From Lepidurus packardi (Eukaryota > Arthropoda > Branchiopoda > Notostraca > Triopsidae), in NCBI GenBank assembly GCA_023053545.1, contig JAKZAN010000007.1:8370001-8434000 (forward strand): DNA of 64,000 nucleotides, written 5' to 3'. The notes under the pieces are model-generated. The model did no database searches, was not told the DNA's origin, and worked only from the letters and a program-made list of their open reading frames with translations. Every line of letters begins with the position of its first letter. Position 1 is the stretch's first letter. Below are positions 1 to 64,000 of the stretch, piece after piece. A program made the translations under genes and the position numbers.

Positions 1-407
1 CAAGATGGTATCGTTCGGTTCGATTACTAACGCAGTGCGGGAAGTTCAAATTCTCAGGGTTAAAATGGCATTTTTTCTAAATATTATCCAAGCATTAACA
101 CTCTATACATTCCTTAAACATACTGTTTTATAATTATATGCTCTATTAAGAAAGAAATTAAGATAGTATTGAAGCGTCAGACATCCAAGGCCAAAGGGAG
201 ACATATAAACACATGTCACATTACATAGGGATGACGAATTTGGGAAACTGGATCCGTACGTGATAAGTGCAGGGGCGTTTATTCAAGGCTTCTCATTGCA
301 AGTGCGTCTAATAAAATAGGACATCGCTTAAAAAAAAAGCCAAGAGCATCATTGCGAATTCACCGAACGACATTCCTTTGGCGCTTAAAGCAAGCGGTAT
401 GGGGCGC

Positions 408-507
408 TGACGTCAAGGATGACGTCAACCGAACGATAGGAGCATGAGCCGGACGAGAGAGAAACCCTTGTGTATAAAACGGTGATGACTAAAAACGGGC
501 TATAAAG
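408..507 (+). promoter_or_regulatory. CRE pair plus two TATA-like boxes (candidate promoter)
   Basis: Two perfect CREB/ATF palindromes TGACGTCA lie at 408-415 and 420-427, 12 bp apart, so on about the same helix face. A TATAAAA follows at 473-479 and a second TATAAAG at 501-507. The order and spacing fit a signal-responsive core promoter on the plus strand starting near 505-535. What it drives is uncertain; the only nearby ATG ORF is the weak one at 732-992. Confidence 0.5.
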
Positions 508-731
508 CAAACGAGCTTCTCAAACCTGCCTTGTCACAGTACCTGCTCAGAACTCGCCAACAGACAAACTTAGCTCATTACGCTGCTATTAATCATTCGT
601 GATCTTTAGTTTCTGTGCCAGTTGATAGCGTTGGAAACCACAAACATTTTGGCAGCACACTCCTCATCAGAGACAAGCTTCTGATAAGAAGGAAAACACA
701 TCAACAAAGTTTCTTTCAAGTGCTGGGGGAT

Positions 732-992
732 ATGCCTACCGTGATCGCGCCGAGTAGCCAAATGTCAGGAAATCGTGTCAGCAAAACACGGGGCAGTTCA
801 ACCAGAGCTCACGGTTTGCTTTTTCCGCCCAAGATTGTAGTGACCCAGTGTGACCCATGCGATATCTCGGTTTCCTGCTTAATTGGCACTCCCATCATCA
901 CGCAAACCACGTCCCAGCATCTGTCGATTTATCACGGACTGGAGTCTCGTGATCTTCAACGGCTTTTCTGCTTACGCTGCCCGCGAAATTAG
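732..992 (+). CDS. Candidate small ORF, 86 aa, function unknown
   Basis: An ATG-led ORF of 86 codons lies about 230 bp downstream of the CRE/TATA promoter and ends at TAG 990-992, followed at once by AATAAA at 997-1002. The product begins MPTVIAPSSQMSG, has six cysteines, no signal peptide and no domain I recognise. The reading frame stays open upstream to about 615 but only with a GTG start. Promoter, ORF and polyadenylation signal in order suggest a short transcript; it may equally be non-coding. Confidence that the ORF is translated is low. Confidence 0.22.
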   Translation: MPTVIAPSSQMSGNRVSKTRGSSTRAHGLLFPPKIVVTQCDPCDISVSCLIGTPIITQTTSQHLSIYHGLESRDLQRLFCLRCPRN

Positions 993-1469
993 AGAAAATA
1001 AACAGAAAAAACGACTCCGAAAACGGGAAATGCGGAAAAAGTGCGTCCCACTCTTTTGTCACTGTATATGCAATAATGCACAGACGTTAAATCATTCCTT
1101 GAACGTATAAATATTACGAATCCCTTCGTCTTCCCCCAACTTTGTACACACAATTTTTATCGATATGCAAAATAATACACGCACACCTTTTCCATATTTT
1201 GTTTTATCTGTATAGAACCAGGATTACGTAAAAATGTTCCTAGACAGATCATGTGAACAAAGAATCTAGGGACAAACACTAATATTTGGAAAAGAGATCC
1301 TTTTTTGAAGCATCACAGCGCTATATATACGTTCTGCCACGCAAGATTCCTTTTTACTTCCCAAGAAAATCAATACACACTTCTCCCCTTTTCTAACAAT
1401 GATAGCGTAAAAAGAAAGGAAGGATGCCTTAGCTGTAGTATAAAAGAAAAAGAAAAATTACTTTATAGA
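993..1469. other. Intergenic, AT-rich, no gene seen
   Basis: Between the candidate small ORF and the stop codon of the Kelch gene. It contains the AATAAA at 997-1002 on the plus strand and presumably the 3' UTR of the minus-strand Kelch gene. No RNA gene or repeat recognised. Confidence 0.5.
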
Positions 1470-3925
1470 TTAGTGCTTCATGACAGCTACACAAGCTCCT
1501 GCGCGGCCGTTCAGGAGCGGAGCTATCGGCTGCCACTCATTAGTCTGGGGATCATAAGCTTCGGCCAGCGATAAGTACTGTTGGCCGTCGTAGCCTCCAA
1601 TGGCTATCAAACGATCTCCAAGCACACACACTCCAACCGCTTCCCTGCCAACGCTCATCGAAGCCACTGTCGTCCACGTATCAGTACTGGGATCGTATCT
1701 GCAAAATTTGGCGACCCAAAAAAAAGAAAAAAAAATGAGAAAAAAAAGAAATACTCCCCAAACCGGATGGAAAACCATGTAGCCAGTTGCACATCACTAA
1801 TTTAAAGTGAAGGAAGGGTAATTACCGTTCAATGCAATCAAATCTGGAGGCGGACGGGTTGGAAGCAGGTGCGTCATGCCCGCCTAAAGCGTACAAATAT
1901 CCATTGAGGACAGCCACTCCAACACCTCCACGTTTGCGGGACATGGGAGCAACTGGGGCCCAACGATTAGTATGTGGGTTGTAGCATTCAACTGTTCGCA
2001 AACAAGAGCTGCCATCACGTCCTCCTACCGCATACAACCTTCAAAAGAAAAGGACAATTTTCAAACCAATGAAAACAGTCCCCAGATATAAACAAGGACA
2101 AATGAATCCAACTTTTCATCTATTTACTTTCCGTTCAACGCGGCTACACCTGCTGTTGACCGTGCAGTTGACATCGGGGCGACAAAACTCCACTGGCGAC
2201 TAATGGGGTCCCATCTTTCGACCGTGTTAAGGTAGCTCCAACCATCATGGCCACCTATGGCATACAAAGTAGGGCCGTCGAGGACGGCAATACCTAGCCC
2301 GTGCCGATGAGTGGCCATGGGAGGCAAAGAAGACCAGAGTTTGGTGGCTTGATCCAAGCACTCGACGGAATTCAAGGTTTTCAAACCGTCCCGACCTCCC
2401 ACCACTAAAAGCCGTCCATCCAATACCGCGGCCCCAAACTGGAGTCGTCTTCCGCTCAAATTGGCAAAAGAACTCCACGTGTTGAGTCTCAAATCGTATC
2501 GATCCATGCTGACAGCGCCTTAGAAATTAGGTAGAAATTTTAGAGTTTTCGAAGCATAAAGAGACAAAGAGAGATGTCTTTGTTACAAAAAGGAAGCTAT
2601 CGATTTTGACTTTACTTAGCTTTACCTTTGTTGGAATCCATGCCACCGACTAGGTACAGAAAACCCACGGTGGATTTCCGGGGACGCGTGCGAGAGGATT
2701 GGAGGGTAAAACGTCGTTCGGGGAGAACATGGTATTTGAGAGCTTCTACTATCAGTTCTTGGCAGACATGATCTTCTTTAAATACGGGATTTGCTTCAAT
2801 GTGATCGGCAATGAACTGAAAAGATTGAAAACCCCAGGCTGGCAATGAGAATGGCGACAAGTCAGGATATCAATTCATTACTTGAGGGGAAAGCAACGGA
2901 AGCTTGACGAGCGATAGCAATCCACCCAAGTCCTTCTTACGAGTAGGTAAGTCATGACGCAGCCAAAGCATTAACGCTTGGAAGATGACTTCCTCGTTGG
3001 GAACATTCAGATCATCTGAAGCGAGGAGTTTCTCGACTTCTTCGGCAGGCAAAAGCAGGAATTCTTGATTGCCAATTACATCCATGAAATGTTCCTGTAC
3101 CATGAAAACATTCTGACAGGTTAAAGGAAGTGTAAGGTAAAGAGAAAAGTACCGTGGTATAATTGTGAGAGATTTTGTACAACTCGGTGCAGAATTGAGA
3201 GTCTGCGAAGTGGCGAATGCCTAAGCAATTAGAGGGATGCAACTGTTTGATTAAAAACTGAGAACAGGCTTCAACAGCTTCTGGCAGCTGGAGCAGACAA
3301 GCTGTGCCCAAGAGAGATTCCACATTGTCTTCTTGCAATTCCAATTTCCCTATAAATAAACCAGGAGGAATACGTTTGGGTGAGTTTGTAAAACCTGATG
3401 TGCTTATTACAGTAAACGTGTTTACTCTTATAAGCAAACGCAACGATGTATACCTGTGTAGCAATAATTAACTAGAACGTATAGAGCCTCCGGATCCATG
3501 TCTCTCATGACAATCTCATTTTGATTAGACTCTCGTACGTCGTTGGTGAACATGGCAGCAAAATAATCCGAGGCCGAGCTCAACACCAATCGATGAGCGG
3601 GAATGCTTTTGGAACCTATTGTGTAAGTGTTAATACAGTACAAAGTAAAACTAATATGAGACCAAATATGCTAACTAGATTAACCTGCGACTAATACAAC
3701 ATCCGTCAGCGTCTGCGACTTTAAAAGAGATTCCATTTTCTTCAAAACTAGTTCGGCATGACCCTCATGGGAGAAGGAAAAACTTTCATCGGAGCTTGAA
3801 AAGCGGTTGGTTTCATCCAAATGAGGTCCACCAGGATAACTATCTCTCTCCCTGAGGAATAGACTGCATCTCCTAAACGACGTGGGTCTTCCAAATGGCC
3901 ATGCTCCAAGTCCTGAATCAGACAT
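1470..3925 (-). CDS. KLHL5: Kelch-like protein (KLHL4/KLHL5 type), BTB-BACK-Kelch
   Basis: Substrate adaptor of a cullin-3 ubiquitin ligase: BTB binds CUL3 and the Kelch propeller binds targets. Eight exons, all GT-AG: 3925-3685, 3615-3454, 3349-3153, 3094-2882, 2815-2626, 2518-2128, 2038-1826, 1698-1470. They join in frame to 611 codons plus TAA. BTB is about residues 56-165 ([32 protein letters not shown]), BACK about 170-300 ([24 protein letters not shown]), then six Kelch repeats from about 322 to the end, each with a Gly-Gly pair and spaced Tyr/Trp (for example [17 protein letters not shown] and GGRDGSSCL). The wording of the repeats matches the KLHL1/4/5 group rather than KLHL20. An in-frame TGA sits directly before the ATG at 3925, which supports the start, although vertebrate relatives have longer N termini that could come from an upstream exon. 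Confidence 0.94.
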
Positions 3926-4302
3926 CCTTCAGCCCAAACCAGGCTTAACACTCAACCATCGATGACGAATTAGTGATTAGCTCTGGCTCTTTTTGGAATG
4001 ACTAATGTTGACACCTAAAATAAAAATGGCACAGAAATGAACATCAAATGATAGCGTTCTTATTACAAGTTTCTAGTGTTATTTTACCTTTTTCAACTAC
4101 ACAGGGCCGAATTATAAAATACTAATGTTTACAAACAGAGATTCCTTTGTTTCAAATGCCAACAGAGCCATCTATTGCAAAAGAAGATAGAAGGCAAGAA
4201 AGAATTTATACGTATCTCCGTTTCTTACGCTTGGAACGCTTCATGGGCGCCAAAAACCGGTTACAAAGCAACGCATGACGCTTGTTTTTGACCAGAAAGT
4301 AT
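3926..4302. other. Intergenic gap between Kelch gene start and PDZ gene 3' end
   Basis: About 400 bp that should hold the minus-strand promoter of the Kelch gene and the end of the PDZ gene transcript. No clear TATA box or other motif recognised. Confidence 0.45.
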
Positions 4303-4308
4303 TTTATT
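4303..4308 (-). terminator. Polyadenylation signal AATAAA, PDZ gene A
   Basis: TTTATT on the plus strand is AATAAA on the minus strand, about 280 bp past the stop codon of the PDZ gene at 4589. It is the nearest canonical signal downstream of that stop. Confidence 0.45.
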
Positions 4309-4588
4309 AAACCGTTACAAGTGAAACTCTCCATAATTTCTAATTAGTTATTATTAATGTGACCAAATTAGTGCCGTAAACCGAAGAAGTCGTATCGTCA
4401 CTTCAGTGTTCATGCAGGTAAGGCAGAACGTTTACAGGAAACGTGCATATATATGTATTGCATTTTGTACAAGGTTTTTGCAGTGTGGGGTAATCTCTGA
4501 CAAGTACCTCGAGAGTATTTTTTAAAAACATGTTTACTACTTTTCACATCTTATCTTATCTAAGAGACGAGACATACATTATGATCTA

Positions 4589-7500
4589 TTACTTCACGGA
4601 ACCTCGACGAGCTACAGTTAGCGCAATATCTCCTGAACGAATGCTTTTAAAGATAGCGATAGCTTCTGCATGCGATAATCCCATCAACGAGTCGTCGTTC
4701 ACGGCCACGATTTCATCCCCGACTTGCAATTTCCCTTCTTCGGCCGCTTGACCTGTGGGGAATATGGTCTTTACAAAAATACCAATATTCCCCTTGGGCG
4801 AATCCCTTCCTCCCACGATGCTAAAGCCCAAGCTCTTTTTGCGAGATCCTTTCTGGAAGATGACTGTGTGGATGGCCATAGACAAGCACTTGGATTTCCG
4901 CTTATCTTGTACGACGACAGAACGTTCGCTGCTCGCCGCCGAGACGGTCCTTGGGCTGATGACGTCATTGGTAATAGGCTGAACTGCGTCCACAATATTG
5001 TGGGAAAGCTGTGTGGTTCGCTCTCCTGGCCTCTCAGCGGTGGTCGCCTCATCAGTCTCCGAGCTTAAGTGGCTGTAATCACCACACAAGCGACTGTTTG
5101 GAAGCAACAAAGCTGATGAGCGCCGAGTTTCTTCTGCTGATGAACCATTGTCGGTGCACGGAGGCAACAGTTCCGCGCTGGACGTGCCAACGTCTTGCTT
5201 GGCTGCTGCTTGAGGTCCCAAGTGCTTCTCTTCATCGTGATTTGATCCGGCTGGAGAAAGGGTGGTACTGCTGATGGAGGAAATGTTCGCAGGCTGGTTT
5301 GAGCTGGGTGGTGAGGGCAAAAGAACGGGTAAATCCCGCGCAATCACAACATCAACTTCCTGCGGGGTGTCGCACAATAACATCCGGGCCTGGCTCAAAT
5401 CCACACCCCTGAGTCGCTTCCCATTTATATTGATTATCTCGTCACCGACACAAAGCCGTCCATCTCTAAAAAATAAATAAATAAAAAATTTAGCGTTGAG
5501 GTTGAGGTTAGGGCTGCCTGCCTTTTAATTCAAGGCCAAGCGTCGTTTCATTTCATTTATGCATTTTTTATTACCTGTCAGCTGGTCCTCCAGGCTCTAT
5601 GTGGGCTATGATGTAGCCGGGCATGGCGTTTTCGTCCACTTTTTTGTTGGAAATGTAAATGCCCAGTTCCCCGGCTGGATCCTTCATGAGGCGCAACATG
5701 CGATACTGCTTAACGGGTGTAGAAGGTAAAGGAGGCAGTGAAGCAGAGGGCAAGAGCGTCTTGCCTGCCGGCTGTTGGCTGTCATCCATGGGATGATGGG
5801 AGGATGAGCGACAGACTTGACCTCCGACCCGAAAGTGCGGCAACTCGCGACTCATCAAAGCTGGGGAATTAGGTACGGAATGGGAAAGCTCATTCTGCGA
5901 AAACGAGGGAGTAGAAAGTAAAGATGAAGGTTGAGGTGGCTCCTGAGCTTGCTGGTTGTTAGTCCAACTGAATCTCCGGTGGGTGAGGTTTGACTGTGTA
6001 TTGCCACGTCCGAAGGAAGCCGACCTGGCCTGACCCCGAATGAAATGATGAATCGTCTTTTTGCCTGACGCACTAGTACTAGTACGACTCCATGGCGTAG
6101 TGTCTTGGGCAGGGGAACTCGTTATCGTATCGCGGTCTCTTATGCTCGAATGGCCGCCGTCCGCTTTAACCTTGTCACCGGAGATTCTTCGGCGAAGCGT
6201 GTCCCACACTGTGACAGGTTTATTCCGGACGGGCTCGCTGCCCGATAATGAGTTGATGGGCGATAAAGTATGGGAACTGGTGGACAGCCGGGCCGCATCC
6301 AAAGGGAACGTCGGCGTTTCTAATGCATTCGGTCCGTTTTCGTGAAAGGCTCGCAACGGGGTCGAATGGGTAGCTGCTGCGGTGGACGACTCGGACCCTT
6401 CCCAACCGCAGCCACTGCTACTCACATCGGAGCCGTTGAGCGAGCTCGAGTCCGAGTTTTCCTTCTCGATACCACTGTCCGCGTCATCCAGGAAGCGTCG
6501 ATGGTGCGCGGGCGAGTGCGTACGCCTCGTTTGGTGCGACTTCTTGGACGCGTCGCTGTCGTACCCGGATTCGTTATACAAACTCGCGGAAGGATTCGGC
6601 AGCGTCAGCGAGAAACTATTGCTCTTGGTACAGCAGTGCTCTCGCTCGGCTTTGGTGGCCGACCGGGAGCGGAAATCGCTCGAGTCGAACGGTTGGAGAT
6701 AGTGGTTCAAAGACAGCGCTGGCCGCCGAGGGGTCTTGGCTATGCATGAGGTGGACAGGCTCCGCGAGTTGGGATGCAAGAGAGATCCTTCGTGATACAT
6801 GCGATGCATCTTGGCTTTAATCTGCTTGACATCGTAGGAAGTCGAAGATGCAGGCGTGCTGGTGGTGGGTGGGCACGTAAGGATGGAACTGATGGATGAC
6901 ACGGAACCCGAGTTGTTGTTACTATTACTGCTTAAGCTACTCGAGGGATGAGTGAAGGAAGCGTGCCGCTCCACTTTGATCGGGTGATGGTTGTGCAGGT
7001 GTTCTTCGGGCAGCGACGTTAAGCGCGAACGCAAAAAGGCATAAGGGAAGCCGGGCTTTTTATGCGGGCCATTAGTACCCTTGGAAGGGTCTGCACGATC
7101 GACTACTAAGGACGACGAGGTTGAGGTTGAGATTAAGGTGCTAATGTTCTCGCAACTGACAGTCTTAAGCGGGAGCGAACCGGTGGCGCAAATGACCCGT
7201 GCCTGGTGTACGGACGATGTGGGGGGTGGTGGAGAGGGTGGTTGTTGTTGCGGGAGTAGAGGTAAAGAGCCTTCGGTCGCCGCCAAACTGAGATGAATAA
7301 GGTTGAAGCCTTCGCTCGGGTCATCGCACCGGTAGTAGCTTGACAGCTGGGAAGTGGAGGAGCTGCGGAGTAGAATCTTGGGATTCACTAATTGGGAAGC
7401 CTTACTGGCGGGAGGGCGGCGTTGGGCATGAGGTCGACCGTGATGAGGTCGACTATTCCGGCTCCGATTAAGCTGGGAGGGCGAGTAAGACGGGAAAAAC

Positions 7501-7930
7501 ACATCGTCTGGGTTGTGGCTCGAAGAAGCGGGTGCTTCTGCTGAGGCTATGTCGCAATCTGTTGAGAGGCTTCGATGCAGCGAGCGACGCGAGTCCAAGG
7601 GGAACGATAAACGTTCGCGTGAATCCCCTCGTCGTAATTGATCCAACTTGCGCCCCACGCGCCTCCCCCACGTAAGAAACCCTATAGAGCAGAAAGTAAC
7701 CAGAACGAGGTTGGGAGGGAAACGAATTGGACATTGATAGACAAAAAGGAACCGTTTTTGTTACCTTTTCTGTGATTCTCTTCGACAACCATGGCCGGTA
7801 GGGCGGTAACGGTCTGATAAGCGTCTTGTGCATGTTTAGAAGGGGGAGTTTGGTCGCCAGGCGTTGGCAAAGGTGCGAGGCTCACGAGTTGAGGGGCAGG
7901 ATCCGATCCTCGGCGCTTAAATAACCTCAT
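4589..7930 (-). CDS. Two-PDZ scaffold protein, copy A (PDZD2/pro-IL-16-like PDZ)
   Basis: Three exons: 7930-7765, 7681-5575, 5465-4589, joining in frame to 1049 codons plus TAA. An in-frame TAA lies just upstream of the ATG. The protein starts MRLFKRRGSDPAPQL; exon 2 opens with a Trp/Arg-rich stretch (GFLTWGRRVGRKLDQLRR) and then a very long Ser/Pro/His-rich, probably disordered region. PDZ1 is about residues 717-802 and is split by intron 2 just after the GGPADR motif. PDZ2 is about 957-1045 at the C terminus, with the binding loop [20 protein letters not shown]2 resembles the PDZD2/interleukin-16 precursor class. It probably scaffolds membrane or junction proteins; that is family inference. 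Its closest relative in the window is the gene at 18073-20978, on the same strand. PDZ2 here is uninterrupted, whereas in the other copy it carries an intron. Confidence 0.9.
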
Positions 7931-8265
7931 GACTTAACTCAATAACCTATAGAAAGCAAGAAAAAGATACAATGCAAAAATAGCCCCAGGAGCACAAGGA
8001 ATTTACAGGTTTTGTGTCTCGCTTCGCTTGTTTGCTTTGAGGATTTCGGATGCGCAGTTAGCAAAAAAAAGGTTAGAAAAAAAGACATTGTAGAGCACTT
8101 TACAAAGAAATGGATTTTTTGTCCGTCCCATAAAAAAAGGTCTTTAAACCCTCAATACCTCAATAGGCAAACCGAATAAGAAATAAAAAAAACTTAAGGA
8201 AGAAAAGGATTAAGGATTTCTTATGAACACTTAAAGAGCGCGGTAGTTGCATCCACTTAAGACAT
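7931..8265. other. Upstream region of PDZ gene A
   Basis: AT-rich DNA upstream of the minus-strand start at 7930. It presumably contains the promoter or 5' UTR; no TATA box or other motif stands out. Confidence 0.4.
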
Positions 8266-8610
8266 CCAAACCGATTGCATATAGCCAAAACCCAACCTGT
8301 ACAAACCACAGCGTTGCCAGATCGTATCAAAATAAGTTGAGGTCTATGGAAAAAGCGGGGAAATTAAAAATGTTAGGTTAGGTTAGCTAGGTTTGGTTAG
8401 CTAGGTTAGAGTAGGTTAAGTTAGGTTAGGTTATACTAGTTTTAGTAGTCAGAAAAGCATAATTATCTTAGCACACTAAAGGCCTTACTCTTATAAGCAC
8501 CAATTTTGTCATCAAATGGCAACGCTGTAAGAACTTTCCCGATGCTATTTCCCCTATCCTGGTTTGTACAGGTTGGGTTTTGGCTATATCCAAACCGATT
8601 CTTACTGTCG
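8266..8610. mobile_element. MITE-like hairpin element with TTAGG-rich core
   Basis: A perfect 30-bp inverted repeat pairs 8279-8308 with 8560-8589 (core GGTTTGTACAGGTTGGGTTT on the plus strand of the right arm). Similarity continues inward: CAGCGTTGCCA occurs in both arms, with an extra ~30 bp in the right arm. The loop contains a degenerate telomere-like tract at 8371-8434 made of TTAGG and TTAGC units. Inverted arms, short length and no ORF fit a non-autonomous foldback or MITE element. No target-site duplication was identified, so the outer borders are approximate. Confidence 0.65.
8371..8434 (+). repeat. Degenerate TTAGG tract
   Basis: Units of TTAGG with TTAGC, TTTGG and TTAGAG variants over about 64 bp. 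The arthropod telomere unit is TTAGG, but here the tract is short, degenerate and inside an inverted-repeat element, so it is interstitial and not a chromosome end. Confidence 0.8.
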
Positions 8611-9000
8611 TGGAGTCAACAATAGTAGGGAATCTTTTCTGGCAAACGTCATTAGGACGCTGGCTAATGTAAATGTGCACTGTATACAGGTTTTATTGAA
8701 ATTATTATTGAATATATTATATATTGAATGTATTGAATATACATATTGAATGTATTATTGAAATAAAAGAATACTGAGGCAGCGAGTTTATTAAGGGTAA
8801 AATTGTGATTTAGACTCTAATTTAATCCTTTAAATTAGACCAATTTTGGGGGTCTAAGCGATTGTAAGCAATTTCTAACAAGAAGTTCAGAATAGAAGCA
8901 CTAAACCAGTTTTGCGCCAATTTTCATAGGAGCCAGTGCCTGTAAAGTTCACGAAAGAATCGTGACTCCAGATAAGCTATACTTTTGACCATTATTCTTA
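8611..9000. other. Intergenic, AT-rich
   Basis: Contains an imperfect run of TATTGAATG-like units at about 8697-8765. No gene seen. Confidence 0.5.
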
Positions 9001-9002
9001 TA

Positions 9003-9826
9003 CAGTAGATGCCGCTTATTGATCACACTGGTTGTTTGAATGAGCCGCTTTACAGAATCACATTTTAAAGGACCGATTCAAAAGGATAAAATTCACAGCA
9101 TTTTAATCGGTTATTAGAATCAGACTTCTGGATATTAGAATCAATTTTAAAGGATCTTCACATGTACAGTAACGAAATTACGGAATTGCTACACGGACTT
9201 CGCATATTAACCACTGACATTGCTTTTACGTCGTTTTGATCCAGCCTATTACTACGCTTACGGTGGACGTTCTTTCTAAACTCCCCAGTCAACTAAATGA
9301 GCAGGTTATTCGATTGAATGACCAATTCCTTTAATTGACTGGGAAAATTAGAATTGATATCGTGTTGAGAATCCTACCTAAGCGATGGAGTAGGCTTCAA
9401 AGACGCAGTGTTAGTTGTGTTTTAGAAGCGTGGTTATATAAAAATGGCGACGAACAAGAAAAAAGTTGATTTCAATGCAAAAAAAGGAGTTGCGGCTCTT
9501 TAAAACTTATGGCTAGTTAAAATACAAAGATTTTCCACAAAGGGAAGCGGCCGTAAAGTTAGGGATTTATCAATCATCTCTGTCAAAATTGTTGAAAAAT
9601 CGTTATGAAATAAACAATACTGAATCTGGAAAAAAGGAAATGTGTGGGAAAGTGTCAAAAATTAGACGATGCTTTGTTTCTTTGGTTTAAACAAGCCAAT
9701 TCGTTCCACGCGCCGATTAACCTTATTATTCTATTGCATAGTTCCGATTTCCGGTAATTAGTATCTCCGCTCAATAGAATCAATAGTCACTTGACAAACG
9801 TGACTACAATAAGCGGCATTTAACTG
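9003..9826 (+). mobile_element. Degenerate pogo-like DNA transposon (Tc1/mariner superfamily)
   Basis: The ends are inverted: CAGTAGATGCCGCTTATTG at 9003 and, on the other strand from 9826, CAGTTAAATGCCGCTTATTG. Both are flanked by TA (9001-9002 and 9827-9828), the target duplication of this superfamily. Pogo and Tigger elements typically start CAGT. Inside, about 9440-9720, broken frames encode CENP-B-type DNA-binding pieces: a helix-turn-helix stretch (QREAAVKLGIYQSSLSKLLK) and then, in another frame, ALFLWFKQANSFHAPIN, typical of the second CENP-B/pogo DNA-binding helix set. The DDE catalytic domain is absent, and frameshifts and stops interrupt the rest. It is an internally deleted, dead copy of about 824 bp. 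Confidence 0.85.
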
Positions 9827-9828
9827 TA

Positions 9829-11057
9829 CTATAATTGTATTATTTTCCCGTTTAATTCCTTAGTTAAGGTAGCGAATGAGGCAATTAGTACAACAATCTA
9901 ATAATATATTTGTTTAAATATGGCTTGTAGGCTTAAGGTCGTTTACCCGTAATTTATGTCTTCATAAAAGGGTTGGGGTGATGGGTTGGGTATCCAAATT
10001 AAAACTTTAACAATACTAATGACGGCCTATTACTATGATTTATTTCTTCTAATAAAATAAGTAAATATGCTTTGGTTTGGTTGCTTTTCAATTCGATTCA
10101 GTTCTCTTCGGCATGCTTTCATAAAAGCTAACATTCAATTATGACTGCAAATAGCTTCTCACCCATTGGTGTTAACTATAATAGCAAAGACATTTACAAT
10201 AGAGACACCTGGTTTTTGTAAAGGGCAAGAAGAAAAAAAACGCCCCGGAAAACGAAGAAGCAACGTGGACCGTTTGCTTAAAGAAACCCCCAAAGGAACA
10301 CAAGTTGGCATCTGCTACTTGTGAATTGAAAAGTTGAAATAAAATCTGTCTTTCTCGCTATTCCCTCGAAACTACAATAGGGAAACAGTTTTCAGGGGGC
10401 CTGCTGCTGCTGCTTGCTTCGTACTATGCATTTAGCGTAGTGCATTTGGTGCTTTCCAAAAAGACCTTGGGATGTATAAGAAAAGATGCCAAGACCCTTA
10501 AAATTTTCTCGACTCGAGCCCTCCAAAACGCAGAGACCCTTATTATAAGGAGGAGGACGAGGCCCGGTTTGGAGCAGTTACTATAAAAGCTCAGGTGGAG
10601 TTCTTTTTCTGGTCAGGGGCTATTGAACAGGTGTGGCGCGCAAGTTACACTATACTATAGAATGGGGAGCCCCTAATAACGGCAGAAGCGAGCCAAAAAG
10701 AGAAAGACTAGTGCTATTTTCCCGGGCACAAGCTGCGGACCCCTAAAAAAATGTAAAAAAAATAGATACTATACTATACAACCGAAAACTCAGAGGCTAC
10801 TTAATTTATTCCACTTTTTCTTTCTTACTTTTCTTGAACAGCCTCCAAAAGGAGTTTTATAGAGCCGGGTTGACAAATAAGGCGCAAGTGGTCATCCTTG
10901 AACCACATTGGGGATTTTAAGAATAGCTATAGCCACATTGCCAAGAAAGTTTCTTTGGTTTGCTTCAAATGCGGTTCTATCTTGTATATCTTATTTGTTT
11001 TAGGATTCCCTTTGTAATTAGCAATACTCCGGGACGTTTATGCAAGAATTGCGGCAA
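9829..11057. other. Intergenic, no gene seen
   Basis: About 1.2 kb without a convincing ORF. It shows short simple motifs (ACTATACTATA twice, near 10650 and 10768) and otherwise mixed-composition DNA. Confidence 0.5.
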
Positions 11058-11070
11058 ATTACGAGAAAAA

Positions 11071-11468
11071 TTCAACACGTTCTCCGGATTTAGTTACCAA
11101 CGTACGTAATGTATCCCGGAGTTAAAAATTTACACTAGTGTGTCACTGTCTAACAATGAATTTTTATTTTTTTCAGCTGGTGGAGTGAAAGTGCAAGTTT
11201 TAACGTTTCTCATCAACTTTCGTTGATGAGAATCGTTAACCTAATCTAACCTAACCTAACATAATCTAACCTAAGCAAACCTATAACCTAACCTCTAACC
11301 TAAGCTAACCTAACCTAACCTAAACTAATTCATTTCCAATCCAACAACCATTTTCAACTCGAGTTACACCCATTTGTCATTCTTTTTCCGGAGAACGTTT
11401 TGCAACAATAATACACACTAGTGTCAATTTTATCTCCGAGTTCCGAAACTGGAGAACCTGTTGGAAAA
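11071..11468. mobile_element. MITE-like inverted-repeat element, copy 1, with CCTAA-rich interior
   Basis: Left end TTCAACACGTTCTCCGG and right end (reverse complement) TTCCAACAGGTTCTCCAG form imperfect terminal inverted repeats. A second inner inverted pair uses the same ACGTTCTCCGGA core. A perfect 13-bp direct repeat, ATTACGAGAAAAA, flanks the element at 11058-11070 and 11469-11481 and is the likely target-site duplication. The interior holds a short hairpin (CTCATCAAC/GTTGATGAG, about 11210-11231) and a CCTAA-rich tract at 11234-11325. A diverged second copy lies in a myosin intron at 28747-29087. No ORF, so non-autonomous. Confidence 0.75.
11234..11325 (-). repeat. Degenerate CCTAA (TTAGG) tract inside MITE copy 1
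   Basis: About 90 bp of CTAACC/CCTAA units with frequent single-base changes. It is interstitial and belongs to the surrounding inverted-repeat element. Confidence 0.75.
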
Positions 11469-11481
11469 ATTACGAGAAAAA

Positions 11482-14400
11482 AAAAGAGGAAAGAGGGGGT
11501 AAGGTCCTCCCTGCTAGAGCGGAACTTATTTTAACTACCTTTGGATACGGACCTCTGATTTACGTAATTAGAAGGGCCAAAAAGGAGAAAAGTTTTGGTA
11601 ATGAAAAATGAACAAAGAAAAGCTTGGCAAGAACCATTTTTAAAATGGACTTTGTCCATGCTTAGTATTCAGACTCGAGAAATGTGCGTCAAGCCATTGT
11701 TGCGAAAACTTTTTTTCTCGACTTTGAATGGCGTAGCGAAAGGGAAAACAGTCTTATGTTGTATGGTTGCAGGCAACATTCACTGTTGGGATTTCACTGT
11801 TGGGATGTCGAGAATGATTCACACAGGTTAAACAGAGAGAGAGAGAGAGAAAAAAAAAGAAAAACCTTTAACCGCATGTAAGGACAAAAACTTTCCTTGA
11901 TTTTCCTGTGGTGGAAGAAGCTTCAAGGCACTTCAAGGTTCTCGAAACTCATTTTTTTTTCTAAGATATATATAACCTAACATGTTCCCATCTCACCTTT
12001 TAAGCTGCGATGTCCCTTGTCTCGCATGTGTCAAAACTCTCGTGAGCGATTTTCTTTTTTGTCCATTTTCTTTCTCAGATTTTCACTTTTATTTTGTAGG
12101 TCTTTCACGCGATGCGGTCTGCGAGCCTTCGTAACCCACCTTTGTGATGCTCGACTTGACTTTATTGTGTGGTGTAAAAAAATAAAAACATGGTGAGGGC
12201 TTAGCCACCATGGGACATGTATCACTGAGTCTGGGTGTAGCTTTATTGGACACACATACTGACAGGTACAAAAAAAAGAGCAGTTTGTCATAAAAACTTT
12301 TGACATTTTTTCTCCCAATACACAGTCATTGATGCACAACGCTTTTATAGATGGACTTGAATGAAGAGAGGTGACGGGACTACAACTCGTTGATGCAGAA
12401 CACTTCTTAAGGGAGTTGGCCAGATTGCTTCGGAAGATAGTTCGGAAGATCCTTTCAGGAAAATCAATGGAAAGTTTTCTTATGCAATTCGGAATCCCTA
12501 GTTCTAAGAAACGTTTTGCAGAGTCCACAGCCCAAGAGCACGAGAAACGAGCAAAAGCCAATTATAAAGGGGCGAGAATAGTAACTGGCTTTTAGCCCAA
12601 ACGCGAAATGTTGGCAAAAACGATGCTTGTAAAGGGGTGCCCCACCCAGACCCTATACACCTATAATCCAAAAGGGTTTTCTGTTGATCGAGTAGGGGTA
12701 AAAGTACTCCGTATCTTTTGTTAATGACAGGGAGGGGTTTAGCAACGCGCCCAAACGAAGCTACATGGAAACGCTCTGGGTTCTCTATATGGTGAGTTCA
12801 AACGTTTGAAAGCGTTCGTTTCTTAACAATGAAAAATGGAAGAATCCAAGGATTGGAGCTTGAAATCGTTCGTTTCTAACAATGAAAGTAAAAAAATTCA
12901 AGGGTTTGAGCACGGCTCTTCAAGCAAGCATCAAGTACTGTACGTCTCGTCGAGAAAGAAAGGTGTGAGAAGTTCGTGGCAAGCTGGCAACTTATCCACG
13001 CGTCGTCTTCTCCCGCTTCACAAGTTTTCCCTCTCGTTTTGGGTGCAGCGCATCCTCAAAAGGGAAAGAAAGGGGTTTCACAGGCGTTCATGTGTAAGTG
13101 TATACGGATATGCTTGCCCTTGCCATTAGTTCCACTTGGTTTCAAAAAGAAAAAGTTCTTATTTTCATACCAGATTCTTTTCAGAGTGCTGGTTCTCATG
13201 CAAAGGCGACCTTTAACCTGGGGCAGAACTTTGTTTTTATTTTGATTTTTTTTAACAACACAGAAACAGACAAAAAGCTTGGGATATAGCGCCTTTTGCA
13301 TGCACTGAATAATGCAAAGTCCCTTTCATTCTGGGTCTTTTCTGCTTCCTGTATATAGCCAGCAGGATTTCGTAATAAAAATGCGAAAAATAACTTGAGA
13401 GGTAAGACTTAGAGGTTAAGAGCGTACCCCGGACCTACGGGACAAAGAGCCGTTCAATTAGCATTGTAGTTGAAAATATCGCTACATCTTCCGCAAGCTT
13501 CTGTATCGTTAGCTGCGTCTGCTAAGAACAAGTACGTAAAGAAAAAAGAACCGGTCTGCCAACTTGTTTTTTTTTCTGCCTTAAACTAGTCGTATCGCTA
13601 GTAGACTCTGACTCTGGGAAAATTTCACTCCAGATAAGCAGTTCAAGTTTTTTAAGTGCCAAAACGCTGCAGACCTTGGACAGTGACAGTTTGGATCGTT
13701 ATAGTAGTAGTATTATTACATATTATTACGCAGGGGGGGGGACGGAGTAGAAAAAGAGGATGAAGACGATTGCCAAAGGAAATTCAGACACCGGATACGT
13801 TATGTGGGAGTCGTGTAATAAGTTAGAAGAAGACTTAACATCCAACAAAACTTCTTCGAGGCGTGCTTTAGGCCATTAAAATGGACGTCGGATTTCCTGT
13901 AGGGCATGTTCAGGGAGCGCGGGAAGCGTGCTTTTACTACTGGGGTTGAAGAGAGACGAATAAGGGAGATGTCGTTCCCTAAAGCAAATAGAGAGTACAT
14001 AGTGCTGTAGTATGTTTTGCATTATTGCTCTCGAGTATAGTGTCGACTGTTGCTATTCTTGGACTTTGAGTTGGACCAAGTCATGGACACGAGAGCTGCT
14101 GAAACAACTGAACCAGAACCTCTTCTCTTATGACAAGTGAGGCGAAAGTGCAGATTGCAAGAGAGGAAATGCTTGAAAAATGCTTGAAAAAATTGGCATT
14201 TGGACATCAGCTGGGGCTTGTCCGTTTTTTCCCCTCTGCCAGATGCAGAAACTACAACGTTGCGTTTCCCGTCTTTTTTTTCTCTCATTGCTGTACTTTT
14301 TTTTGCCTTTTTAGCGTTCTCGTCATTTTTTTTTCTAATTTAACAGGAAAAGGGCGAAACGGTCCAGTTTGCAAAGTTGCCCATTGTTACTGCGCTCTGC

Positions 14401-17340
14401 GGAACCATCAGTGAGTGCCAACAGTTCAGCCAACTGGTAAACTTGAAGCTCAGTACACAAGCGCGAGAATTTGAAGCTTTTTTTCAGCGAATTCTGGCAT
14501 AAAGCAGGAAAAAAGGTGCGAGAGAGTAAAGGAAAGAAAGAAGATTCGCTTGGATGACCATCTTGAGACGGAACGGAACAGGAAAACCTTACCCTTGTTA
14601 ATGGGAATAGTCATTTAACTTGAATGGAGAGCGCGGAAACAAGAGAAAGAGGATGGGATGGTTCGCGTAACTAAAGAGAGGGTGGAAGCAAAGTTTTCTC
14701 GTTTTCTCTTTACTTTTCCCTAACGAGGCTCGGTAAAGGAGTGGGAAATCTTTTCCACGTGGTCAAGCTACAACAAACGGACGTGGACAATGGCCCCGAT
14801 TCGATAAAACTCTCCCCCGGAAAGCTTTTTCTATAAATACGCGGTTTCCTATTGTCCATTGTCAACGACCTGGAAAACGATTCCGACCCAATTTTTCACT
14901 GCTCCAGGTGAATTCGAAATTAAAACAATATGGTTCTAAGCTATCCGGTCCCGTCCTCGGAAACTATTTTTCCAAGGTGGAAAATGCATTAGAAAAAATT
15001 ACGTAAAAATAGAGCCGTGAAAAAGCCTATCGTTGTGATCTAATTTGTACTCGATAGCCAGCCGAGCATGATGCTGCAACAATCCTTGGCATGTTTTGGG
15101 GTTCCTAAATGGAGCGGTAAAATTTGGAAGTACTTGGCGGCGTGTCTGCAAGTACTTTCAACGCGATTTTTAAGGGTGTAGAAGATTAAAACAAGAAAAA
15201 CGCCATATCATGTAGGTTAGGGAAGGTTTTTATCAGGAAATGGACAGTGTTTGTTGTCACAATGTAGGGAACCATAGATCCCTCCAAGAAATATTTGGAG
15301 GAAAGTTTTGACTTTCTTTAGAAATTTGAGGACATTTTGGGGGATCGGTTGACATGTGATTGCCTATATATGGGTACATGAAAAAGTTGAAAGTGACGCA
15401 AGGAAAGACGACCGACCATAAAGATATTGTTCCATAAAAATAAAGATGTGGGAAACCGTCCTTTACTCACCTTGAAAGGTATGGGAAAGATGTGTGGAAG
15501 TTGAAAGTTATTGCGCGACTTTAGCATACTTAGAGCACTTCCCTTTGTGCTTCTGCGGTTGTGGGGTTCGTCTGGGACCCCAACTTGGGCTAGATCGCCA
15601 GTATTGCGTGAAATGATCGCTTAATGGGTTCTTTTTTTTTATTAAGGCAAGTCAAAGCCAGGGGTTCCCATGTATCCTCACACACATTAAGGAGAATTCG
15701 GAAACCAAGCATACATCGTCCATAGAACTTTTTTTGTCACTACCTTTTTGTTAGGCAGTTCTGTTTAGTATTTCTTACCTTTTACCTTTTTTTTTGCTCC
15801 TAGTCATATAATTAAGTTTCTTGGTGCTCGTCCTTGGACTCTGGGAGAAGGCAAAAGCAACAGACAATACTCAAAAGGTATTTGTACCATACGTGGTACA
15901 TACACCGCCTGACTTGACCCGGCTTACACTACAAAGAGGAAGACGAGCTATACGGATTCCATGGGGGGTTCCTATGGTGCTAGCCTTTTTATATGGCGCC
16001 TTTAGGATACTAAGCAATCCCATTTGGGTTAGCTTTGGAGTCGGGGTACTGTATGTACTGTACTATGCAGTACAAATGAGCTTGGGAACCAAACAAGAAA
16101 AAACTCTGTTTTTTTAAGACGCAAAAAGCTTGGGGAATTGGGGATGGCAAGCCGTAATGTAACGGTTGGCTTGCGAAAGCTAGTGTACTCGGGTTGCTTC
16201 CGTAGGGTACTAGGTACGTGCATCAGTCTAGTGCAATTTGCCAAAAGTTTCGTCAATAGGAAAGAGACGGTGCATGGAAGAATGGAAGATGCACTGCACT
16301 TGGGCGGATAAGGACGGATATCTTTTAAGACTTTCGTGGTAGTCAATTAGAGTATAAGAAGAGTCCCCCCCCCCTTTGGTGCAGGAAGTGGCCCAAGGCA
16401 GTGCACACGGGAGGGCGCATTTTTGTTCTTAATGAGGGGGGGAAAAGGCTGAGAGCATTGACAGCATGCAAGTGTACGTACATTCTCAGCGCTCAGTACA
16501 TGAACCTTTAGAAATGAAATAATTGCAACCAACATTCATTACGCGGTTAGTTTTACTTTGACAATAAATCTAACCCGTTCTCCATTCGTCCAAATTCTTC
16601 CAAAGTCAACACTGTTCGTGTTGCTACCACAGAGGAAAGGAAAAAAGAGGATGATTCACCTGGCCATCGCAAAAAAACATAGGAATCGAACTAGCGATCG
16701 GACTCTTTCAAGCGTAAATAAAATAGAATAAAAATAAAACACAACGTAGCAAGTCCGAACTTTGAATCATGATTCATTTTCTTGTGTACTATACCTTGGT
16801 ACATTGGCATCAGTTCGGCAGCAAAAAGTGGTCCGGGTGAATAAAAATAGAATAAAAACTTGGGGACTGTGTCACTTTGGGTGTTTTTGTTTGGGAGATT
16901 GGTTCTTTATCCAGAATCCGGTCGGTTCGAACCACTCGTTTTCTTATTTTCTTTAATAAAGTGGGTCTCACGTTTGTTGGTCTGTTATTAACTATTCCTT
17001 TATCCCAAAGATGTCACGTGAGTTTTACGAACTTAACATTTGAAGAAACTTTCACGTCAGTAGCACGTTCTATACTGCCGATAAAGCGATCCCCGCCAAG
17101 GTCTTGGCCGCACTGTCCCGTGATGCTTGCTCGTACTTGGCCGAAAGCATACTATAGTACGAGACCCATGGCTACCTGGCTTTAGCCATACGATGCGTGC
17201 ATGGGGTCCGTGGTGTTAGGCGTTAATGCCATGACTTTGTAGTCGGGAAGCTTGCTCTCTCTCTCGCTCGCCCGAAAGCTTAACGGGCTTTACCCCATCC
17301 GAAGCAAATACCATGTGGCAAGCAAAGCGGAACAGAAAAG
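11482..17340. other. Long intergenic stretch, no gene recognised
   Basis: Nearly 6 kb with no coding region I can support. A (GA)n microsatellite sits at 11834-11850. Two similar ~25-bp segments containing CGTTCGTTTCTTAACAATG recur near 12805 and 12859. A G9 run is near 13733 and a C9 run near 16368. The longest open frames (for example 12031-12561 on the minus strand, 176 codons) have no recognisable domain and overlap ORFs on the other strand. A TATA-like TATAAATA at about 14833 has no ORF behind it. Confidence 0.5.
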
Positions 17341-17671
17341 CGAGAATGAAAGAAAATTTATTGAGGAATAAAGCATTGGAACAGCCTCTCCGTGGCGGTT
17401 TCGTGTACTAAATTTCCTTGTTCCGTAAAGCGCCCTTTCTCCACTAACTTGTGTTTACGAACACTGTTTTTACATTTTTGTTACAAGTGTTTAGACGACA
17501 TTAAAATAGTAGGCAGGGATTTATATAGAGAATCGTATCCAGAGTATAGTTTCTGGATTCGTTGGAAAGCGAGAAAGAAAGAGAATTTATGGAGGAAAAA
17601 GCAGCGAAACCGCCGCTCCGTGGCGGTTTCCCGTACTACATCCCTTGTTCTGTAAAGCGGTCTTCCTCCAG
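17341..17671 (+). repeat. Diverged ~100-bp direct duplication
   Basis: Segments 17341-17446 and 17570-17671 are direct copies about 230 bp apart. Both run from a GAATTTAT/AAATTTAT-GGAGGA-like start through CTCCGTGGCGGTTTC, GTACTA, CCTTGTTC, GTAAAGCG to CTCC. The second copy also contains a small palindrome, CCGCC-GCTCCGT-GGCGG. No coding function seen; it looks like a local tandem duplication or two fragments of one repeat family. Confidence 0.7.
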
Positions 17672-18072
17672 CAGACGGTTTTTTTTAGGAAATTCGAATA
17701 TTGTGACCGGATTGATCTTGGGATTAATTGAGAGAAACTTTTACAAGTTATGGTTTTCAGATTCTTTCAGTGAGATAGTTGTATAGAATAAATGGCGTTT
17801 ATGGTTTCTTGAAAATAGTAGAGTTTTTATATTTGAACTCGAGGGGAAATTTCTGGTTTATATATAAATATACAAAGTAAACACAAACAAAATCCATGCC
17901 AGACGGGTCTGATATAATTTCTCTTTTGTTATAGAAAATTGGAGTTGAGCTATTGTGCATCCAGCAAATCTGCGCATGAGCGAGATTGCAGAGTTCTAAA
18001 AAACGGAAAGACAGAATGCAGTGGTTAGGGTTAGAGTTAAAGGGAAATATGGTTAGCTAGGATTAATATATG
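17672..18072. other. 3' flank of PDZ gene B
   Basis: AT-rich DNA that should contain the 3' UTR of the minus-strand PDZ gene ending at 18073. No clean AATAAA was identified on the minus strand. Confidence 0.4.
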
Positions 18073-20978
18073 TTACTTGTCGATGCGCTTGATTCGTCTA
18101 GAGATTTGCAAGACCATTTCGCCGTTCTTGATGCTTTTGAATATCTGGATGGCTTCAGCATGACTGAGGCCCTCTAGTACTTGGCCATTAAGCGTCATAA
18201 TTTCATCTCCTATGAAACGAAAACAGGAGAACTTCTAATAAAACTCTAATTGTTTCAAAGTCTAATTTCTATAATTTCTAAATTTTCATTTATTTTCTGA
18301 AGTTAAAATATACATACCAGGTTGAAGATGACCGTTTTCGGCTGCTTGACCGTTAGGAACGATCGTTTTAACAAAAATCCCCATCGCCCCTTTAGGGGAG
18401 TCACGGCCTCCGACAATGGTAAATCCCAGGCTTTTCTTGCCAGGTCCCTTTTCGAACGTCACGGTCTGAAATTGATGGGTAGTTTGGCTGGCGCTATTAG
18501 GTCGTCGAGGTAGAGTGCAAAACGTGGCTGCGTTGCCGTTAGCACTCGTGGAATTGGTCGTTGCGGACCCCGTGATCCGGGGACTAGAAGATGCACTTTT
18601 GATCCTTTCTTGCGAGGACGATCGTAGATGGCGTTTGCGGCGTAGGGGTCTTAAGGGTTGGGGCGGAGCCAAGCTCGAGTCCGAAGTACTGCTCGACGAC
18701 CCGTCTTCATTGATTTCCACGCCCGAGTCGTCTAAATTAGCGACTGACAGGGACAATTGCCTGAAATTGTCCGTAAAAGAGACGTTTTCGTAACAGGCGA
18801 TCGAAGACGTATCCGAAGAGTCGTTATCGAGCACGTCCCCTGCCGAGTAGCGTTTCGTACGGCTTGACAGATGAGCGTCATGAAGGGGCCGCGAAATGAC
18901 CATCTCTACTCGTTGTAATGGCAGCCGTAAGATGGCACTGGCTTCGGCGAGCGTCATCCCGCGTAATCGTTTCCCGTTCACGTTCACGATTTCGTCCCCA
19001 ATTTGCAGCTCCGACTTCCTGTGAACATTAAGAAATCCCACATAAATTATTCCTTCTTGGTAAAACCTTAATTGTTTACCTGTCGACTAAACCTCCCAGC
19101 ACAATATGCGCCACGACGTAGCCAAACAATCCATTGTTGGAGGTTCGTTTCTTGGCTATGAAAATGCCCAATTCAGAGCTTAAAACGTCTTCATCTCGCT
19201 CAATAACGATCAGACGCGTTTCAGTTGCACAACTATTCGTAATAGGAATTTGGCGGGATGCAACGTTCATGCCGCCGGTCACCACCAGAGCGGGTGACTG
19301 GTCTCGTAAATATTTATGGAGGATATGTCTGCGGTCCAAACTAGACGTCCTGTGTTTTAGATTAAACGCCTTGGTATCCGCTCTGAAAACATCGTCTTTT
19401 CGCAACCCTGGGTCGGGATATTCGGGCGGCGGGTCATTAGTTGTTGTTGGTGGTGGTGTAATGACAAATCGTGGGGAAGCTGGCGGAGAATCAAATAAAT
19501 GAATATGGTCGTGGTCTGGCAGTAAACTGGGGTCTTGATGGCCTCGCCAAGGTGACAGAGTCTTACAAGGTTGAACGTGTTCAGGGTACTGAAAGGACTT
19601 GTCAGGCTCGCGAATAGAACTCGTATCTGATCCACCTTGACAAATGCCACTATCACCATCGGTGTTTGTCAAATTGGAAGAGGTGGCTTGCACTATGTTA
19701 CGCAAGAAGCCGAGCTCGTTCGCCTCCATGAGTTCGGTCGAATCGTCCCACTCCTGGGGTTTGAGAAGCAGTCGGCGGCGGTGGAACTCGTCCAAGGAGG
19801 GTAGCGTGCCGCAGGAAAAGCTGCGATAATGACTCGACTCTGTATGATCCCACTCTTGCTTTCGATTGTGTTGCTTACTCCTCATTTTGTTTAGAAAATG
19901 AGCCGGACTACTGGAATGCCTGGCGTATTTAGAAGCAGACCTTGAATTGCGACTTATATTGGCGTCGTAGGCTTTCTGAGGGTGCGGAACTCGGAGGTAC
20001 TTGTCCGCTACCAACTTCCACTTGAGTTTGAGTGGCATCAGACTCGTTGGATCACTTCCGTCCAGGGTTCCTCGCTTGTGGGGAGAGGGCGACCAATAAT
20101 GCTTCGACTTCTTGGTACTGGGTTCTTTGATTCCCCAGAACCGTTGCAGTTTCTCGGGTAGCGAAGGTTTCACACACGTGTCGGGGCTGTAGTTGATGAG
20201 GTTATCCAAACTGGAAGCGCGGGAGAGACCACGTTTTCTCCAGAACTTTCGATTGCGTCTCGAGTTGCTGCAGACGACTCCCATGGACACGAACTCGGGC
20301 TGGGAAGTCTCGAAAGCGCGAATGGGGGACGTGTGGGAACCCTTACAACCCGTTCCCGTTGCAGCAGAAGGAGGAGATGATGAAGATGAAGTTACGGGAG
20401 CCGGGAAAGAGAAGTCCGTGTCGTCGGAGCAAGGGCCTGAGGTATCGGAAGTACTTTCTCCCCATGTGACATCAATTTCTTGCTCCTCGGTGTTGTCGTC
20501 AAGCAAACTCACACGCTGCGCAAAAAAGATCCGGGGCTCGTGAATCGTACCAGGACAGACCCACACGTCATCAGCGAGACGATCTTTGGAGGATTTTGAG
20601 CGGTTTCTGGAAGGGGAACCTGGAGGGGAAGACTGGGATCTCCTACGTGACGGACCTAATCAACACAACCAAACAAAGGAAAAAAAAATCCCTATTTTAG
20701 CGCTCGTGTTTTGTAAAGGTCATGTTACCACAAAGTAAGCAATTTGCTCTACCTCGTCCTCCGCTTCTTCGTCGGACTGCATGCTTCCGCTGGAGGGTCG
20801 AAGGGGGCAAATTAGGTTCCAAAGGGGTTTCTTCTTCCTCCGCAAACTCGGAAGGCTGATTAGGCGAGCTGCTCGTGGTTGAAGGGTTCAATTTAGGGGT
20901 TTCGACATCGTTTCGTAGCGGCGATAAACTGATGAGCTTGGGGGCGGGGTCATCTTCTGATCTTCGAAACCAGCGCAT
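18073..20978 (-). CDS. Two-PDZ scaffold protein, copy B (paralogue of the gene at 4589-7930)
   Basis: Four exons: 20978-20753, 20655-19080, 19018-18318, 18209-18073, joining in frame to 879 codons plus TAA. The start [18 protein letters not shown] mirrors copy A's MRLFKRRGSDPAPQLVSL. An Arg/Ser-rich segment and a long disordered region ([18 protein letters not shown] near one part) lead to PDZ1, about residues 556-646, and PDZ2, about 784-875 ([35 protein letters not shown]). The intron after the VDR/ADR motif inside PDZ1 is at the same place and phase as in copy A. Copy B has one more intron, splitting PDZ2 after HLQPG. Both genes are on the same strand about 10 kb apart, so a tandem gene duplication is the simple reading. 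It is likely a membrane-associated scaffold; ligands are unknown. Confidence 0.9.
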
Positions 20979-21866
20979 AATTCTAGCTCTCCTTCGCAGG
21001 GGATCTTTAAACGCGTGGCATTGTTGTTAGAGGGAAATAGCAGCAGGGGATTTTTACCTGAAAGTAAAGAAATAGCAATAAGAATATGTTTTTTAGAGTA
21101 TTGCTGTTGCTCGTTAAATGTAAGTCATGGGAACTTGAGCGTCAGATCACAATTGGTGTAACGCACGCTAACTTTTTAACGGTTGGAAGCTTCTCTAACG
21201 CGTTGCACCGTGAGTGAAAGTGATGGGACTATATGAGGAATGCTTCTTCTATGCAGACCTTCCTTTAGTGGGTCGTATATAACCATAACCCAAGAAAAAT
21301 AACAGGCTTTTTGACGGTATTTTTGGAATTTTAACAACCACGATTTTCAGTCGAGTTGACGCAGAGATTAGAGCGTAGAAGCTCATCTCTCCTCTGGTTC
21401 TTTCATTCTATAATCGAATCTGAAACGTGTTTGGAAATACAAGCTGTCAGTCTAGGATCTTATCAATTAAATAAGGCCCCAAGGAAGTCAAAAAATACCA
21501 TCAAGTAACAGAATGCGCGTTCAAAACGTGGAAGAGTTGGTGGAGTATTTCATAAAAGTGAAAGTGACAAGGGTTTCCATTGATCCTCTGAGACTCTTGA
21601 GGAACTTGCAAAGAACCGGGAACGCAACAACGGTATAACACTATATGCAGTTCAAGCACGAGGGCCTGGGAAGAAAAACCGCAGGGTGAGGATGGAGCAA
21701 CACGAGGCATTCCACAAACCACAATTGTTTCCCTTGGCTGAAGATAATTTCAGTACTTTGTATTCAATAGCAACGCCGTTGCCTGATATGGTAATCAACC
21801 ACAAAAGTTTGTCTTTTTTAGAAAATTGCAGAAGAAATAGACCAAGGATTCACTCTATAATACAAT

Positions 21867-21890
21867 CGAAAGCGAAAGTTTTCGCTTTCG
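21867..21890. repeat. Perfect inverted repeat with GAAA/TTTC core
   Basis: Arms CGAAAGCGAAA and TTTCGCTTTCG are separated by GT, giving an 11-bp perfect hairpin. The GAAANNGAAA spacing resembles an IRF-type element, but no gene start is nearby. Confidence 0.7.
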
Positions 21891-24800
21891 TTCCATGTTG
21901 ATTGATGGTGACTTGAGGCTTTTTAAACTAATCAGTCAAGTCTTGCTTATCAAGCATCATTAGAGGTGTGTGTCGAAACTTTCAAGCGAAATTCAAATCC
22001 TCCTTCTTCAAAGGAATCTTTTACGTCTTGGACATAAAGAGCGATGGAATGCTTCGAAATTTGGAGAAGCTCAAAAGGAATGCCTTAAAAAAGGGAAGGG
22101 TACTGCCACTGTCATTTTAATTTTGGAAAAAAAAGCATAGAAAAGTGAATTTTTCGGTACTTTGCCATATGATTTAGGTTAGGATTGAAGAAATGGCTGA
22201 GCATTTTGAGAATTTCAACCTTCGGTAGCCGGTAGCTGAATTTCGGGGGCAAAGTGCAAGCTAAAAACGCGGACGTGGACTAATTCTTGGGTTTCGGTGT
22301 GCGTTTACAGATGGCTGACTTAGATTTGAGCGGAAAAGTTTCTGGTCCGAGTAGTGCCCATGTCACGTTTTTTTTTCAAAGCGTATGAACCTTGAAGCTA
22401 GTACCTTTTAATTTCCTTTTCAACTTTGGACTGCGCCCATACAGTCTTCGCGTTGTGTATTGTATGCGTTTGGCGAGAGAGGCACATTTTATGTAAGGAC
22501 AACAATTGCGCCAGCACTTGGAGCGAGAGATAAGGATTAGAATAGGTGCTCGTGGACGACTTTTCAACTGTCTTTGTTCATTTCGTGGATGGGCTGTGTG
22601 GCGAGTGTTTCAAACCTTGAAGAACTTTACGGAGCCAAGTGCAACGCCCTAGCCAAGCCATCGCCTTTACAGAAAACGACAGGTGGACCAAAACGTTTTG
22701 GTAGGAGATTTCGACATGGTCCATCTTTTTAATGAAACGGTTTAAAACGCCAAAGCAAAGACCGACAAAACCGGAAACATTTGCATCTGAGATGGATTGC
22801 ACAGCAGAGGCATCATCTTGGGGCTTCTGCTTGCCATTACTCAAGAAATCATGACACAATTCATTACAAAATGAAATCGACGAGGCGAAAGAAAAAGCAT
22901 GTTTTACCTACTGCGTTTAGAACCTCCATTAAACTAAAATGGCGTGAATATCGGTCCTGTGGTGGCGGAAGTAATGGAAGATAAAGCACAGGAATGAAAT
23001 TTTTAAAAAAAAGAAACATGTTAAAAAATCCCCACAATTTGGTTATGGGGGAAAGGCAGAAAGGGCCGACTGAGATGAAAATGAAGATGATAATAATAAA
23101 CAATCGCCATAAAGAAAGGAACTTTTTTTCCATACGAAAGTACAAGCAAGACATTTCACCTTATGGTTCCATTCGCTGGGAAAGGATCCTTTCAACGGAG
23201 AGAATTAAGGACTCGGAAGACTGTTATAGACCCGGAAAAAAATTGTTCAAACCTTGGCAGAGGAGAATTGCTAGCTAAAATTACATTACTTAGATGAGCG
23301 AGGCAAAACAGACATCAACAGCCTCGCCTCGACCATTTATTTTTAAGAAATTCATTTTTTTCTTTGGTATGCGGTAGCGTGAAAGTTGTTGCTTAAAATA
23401 AGCAAGAGGACAAGCAGAAAAAAAGGTTGTGGGTTTGGAGAAGAGATCAAGAGGCTGGTAATGGTGGGGAAGGACTCTTCTCTCGAGGTGAAGAGGCTCT
23501 AATAACAAATCAACCACCCCACTCTACCTGGCTTTTGACTTTTCAGGGGAATCTGTAATACTGTAGAGAAGTTCTTGTGTGACAGGTTGCCCTTATAAAT
23601 TCCCACATACTGACAAAGCCCAAAAGCTAGGGTCAATTCGAAGCAGGCGACTTGGAAATGAATTTGATTGTATTACTGATAGTGATAAAGGGTCCTTCTT
23701 GCCCTGCGCTGTCTGGGGAGGAAGGAAGGATAAGACATGAGGTCAAAGTCAGTTGACGACAAACAAGTTTTCTTTTTACTTGAGCGCACACAATACAGTC
23801 TGGGGAGTACCTTTTGGTCCCTTGACGGGGTCCAGCAAGCGAATATGAAAGTAGACAAGCTGGAAAAACGTAATTAAATTCCGGTTGGCGTGGCGAAAGT
23901 TGGCTAGATTTGCGTAATTAATATTCCCGTCACAACTGCTGTGTTTGGTGACTGGCATGCTTGCATGCGCTGCCATGTTTCCCTATCGCCGAGACACGCG
24001 TACTGGATGCTGGACAGAACCCTAGGATAGCTGAAAAAGTGGACTAAGGGGTCAAGAAAGTTTGCTTTTCTCCAGTTTCTCTATTCACACCTGACCAAAT
24101 GAGAAAACTGGGGCCATTAACACACAGAAGACAAGATTATTACTGGTCTGGTGTCTTTACCGCGTCTGCTAGGGCCCCTTTACCACTTTTTTTCGAACGT
24201 TTTGATTGAGCTAGTAATGCCTACACGGAAATTCTCTGTTGCCCTGTCCCTGTCCTACGTAATCACACGGGATGACGGGCCCCAATTCGGACTACCAACA
24301 GTGAAATCATTTCAGTGTTGCAGCCGTGTTTTTTCCACCTTTCCCCACGATGCGCGTGTCGTGCAACAAGATCAGACACCAAACAAATTTTCTGCCAGCC
24401 TCAAGTGTAATATTTGCCACGACATAAACGTTTTTTGGCTCGCGTCGCACTATTTGCTGACTCCAAGGTCCAAAGGACTCAATGAACGTGACGCAGGGTA
24501 GGCTATAAGGGAAGTCTACTAAACAAAACCACAAACAATTCCGACTGCAACTGCCAAAATGCAAACGAGTGGTGCCAATATTATGTACCGTTGTTGGGTG
24601 TACTTTGGATCAATTTTGTTACCTGCGAAAGGAGTGCAGCACTTTTAGATAGCGGGGATAATAGTTCCACATGTATTTGTCGGAGGAGCGCTCAAGAAAC
24701 TGCGCTGGAACGTCTCAAGATATACACAAACACAGACACTTGACACAGCGTCTTTCGCCAATGATCCTTGTGTTGCTACTGCTACCGAGTTCGTACTTGG

Positions 24801-25841
24801 TAGAATGAGAAAGGAAAGGGCAATTCCTGCAGTCGAAGCTCGAGCCTTTTGGTGAGTTCCGTCCCTCATTCCCTTCGTTTCCAAGGGCTTGGACTTGGCT
24901 GGAGGGGCTTTGCGGAGAGTGAAAGATATCCTGTAGCCATAATTTCCTGAACGATGCTACAAAGATGAGACCTCTACCTTGAATCTAGCGACAAGACAAG
25001 ACTGATTGATACGAAGCGCACACACATCGAGACAAAAAGAACCTGCAAAGATGTGTTAACTGGATTCTATTAAGCCAGGCTTCAAGTGCGGACGTCCACT
25101 CCCCCTTTTCCAAGGAGATAGTCATCCTTTGGAAATGTCTTTCGAAACTATCTCGTAATAGATTCCTCTTTTTTATTTATTTTTTTTACGCAAGGTAAAT
25201 GCGAAGTGCGGTGCTGGCCTCCAGATATGGGTCGATTGTTCTATGCTGCATGCACATGATTATAACAAATTGGCCACGCTTCACACCTTAGTTGCTGCCC
25301 CGTAAAATAACGCGAGCCAGTTTTACAATTGTGCCAGCGCTATTACAACCCATGTTAATGGTGAAAGGTAACATGATTTACGGAGCCTAAGGTTCTTGAG
25401 AAATTTCACTTGACATTCCTGGAGCAGAGCAATGGTTTGTCCCATGTGTGCAATAAAAGCCCTCCCTCTGGACTTTCCGTTTGTTCCAGAAGTGAGACGT
25501 GCATTATAAAACGCGTGTAAAATGGCCAACCCCCTTTTTTTGGAGGGGTTGAAGGGATTGAAGCATACCTGTCCTTTTTAAGGCAACCGGACATGCAAAA
25601 ACTTTCATTTCCAAAGAAATATGAGTCTGCCCGCTCTCGCATTGCTTCAGCGAAGCTATTTTGCGTAAAACGAATGCGAAACCGTGCTTCGAGATAACGT
25701 GTAACTAAAACGAACCGTGCGTGACCGAGTAACATGTTAGTATGTTAGTGATCAGGAGGTTCTTCATCCATCTTCGCATCGGTATACGAAACCATCTTAC
25801 AAACCATCTTGAAACCTTCTTAAAGGGGCTCTAAAGTCTTT

Positions 25842-25933
25842 TGACGTCACTGTACCCAAATCGTCTTTACCAATGAATTTTTTCTCCTATTTTTTGTCTT
25901 TTAGGTGGGCAGTTGGGAGAGCCAATGACGTCA
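25842..25933. promoter_or_regulatory. Pair of inverted CRE-like sites
   Basis: TGACGTCA at 25842-25849 and 25926-25933. The flanks are also inverted relative to each other: CTTTTGACGTCACTG on the plus strand at the first site and CTTTGACGTCATTG on the minus strand at the second. No gene start is evident nearby. Confidence 0.4.
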
Positions 25934-27882
25934 AAGTTTTCAAGGAAGGTCCTTTCTTTCAGGACGGAACCATCAAGGCTGCCATGGCTAGCCCGAAAAG
26001 CTGAAAGGTATGCATGCTAAACATACGTGGAATACCCAGCCCAGCTTCCGGCTCCCGCTGGAAGAAAAGGCCAAACTATGAAGCTGTTTACACCAATTTT
26101 ATAAATCCCCCCCCCCCCCATGTCTTGGGTTTATGGCGGACTCACCTGAGTTCTAAATCCCTGGGCCCGTTAGAAACTACCAAGTAAACGAAAATGATGT
26201 GGCACTCTTCGGCGAGGTTCAAATCTTCCAGTTGAAAGGCATGAGATGTATTCCTCATGGATGAACTCACTGTGCACTCCAAGTTTTAGATCATTGTAAC
26301 CACTCAATATGCCTCTTTTTGGGGGATAAATGGGAAAAGGATCCGTTCAGGTTTGCTAGGCAAAGTGTCAGTCACGTTTTTCTTACGGTCGTCACTTTTT
26401 AAATGCGAAATGAAAGGATCATTGCCTGTCGCGGTTACTGGTTGGTAAACTACTGTAGTGCGTTCAACGTTTTTAAAGCGTTTGTAGATCCCCACCAAAA
26501 CTTGTAGCTTCCGTGCTGGAGTTGACAACAGCTGCGTTGGACATGGATCTCATTTGGTGTATGTAGAGACTGTATGCTCTTGACACGAGGTTTTCTGAAG
26601 AAAATTTGGATCTGTTTATCAAGATCTGCTGGAAATAGGCCTGTGCGACAGATAAGCACCACCGCCTACGCAAACACCTTTCAAACAGCTGAACCACTGT
26701 AAAGTGACTAATAGATTTAGTTTCCGGCGATCAAAGTTTTGTTGTTGGAATTCACTTCTAAATGGGGTGCACCGTTTGACGTTTGACAATTAGTTGCGTG
26801 ACGAACGTGTATTGCGTAGCGCCAAAGCAGGAGTGTGCGCGTCTCGGCTCAGCGAATCCGGCAATAAGATAGTTAGGCGGGGGACAGACAGTGTATAGAA
26901 AACCGAATGAACCTGTTTTCCCATGTGCTAATCAAGTCTCTAGTCAAATGACTACGCACACAGCTTGAACACCCTTGCACTTGCACTTGTTTAGAGTGAC
27001 GTCAGACATGCACACAAACCACACGGTTCGCGTTAGCCTCAAGGATAGCGTGTGTGTATTTTATGAGAGCAATTAATCTTTTCAATGTCGTTTGAGTCAC
27101 TGATGTAATAAGCTATAGGATTACTTGGCATTGGTACAACTTTATCCCGAAATTAGAGCAGATATCCTTTTTGTTTAGATGTTCCATATCCGAATCTGGG
27201 GGAACTCGTTAATAACAACGCTTTTCAAGTAATTCGAGGTGGATGTTTGTGGTTTTGGTGGTCGAACTATTGAAGCAAAAATGACCGGAAAATGAAACTC
27301 GTTTAAGCTAGCAAGATGCTGTGGTCATGATGTTTAAAAGCGACGTTTAAAAACGTTAGTGATCGTGTTGCAGCAACAGATTGTCGATGAGCGATTATTC
27401 TGAAAGGAAATAGCCTTGATAATTTTTTTTTCGTCGTAATTCACTGGCTTCGTTACATTAGGCCACCCAAAGCCCACCTGACGCAAAACATAATATAGCA
27501 TCACCGGGAAGGAAAAGCGAACGACAATATTGTGACGCACTACACAGATATAGGACTCTATATAAGACTTTTGTATTGCCTCGTACATTTCCGGTGCAGT
27601 TTTTGGCTGTACAGTTGATCTTATTCAGTTTCATGCAGGGAAAAGGTCAGTAGTCGGTGCAGCAAATTGGGGTCAAGAACGCTTAGCATGTTAAATTGTC
27701 AAATAATTTTACAAATCGGTTGGGTTTCCGAATTAGGAGGTGACTAGTCGTTGCTAGGTCACGTAGCACACAAGCTTCTCGTCTTTGGTTAGTGTACACT
27801 CTGGTTTACAAAGGGAATGACCAGTGTTTTTTTTTTGCTTTGATTACGAGTTCACATTTGCATACTCGTTGACTATATGTAT

Positions 27883-30800
27883 TTAGATTTTCACCACGTA
27901 GTTCCCAGGAAATAAGCCTGTTTTCCCATTAGGCAGTTTTCCTTGCCACCAACCAGAATCATCTATAAGGTTAAACATAAGTTGTCATTTACCAATTTGA
28001 AAATCATATATCATGTTTCAGTTGCACAAGCTTACGTTCGCTGACGACTTCTATAGTATCCCCGACATTGAAGGTGAGCTCATCCACATCCTGGGCCTGA
28101 TAGGCATACTGAGCTTTAGCTTTCGGAAATGAAGGAGGAGCCCGGATTTGCGGTCGCGGTCGAGGCAATCCACCTCCCGGGGTTGGTTTGATAGTTGTAG
28201 TAGACTCGGTTCTTTTCAAGCTGTCGCGTTTCGATCTGCCATTTTACCACAGAATAGAAAGAATGAGTCACGACAATAAATAACATTCATTCTTTCAGCA
28301 CAATCATAAATTTGGTTCATTATTTGTACTATGAAATATGGATCTCACGACTTAAAATTCCTTTCAACTCATGTTCCTTTATCACATTACACTGCTTACT
28401 GTTACGAATAGGGTTCCGGAACATTGTTTTTTTGTCGGATCTTAGATCATTTTCGATCAGCGTCAACTTCTGTCAAGCCGATCCGATCAAATGCTGCAAA
28501 CAAAAAAAAATCTGATCCGGATCGCAAAAGATCCAACCCGATCCGATCAAAGTTCCGACCATTTTATATGAAACAATAGTAAAATTAAACTTAAGTACTA
28601 TTGTGCTTAATAAAAGTGAATTGAAAAAAGTAGCGCATTTATTACTCAAAACCCCGTTTGCCAAAGCGCTTCGGTGTTAGAAACAGTAGAAAAATTTCGA
28701 ACCGTGGCCACTACATGGCCTGATTTTAGATCGGTAAATTGCCCCCCAACACGTTCTCCGGATTTAGTGACAAACTTATGTACTATATTCCCGTATACAA
28801 AATGACACTACCGTGTCAGTTTCAAACAACAAATTTTTCTTTTTTCAGCCATTGGAGTGAAAGAAAGTGCGAGTTTTAACTTCCCATCAACGAATGTTGA
28901 TGATGGTCCTTAACCTATTCTAACTTAGCTTTACCTAACCTAATGCATTTTCAATCCAACTACCAATTTTCAATTCGACTGACACCTGTTTGTCATTCTT
29001 TTTCCGGAGAACATTTTTGCAACAATATGACAAACTTAGTGTTATTTTATCTCCGGGTTAATGAAACTGAAGAACCTGTTGAAATTTCTTGGAAAAATCC
29101 AACCGATCCCTGCGAGTTTACAGTCAACGCCGATCCGATGAGATCTGGTCGATTGGTCGGATCGGATATTTTTTCAAAAAATACTAAACAGTGGTTACGA
29201 AAGCCCTTCAGCACACAATATTATAAATTTGGATTTAGTTAAGCTTATTGTTTAATAACATTAGTTTAGTCCTTACCCAGATACACCTGCATCGGGTGTA
29301 CGCATGAAATCTTCGCTAACCGCTGGACTCTCATTAGCTCTAAGCATCCTCGCAGCGACATCTACAATACAACGTTGCAACATGAGCAAATCTCAAGTCT
29401 AAAAAGTCTCAAAATCTCAAGTCTCTCTCCCAAAAAATTATTACTTTGTGGTGTAGGCATCGCTATAGGTAATCGGACACCAGGTGATACTAACGAAGGT
29501 CTGACTGGTTGATTCGCAGGGGGAACCGTACAAGGCGGCGGAGGGGCCCGGATCGTACTCTTGAGGGTGTTTGTATAGTTATGTGCTGGCGGACGTACAT
29601 TCCCTACGGCACCTGTCGCTTTGGACAAAGTACCGCCTGATAACGCGGGTAGCTGGAACCGAGCTGGGCCTGATTGCGGTATTTGCACAGCAGGTGTCAT
29701 GGGACGTTGAACAAGCGGATTGGCTTGGGTTTGGGTTGGACGTACTGCATATTGAGGTCTGGGCTGCGCGGTTTGCGGTTGTGCCGCTGGTCGCACTGGT
29801 ATATGGGGCGTTTGCTTGGGAACGGGTGGCGGGGTTGCGCTAGGGGGTGGTGGAGTTACTCGAGGTTGTTGTAACGCTTGGGTAGATGGCGTTCCAGGCG
29901 CTGGCCGGTTTACCCTTAATGGTGGTGCGGTTGACGCCTGTTGCGAGGCAGCGGGCCTGGAATGAGGCGCGTTTCGCTTCACTTGGCGGGTTAACATTCG
30001 CGTTTGGTTGTCAAGAGCTGCTCTTTGTCCTGGCACTATTGTTTACAAAGGGAGGGACCAAGGAAAAATGGAAAAGACGTAACGAACATGGAATAAAGAA
30101 AGGAAATGTGATCATATATCAAGGAAAGTGCTTGTTGACATCCAAATAAATATGAGGGATAACTTACATGTGTTGTTGGGCAAACCCGGCGCAATGAAAA
30201 CGTTGAGAACTTTTCCGCTGACTTTCAAAAGAGGCAAATCGGAAGTGCCAGGCAGGATTTTGACTTGGCGAATTCCTCCTCCAGTCCAACCATCCTTTTT
30301 CACGGCTACCTCCAAACTGAAAAAGCAACAAATATAAGAAAACGATTTTTAAACGAGTTTACTTTTAGACATCTACTTGTTTTATACTTACGTGTCGGAA
30401 AATTTGATTGGAAGAGGTCGATTAGTAAGCTCTTGAAATTTCTTGTTAAGAGTCGATAGAAATTCCGTTTTAAAGACGCTTTGCAGCAAGGTGTCGTACT
30501 CGTCTTGCACCGACAAAACCAAAATATCGTCCTATAATAGGAGCAGGGCAAAAATAAGTAATTAGTTCGAGGAAGATTGCATTTGAAAAAAAGAATCGTA
30601 AATGACTTGTTTGGTGCTCGTGCTAATCTGACGAATGGTTTCGATGGGAATTTTACGCTTAACGACCTCCACAATTTGTCCTTTGTTGGGTCCTTTCTTG
30701 ATTTTCTCTCGACCGATAAGGCAAAGATGTTTGCTTGTCAAAATCATGTCGCGCTTGGCGGCCTATTGGATGTGTAAACACATGAGGGAAGAATCCGTTT

Positions 30801-33800
30801 AGCAAGTGTTTAAAAAAAGAAAAACGACACAGCCTAGTTTGGGCCGAAAGAATTGTCACATTTGAACTGCGACTGCAAGGTTATCCTTGTAAGTAATGAA
30901 AAAGCTGGGAAGTGGCAAAGACTTAAGGCGCCGGAACGCACATAAACTTGGCAATTTCACACACATAAAAATTTGGCGAACCGGATAGTGAGCACTTTAA
31001 TGACCACCACTAGACAAACGGAGAAGCAAAAAAAAAAATCCGGATTTTTTTGCCAAGTATAGATCTTGCTCTTCCATGCATTTCCCTCGGGGTTTCACAC
31101 AAAAAAAGCTGATTTTTTCTCGCATGTACCTGAAAGCGCCGATCGTACTTTAGGACTGTTTCGGCAAACTCGATACGTTCGCGTTTGCCAGCCAAGGCTC
31201 TCAATGCAGGCTGATTATCCAGGCCAATGTAGTCTCCCACAAAGTTCCGGTTGATTGAATAGCGCCGTCGTTCTTTCTTGCCATAGACGATTGCTAAATG
31301 AGAAATGAACAAATCAATGCTAACTCCCACATCAATTGCCTAAAAAAATAAATAAATATATATATTATTTATACATACAGACGGCTTGCTCTCGTTGCTT
31401 TTGACGTTGTCGTTGGGCAAAATAACGCGAAAAAGCCTTTTGAATAATTCGGGCATAATGGTCGTAGCGTCTTTCTCGCATTTCTTCCAACAGGAAAAGC
31501 TGTAAAAGTGAGATTTTTTTTTAGCCAAAAATTAAAAAAAGAAAAGAAGTTGGCGGAAACTGGAAAGAGATTGCTTGGCTCCGGCCAAAAAAGCTAAAGT
31601 GAAGCTTTGGAAACGACTTACGGATTCAGGCGCTTTGATGAATATTTTCGCCTTGCCCAATTGGTATTGATCGGCGTCCATGTTAACAGCATTCATGATT
31701 TTCTGAATGCCTTCACGGGGGTTCCCGTGCCAAGCCGGCCAGGTTTCTTTGGAAACTATGGCGTAGCGCTTGAGAAACTTATCAAAGGGTCTGCGGTATG
31801 CAAATCCCGCTCGACGAACTCGAATATTCTCGCGGAGACCCAGGTACTCGACTTGGTGCTTGACCCGCGATTCTTCCCAGTCGTGAGCTTTCTTGGTTTC
31901 GTTCGGTTTCAGACACCTAATGTTAAAAAAATAACATACAAATAGTAGCCAAGTGTCACGTGGTGGTTATGGAAGCGGAACGGGGCCTTTTCATTTTATA
32001 GTCCCTCTTTTTCCTTTTCTCTACTTTTATATATTTATTTCCTTTTTTCTACCTGATATAATGAGGAGTACATTTCATGAGGGCGTCCACCAGTTGATTG
32101 GCCTGGGATCGAATTTTATTGCTGGCAGTAGTAGGTCGTGTTTTGGTGTTGGAACTTACGTCTTCCGGAAATAGGTTCCGGATGAAAGCACTGTCCAGTG
32201 GCAAAATAAAAGGAGAAAAAAATGGCTGCAATTAAGAAAAATAGATCACGCAGGATGACACGCACAGTAAATTTAAGACACCCATATAGGATGTACAGTA
32301 GTGTCGTTATTTCATATATATTTATGGGACTTGTATAGCTTGGCCTGGAAAAGACTTGGGAGATTGTTGTCTGGCTCCCTTTAAGCCCAATTTCTTCTTT
32401 TTTCTTTGTCTCCTCTGTTAACTTGGTTCATATAACTGGGGCTGGGGATTTGGGAGTTATTAGGGTACGAGAGCAGGATTTTTAGGAAGGTTAAATCCGT
32501 GAAGAAGAGTGCGCAACGCCTGAAATAATTTCCCAACACACATGAGTAGTAGACCTACTTTTGGGAGCTCTGCATGAGTTGGATGAGATCCGGGAAGAAA
32601 ATGTCTCGATTGCGGTCACAGAAGCCTTCCACGTTGTAATTAACTTTGCCCGCGTAATGGTGGATGGCGAAACCGGCTGACCATGGTTCAAAGTGCTGGT
32701 GCTGACCCACACCATTGCCGAGTTTCTAAACCAACGATGAGAGAGGAGCCAATCGCAGGTTATAAACATACGCAGTCCCCGTTAATGTATGTTGGCAATT
32801 AGCTGTTTAAAGAAAGAAAAAACTGACCTGTTTCAAGTCCTCGTCGGCACCTTCCGACACGGCGTGCATGGTAGCACACACATCATCCAAGATAGCACAG
32901 ACTCCAGGCGGTCGCCGCCCCTCTATTAACTCGCACACAATTTGATTGTTGAAATAGTCAATGGGAGTCCATTTGATGCCCTCTTGAACGTATTCTTCCT
33001 ACAATAATGAAATATAATAATAATAATATATGAAAATAACGGCAACACATAATACCACAAAACATTATAAATAATACACTGAGATAACTTAATAATTTTG
33101 TAAAATAATACAATTTGATAATGAAATAAAATAACACAACGAAAGCAAACACATGAGAAGAGATTATGTGCAGGGCATTTGTGATATTGTGAGGCGAAAA
33201 GTAATAAAATACACCTTTTTCTCTGCGTAAATTATAACAAGTTCGAGTTCTCACACATGTTTTAGGCAAATGAGAAAGAACAAGACGCTAGTGGGGGGAA
33301 TCATCTGGGTGCTTGGCTCGCATTCTGTACTTAAATTACGGGTGTCGACAAGGATTTTAACGGGATTTTGCCTCTTAAAATTAGCCATCATTTCTGACCC
33401 ACATAACCTAGCGACTTTCGTGCGGCTCCTTAGCGTACATTAAGTGGTGTTGAGCAATCAGAGAAGCTGCGAGGGTTACCGTAAAAAAGAGCTGAGATAA
33501 TCTATAGCTCGTCCCGTTATTTCCTCAAGTCATAGAGTTGTATATTATACTTCTCAGCCTGCCTCTCTTTCTCATTTCGTTGCTTTCAAGACTACTTTAT
33601 TAGATCTGACTTCTTTTGCTTTTATTCTCATCACTACGATGGGCTGACAACCCTAGGCAGAGGTTGTCTGAAAGCTGATGTACTTATAAGAACGCACTAT
33701 TCTTTCCCCCATGAACGTTAATGTTAAGTGTGTCAATGACAATGGCTTACAATCTGTCTTCTGCGAAAGAAGGGTCGTGATTACCTTTACTGAGTTATTT

Positions 33801-36800
33801 TCCCGGTGTCGTGTGTGTTTCATTCCGTCTTTGAAAGGCAACGACCCAAGACTAGAGTTAATGTCATAAAGTAATAAACGCCATAGTTTCATCTAACGTG
33901 ACACTACTGGAAAAAAGTGTGTCTATTCTGTTTCCTATCAAACAAAACCCACTTTTGGCAAAAAGGAATGCGCAATTATTCAACTACAAAAGGTCATTTT
34001 CCATCTTCACGCTTGGCTTAATGTATCTCAGTTGAGGGAAGAGATGACAAGTCCTGCCATTAAGAGTGTAAAAAGCTGAGGTTGTAAGTTTTTTCCTGTT
34101 ATAGATTTAATTTTTAAAAAATTGGGGATTTTCCGGACTGAGTCTTTTGAACTCCCTCAATCTAATGTATGCCGTATGCTGAATGCTTTAGAACATAAAG
34201 TAAAAAAATTAAATAAATAAAAACGCAAGCGAAGAGGCATGACTTGGCGTATGCTTCAACGGAGGGCACTTCTACACGTTTGGAGGAGCTATAACTTTAG
34301 GATGTGGTAAGACGGTACCAGACTCTTACCGACACCTGGCTGGAAATAGGTATTCTGCTGTGGATCTCCTGCAGGGCTAACTATTCGTGTGAACTTGAGC
34401 AGGAAAAGCAGTTTATAAAAGGACGCCGTCATCTGGACACACTAGGCAGTGATGTCGTAGCCCTCACTTCCAGCAGTCTAGTTTCTTCCAGCTGAAACCG
34501 ATAGGTTTTACAGCAGAATTTAAAACCCCCTTGCATACGAAAACTTTAAATTCTCAGAACGTTCCCAACGTGCATTCTACAGCTGATTTCAAAATTGGGG
34601 ACCAAACATCCACGATGCGTGCGCTAAAAGTGACTCTCGTGCTGCTAGCCGTCGAACTTCTGGTCTACGGATCGTGCGGTTTTGTTATGGGACACGATCT
34701 AATGGCTGAATACGGGCTCGACGAGCCAAATCACGCAAATGAAGAAGCCCGCGCCAATTCGTGGATCATCCATCCTCCGCCTAGGCCGCTAGTCCCTCTT
34801 GGCTGGTACAACTTGGTGAAAAACGGGACCACCATGTCGCCCATGATGATGATGATGTTTATGCATACCAGTACTCCTATGCCTCCCAGCTTTGTCGAGG
34901 AATCGATGGTCAGCATTAATGGGAATGCTCCAGCGAGCCTGTCGCCCGAGGTGATCTTACCCGCGTTGGGCGCATCTTTCGAGTCCTTCACCGGACCAAC
35001 CACTTTGGGTGAACTGAACTCGGGTAATGCGTCAGCCGAATCTGCTGAAGGGGCTGCGGAAGAGGCAGTTGTTTCGACAGAACAATCTAATATCCCCGAA
35101 GAAGTAGAAGAAGAAGAAATTGTGTTGCCCGCGAGCGGGGTTTCCGAAACCGAAGTCGTACCCATAGACAAGCCACAGGATTGCTTGGTCTCCGTGGGGT
35201 CTGAAATTCCTGCAAACGCTCCGGGTTGCGAAGCACCAGATTCCTCAACGACCATCACTAACGTCGAAGATGGAAGCGATGGGCAAGAAGAGGAAAACGA
35301 AGAACCCGCTATTTCGAGTACAACGGGAGCTCTCAGCTCCGGAAGTGATGTACTGGAATTAACCCCTGTGTCAGCATTGGAAAACGTAGACGTCACCCAG
35401 CAGATTGAGTCCGTTTCACAACCGCTATCGGAAGTGTCATCAACGGCCTCGGCCGAGCTTGACGGATCATCTTCCAATCCGGAACCAAACGACAGTAACC
35501 TTGATGTTCCGTCCGATAACGGCGCTACTCTGCTGGAAAATGAACAAAACGAGCAGGAGGGTGATGTTTTGGTGCCAACCACTCAGACAGGCGTAGCAGA
35601 GCCTTTGGATTCAACTACTACATCGTCCTCACAAGCAGAACAAGAAGGGGAAGCGGAAAAAAGCCAAGAGCCGCTGCTGCTCCAGGGTCAAGAGCAACTT
35701 GTAACTCTGGCGGAGCAGGAGCCTCTGTCGGAGACAGACATTTCCACGACAGCGACGCTGGGGTTAACAGGATTGGATGATTCATGGTTGACGACACCAC
35801 AAACGGATGACGTCGACACAACAACAACATCAACTCCTGAATCGACAAGTAGTGCATCCTTTCGCCAATTTCAGAAAAGGGCGCTCCTAGCGGCGAATCC
35901 TCTAAACATAGCCGAAGAGGGGGATAACTCCAACCAAAACAACGCAGTCAACAATGAAAGTTTGGATGGCGCTACGCCGGAAGCAAGGCAACATTACCAA
36001 CATCAACGGCCTTACCCTATTGCACCCAATTACATGCAGCGACCCGTGTACCATACCGGATACTATGGTCAATACCCGGATCCAATGGCTACCGTTGCAC
36101 GTGTCTATGATGTGTGTTACACGGCGTGGTGTAGCGTCAAGAAATCCTTACGGCGTTATGGTTTGCTTTAAGACTAAACTGCATTTAAAACGTATTTATG
36201 AAAAAAAAGAAAAAAATGGAAAATATTTGTCACAAAATTAGTTTGTTGCTGTGGCTTTTCCAGTCAAGCTGGTGTAAAGGAAGCTTGCAATTTAACTCAA
36301 GTTATGTTGTTTCAAAGTTATCTATTACTAACGTTGTTAAATAATTTTATATTACACTAACCCTGTTTTTAACGTCTATTAAGAGTCGACTTACCTGTTC
36401 TGCCTTGAGCGTGAGTTCGATGAAAATTTGTTGGAGTTTCTCGTTGACGAAATTGATGCAGAACTGCTCAAAGCCGTTCTTTTGGAAAATCTCAAAGCCG
36501 TAAATGTCCAAAATCCCGATATCGTCGCCTTGGCTGCTGGTTTCCATAGCTCTGTTAATCTTCTACAGATCGAGGATGAAGCGAAACGGAAGAAAATACA
36601 GATTTATTTCAAAGATAATCCGCAGCTCGACGAGCATAGGAAGAAAGTTTTATGGTTATGGTTATGCTTCACTTTTTCAAGTGAAACCCAAACTTACTTG
36701 CACGAGGTAGTCGAAGAGTCGGCTGTAAAGACCTTTGGCTAAGGCGTCTCGCCCATAGTTGGCTTGCTCGACGTTCAAAGTCACATCAATTCGATCCGAC

Positions 36801-39199
36801 TTGCCTCCCCATTTGCTATCAAAAACGCGGCTGGTCAGTTTCTGTCGCAACTGCTCTTGGTCTACTTCCAGTAAGTAGGCAGGGTAAGCCAAAGCTAAAA
36901 AGTTATAAAAAAGACACATTGGGATCTTGTTCAGCACATCGTTTTTTCACTCTCTTCAAACCATCGACTATAGATTTGCAAGCTAAAACTTTGAGATGGA
37001 AAGTCAAAAAGTATTTTCAAAAAGTCCCCTCATTCCAATGCTAATGTAACTCGACTCAAAAGAAAAGAGCTCAAAAGCTCCACGGGTTGGCTCTTGAACA
37101 AAAGTTGAGTGATTTTAAAAAAAAAAATTTACAGAAGTTTCACCTGTTCAGGGACCACACTACTTACCTTCATCGTCTTGCACTACGGCGTAGTTTTTTT
37201 CCTCCGCAAAAAGCACATTGCCCAAGTGCAAAGTGCCGCTAACGAGTTGCAAAACGTGCCATTTATCGTCTTCATTGAGACCGACGACGGACATGGCTTT
37301 GAGCGTGTCTTGGAATTCCTGAACGTCGTTGGTTCCTTCAACTTTATAAGCTCCACTGCAATTTAAATAGCTGTAGAATTCAGGCTCGGTTAGACCAAAG
37401 CTGTCTGTGGAAATAGGCACCGTTATTAATTTTCGGACGACATTTTTGAGAACAAAAAGGAAACGCGATATATACCTTTCATTTCTTGGGTGGCACCGGC
37501 ACAAAGTTGGTAAAATATGTGAAAACTTCGCTCGCTGTCTCCGCGAAGTACCACGCGAGATTTCTCCAGCAAAAAGTTGGAAATTCTCCCACCGACGGGT
37601 TGACCAGACTGAAATTGGATTTCCACATACTTTCCCTGTGGAAAGAATGACGAAAAAGATAAGTAAGTAAGAGGAGTAAAGGGAAAAGGGATTACTTGTT
37701 AAGCTTTCCCCCCTCAAATCTCAGCAATTTTTTTGCCCCGATGGGGGAGGTGAAAAGCACCATAAAATATAATAGAGAATAAAATCCAAACCCACTTACG
37801 AAACGACTGGAATTATTATTGCGCACGGACTTGGCGTTCCCAAACGCTTCTAATAAAGGATTGGATTCCAGGATGACGTCTTTGACGTGCTGAACTTTTC
37901 CGCCTCCGCCTGACACTTTGGCAATATAATTCATGATGTACTTGGCAGCTACGGTCTTGCCAGCGCCAGATTCTCCACTTATAATAACACACTGACTCTC
38001 GCCATCAATAACCATGTTACGATACATGTTATCCGCCAAAGCATAAACATGAGGCGGGTTTTCGTACGGCGCCTGGCCAAAGAAAAGACCCCGAAAGGGT
38101 AAAAGTATAAATAAAAGAAAAAGATTAGAATATAAACTTGGATAATCTCATTGCACGCCTTAATGCTTCTTACCGCGCCTTGGTATTGGTGAATCTCTTT
38201 ATCCGTAAAGTAAGGCATCTGCTTGAACGGATTGACAGAGACCAAAACGGGTCCAATATAAGTCTAGAAAGTGACATAGATTTTGTTAATACAGAACATT
38301 TCGCAAACTTTGATTTCCCAAAGTTTTTCAAGCTTACGAAGATGCAGTCATCCATATAGCGTTTCTTCAAGTTATCCACAATAGCATCTTCAGTGATCTT
38401 GGAAAGCAAGACCATATCATCCACGCCGGCCGTTTTGATATTGTGCGACTGCCAGTGGTACACCTGTAAGCAAACCAAATTATTCTACAATGTAATTCTC
38501 GAAAGTCATGGATATATAGTATAAAAAATTCCCGAAAGTCATGGATATATAGTATGAGACACCAAGACTTCTGGTCTAGTCCACTTGTCGCTTTACGGCC
38601 TCTACTGCCTTTTGTTTTAGTCCTACCCAACTTAATAAAAAACCAGGACTTAATAAAAAACCAGAATCAACAACTTGTACCCTATGAACCTTCGTGACTC
38701 TATTCATAGCGCATAAAACGGAATAAAAACTCTGAAGCATCCGTTATAATTTTCTGTTTTCCAAGTTTTGTTTCGTTCTGTTTTGTTCTGTTTTCCAAAC
38801 ACTTTATTGGCGTGACAAGCTTTTGCCTTAGAATGACAGACAGTTCCGAGTTCAGTCAACTCATTAAATAAAAAAAAGCTTGGCTAATAAGAATTTCCAC
38901 TTCCTCGCATACGAAACGCAAACTTTGCATATACTTTTGTTTTACAGTATATCCCATTATTGCTGTGTCACCTCAGTATCCTCTTCCGGCTTCCCATCTC
39001 GGCTCAAAGCGTCAACTTTGCCGCTGCCGAACCATGTTTCTAAAGAAGCGGAATTGCGGTAAACCCAATTACGCTTCCTGTGAAGATGACCACTGAATTC
39101 ACTGTCGATTGTACTAAGATTCACTGTTTGCGAGACGGAGCGTAACTTTAATCCACGTTTGGACGATTTCGGCAGAGTCGAAGCTTTACCCCAGTCCAT
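27883..39199 (-). CDS. MYO1E: Long-tailed unconventional myosin I (MYO1E/MYO1F type)
   Basis: Actin-based motor linking membranes to actin in endocytosis and cell cortex. 21 exons: 39199-38972, 38463-38338, 38263-38174, 38072-37800, 37635-37476, 37404-37168, 36894-36698, 36562-36395, 32998-32828, 32725-32559, 32190-32053, 31916-31622, 31499-31379, 31293-31130, 30762-30607, 30531-30392, 30316-30168, 30035-29445, 29361-29277, 28235-28036, 27962-27883; 1311 aa in frame. P-loop GESGAGKT (181-188), switch I NNNSSRF, switch II DIYGFE (456-461), actin-binding KCTPHYIR, one IQ ([15 protein letters not shown]), TH1 lipid-binding tail, Pro/Gln-rich TH2, C-terminal SH3 ending PGNYVVKI. The first exon adds about 76 residues before VYHWQSHN; it fits by phase and a good GAG/GTGACA donor, but vertebrate forms have about 5 residues there, so that exon is less sure. 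Intron 8 holds another gene. Confidence 0.93.
28434..29172. repeat. GATC-rich repeat blocks flanking a MITE in the myosin intron
   Basis: Blocks at about 28434-28560 and 29098-29172 carry repeated GATCCGATC/CGGATC words in both orientations (for example CCGATCCGATCAAA twice, and GGTCGGATCGGAT). Between them lies the second copy of the inverted-repeat element. This suggests a GATC-rich repeat into which the MITE inserted, all inside the intron between myosin exons 19 and 20. Confidence 0.55.
28747..29087. mobile_element. MITE-like inverted-repeat element, copy 2 (intron of myosin gene)
   Basis: Collinear with 11071-11468: CAACACGTTCTCCGGATTTAGT at the left, a TTTTTTCAGC(T/C) segment, GGAGTGAAAG, the hairpin CATCAAC/GTTGATG, a shortened CCTAA tract at about 28905-28940, TTTGTCATTCTTTTTCCGGAGAAC, and a right end GAACCTGTTGAAA. 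It is clearly diverged from copy 1, about 60 bp shorter, and no target duplication is visible. Confidence 0.75.
34414..34420 (+). promoter_or_regulatory. TATA box of the nested gene
   Basis: TATAAAA followed by GG, about 195 bp before the ATG at 34615, on the plus strand and inside the eighth intron of the minus-strand myosin gene. It supports an independent transcription unit there. Confidence 0.6.
34615..36171 (+). CDS. Secreted acidic Ser/Thr-rich protein, intronless, nested in a myosin intron
   Basis: A single uninterrupted ORF of 518 codons plus TAA on the strand opposite the myosin gene, wholly inside its 3.4 kb intron 8. The start is the ATG at 34615 (context CCACGATGC); the frame is open further upstream only with a TTG. 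Residues 1-22 form a signal peptide ([19 protein letters not shown]). Then come a Met run ([11 protein letters not shown], near residue 66), a very long Glu/Ser/Thr/Val-rich disordered region, a dibasic site [11 protein letters not shown], and a Tyr/Pro-rich C terminus with [15 protein letters not shown] and, at the end, [20 protein letters not shown] do not recognise a family. It could be a mucin-like or cuticle/eggshell protein, or a precursor of a small disulfide-bridged peptide (residues 501-506). The length of the open frame and the signal peptide make it a real gene. Confidence 0.82.
   Translation: MRALKVTLVLLAVELLVYGSCGFVMGHDLMAEYGLDEPNHANEEARANSWIIHPPPRPLVPLGWYNLVKNGTTMSPMMMMMFMHTSTPMPPSFVEESMVSINGNAPASLSPEVILPALGASFESFTGPTTLGELNSGNASAESAEGAAEEAVVSTEQSNIPEEVEEEEIVLPASGVSETEVVPIDKPQDCLVSVGSEIPANAPGCEAPDSSTTITNVEDGSDGQEEENEEPAISSTTGALSSGSDVLELTPVSALENVDVTQQIESVSQPLSEVSSTASAELDGSSSNPEPNDSNLDVPSDNGATLLENEQNEQEGDVLVPTTQTGVAEPLDSTTTSSSQAEQEGEAEKSQEPLLLQGQEQLVTLAEQEPLSETDISTTATLGLTGLDDSWLTTPQTDDVDTTTTSTPESTSSASFRQFQKRALLAANPLNIAEEGDNSNQNNAVNNESLDGATPEARQHYQHQRPYPIAPNYMQRPVYHTGYYGQYPDPMATVARVYDVCYTAWCSVKKSLRRYGLL
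38500..38555 (+). repeat. Two tandem copies of a 23-bp unit
   Basis: CGAAAGTCATGGATATATAG followed by TAT occurs at 38500-38522 and 38533-38555, period 33 bp, in the first myosin intron. Confidence 0.85.
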
Positions 39200-41610
39200 T
39201 TTTGGCCGTTCTTTTAGACTCGTTTATACTTTTAGGTCAGTTTTACGTTCTCACACAGGACTGAATAATGAAGTACTGGACTGGACGGTCTGGGGCCATG
39301 GCTATTACCATGGTAATGATCGCTCTTTGAAATTGCCACTTTCTTTCTTCTCTTTTTGCGCTCTGCTAAAGGCGATGACAGCTGCTGCGGAACTTTACGG
39401 CCACTAAATAAGATTACCTATCTCGACCCATTCTCTGGGCCATATAGAAAAGCTGGCTACTTCAGAAGCAAATGGGAAGAGGACAAACCCCCAAATAGGT
39501 GTAGCGCGCCTAAAATCGATAATTGGCTCAGGTAAGGGGCAAGTTCCTATACATAACGAAGCATTGGACCCTTTCTGTGTCCTAAAGGCGAGGGACAAAA
39601 TGTCAGGTTCTTGGTCCACTAGCGAGTCAAATTTCACCTTAATTAATCCTAGTATGCAGGACGTGAGCGTTTTCTTAGGGCTTCTTCATTAAAGTTGACT
39701 TAAGGAGCTTTTATGAGACATGGGTACCTAACAGGCAACTTTTCTTGTTCTCTAAGCTTACAATATTGATAGCATCCGTTTGTTTTGGGGATATTAAAGG
39801 AAGAGCAGGATGGGGGGCACCGGGAAAAGCCACACCCGAAGTAAAAGCGTAGGTTTTCCTGAGGAACAAGCATAATCAGGCGTCTGCACCGCCCTATTAT
39901 CAATATCAATGGTTGTCTAGGAGGTAAGTTTTTGTTTCCTGCATTACTTACCATTTTGAATGTGGTTTTAAAGCAAAGATCCGGTACAATGCAAAGGTAA
40001 ATCCAATCCTGGGAAGAGCTTTGGTATTCACTGGCACATTAATGCGAAATCACGCTCTATATCCTTTCGTTTATAAGCGTAAACTGAGGGGGGAAATTCA
40101 TAGTCTGGGTTAACGAAATTGTGCAATTTTTGAAAACTGAAATCTTAACTAACACAACATAAATCCATTAGCACATTGCGATTAAAAGTGTATTATGACA
40201 CACCATCACACGTCCACACGTTCTCTCGTCCTCACGTCACCTGCGTATGGGAGCGACTTTATCTCGCTTTATTCCGAACAAAAGTGAGTATACGTTATCC
40301 TTGAAACACTTTTTCACTATCACAGATATGGGTCACGTGACGCTCCCTCGGTTTTTATTTGACTCAAAATGTCGAGAACTTTTTTATGGGGTAGCCAAAG
40401 TTTCTCTTCTCTGCTTTGCTTTGCTATACTATACACACTTGTTGATGCTCGATGCTCGAGTGTGAGTTAACTCTGTTTGCCTTGTCACTTGACTTGTTAG
40501 CTACTTTGCAAGCGAAAATGTTCAGAGTTCTCGAGTTCTGACTCAGTCTTAAGAGATCCGGGTGCTTTTGGACTTTTGGACATAGTGGTTGTACAGAGAA
40601 AGTGTATTATTTATATTGCATGGGGAAAAACAAGGCCAAGGGCTTCCCCTGGATACCAGTTTGGAACCCCTAGAGCGAGAGGCGTTTTTTTAGGAACCTT
40701 TGAAGGAGTGGCTTAGCGAGTTTTGAGGTTTACCTGGTTTCCCTTCCTGGACTGATGATTCTTGTAGTCAACCATGCAAACAGGGGTAGATTTCCTGTCA
40801 CCGTGACGTCACCGTTTCCGGTTTTTCTTTAATATAGTGTGCTGTGTGTGTCTCTTGTTCTTGATCCTGTACACTGGTTTCCCTACAGACTTGGATTGTC
40901 TGTACCAAATTATGTTCCAAGTACCCACGCAGATTCAATTCCACCAGAGCAGTTGGGAGCTCAGCTTCATTCATATACCGGTTAATCTGAAAAGTAATCT
41001 GTCGCGATTGTCTGATACGCTATACTAATTTAAATTGGACTTTTGCTTTTGTTAGAATGGCGCATCTGCTTTCTTTGTGTGACCTATATAGACAAGAAGC
41101 AACAAAAAAGAAAAAAACTAGTCGACTTGAGCGAACATTGCTTGTTACTAGATTAGTTTCTTGTTAAAGACATCGAACACAAAGCAAGAAATGTCAAGAC
41201 CAGGAGCTTGGGTATGTTTTCTTTTCTTGTTTTGATTCGTTTTTATTTTTGACTTTTAATTCAGACGCTATCGCTAGCAGCCTTATCAGGTCTCGTATTT
41301 TGTTTGCCCACATTTTTATTAGCTTTGCTCATTCCCAAAAGGATGTTTTGGTTACATATGCGAGATAACGCCTAACTAAAAACGGATACTTAAAAGAGCG
41401 GTGTGGAGGAACTGCTTAAGCCAAAGAAAAAAAGGAATAGCCACGTTGCGGTGATTTAAAGATAAAAATGGGTTAGACGGTTTCATCTTTCCGTCGAGCG
41501 CGGAGCCAAGTCAAGCGTTATTAGTGGACATGTTTCATGATAGAAACAACCAAGCACACACAAGTCTGGCTCATTAGCTGACGAAATTCATGTGAATGTT
41601 AGGTCGATGT
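39200..41610. other. Intergenic, no gene recognised
   Basis: Between the myosin 5' end and the transglutaminase stop. It should hold the myosin promoter and the transglutaminase 3' UTR; AATAAA on the minus strand occurs at 41315-41320 and 41242-41247. One CRE palindrome TGACGTCA lies at 40804-40811. Short ORFs show no domains. Confidence 0.5.
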
Positions 41611-44600
41611 TCATTTGGTCACGGTGAAATGAGCCGAGCCCGTCACGTCGACCAACTCTGTTGAAACAAACGTTCCCACCAGACGCAATTCTCCGGCGTA
41701 TTTGGGAATGATTTGCACAGTCAAAGCAACGGCTTCTTCCGCCAACACATCCCTGCCAGGCCACCCAGAAAGATTAAGAAAACCCCATCAGTTAAAAAGA
41801 TTTCACAACAGATGTGAAGAATAAACCTGTAGTTGATGGTTTCGGAACGCGCCAAACCCGGGCCTTCGTAAGTGAACCGCGAATTGGTCAGCTGCGTCTT
41901 CAGCGGGTTCTTGAACGACATGACGACTTCCACTGGTCTACCTACTTTACACGCAGCAGGAACCTACACAAATTGTGTTAGAAAGTAGCGTTCACTTCTC
42001 TTTTAGGGTTTTAACGTATGAGAAAAAAGGGTGCGTTACTTTAATGTCCAGTTGAGGCTTAATGACTTGGAAGTCGTCTTCGGCCGCCCACGTTTGGTTC
42101 GTTTCTTTCACGGAAGCCATGCAATAAATTTTCATCATGCCATATTCGACCAGCTTGTTCGTGTAATCGGAAGCGTTAATTGTCTTCTTTATTTCCTCAC
42201 CTGTTTTTTTATAAACAATTAAGTTGCAATTTTATTAGACTAAATGTAATCATATTTTCTTTGATTAGTATTAGTCTTTTTTTGCTCTTACGTGCGTTGG
42301 GTTGCAATACGAAAAATCCAGTAGCTCGTTTTACTTCTTCCCCTTTCACTCCCGTGTAATAAATACTACTGCTGCTACAGATGATGTTTATCTATAAAGA
42401 AGGAATTCTCCTTATTTTTCACCTCTGTCTATTCATTCCAATTACCGTTCGTTTTTCTGATGAACGATTCTGTGGCGATAGAATCCACGACGCAATCCAC
42501 GACGGTAGTTAAGAGTACCCGGAGTGAACAGTTTGTAGGCGGGGAAGGGTAGAAAAGTATTGATATTAAAACAATATAAACTACCTGAAGGTCAACTCGA
42601 CTTACGTGAATTGTGACAGTTATATTGAAAGGATCGCCGACTTTGACTTGGTCGATCTCGGTTAACTGGAAGGATACATCCTCGTGAACCTCGTCTGCGT
42701 ATTCGATAAAGCGTTTGGTGCGGCTACCGGACATCCTGGCAGCGTTCAAAAACGCCATGCGTTCGTCAACAGTGCCTATAACATAAACGGAATGGTAAAC
42801 ACGTGCCGCAATAGGGCTCTTGGCCCAAACATATCATATCACAAAAAAAATACTCCATTTATAGACTCACCTTCCAATGCTTTGTAATTGCCTGTTACGT
42901 CCAAGACATCAGCATCGCCAATACGGTCAAACACTTTAACTTTCTTAGTTAAAATCTGCCGTCCCACACTGGAATATTGAATGAGAAATATATTCACTTA
43001 GCCAGTGAATGTCTCCGCTGCTTTTATGACATATTTACTGGTAATTGTCGCCTGATGCTTTCCGGAAACCGAAATCAGACTTGGAGTCTTCTTTCCACAT
43101 AACCAAATCCGCATTAACTTCCGCTAGAACGAAAGGCACATCATAGGCTAAACCGACTTGCCCAGTTTTGACGGCTTCCACGGAAGCGGGGCCACATTGG
43201 AAGAATCCTTTGTTTTTATGGCGTGAAAAGGGGGCGGAAATGGGTAAAGAGAGCATAAGGGATTACTGTGGAATTGCAGCCTCACAGAGTTATAAAGCAA
43301 TGTGCTGGGGGTAGCAGTGACTGCCCCGTATAAAAGGGGTTTTTCTATTTGGGGGGGGGGAGCAAGCTTGCCTGGTTTATTATACCTCCGGATCTCTCCT
43401 GTGGCGTGGCATCAATGGCTTGCCAGCCACCATAACCTTTGGGTAAATCGGGCCGAGCCATCCAAGCTTCTACCCAAACATGGAAATTCCACACCGAGTC
43501 CTTGCCTCCATCCGGATTTAATGGATCGTGGTCTAACTCGTTTCCCTTGGTATCGTAATAGCGATCGATGGTTAACGTACAGTTGGCATCGTGAGCGGAT
43601 ACTAAATTGGTCACCGGACGAGCCGGAATCCCCAATGCACGGCAAACTATAATTTTGCATAAAAAGCAAAAAAAATAAGGACTGGATTTGCCTCCCAACC
43701 TTGATTTCCCCCCTTTTCTCTTCCATTTTTTTCTGATTTTTCCAATTGAGAACTTCCCATCAAAAAAGAGATGGGTGGGGACATAAAATTGAATACTTAC
43801 GGGTATTCAGGACGCCAGCAAAGACCCAGCATTGGCCGTACTTGACGGATCGCCGTTTCTGCAAGTACTCTTCCAGGATTTTGACACTGCCTGTCCACGC
43901 TGCCGGCGCAGTGCCGTCGTTGTACTCGCCACTCCAATTCCCCTCCAAGACTCCGTTGTCGCCATCATTGGAATTGACCTAACGGTGAAAAGCTATCTCA
44001 GAAATGTCATTTCTTACATAAAAGAAAATGGATGGGCCTGTATTGATGTACATGTCAAAGTTCTAGAGAAGAAAGTAGCTACCAGCCCTTGTATTTCTGC
44101 CTTGCGCTTACCATGGCTGTCAGAGCTCGAGTCACCAGCAGTGGGTTTCCGCGCGAGGTATAGGCTAGTCCAGATTTGGCCAACAAAAGAATGGTGACAG
44201 GCAATGCGGTATCATCAAATTGCCCATAAACCCATTCACGTCCGCGAGCCGCACCATATGACCCCATCCAAATTTTGCCTACGTCGTTGGACACGTATTC
44301 CTCCAATTCTTCGGTGCATTCCATATGCGTCGTGTCCTCTTTTTAAGTAAAAATAAATGTATAAAATGAAATAAGGAAATAAAGTGACAGGGCGAACGGA
44401 TTTGCAAATATCTCTAGTATGTAGAGTTAGTGATCCTATGTTGAAAAACTTACCGTGACACCAAGGGTTAAAGAGGATGTAAATGTCCTCGGGACAAGTG
44501 TAAATCTTGACTTTTTGTTTGTTGGTGATCTCTCCAGTGCGGATAGTGCATTTCCATAATCCTACGGGGACATCGGCAGGGATTTGGATCTTCAAACACA

Positions 44601-45993
44601 CAAAAAAATAAGAAGAACGAAAGGAAGTAGAAATGAAAATTCATTTTTTTTAAGAAAGTGGGAAGGGTAGAAGAGTATAGGGAGCTCAGCCTCCGAAGCG
44701 GAGAGTCCCGGAGCTTTTCGGATCGGCGGAAAGTGGCTTTTCCGAGAGCTTTTCTTTGTGTCCTTACTTGCAGCGTAACTGAATCTTTCTCTTGCCCCTG
44801 TACGCGTATGTCCCATGCAGATGTAGGTTTCGTAAATGCGGTCGATCCGGTTACTGCCAGCACTGCTTGGGTACCTTTGGTAGTCACAGGGTTGGGACCT
44901 TGGGTCCATAAAAAAGTGGGAAAAAAAAGAAAATAAAAGTTGTAATAACAAGTTTTGATGACATCGTTGAGACACAAGGGAGTATGTGAGGACAGTAAAA
45001 GGAGAATAAAGAGAAGGTCAAGGGCATGAAGGTAGATTAAGTGTAGCAATGAAAATGATTTACCAAAGTTGAGCGTAAGCAGCAGTGTGTCGCGTTTGGG
45101 ATCAAAAGTACGTTTTTCCGTGAAGCGAACAATCAAATAAAAGGGCTGACCGCGTCTAATGACCACATTGGCCGGCTGGCGACGTACTAAGTCATATTTC
45201 TTCGTATGATGTTCTTCCGCGTTTTCCTTGGGGTAGAAGTGAACTTTATCAATGTCCAAGACGCCCACAGGTTTTTGGAAAGCTATGGATAGAAAAGTAG
45301 CCAACACGTGATTTATTAGTACATACATACTATCTTTCTAGTTTCGAGGGTTTCTCTCTTTAACATCGTGGAATACTCGTGTATTGTGTCTAGTGCAGTG
45401 TAGTGTAAGGGTACTTTTTATTTATTAAAGATTTTATTGTAATTTTTTGTGGGGGGAAGTTTAAATATGGCTCTATACGTAAATGTAGCTAAATATGGCT
45501 TTTTATACGTAAATGTAATAAAAAAAGGCTTTAATTGCCGGTATAATAAACCAAACACTTATATAAAAACAAGCTTTCTACAATAATGAAATATGGAACA
45601 CACGTCACTCCGCAAGAATGAATAATGAAACGGAACCGAGCGAACAGTTCTCCGAACCGGGACTCGTCCATGATACTTCGGCTTGTCGCCTTCCGACGGT
45701 TACGTCGCTCCGAATAGCTTTTAATATTGGACGGCATTGTACATGTAGGTACGATAAATTGACTTAAACCCAGGTACATTAGTGACGCAACATGCAAGAG
45801 AACTTGGACAGGACTTGAAGGTCCAATTTCTGCTGCTTGTATGAAAGCACGAGTGGAATACGTGGAACGGACACTTACCCTCTAAGTTGTTTAGGATGCG
45901 ATCCTGTCGGCGGCGTTCGGTGTGTTCAGTCGTAATCTTGTTGAACATGTTGACTAGATAGTCATCTATGCTAAATAGGTTGAGCGTACTCAT
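41611..45993 (-). CDS. Tg: Transglutaminase (annulin/haemocyte type)
   Basis: Calcium-dependent protein cross-linker joining glutamine to lysine side chains; in arthropods it acts in haemolymph clotting and cuticle. 15 exons: 45993-45879, 45282-45064, 44898-44768, 44589-44454, 44338-44112, 43978-43801, 43646-43386, 43207-43039, 42968-42871, 42775-42606, 42469-42446, 42391-42292, 42200-42040, 41963-41827, 41752-41611; 755 aa in frame. The triad is intact: Cys326 in YGQCWVFAG, His391 in [10 protein letters not shown], Asp414 in [12 protein letters not shown]. The N-terminal beta-sandwich, the core ([26 protein letters not shown]) and two C-terminal beta-barrels ([12 protein letters not shown]) are all present. 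There is no signal peptide, as expected for this leaderless family. The start is the first ATG; the frame extends upstream only with a TTG and soon meets TAA. Exon 11 is just 24 nt. Confidence 0.94.
42446..42469 (-). other. Tg: 24-nt microexon of the transglutaminase gene
   Basis: Phase-0 exon coding NRSSEKRT, bounded by CACAG on the 5' side and GTAATTG on the 3' side. Its eight residues fill the spot between the ITVTIH and [14 protein letters not shown] strands, where other transglutaminases have an N-x-S/T-rich loop. The longer open frames across the region lack acceptor sites. Confidence 0.8.
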
Positions 45994-46838
45994 GATGCTG
46001 ACAGAACTTTGGCTAAGATTCAAGGGAAGTTAAGGCAGAACTTGACTGTTGTCGAACCGAGACCAATCTGTTACCCTTAAAATCTGGATGTATGGAATAT
46101 ATAATATTCGATTGACAAAGAGTCTTTGCGAGATTATTTCCGCCCCAGGATGTTATCAAGACCGCAGCGAAGCTGTTGCTCCCCTGATAAAAACTCTGTA
46201 ATTGCAAGGAAGGGAAGTCAGGGTTAAGAAAAAAGAGCCGCAAGTCAGGGTTGGTTGAAGTCGGAGGATGTGGAAACATGTTTTTTCGATAGCCTCCAGG
46301 CTCGCGGAAGTTTTGAGATAAAAACTTGCCTTAATAACTTTGCTATTGTTGGCTTTTTTGCCCACAAAAGGGGTATTTTTTGGCGGAAGATATTCAAAGA
46401 GCTGCATGAAACGATTTTTCCAATCCTGTCGCAAATTCGGTCTGTATTGCGGCAAAAAAATACCAACAACAAGTAAAGAAATGTACACCAATTTTGTGGC
46501 AGAAATAAGCACCGTTTACAGAGACATGCAACCCGTATGTCATCACGTTTCAAGCCATTCTAAACGCTTAACACTGGAAAAACGAAATATTGCGACAAGT
46601 TCCCAAACTCTGCGGCAGGATTCCAGGTTGCTATTGGTAGATTATTTGAAAAACACTTACACGGAGTATTCACAAAAAAGTACGAGGGTTTTTAATGCTG
46701 GCTATTGTGTAGTCTATGTAATATTGTGTACTACATTGGGTAGTCTAAAGTGGAAATAATTATACTGACAAAACGTTCTTCGAGTGTTAAAGGGGTAAAA
46801 AAGTGGTAAAATTCTTCAACCGTGGCTCCAAGCCCTTG
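45994..46838. other. Intergenic gap between transglutaminase and chitinase
   Basis: About 0.85 kb holding the presumed transglutaminase promoter and chitinase 3' UTR. Several short ORFs overlap on both strands; none is convincing. Confidence 0.45.
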
Positions 46839-49057
46839 TTAAGGACTGCTGTCGAATATTTGACGAATAAAGGCAGTAATAGGACATTTTCCCATGCCGC
46901 ACAAGTTCCTGCAGTCATCTTGGCTAATGGCCCACACCAAAGCTCCTGCCAGTCCTTCATCAACGACATAGCTCGCCTTGTAGATACAAAAAAAGATAAA
47001 ATATTTGCAATAACTACCTCTACTTTGGTTTTAAAACGTAATGAAACTGTCTGTGTCTCACCTTCGCGATCACACTATCCAAGTCGTCGTAAGAAATCCA
47101 AATCTGGCCGTCATAGGAAAAGGGCGCCACTATAGTTTCATTCCATTCGGTATTGAAGCCTCCTTTGTTGAGCATCGAGCAAATCTAAGAAGATATCTTA
47201 GCGGGTATGTATTGCTGTATCAACTTTTTCGATAGTGAATCTGTCACTCACTTCGTAGTAAGCTAAAGTACCAGCAGACTGTGTATATTGGCCGGGATCC
47301 CCCATTCCGCTGACGGGATCGAAGATGTGGAATGCGGCAGGGCTTTCCATACGATAGGTGTGGCCGTAAGCCCCAATCCCTGCCCAAAGATATAAAGTTA
47401 TGACGCTAAGGCTACCGAGCAGATTTCCATAACTTCTCCCCCTCCTCCTTCGCCTTTTCCCTTCATCAAACTTTCCAAGACTTTCCAAGTCTTTGCGAAA
47501 GCCCCTTTTTCATTTTTCTTTCTTTTATTATTTAGACTCTTTTCTGGGATCTTTGACTTTCTGGGACTTTCTCATTACTCTCCTGTAGTCATATACACGG
47601 ATTATTAAGATCATAAAGTATTTACCCATGACTATTTTGTTGGCTGGCACTCCGTTTGAGAGCAAAAAATTGATGGTTGATTTCTAAATCGATAAAAGAA
47701 AACAGATACAAATTAATAAAAATTCGCAGATAAACAAACCAAAATTCAGTCAATTCATTGATAACTAAACAAGGAATAAAATCGATTGTCAAATAAAGAA
47801 AACAATTTGATTATAAAATAACAAATACAGTGTAGCACCGTAATACCGTGTAATAACGAATAACACCATTTTTAGCAGTAGTACTTACCACATTGCGAGT
47901 ACGATTAACAGGGTCTTCCGAGGCAAACGAATCCATTCCGCTGTGATGGTAAAGATAGGGACCGTCTCCGTAGACGTGGTAGTCGTAGGTCATGACGTTC
48001 ATGTAATGGACGGCTCTAAGAACCCGAGAGAAAATTTGCAGCCCAGAAAAAAATGAATAATATAAAAGTTTTTTTTTACTCGGCTATTTTCGCCACCTCA
48101 TAACCATCTTGTAATTTCTGCAAGGAGCCAGGAAAGGCTGCGGTTAACACTAAGCTTCCTCGCGCTGGGTCTCGCACGACTCCATCGAAAGCAGCACGTA
48201 GTTCCTATCAATTAACAAGATAAATTGCATCAGCTTCAATGCGTGTAAAGGTCACAGTTTACTTGGAGTAAGAGCGTCAAGTGTTGTTTATCGTCGGGTG
48301 AGCCTCCTCTTTCCGTAGGGTACTCCCAGTCTATGTCCAAACCATCAAAATCGTACCCAACAACAAACCGTATGACACTAGGAAAAAAATATCAATAAAA
48401 ATAGAATCGTCAGGTGTCGATTTGGTGAGATTTCTCTCGATAGAGCGTTTACCTGGCAATAAATTTCTGGCGTGTAACTTGTGTCGATGACATATTGGAG
48501 AACCTCGGAGAGGCTTCGTTCCATCCACCGATTGAAATCAAGACTTTCAAATCAGGGTTATTTCTTCGCAAATTAACTGCGTTTTGATAGTTATCTAGAG
48601 AAGAAAGGGTTCGTGTGAGTGTGGGTATAAGTATAGAACTTTCAGATAGATAGATTAGGTATAAGTATACTATAGCCTCCGCTTGCACAGACGAAGAGAT
48701 CACACCATGGATCTTGCGATGCAATGCTGTAATTATCCTTGCCGAACGTAGCAAAGGCGTAAATCAAATGAGTGCAAACGTTGGGGTCAATGATACTCAG
48801 GGTACTTGCACCATCTCCTACCCGGTATATAGCCCAAGATTCCCAGTAACAAATGACGACTTTGTTGCTAGATTGGGGCTCGCGAACTGTATAGGAAAAT
48901 TTAATAATACATGCAATTACAATCGTCTAGTCGAAACTTGATTTGGGTTTGAGAGGTGAAACTACGGAAGATCAAGGAAAGGCGTATTACCTTGCGCACT
49001 TTGCACGCCAGCGAATACTAACATCAAAGGTAGAATGTACTCTATTCCAAGTGCCAT
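46839..49057 (-). CDS. Secreted GH18 chitinase, catalytic domain only
   Basis: Hydrolyses chitin; in arthropods used in moulting, gut or defence. Ten exons: 49057-48991, 48886-48689, 48594-48453, 48377-48263, 48204-48080, 48015-47889, 47683-47626, 47379-47252, 47184-47062, 46976-46839; 406 aa in frame. Residues 1-22 are a signal peptide (MALGIEYILPLMLVFAGVQS). GH18 landmarks in order: KVVICYWESWAIYR (beta1), LKVLISIGGWNE (beta3), the catalytic DGLDIDWEYP with acid Glu154, MNVMTYDYH (beta6), and ALVWAISQDDC (beta8). The catalytic DxxDxDxE is complete, so it is probably active, unlike imaginal-disc growth factors. There is no Ser/Thr linker or chitin-binding domain after the barrel. The donor of exon 2 is uncertain: 48689 (GTGCAAG) and a GC donor at 48677 both keep frame and would change about four residues. 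Confidence 0.92.
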
Positions 49058-52045
49058 GTTTTTCGGGGGGGGCAAGAATTGGGGAAGTGAAAAGATTCCA
49101 CCAGGAATTATACAACTTGTGGAGAAGTTTGTCTTCCCACAAAACACTTTCGGGATCTCCTGCTGGCTCAAAACTTCGCTGAGTGCAGTGCAACAAAGAA
49201 TTTACTACCAGTTCTCGGTCGATATGAGGACTTGCTACACGGGCGACCAATACCACCCCAAGAAAGGGAAACTGGGCTAATACGGGGAAATTGAGCTATT
49301 CCAAACGCCCAAACCCTAGGAACCAGTAATGATCAGCATAACGTGCAGTCTTTATCTTTCTGCGGTAATAGGTGTTTGAGGATGTTACCTGGAAATTGTG
49401 AGAAACTCTTGAATAATCGACTTACTCTCACATGCACACACATACCTTTAAAAACTTACCCAGTGACTGACTTCTTATATAGCAAACACTTAGGAAAAGA
49501 AATATAAGCTTATAATACCTTCAAGATAGTCCTTATCTGTTCTTTACGCACGTACAATGCGGACTTGCAGCTTAAGAGACTGTCGGAACTAGCCAAACCA
49601 TTTTGTAAGGTTGAAAGTTCACTAGAATTAATTGGAATCCGATCTGGGTCGTTTCTTTTCAAACGAATTTCGTGTATTTGCATGTGATTCGATTTTAATC
49701 TTCGAACAGGATATGTCATCCCTTGTTGACCTAATGAAAAAACTTGGACTCGGTGAGAAGAATGTCAAGTGGCCGGATTGAAATCATTAGGCTTCCAACA
49801 GCCCCCATGGAGCATCCTTGTAGTATCACAAAGAGAACAAGAAATGGGTTCCGCGCCTTGCTTCATATAGAGCAACATATACAGTCTACATCCCAGCATG
49901 AAAATCACTCTACGGGGAGAGCATGCGTTGAAGTTCGTTTCCGACAGTCCTCCTTTAGCTTCTAGTTCTTCCGCGTTATATGGGAACACGACTCGCCGCC
50001 ACTTGGGTTCTGCCGAAGTCTTTCGCAGGCATCCCAAAAGGCTGAAAGCAATGTGCAGCGCGCGTAGTCAGCTTGTACTCGGCGCTAGTTTAGTACACCC
50101 TATATCGAGCAGCATCCTGAGAGTTTGGCGGAAGTGAATCTACACTTTAAGAGAATGGTTCCCCAGGATTGTAAACTATCTATCAAGAGCTGTTGGATAC
50201 TGGCAGGGTTTCATTTCTTCCTACAACTTGCATGTTCCTGTTACGTGGAAACAACCGGTACATTATTTCTTTAACGACCAATAATAGTTGTACTTATTCT
50301 CCCCATTTTTGCACGCTTATTTCAGTTTCCCAACTCTCTATGACTTCTCATAGCTTGTAGCCCTCTAGGCTCAGATGACCCAGACAAAAAAAAATTCCAA
50401 ATTTGACTGCCAAGAAAAGAAAATTATGGATTTACCATTTAGGCTAAGATCAAAGTTTTTTTCTTTCCAACAACCAACAAAGTTTACTACCAAAAGTAGC
50501 TGAATTATTATTCCTTAAATGGATAGCTTGGTTAGATGCATCACGAAATCCATATCTTGCTGGTTGTCATATTAAATCTGGAAACTTTTGGATTATTAGT
50601 GTTCACTGGTGTGGTACTGGCTTCTTATGAAGGGGGTATAGTCATACGCATGGCCGCGTTGCATACAGCTCAAAGTGGTAGGAAGTGTACACAGTTAAGG
50701 GGACACAGACTCGGTATACCACCCTTACTTCTGTGCTTTTAGGGATGATTTCGGAAAGTGTAAGTCGACTCACTATGGTAACGACCTTTTCTGTAACAAG
50801 GTTATTTGGAAAAGACTTTCCGGAGACACTTGTAGCAACAAACGACAACGATGCCACGAAAGCAGGTTTCATTAGGATTTTAACAATCCCCGGGCCGAGG
50901 GTGGCCCAGGATACTGTACCTATGTTAATTATACTCCCAGAGAAACGCCCATTTGCTTCGCTTAAAACAGCTTTATCTTAAGCTACAGCCAAAGTTTCTT
51001 ATAATTATTCACTTGCGTCTGTGTTTGTAAGCTGTATTTATGGCACACTAGCCGGATTGCCCTGTCCTGGTATGTTTTCCGGATCTAACAAAGCTTACGA
51101 AGAATCTTGAAAGTTTGATGCTTTCGTTCGAGGTTTGAACCTCCTCTCAACCTGAGCTCATTTCTAAAATTCCGGGGTGAGAAATATTCACCTCTGATGA
51201 GTATTCTCCATACCGTAAAACACGCTTGCCAGTGGAAAAGACAAAGCGGATGTGTGCTCATCGCTGTTGTGTTTCAACTCCATGCAGCTACTCGTTTACC
51301 ATTAACACGTTTATGTGGCAGACATTGCTTTCCGTACGCGTTAGACCCAAGTGTTATCGCAGCTTCTATTCTTCTCTCCAAGGCAGTTTTGGTGCAGTTG
51401 GCAGTTTTGTGAATTACCTGGGAATTGCCCTGTTGTCTGTTTTTATGAACGTTGCGGTGCAGGTTGGCGTCCACATAAGTTTTAACCTCCATAGAGGGTT
51501 GTAAGTTTTTTTTCATATTTTGTTCTTTCGTTTATAAAATATATGCTGCTGGAACGACTTTGGTAATGTGCACCTCCCTTCAAGAGACTGCAGGCAGAAA
51601 ACGGTTAAAAGGCAATAAGGGTTGAAAGGGCAATTTATTTTCCCATACCTTTTAAATGAGGTGACGCTATTTCGATGATTCATTTTCCCATTTCTTCGCG
51701 ACGACATCAATGGGCATAGCGCTCTTTGCCTACTCTGCGTCAACAAGTTCAAATCTAAAAAGAAACAAAATAGACAAAACCGACTATAAACGGGAGCATG
51801 AAAGAGAGAAACTAGTTTCATTCATCATCACTTCCCCTTTCCACCCTTTTCACCCCTTTTTTCGAAAGGATTATGGACAGGGGTATAAGAGGAAATCAAA
51901 CTCGACAGAAATGTTTTTCTTGGCATTTCTAGCTCGATCCTTCTGAAAGTTGAAGAATCATAGAGAAGAAACGTAGAGCATTTGAGCACCGAGCAAACGA
52001 ACCTTGTCAGTGAGAATCGCTACATAAGCACTTCCTGCTTTTAGA
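49058..52045. other. Intergenic, no gene confirmed
   Basis: Upstream of the chitinase gene. Several 70-100 codon frames exist, including a minus-strand ATG frame at 49719-49510 that runs into a possible donor (AAG/GTATTA near 49519), and frames at 50685-50981 (+) and 51516-51274 (-). None shows a known domain or partner exons, so none is called as a gene. Confidence 0.45.
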
Positions 52046-53400
52046 GCACGTTTTTGTTATTGCTGCAAGCAAAACTAAAGCACTGAAGCTTGTTGAAATT
52101 GACTGTCCTTTATCGATTTACAAGGGCTTTGCAAAACATAATAACACCAACACTGTAAAGTGCCTATCTTATCAGTTATGCGTATGAAACTACAGTATTC
52201 GACCAAAGTCTTGGTAACTCTTTTGTACTATGACCTACTGCACAACTCTTTGCATGATCCCGTCGAAATTGAACGCTACCGAACGCTTCCCATCAGACCA
52301 GGCGGGAACTCGTGGCATTAGGTCAGCCTGCCTTGGCACAACGACGCATTAGGAACAATGAAATGCAAGCGAATGTTGCTCTGAATGGGGAGCAACATGC
52401 ATCCTGTTAGTACGGCTTGATATTATAACACGAACGGTAATGGCTGTCCTCGACCACATAGTGAATGCAAATGAATAGTGAATAGGTTGTTTAGTTTTTG
52501 TTATTGCTGCAAGCAAAACTAAAGCACTGAAGCTTGTAGAAATTGACTGTCCTTTATCGATTTACAAGGGCTTTGCTAAACATAATAACACCAACACTGT
52601 AAACTGCTTATCTTATCAGTTATGCGTATGAAATTACAGTATTCGACCTATTACTTACTAATATACTTATTATTTATTACTATGACTTATTGCACAACTC
52701 TTTGCATGTTCCCGTCGAACTTGAAAGCTACCGAACGCTTCCCATCAGACCAGGCGGGAACTCGTGGCATTAGGTCAGCCTGCCTTGGCACAACGACGCA
52801 TTAGGAACAATGAAATGCAAGCGAATGTTGCTCTGAATCCGGAGCAACATGCATCCTGTTACTTCGGCTTGATATTACAACACGAACGGTAATGTCTGTC
52901 CTCGACCGCATAGTGTATGCAAATGAATAGTGAATAGGTTGTTTAGTTTTTGTTATTGCTGCAAGCAAAACTAAAGCACCGAAGCTAGTTAAAATTGACT
53001 GTCTTTTATGGATTTACAAGGGCTTTGCTAAACATAATAACACCCACACTGCAAAGTGCCTATCTTATCAGTTATGCGTATGAAACTACAGTATTCGACC
53101 AAAGTCTTGGTAACTCTTTTGTACTATGACTTATTGCACAACTCTTTGCATGGTCCCGTCGAACTTGAAAGCTACCGAACGCTTCCCATCAGACCAAGCG
53201 GGAACTCGTGGCATTAGGTCAGCCTGCCTTGGCACAACGACGCATTAGGAACAATGAAATGCAAGCGAATGTTGCTCTGAATCCGGAGCAACATGCATCC
53301 TGTTACTTCGGCTTGCTATTACAACACGAACGGTAATGGCTGTCCTCGACCGCATAGTGAATGCAAATGAATAGTGAATACAGTGAATAGGTTGTTTAGT
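52046..53400 (+). repeat. Tandem array, three copies of a ~450-bp unit
   Basis: The phrase GTTTTTGTTATTGCTGCAAGC recurs at about 52050, 52494 and 52946, so the units are about 444, 452 and 455 bp. They stay similar throughout, including GCGGGAACTCGTGGCATTAG and the short hairpin GTTGCTC/GAGCAAC, with small indels (for example a replaced stretch near 52650-52680). There is no conserved ORF across units. It is a satellite-like local array upstream of the receptor gene. Confidence 0.92.
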
Positions 53401-54146
53401 TCAATTTAATAACGCTAATTGAATTTAGCAATGCAGACGGCTTGTCTTATTATCTCGACGCCTTGTTGCTTACCATTCACTAACTTGGAGCGCAGGCTTA
53501 GCTTGTTGAGAAAGTTGAGCAATGTGCTGCTGTATATATCTTTGAGAAGAAAGAAGAAAACACAAAGAAAAAGGCCGGGGAAGTATTAGCTCGAGTCAAC
53601 GTCAAAGAGTTGTGGGAATGAAGGGCATGTGCTGGGGACGGGGGGTTATTTTGTCTCGTAAATTAGTAGCCACTATAGCTACCCGACTTGTATCGCCTAA
53701 CCCCGTAGCACTAGCGAGCGCATAGCCATAGCCCCAAGGACGAACCACTTTATCCGCTTACGTTCTTCTCCCCGACTAGTAGACGGGATTCTTCCTGTGC
53801 TTCATCGGCTGGTTTTTACGAAGCTCAAAGGCACGCAAGTTTAGGCTGCAAACTCAAGTTGTACTTTATCTCCTGTATGTGACAAAGCCAGTAACTTTTG
53901 GCTGGAGGGCGAAAAACGGTTAGTCTGATTCTATCAGCAATACTTTCTTAATGGGTACCCTACTCTTGATTGGGTACCCTTTATTGATTCTCGATTCGGA
54001 ATAAAATACCAACCCCATAGTTTTTTCGCTTTTCTGTATTACAACATAACTTGAATTACTTGACAGATTTATGGGAAGTAATCTTCTTCTGACATATGGG
54101 CCTTTATGGAGTCCTTACAGAATGGTATACGTGTGTATAGAAGCTG
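53401..54146. other. Intergenic between tandem array and receptor gene
   Basis: No gene or repeat recognised; it may hold the promoter of the receptor gene if the candidate first exon at 54147 is right. Confidence 0.4.
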
Positions 54147-54249
54147 ATGCTTATATCGTTCGTAAATACCCATTCAGTGCTGCTTTTGAAAGCATTTTGT
54201 CTTTTCTATTGCTTTTGGGTCTTTTGCGTTGGACTTTTGTCGTTGTTTG
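54147..54249 (+). CDS. Candidate signal-peptide exon of the nicotinic receptor gene
   Basis: An ATG opens a strongly hydrophobic stretch (SVLLLKAFCLFYCFWVFCVG) ending at G/GTAGAAG in phase 1. The next certain receptor exon at 55937 starts with two bases completing that codon, so the join keeps frame and supplies the leader that the receptor lacks. The cost is a 1.7 kb intron, much longer than the others in this gene. Fit of phase and composition is the only evidence. Confidence 0.35.
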
Positions 54250-55936
54250 GTAGAAGAGCAAGAATTGAACTGCAAGTATTAGTATGCCTGGATTGTTGTC
54301 AAGTTGGCTATTATGATTCAGGGAAATAGATTGCAGATTTCTGCGAGCTGTGCAATGAGGGGCCTTTCTGCAAATAATCGATCATGCATATTTGCGAGAA
54401 TTCTGAGCTAAAAAACTGAACACATCCCTAGAGAGGAAATGAAGAAGGAAGAAAATAGTTTCGCATTCATATTTTAAAAAGTGGTAGGAGTTTTGAAATC
54501 GATGGGAAGGAAGGTTTTGTTCTTTATATTCGACCGATCTGCTCAAGGGAAAGAAAGTTTGAGGATCATCTTTGGCGTCGGAGCGTAAGGTGATTCGTGA
54601 GCTTGGAATATTTTGCCCTCATGTTGGGGTCGTTGCACAAGGCAAGATAAGCGCGATTTAGCTCACCCTGCAACATCACAACCCTCTACCCTAACCCGCC
54701 AACATGAAGGCTGGCAGCAAAGGTAATAAAAGGCCGTCAGGGATGGATAAAGTACATCGTGACGACTTGACGAGGTCCAGTCAAGTATTGGAAACATTTC
54801 CTTCCGCCCATTCACACTGTTGTTGTCAAAACACCCAGATTATTCAAACCCGTTTTTTACTGATTTTGTTTTACTGTACAAGTACCTGAAGTTGGAGCAG
54901 AAATTCCAATAACGATTGTTCAAACAATACCTTCAGTTTAGACCCAAATATTCCACTTCGTTCCAAGAACACTAAAGTACAATCAGAAAACTTATCACCC
55001 TCCTATCGTTTCTCCTCCCCCACCCGGAAAACAGTAAATAGAAGATTAAGATATTAGGCAACAATGAAACTGAAGCCATGTTTGCCACGCCACATAGTAT
55101 TGAGCTATTCTTGAAAACAGGACATTAGATCTTGTACAAAGCCGAGTTTGCTCCACTAAAAACAAAGCTTTGCCTTGGTCGTTAACTTTCCTTCCTTTAC
55201 TATACCCAATAGTCAGTTAAACCCATCCAGCTACTATGCTGCTCATCTTCCCTTTTGTCTAGAACCTAAAACCGATGGCTGTATTTCTGCGTTGAACAGT
55301 TAAAAATGTTAACGGCGTTTTCTCGCTATCTGCCCAAAAAATAGGGTCCGTATTCTCTAAAACACTAAAAACGTCTTAGACTGAGAATTAAACGCAGGCC
55401 TATTGGACATTTACTTTCGGCCCATCAGGAATTCTTGTACGTACCCCGGAATTTCTGCTGGATGGGCGTTATTGCCGGAAGGGATGGGAAATTTTCAGCT
55501 GGAGTAGATACAGCATGTTGCCTACCCGACCAGCTTGATATGATCTTACATTTGAAGCATTGAAAGTGGCCTTTGATTCCATATAAACTCCAGTTTAGTT
55601 TTAGAATGTGGATTCCGTTTTTTTGGCTGATTCCAAATCTCTCAGAACATGATTTACAATGCAAAATAACATATTCAACCCGTTTTATGCCACGATAGTT
55701 GCGTCTTGCAAATTTTAGGCAGCAAGATTATGTATCTGTACCGTTTCCTATAGCTTTCAAAATGTGTACTTTCTAAATGTATTATGCATAATCAAGCGCG
55801 AGGGAGCATCTGGAGGAAAAAATCCCCAACTGGAGGGAAAATCCCTAACTGGTTTACCCTAGACAATATGGGACGAAACTTGTTGGAAAAGCGAAAAGAA
55901 ATTTGGTTTATGCTAATAGTTTTATGTTTCTTATAG
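54250..55936. other. Presumed first intron or upstream region of the receptor gene
   Basis: No confirmed gene. A minus-strand frame from about 55740 to 55425 encodes a CxxC...CxxC-type stretch (VEYVILHCKSCSERFG ... FQCFKCK) that could be an isolated exon or relic; it is not called as a gene. Confidence 0.4.
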
Positions 55937-58653
55937 GGGGACGTTTTGCTCGGCTCGAGTCTGGGCCCGTATCAGCCGAATCGGAAGGCCAAGAAACGGA
56001 TGAGAAACGACTCCTTCGTTTCTTGATGCGAGGTTATGAGCGCGATGTTCGGCCCGTGAAGAACGCTTCGCACCCTATCGTCATCCAGCTGGGCATAACT
56101 CTCGCCCAGATTTTCGACATGGTAAAAATAACTTAAAAGTTTTTTCTATATAAGGGGTTAAAAATACCCTGTAACCAATTTGTATTTCCATTTCTTCCAT
56201 GGACAGGACGAAAAAAGCCAAGTTCTGACAACTATAGTTTGGCTGGACCAAGTAACAGAAAATTCCTTTCGTTCTTTTCTGTTCCCTTTTTAAGTCTGTC
56301 TCGGTCGTTACATAAAATACATGCTTTAATATGCGCAGCAGCACACACATACACGCTCGCGGCTACGATTGCTTGAAACCAACGTTGGTTGCTTTACCAG
56401 CAGTTGTTCACCAAATTCTGCCTGTCTTATATAGAAAGCTTGTAAAGTTCTTTCTTTTCCCTTACGTTTTATTTCGACCAATTCTTGTATATTTGAGGGG
56501 TGGGAGGGGGGACATCTCCCGGGTCTTGATTTCCAAGTTGAGGTTCTGCATACATAAAACCAGCTTGGAGCTTATGGAGATTGGCATAGGCTAGTGTATA
56601 AAGAAAATAGTTTTATTCGGTAAGGAAAAGCGTCTATATAGCCGTAAACCACGGTGGTGCCCTGATTGCATTCGAACTCATATTCGCTATTGCACGCCAG
56701 CTTTTCTTTTCCCTCCGATTGTTAAAACACAGAAAACGACAGAGTTCTGTCCTAAAGAGGACAGAAAACAGAAAATACATGTGTCTTTTTAAAAAGGAAT
56801 GGCAAGATGAGCTTCTTCAGTGGAATCCAGACGACTTTAACGGTATGAAGAGGATCAGAGTGCCTTGTGAGAGAATTTGGGTCCCAGACATTGTTCTGTA
56901 TAACAAGTAAGTCAAGAGTTTCAGACTCTTGTAATTTAGACGAAGAAAAGTCATCAAGCACGACTGACCAAAAGCCCTGCAGAGGTTTAGAGGTCAAATG
57001 CCCAATTTTATGATATTTAAACCTGGATAATTCGAGTGTGTACTGTACGTATGACTTATGACGTTTTCCCCTTATTATTTTACAGTGCGGATGATTATAC
57101 TCGAGGTTATATGAATAGTAGAGCCATGGTACACTATGACGGCAATGTTTTCTGGCCCCCGCCGACCAAATTCCGATCCATTTGCCCCATTGACGTGACG
57201 TACTTTCCGTGGGACATTCAAGAGTGCAAGCTCAAGCTGGGATCATGGGCGTATGACGGCTATCAAGTCGATATTACGAACCGTACCGAGGCAGTTGACC
57301 TATCTAACTACGTCCATAATGGAGAATGGGACTTGTTGGACGTTCAACTCGTCCGGAACGTAGTCTACTACAATTGCTGCGTCGAGCCCTTCCCGGATGT
57401 TACTGTAACCTTGAAGATCCAGCGGAAGACTTTATACTACGTCTACAACATTGTTCTGCCTTGCATGATGATGTCTGCGCTGACGCTGCTCGTCTTTTGC
57501 CTGCCGCCTGAATCAGGCGAGAAAGTGGGCTTGGGCGTCACGGTTTTATTAGCCTTCTCCGTTTTCATGCTGGCTATTGCCGAGAAGATGCCAGAAACCT
57601 CCGAATCCATTCCCTTGATTGGTAAACGTGTCAATTTTACTGGAGATTGAGTTTTACGAGACTAAATTTCCTTCTGGAATGGTTTAGGCATCTATCTGAC
57701 TGCTGTCATGGCCATCACTTCTATTTCCGTAGTAATGACGGTCGTGGTCCTGACGTGCCACTATAAAAACGCAGAGGCGGGAGAAGTTCCACGCTGGATG
57801 AAGAAGTGACTTTATTTTTTTTTTTTAATTTTTACTACCACAGTTTCGGGGAAAATTTAATTATTATTTCTTTCTTGAATGGGGTGCAGGTGCTTCTTGC
57901 CAAGTGGGGCGAGTGTCAAACCACCGCAGTTGTTTGTGAGTCGGCCACACTATGAACCGCCGCATTGCAACGGGCAGTCGCTGATGACCACCAGTTTCAC
58001 GTTGTCGCAGCAATCCGACGACAAGTCATCTGGCTGCTGCAGTTCTTGTCAAACTCACCAACTAGTAGCTTCGTCTTCCTATCAGGAATCCAAGCCCATT
58101 TCTGTCCTGGCTCCAGCGGGCATTTATTCCGAGATTATGGAAACCAACTTGCCGCTGCATTACGGAATGAGGGAGTTAACAGCCGAGGAGAGAAAACGAT
58201 CCTTTGCTCGATCAAGCAAGAAACATCGCAAGGAAGCTTCACCCAGTCGGGGTCGGCAAACGGTTGTTGTTCCTTTAGACAGGCGTTAAAACTTGAGTTG
58301 TCATGACTTTTAAAATGTTTTAGGCGCCAGCGGCTTACGAGAATCCAGTCGGAATCGAATCCCAAGACGGGATGAAGACGGAGCGACATAGCAAATCTAC
58401 GAATACAGAAAGAGGATTCGGACAAGATAGCTTAACCACGTCGGTGGAAGAGAACTTGGTCGAGTGGCTTTATAACCGCCACAATCAAAATCAAGCAAAT
58501 CAATATATCGTACAGCAATGGCGCCACGTGGCGCGAACGGTGGATCGCATTTTATTTTGGATCGTTTGTTTCATAACGTGCTCCTGTTCAGCTCTCTTTT
58601 TGTTCATCATTCCCGCCATTAATAGGGGATGGACCTGGTCAAGACCTTTCTAA
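55937..58653 (+). CDS. Nicotinic acetylcholine receptor alpha subunit
   Basis: Subunit of a cation-selective, acetylcholine-gated channel. Exons: 55937-56121, 56207-56251, 56797-56906, 57086-57621, 57688-57805, 57890-about 58262, 58324-58653. With the candidate leader exon this gives 599 aa in frame. Seen: the 45-nt exon [15 protein letters not shown] typical of this family, Cys-loop [15 protein letters not shown], the vicinal cysteines [11 protein letters not shown] that define alpha subunits, M1 ([20 protein letters not shown]), M2 with the cation-selectivity GEK ([19 protein letters not shown]), M3, a long Cys/Ser-rich cytoplasmic loop, and M4 ([17 protein letters not shown]). The segment after M3 ([13 protein letters not shown]) is nearest in style to alpha9/alpha10-like subunits. 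The donor closing the M3-M4 loop exon is weak and unsettled (58263 keeps frame). Confidence 0.9.
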
Positions 58654-59210
58654 GGATTGTGATACATTGCCGAGAAAGTAGTATTGATGGCAATATACAG
58701 CCTATTTGTAATGCTTTATCTCTTGAAAGGACAGTATCAAACTATTTTCAAATTTGCAACCCCTGTATTAACGTTTGTCGTGGCAATGGAATTGAAATAC
58801 AGAATACTTAAATCATATATCTGACATATCTTACTCATTACTCGCTTGTATGTCTTTTCTTATAAAATAACAATTTTCTACAAGCACAGTGTAACGCGAA
58901 TTACGCTTCATCTTGAATCCGTTGGTAGATGACTGGAAGAACGACTTATGTCCGCTGGTGTAATTTCGACTATAAAATCTAGGAAAATACCTTATTATTT
59001 TGCATTTTTTTCTTTTAATCAGCAGTAGTTAGAGGATACATTTCTTAATTAGCGTCAATTATAATGGCTTATATACATTTTTCTCGTAAGTTTCATAACC
59101 CTCCAAAAGTTCCATTCGAATAGGCAAGTTCTGCCACCTATCGAGGAAACTTATAACTGTTTGTGCATTTTGGCGCTACCGGTCATAATAGCCCGCCATA
59201 TTCTTTTTTT
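58654..59210. other. 3' flank of the receptor gene
   Basis: AT-rich; no further coding exon. No canonical AATAAA was identified close to the stop. Confidence 0.4.
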
Positions 59211-59558
59211 AGCTGTGACAACAGCTTAATATATCGTCCAGACTTTAGCCTTGCCAGTGGGAGGGTGGGTTGCTGAGCTTGGCTCGGGTTTTTCCCATAA
59301 GGGCTGTGTTATTTTGGGGTGGGTTTGGTGGGTGGGAGATAAGGACATATTGCCATCGGCCAGGTCGTTCGTGCTCCTTTCATGAGATTCTCAGAAGTGG
59401 GCAAATTGGATCACAAAACGGGTTAGAACGTACCAGCACGTGATAGTTTTTGGGCTTGTGACGTCACGTCTGTAGGATCAATAGGACAGGGTAGCAGATC
59501 AACGTTGGTAAACGTTTGTTATTAGCTGTGACAAAAGCTTACTATATCGTGCAGAGTT
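59211..59558 (+). repeat. Two direct copies of a ~35-bp element upstream of the RPA-like gene
   Basis: AGCTGTGACAACAGCTTAAT at 59211, continuing ATATCGTCCAGACTTT, and AGCTGTGACAAAAGCTTACT at 59524, continuing ATATCGTGCAGAGTTT, match at about 31 of 36 positions and are 313 bp apart. They share the AGCTGTGA word that recurs in inverted orientation downstream of the gene. Confidence 0.85.
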
Positions 59559-59650
59559 TGAATTTTATGATTGGACTTTGACCGAACTTGACTTTACGAA
59601 GAACCTACTCTTCCAGGCATCAACTCTACGATAGAACCCGACTATAAAAG
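59437..59650 (+). promoter_or_regulatory. Promoter of the RPA-like gene (E-box, CRE, TATA)
   Basis: CACGTG at 59437-59442, the CRE palindrome TGACGTCA at 59459-59466 and TATAAAAG at 59643-59650 precede the transcript; initiation is expected near 59675. The TATA box and the spliced leader behind it make a clear polymerase II promoter. Confidence 0.65.
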
Positions 59651-59783
59651 ACCTCACACGGAATGACAGAAAACAGTCCACTCACAGCTCCCAAACACTA
59701 AGTGCAAATCAATCATCATACAGTTCCAAAAAAGAAATTGAAAGCAATTTCACCTCACCATTCCGAAACACCCTATTGCAAAA

Positions 59784-59871
59784 GTAAGTAAATAGTTTCA
59801 TTTCACAACTTTTTAATCCAATAGTTCTTCACTGCAACTCTTCTCATCATGTCTTATTCTCTTTCCACCAG
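59784..59871 (+). other. 5' UTR intron of the RPA-like gene
   Basis: Strong donor AAA/GTAAGTA and a pyrimidine-rich acceptor TTCTCTTTCCACCAG, 88 bp, ending 11 bp before the ATG at 59883. A spliced leader argues against a recent retrocopy. Confidence 0.65.
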
Positions 59872-59882
59872 AAACGGCAACC

Positions 59883-60938
59883 ATGGGAGCAGACGCTTAC
59901 ACCGGGTACGTCCATGACATAACCCCTTTGCGCCAAAACCAGAGTCCATCGAAGTACACCAAAATTCCAGGCCAAAATTTTCGCTTTTTTCTGCAGACGT
60001 CGGACAATACATACGAAGAATGTTTGTCGTTTATTGCTGGCTCCTATAGCAGAATTAAACGTTATTCGACCGCCAAGATACCCATCACCATCCAAATCCT
60101 ACCGAATAGCTCACCTTCAGGTCAGACTCCACAAAAAAGAACTAAATACGATCTTATTAAGATTACCCAATCTTCGCAAATCAGCGAGACAAATCAAACG
60201 CTCAAATTTAATTATTCGCCAAGAAAACAGCAACAAGCCACACTTCAAACTTGTATAGAGTTTCCCGACACCCGTTACAAAATCATCGTTCAAATCCAAA
60301 ACATTAGCGAAGAGAAGACAACGAACAAAGGGCAAACGTTCCGCGAAATAACAATTGGAGACGATACCTGTACTTCCACACTAATTACCTGGAAAAACCA
60401 AACAGTTACTATCGAAAAAAACAAAGTTTACGAAATTACCGATGTCATCTATAATCAAGATTATCAAAACTTCGCCTTGACGCAGCAATCGTTCTTTACA
60501 AGAACAGAAGCCCAACTGGACATCCAGCAACCCATTTTAGACGACACAACGGAGCCCATCATACTGGAAGCCATAGCCCACTGCAACATTGGTATTTTCC
60601 AAACCTGCCTAGCCTGCAAAAAAAAAACAGAACGACAACCGACCATTCCAGATAACGATGACCCTACCATTACGTGCACAAACTGCAAAAAAATTCAACT
60701 TAGACAAACGACTCCACTAACTTTCCAAGGCACAGTGGGTTTCTTCAACGATAATAACATTATCGAAGCATCGATGACAGAAACCATACTAAAAGACTTC
60801 TGCAAACAAGAAGAAACTCTACAACTGACTCCAGACACTGCGAATGCTGTCATCGTGAAATTACTAACGACAAAAGACTTCGACTTCACGGTAGACCTAG
60901 AAAAAAAAGAAATCGTCAACGTCACCAAGAAAAAATAA
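59883..60938 (+). CDS. RPA-like single-strand DNA-binding protein (OB fold with zinc ribbon)
   Basis: One uninterrupted frame of 351 codons plus TAA with a strong start context (CAACCATGG). It resembles the large subunit of replication protein A: beta-rich OB-type stretches such as YKIIVQIQNISEE, FREITIGDDTCTSTLITW and EKNKVYEITDVIYNQDYQNF, and a four-cysteine metal site, Cys242-x2-Cys245 and Cys265-x2-Cys268, like the zinc ribbon of RPA70 domain C. It is far shorter than RPA70 (about 600 aa) and lacks the N-terminal protein-interaction domain, so it is not the housekeeping subunit. Codons are strikingly A-rich (runs of AAA, AAC, CAA, GAA) unlike neighbouring genes. It may be a domesticated gene from a mobile element (some Helitrons carry RPA-like ORFs) or a lineage-specific paralogue. 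The RPA-like call is by eye. Confidence 0.75.
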   Translation: MGADAYTGYVHDITPLRQNQSPSKYTKIPGQNFRFFLQTSDNTYEECLSFIAGSYSRIKRYSTAKIPITIQILPNSSPSGQTPQKRTKYDLIKITQSSQISETNQTLKFNYSPRKQQQATLQTCIEFPDTRYKIIVQIQNISEEKTTNKGQTFREITIGDDTCTSTLITWKNQTVTIEKNKVYEITDVIYNQDYQNFALTQQSFFTRTEAQLDIQQPILDDTTEPIILEAIAHCNIGIFQTCLACKKKTERQPTIPDNDDPTITCTNCKKIQLRQTTPLTFQGTVGFFNDNNIIEASMTETILKDFCKQEETLQLTPDTANAVIVKLLTTKDFDFTVDLEKKEIVNVTKKK

Positions 60939-61076
60939 TATTGTTTTGTCAACATTTTTATTCTAAATAACCTAGATTTGTATTTGCATTGCATGTAATA
61001 GTGAATTCACTGTATTAGCGAAAAACTTACAAAATATATATCTACCAATAACGCAAATGTCTTCTGATATTATAAT

Positions 61077-61560
61077 CACAGCTAATAACATTAATAAAAA
61101 TCACAGCTAAAAAGCAAACCATTAAAACATGCCAATAAAAAAAAAAAAAAAAACATGCAATTTCAGTTCGTTATCGTTTCGCATTTGGTTCGCATTTTAA
61201 TTCGCATTTCTGATAAATTTTGATACAACTTAATATCTATTGATAAATGCTTTGATACATATAACTTGATAACATTTCATATTTTTACTGACCATCTTTT
61301 CTCCTATCAGTCAAGTCCGTTTTCTGCTCTATATCAAATAGTTTTAGGACTTACAGAATACCATAATTAATGCCATAATAATGACATGACATCAAACAAA
61401 GCCGTTTCTTTAAAAATCAACAGTACATAAAAATCATAGACTGGCACAGCTAAAAACCTCTACACATTTCAAAATCGACCACAACAGACCACCAACAGAC
61501 GAACCCAGAACAGCCACCTACCCACGTTCACCACTACTAACATTCCGTTGTCACAGCTTA
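61077..61560 (-). repeat. Inverted AGCTGTGA motif copies downstream of the RPA-like gene
   Basis: TCACAGCT occurs at 61077-61084, 61101-61108 and 61551-61558, with a shorter CACAGCT at 61445-61451. Three of these extend to TAGCTGTGA or TAGCTGTG on the minus strand, and the outermost to AGCTGTGACAAC. All are inverted relative to the two copies upstream of the gene. Confidence 0.75.
61135..61155 (+). repeat. Poly(A) run flanked by ACATGC
   Basis: An AATAAA merges into about 17 adenines, with AACATGCC before and ACATGCAA after. It looks like a retroposition tail or a simple homopolymer; no source gene can be assigned. Confidence 0.5.
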
Positions 61561-61570
61561 TTCGGCAGTC

Positions 61571-64000
61571 CAACCTGTCGTCTTGTATGTCTTGGTTGTT
61601 GGTCATGCTGATATTGCGTGAGCAGAATTGGCATTTTTAAATCTTAAATATACAACTTACAAGTGTTTTGTAAATTTCTTCAAAATATTAGTTCGTGCAT
61701 AAGCTAAAAGGGCAGGTACTGGACATACCTAGAATGTTGAGAAGTTCTTGGGACATTTATTCATTTTGCCAACGTCATTCGCCTTGACACGCAATGGAAA
61801 CCTGGCATGGATCCGTCCTGGAGCCGATTTTTACAGCTGTACTAGCGTTTACAAGGTATGATGTCATATTTATTTTCTTGCCATTTTCACTTTTATCTCA
61901 ATGACTTGAGTCACTTAATGTTAAAACTTGATTCACTTAATGCAGCTTCCCACCCTAAATTGAGCTAAAGATACGCAACAATTTACCCAACTGTATTTTC
62001 CTCCTAGCCGAGTTCCAGAAACTTCGAATTCCAGACGTAATACTTTAAGTCCGTCAACATGAATCAGTTACACACATTTTCTGTTTTCCCTTGGATTAAC
62101 GATATTCAAGAGTTCGTTGTGGCCCACCCAAACATCACCCCAGTGGCATTAATGACCGTATAACGTCCTCCAGATTATTAAGTATCTAATTTCTAATTTT
62201 AATTTGTTCAAGTTTAAAGCAAGTCTTTCTTATATGAGAATAGGTTGGGTTTCGATCTAACCCAGTTTAGCAAGTGATCCTCGTCACGTGAAACTGAAAC
62301 GCCACGCGTCATGACGAACACATCCTTAGGGCATGTATTGGGACTTTGTTATTCTTTGCAGAGAACGCATGGCATTTCGTGTCTGGTAAATTATCCCATG
62401 GGAAACTTGGGCGCCTACACCCGTTCTTGGTTTTGTTATTAACGAAATGTTACCTTGGAGGCTTGTCTGTCTGTCTGTCTGTCTCTGTCTCTGGTAAAGG
62501 CTAATCACTGCGCCTCTTCTGTAAGTTAGTACTGCTCAACGTTTCCTGCATTTGGACAGCACATGACGTTCCCCTAACTTGTTGCTCATTTATTCGATAA
62601 CTTGGCAAAGGTTATGTCTCTACGTCAAACTAAAAAAAAATGTGTTTCCCTCAAATGAACTCAAATGTTTCCCTCAAATGAACATGTGTGCTTCAGCCTC
62701 CAAGAACCTAATTATGTATGCTCTAATTTGGCACATTGTTCCTAAATTAAGATCTATTTTTGCTTTCATTATCTTACTTTTTCTTGTTTGATTCATTCTT
62801 AGTTACCAAAGAAAATAAACAGTTTATTTCCCAACGCCAATTGCTCTATTTTCGAGCAAAAGTTGCGCTCGCTTAGAAAATATAACTTTGAATACTTTTA
62901 GAGTTATCGAAGTTTTCGTAGGCGCAACTTTGGAGGTATTGAACTATATTATTAGTAAAGTTGATGGAGGCCCAAAGTAAGCTCATAGTGCTATTCTTGT
63001 GATCTTTAGCAAGAAAGGAAGTGTTCTTATTTTTTTTTTAGGGGGAGAAAGTTGGCAATTACCGTTTTTGCGTCCCCTCCCCATAATTGCTCCATCAGCT
63101 CATTTGGGACGGGTGCCAGAATCATTAGTTTTAATTTGACCAGCTCCAGCGCGCAGTTAAATAGCATATCTAAGATCGATTAAAGCCTCCTCACACAATA
63201 GGGCCATGTCTTAGCGTCTGTTAGTTTTGCTTGATGACTCTCGGGCCAGTACATGGAAAACGGACATCTATCTCCGGCAGTGGACTCCATTTACCGTCTA
63301 CTTGCTGTAGGCAAACAGAAATGCGAGTACCAGTCAGTTTCTCTCGTCTCTCTATTTCTCCACTTATTAACAAATATAGCATTGCCTTTCGAAGAGAACT
63401 TGGACCTTGTTTTTACCCCAGGAAGGCTTCTGTCTTTGCTTTATAGATCGCGTCCCCCCAAAAAAGAAGCATTTGGGAAGCTTTTAAAGGTCCAGACAAA
63501 AGGGAACGGTCGACTTTTCAATAAGTTCTGAAGACAATTAAAGTTTCCAAAGCAAAAAAATCACGAAAAAGGGAAAAGGTTCGAAGCGCAGCCAAACAAA
63601 AACTTCAGTTTCATGGGTAGCGAGCCCTGGCTGGCTTAACCCCGCCCCTTTTTGCTTCGTACACTTTGTACTCTCAAAAGCTTTTGAGTTCCTCGATAAT
63701 TTACTTCCTTTTACTGCGAGGTCGTTAGCAATACTTTTCAGAACCTCCTTTCTCGCTTTTGTACACCTGGCTTTTTGGTTAAAAATATCAAATAAAACTC
63801 CTCCCCCAAATTATTGAGTGATTTTGTAGCCGCATGACTGGAAAAAGTAAGCTTTTATGTTGTAAAATGATACGCCTCTAACCGTGCTCTTTTTAATACC
63901 TATTTTCAGCAAATCGGTTCCAAACTTCCTGAAGCGGTACCAAAAACGCTTTGCAACACCTCCCTTTTTTGGAAAAAAGGGCTTTTTTGACGAGGGGCAA
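61571..64000. other. No gene recognised to window end
   Basis: Contains a (CTGT)n microsatellite at about 62464-62492 and short ORFs without domains (longest ATG frame 63253-63531, 92 codons). Genes that continue past the window cannot be excluded. Confidence 0.5.

Follow-up and report, generated by a model that had tools for sequence, protein, structure and literature searches.

A short RPA-retaining element with Helentron-type features in the genome of Lepidurus packardi

A repeated motif on both sides of an RPA-like gene

In the 64,000-nucleotide stretch of Lepidurus packardi DNA analysed here (the window), a gene for a 351-amino-acid protein is bracketed by inverted copies of the short motif AGCTGTGA. 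This raises the question whether the locus is a mobile unit that uses the motif as an end or a single gene that is bound by its own product, the two readings put forward in an earlier note on this DNA. Exact copies of the motif are present at 59211 and 59524 on the forward strand and at 59682-59689, 61076, 61101 and 61551 on the reverse strand, and all six exact copies in the window fall within 59209-61586. By chance, 1.46 copies would be expected in the whole window, and none of 100 dinucleotide shuffles contained six or more; for the 2378 bp alone, a first-order simulation gave a mean of 0.05 copies and never six or more in 4001 runs. The observation is thereby confirmed. The earlier note had placed the copies at 59211, 59524, 61101 and 61551 correctly, whereas its copy at 61077 starts at 61076 and the reverse copy at 59682-59689 had been overlooked. 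The partial copy that it saw near 61445 is real (TGGCACAGCTAAAAA at 61442-61456), and the outer pair indeed shares exactly 12 bp (AGCTGTGACAAC at 59211-59222 and GTTGTCACAGCT at 61547-61558). A repeat search showed in addition that 59206-59246 matches 59519-59559 at 88% across 41 nt and that 61076-61090 is the exact inverse of 59517-59531.

The 351-amino-acid frame was confirmed at 59883-60938 on the forward strand, and a family alignment together with fold hits that include RPA among other OB-fold proteins points to an RPA70-like gene. Its predicted fold consists of tandem OB folds resembling those of RPA70. The description as RPA-like is borne out by the predicted fold and not by Pfam, which returned no RPA match for the protein (the best match was PHD_4 with an E value of 0.064). 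The product is probably a single-stranded-DNA-binding protein. PHROGs gave weak matches only, the best with an E value of 0.0098 over 12 residues, no relatives were confirmed in viral contigs with six peptide patterns (one pattern match failed in tblastn), and tblastn found none in plasmid records. Rfam had nothing at gathering scores in window positions 30000-64000. Other frames of the window match Neur_chan, Transglut_N and PDZ in Pfam, which points to an animal host, and three tandem copies of a 444-bp unit with 92% matches are located at 52050-53380.

Limits, ends and target of the element

A BLAST comparison of the window region with the first 30 loci, the window copy among them, revealed common limits at approximately 59209 and 61586, which are uncertain by one or two T because both flanks are T. 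The two flanks of the window copy each match only themselves in the genome. A search with the 3´ part found 35 places, and after exclusion of two at 81-82% identity, 33 remained at 99-100%; a search with the 5´ part found 40 places (36 at 100%, three at 95% and one over 119 of 192 bases). For every one of the 33 close 3´ ends, a 5´ end is present on the same strand within 30 kb, leaving seven 5´ ends unpaired. The resulting two-ended copies, including the one in the window, are 2,097-19,918 bp long. The proposal of a mobile unit with the motif as its end thus holds: the ends occur in pairs, identity breaks off at the motif-bearing ends, and the flanks of the window copy are single-copy. A lone host gene whose product binds the repeated motif and so regulates it would fit an OB-fold protein with the motif on both sides of its gene; however, as a full explanation this is refuted by the 33 two-ended places, and the outer motifs at the limits of identity and the single-copy flanks also speak against it, so that we consider it highly improbable. 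A single-copy gene, which according to the earlier note would have spoken against the mobile unit, is not what the genome contains: the protein matches 62 places in the 108.6 Mb. Binding of the protein to the element ends is possible.

The 5´ end of the mobile unit carries the asymmetric terminal inverted repeat AGCTGTGACAAC (59211-59222), which matches 61547-61558 exactly in inverse orientation, within a terminal hairpin AGCTGT-GACA-ACAGCT at 59211-59226. DNA folding gave this hairpin -5.2 kcal/mol and a z score of -2.77, and four of 200 shuffles fold as well. At the other end, the reverse-strand repeat at 61547-61558, supported by the end alignments, is located approximately 27 bp inside the 3´ end and is followed at 61563-61580 by the stem CGGCAG-TCCAAC-CTGTCG with six pairs. 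With -2.8 kcal/mol and z scores of -0.34 and -0.76, the energy of this stem is no better than that of shuffles; the stem is retained in a sister subfamily (subfamily B). AGCTGTGA is the terminal signal, with its 5´ copy in the hairpin and its inverted 3´ copy just before the second stem.

The 3´ end was obtained in 28 of the first 30 loci and reads GTTGTCACAGCTTATTCGGCAGTCCAACCTGTCGTCTTG followed by T in all 28 (with one change in L009), TGT continuing after TCT in each of them. For the 5´ end, 13 of these loci could be counted, the remaining ones having been fetched less far upstream; all 13 read TT-AGCTGTGACAACAGCTTAATATATCG and have a T at position -5, and three further 5´ ends from long copies agree with them. 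The target duplication that the earlier note suggested to look for at the copy edges is absent in 13 of 13 loci, and their flanks have no word longer than four bases in common. No empty allele turned up, and the exact insertion point is thus not fixed. A cut-and-paste transposon with terminal inverted repeats would account for inverted motif copies at both ends, yet here the repeats are asymmetric (one approximately 2 bp, the other approximately 27 bp inside its end), target duplications are absent in 13 of 13 loci, and the long relative described below encodes a Rep-helicase-endonuclease in the frame that was searched against Pfam; hardly any weight can be given to this reading.

The role of the motif as an end applies to the outer copies, whereas some inner copies are fossil or unexplained end-like sequences. 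The forward-strand stretch 59519-59559, which lies 313 bp inside the element and has a decayed hairpin, is a fossil inner 5´ end according to its 88% likeness to 59206-59246. This inner end occurs at 39 genome sites (38 exact, one with one mismatch), all of them 313-323 bp downstream of an outer end, and with up to two mismatches allowed no site was found in the genome at which it is used alone. On the reverse strand, the repeat search revealed two inverted end-like motifs at 61076-61108 (starting at 61076 and 61101), and the sequence at 61442-61456 (TTAGCTGTGCCAGTC...) resembles, when compared by eye, a 5´ end of subfamily B. These inverted sequences of the 3´ part (window 61074-61115 and 61442-61456), two resembling subfamily A and one subfamily B, are also present in the 19.5-kb copy. 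Elsewhere in the genome, pairs of 5´ ends are located on the same strand 39-64 bp apart (C1:6325698/6325737, C3:6270078/6270137, C19:5936/5981, C4:339077/339118, C8:160377/160418 and C2:13496419/13496483), as if new insertions had occurred just upstream of old ones.

A long relative, the internal deletion and the class of the element

On contig C1, a copy of 19,490 bp (C1:13275094-13294583) starts and ends with sequences identical to those of the window copy and contains one open frame of 2722 codons in addition to the frame for the same 351-amino-acid protein. The long frame was searched against Pfam as two pieces, together 2721 codons. The first piece has a C2H2 finger over the cut-off; the second has DUF6570, Helitron_like_N (79.7 bits), PIF1 (87.7 bits) and Exo_endo_phos (26.6 bits, cut-off 24.5), each over the cut-off. 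The frame also carries PHIHLF, YIASY and GGAGTGKS, which we read as motifs of the Rep (HUH, two Tyr) and PIF1 helicase domains, and near its C-terminus GDFN and SDH, which we take to be motifs of an AP-type endonuclease. A weak match to Herpes_teg_N, a domain of peptidase type, was seen in the first piece below the cut-off.

The long frame is separated from the RPA gene by 8,252 bp with 37% GC and a longest stop-free stretch of 127 codons. Here, a 66-amino-acid frame resembles Glyco_hydro_63N with an E value of 3.6e-9. The genome contains 17 such rows: two at one locus on C2 (C2:12035509-12035875), which is likely the host glucosidase I gene, 13 in two-ended copies, and the remaining two on C22 and C32, contigs with an unpaired 5´ end. 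The fragment, similar to the N-terminal part of glucosidase I, thus looks like a captured piece of a host gene; in the long copies it is located, for example, at L056:1059-1256 (C1:13281438-13281647). Short TTAGG arrays were observed inside long copies as well (e.g. C1:13284151-13284190), in at least 11 two-ended copies; TTAGG arrays also end contig C3 at its right end and are long on C86, a repeat unit that suggests an arthropod as host.

Comparison with this long element and with locus L015 places a deletion junction at 59566/59567 of the window, where 17,109 bp are missing. The window copy consists of the first 358 bp of the long element fused to its last 2.0 kb, and it has lost the transposase while keeping both ends and the RPA gene. 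The same junction recurs on contig C4 in L015, which has different flanks and differs from the window copy by one 3-nt indel over 2.38 kb. Since the two share one junction at different sites, the deletion most likely came first and the shortened form then moved by itself. The retained 3´ part begins 316 bp before the ATG and includes, on the forward strand, TATAAAAG at 59643-59650, which may serve the RPA gene as its core promoter, and a probable 5´-UTR intron (GTAAGT...CCACCAG) at 59784-59871. Because both are retained, the RPA gene of the shortened copy could still be expressed.

Taken together, 59209-61586 on the forward strand is with high confidence a recently moved, non-autonomous, RPA-retaining deletion derivative, without Rep-helicase, of a Helentron with Helitron2-type ends, assigned to this class by domains, ends, target and one diagnostic serine. 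The earlier note mentioned neither this class nor the 17.1-kb deletion nor an autonomous parent. In the long relative, the Rep is fused to the PIF1 helicase, and the Helentron label follows from the AP-type endonuclease (Exo_endo_phos) at its C-terminus. Further Helentron characters are inverted subterminal repeats 11 bp or more in length (12 bp here) with an energetically weak 3´ palindrome, insertion in TT without target duplication, though at a point not fixed by an empty site, and an RPA gene inside the 19.5-kb element. Like a HINE, the window copy is a deletion derivative that shares its ends with a long partner. The asymmetric terminal inverted repeats and the hairpins at both ends, the 3´ one weak by energy, are those of Helitron2; however, the endonuclease domain is not. 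A canonical Helitron (Helitron1) would likewise explain the Rep and PIF1 domains of the long relative, but the ends TTAGCTG...TCTTG(T) are located between T residues and carry inverted end repeats, so that ends and flanks lack the 5´ TC, the 3´ CTRR and the insertion between A and T, and the long relative has an endonuclease domain. The probability of this reading is next to nil.

The Helentron assignment agrees with published descriptions. Helentrons insert in the TT dinucleotide (PMC5148889), and the end layout corresponds to the Helitron2/Helentron anatomy of PMC3627910, PMC4067079 and PMC5148889. As in the Helentron of Metaseiulus occidentalis, Rep, helicase and endonuclease are encoded in one frame, and the RPA gene has no introns in its coding part (358 amino acids in the mite, 351 here; PMC4067079). 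Mite Helentrons and HINEs also resemble the present elements in their subterminal inverted repeats of 12-15 bp located 2-4 nt from the 5´ end, their 3´ palindrome, T-rich target and deletion derivatives with common ends (PMC4067079). The distance from the 3´ repeat to the end, in contrast, is approximately 27 bp here and 38-60 bp in mite HINEs, the long element measures approximately 19.5 kb with 8.25 kb between its two genes, and the short form keeps its RPA gene while mite HINEs are said to have no coding capacity (PMC4067079). The same source gives a serine as diagnostic of Helentrons, plus F/Y, w/l/y/k and R near motif 2; the serine is present in VEFQQRGSPHIH of the long copy, whereas the local YAIR does not plainly fit the second diagnostic. 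As in Helitron2, the 5´ repeat is located 0-2 bp from the end within the 5´ hairpin, the 3´ repeat precedes the 3´ hairpin at a distance of 20-30 bp from the end, and the target is T-rich (PMC3627910); unlike Helitron2, which is described without an endonuclease (PMC4067079), the present element has this domain. The element is of a known kind.

In the likely mechanism, drawn from published models, the Rep-helicase-endonuclease would be supplied in trans by the copies of approximately 19.5 kb and would nick at the 5´ end, and a single strand would be peeled off as far as the 3´ hairpin. The peeled strand would enter a T|T site and leave no target duplication, and the single-stranded intermediate would presumably be covered by the RPA protein. 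What we observed for this family are the ends, the T-rich target without duplication, the copies, a long relative with the expected domains, the deletion and a second site with the same deleted form; the nicking, the displacement of a strand, the supply in trans and the part played by RPA are what we infer. Pairing of the two end repeats has been suggested to fix the end of replication (PMC3627910).

RPA genes, short forms and a sister subfamily

Among the 62 places matched by the protein, 23 rows span residues 1-351 with a rounded identity of 100%; two of these rows contain an in-frame stop, and 18 tie at the top score. Subfamily B accounts for 12 further rows at 48%, and weaker groups follow at 31-34% and 24-29%; older pieces are present at 84% (two, with stops) and at 94-97%. 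The start of the gene is present in 24 loci, whose gene stretches fall into seven different DNA versions. In 18 of the 24 loci the encoded protein is identical, in two it is ended early by a stop, C268Y is found in two and V182L in one, and in one the gene breaks off near residue 329. Over alignments of at least 1 kb, the other loci compared are 99.4-99.9% identical to the window copy. By these identities the family is mostly very young, with a few more diverged copies.

Some copies have flanks in common: the 3´ flank in the pairs L004/L008 and L011/L016, the 5´ flank in the pair L010/L027. Several copies are therefore probably duplicated pieces of the assembly, and 33 is an upper count of independent insertions. 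A 3´ read-through was considered for L011/L016 and rejected since their 5´ flanks agree too and L016 enters a run of N; most likely they are one duplicated locus. L010 (C126) and L027 (C6) have more than 8.5 kb of 5´ flank and the element in common and diverge at the element's 3´ end, which an assembly chimera may explain as well as a biological event.

A Rep match was found in 14 of the 33 two-ended copies, two of which are shortened (6.3 and 9.5 kb) and two others have the match split into two rows; 19 have none. At least part of the RPA gene is present in all 33, and 12 of the 19 copies without a Rep match retain a full-length open RPA frame, two of these with C268Y. One might take the RPA-bearing short forms for a selected semi-autonomous class, kept for supplying RPA to the family, and both these counts and the precedent of Mothra in rice (PMC4683698) would agree with that. 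The RPA-only state resembles the "semi-autonomous" Mothra mother element, a plant Helitron whose high-copy derivatives have no RPA gene but tandem repeats; unlike those derivatives, the short forms here arose by deletion and retain RPA in whole or in part. In the literature surveyed, a partial coverage from which many journals are missing, no RPA-only form is described from an animal, and we make no claim of a first. Against selection speaks a 2,097-bp form without the first 47 codons, which occurs twice (L028 and L029) with one and the same junction but different flanks. Because this form with its cut RPA gene sits at two sites, RPA in cis is dispensable for movement. The C268Y form is likewise present at two sites, a weaker point as the change may or may not impair the protein. 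Since the RPA gene adjoins the 3´ end, passive retention suffices and is the simplest reading; selection for supplying RPA is unlikely. It is similarly unlikely that the RPA-only copies function as an intermediate level of autonomy that provides the family with RPA while the Rep-helicase comes from elsewhere; if this were true, transposition would depend on the dose of RPA as well as on the transposase. With full-length, RPA-only and RPA-damaged Helentron forms side by side in one animal genome, a comparison of the forms could test whether element-encoded RPA matters for rolling-circle transposition.

The RPA protein of subfamily B is 48% identical to that of subfamily A, and with a pN of 0.31 and a saturated pS of 0.83 between the two it is conserved. 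The two end repeats show a matched change between the sister subfamilies: the ends of subfamily B carry AGCTGTGCCAG at the 5´ and CTGGCACAGCT at the 3´ side, so that two bases of the 11-bp repeat differ from subfamily A in the same way at both ends. One 3´ end of subfamily B reads CTGGCACAGCTTATTCGACAGTTCATCCTGTCGTCTTG and the B-type 5´ end TTAGCTGTGCCAGTCTATGACTGGGACAGCTTA; the 3´ stem is CGACAG-TTCATC-CTGTCG. For 11 of the 12 3´ ends of subfamily B, a B-type 5´ end is located upstream on the same strand at a distance of 13.4-20.0 kb, and for one there is none. The matched change is as expected for repeats that would have to pair or be read by one protein. The 5´-end pattern matches 99 places in the genome, 28 of B type and 71 of A type. 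Since the 71 A-type hairpins exceed the 40 long 5´ matches, other elements share the A-type 5´ end. At C8:21546-21599 and C46:103364-103417, which may be the same locus, a 5´ end of subfamily A begins where a 3´ end of subfamily B stops, head to tail.
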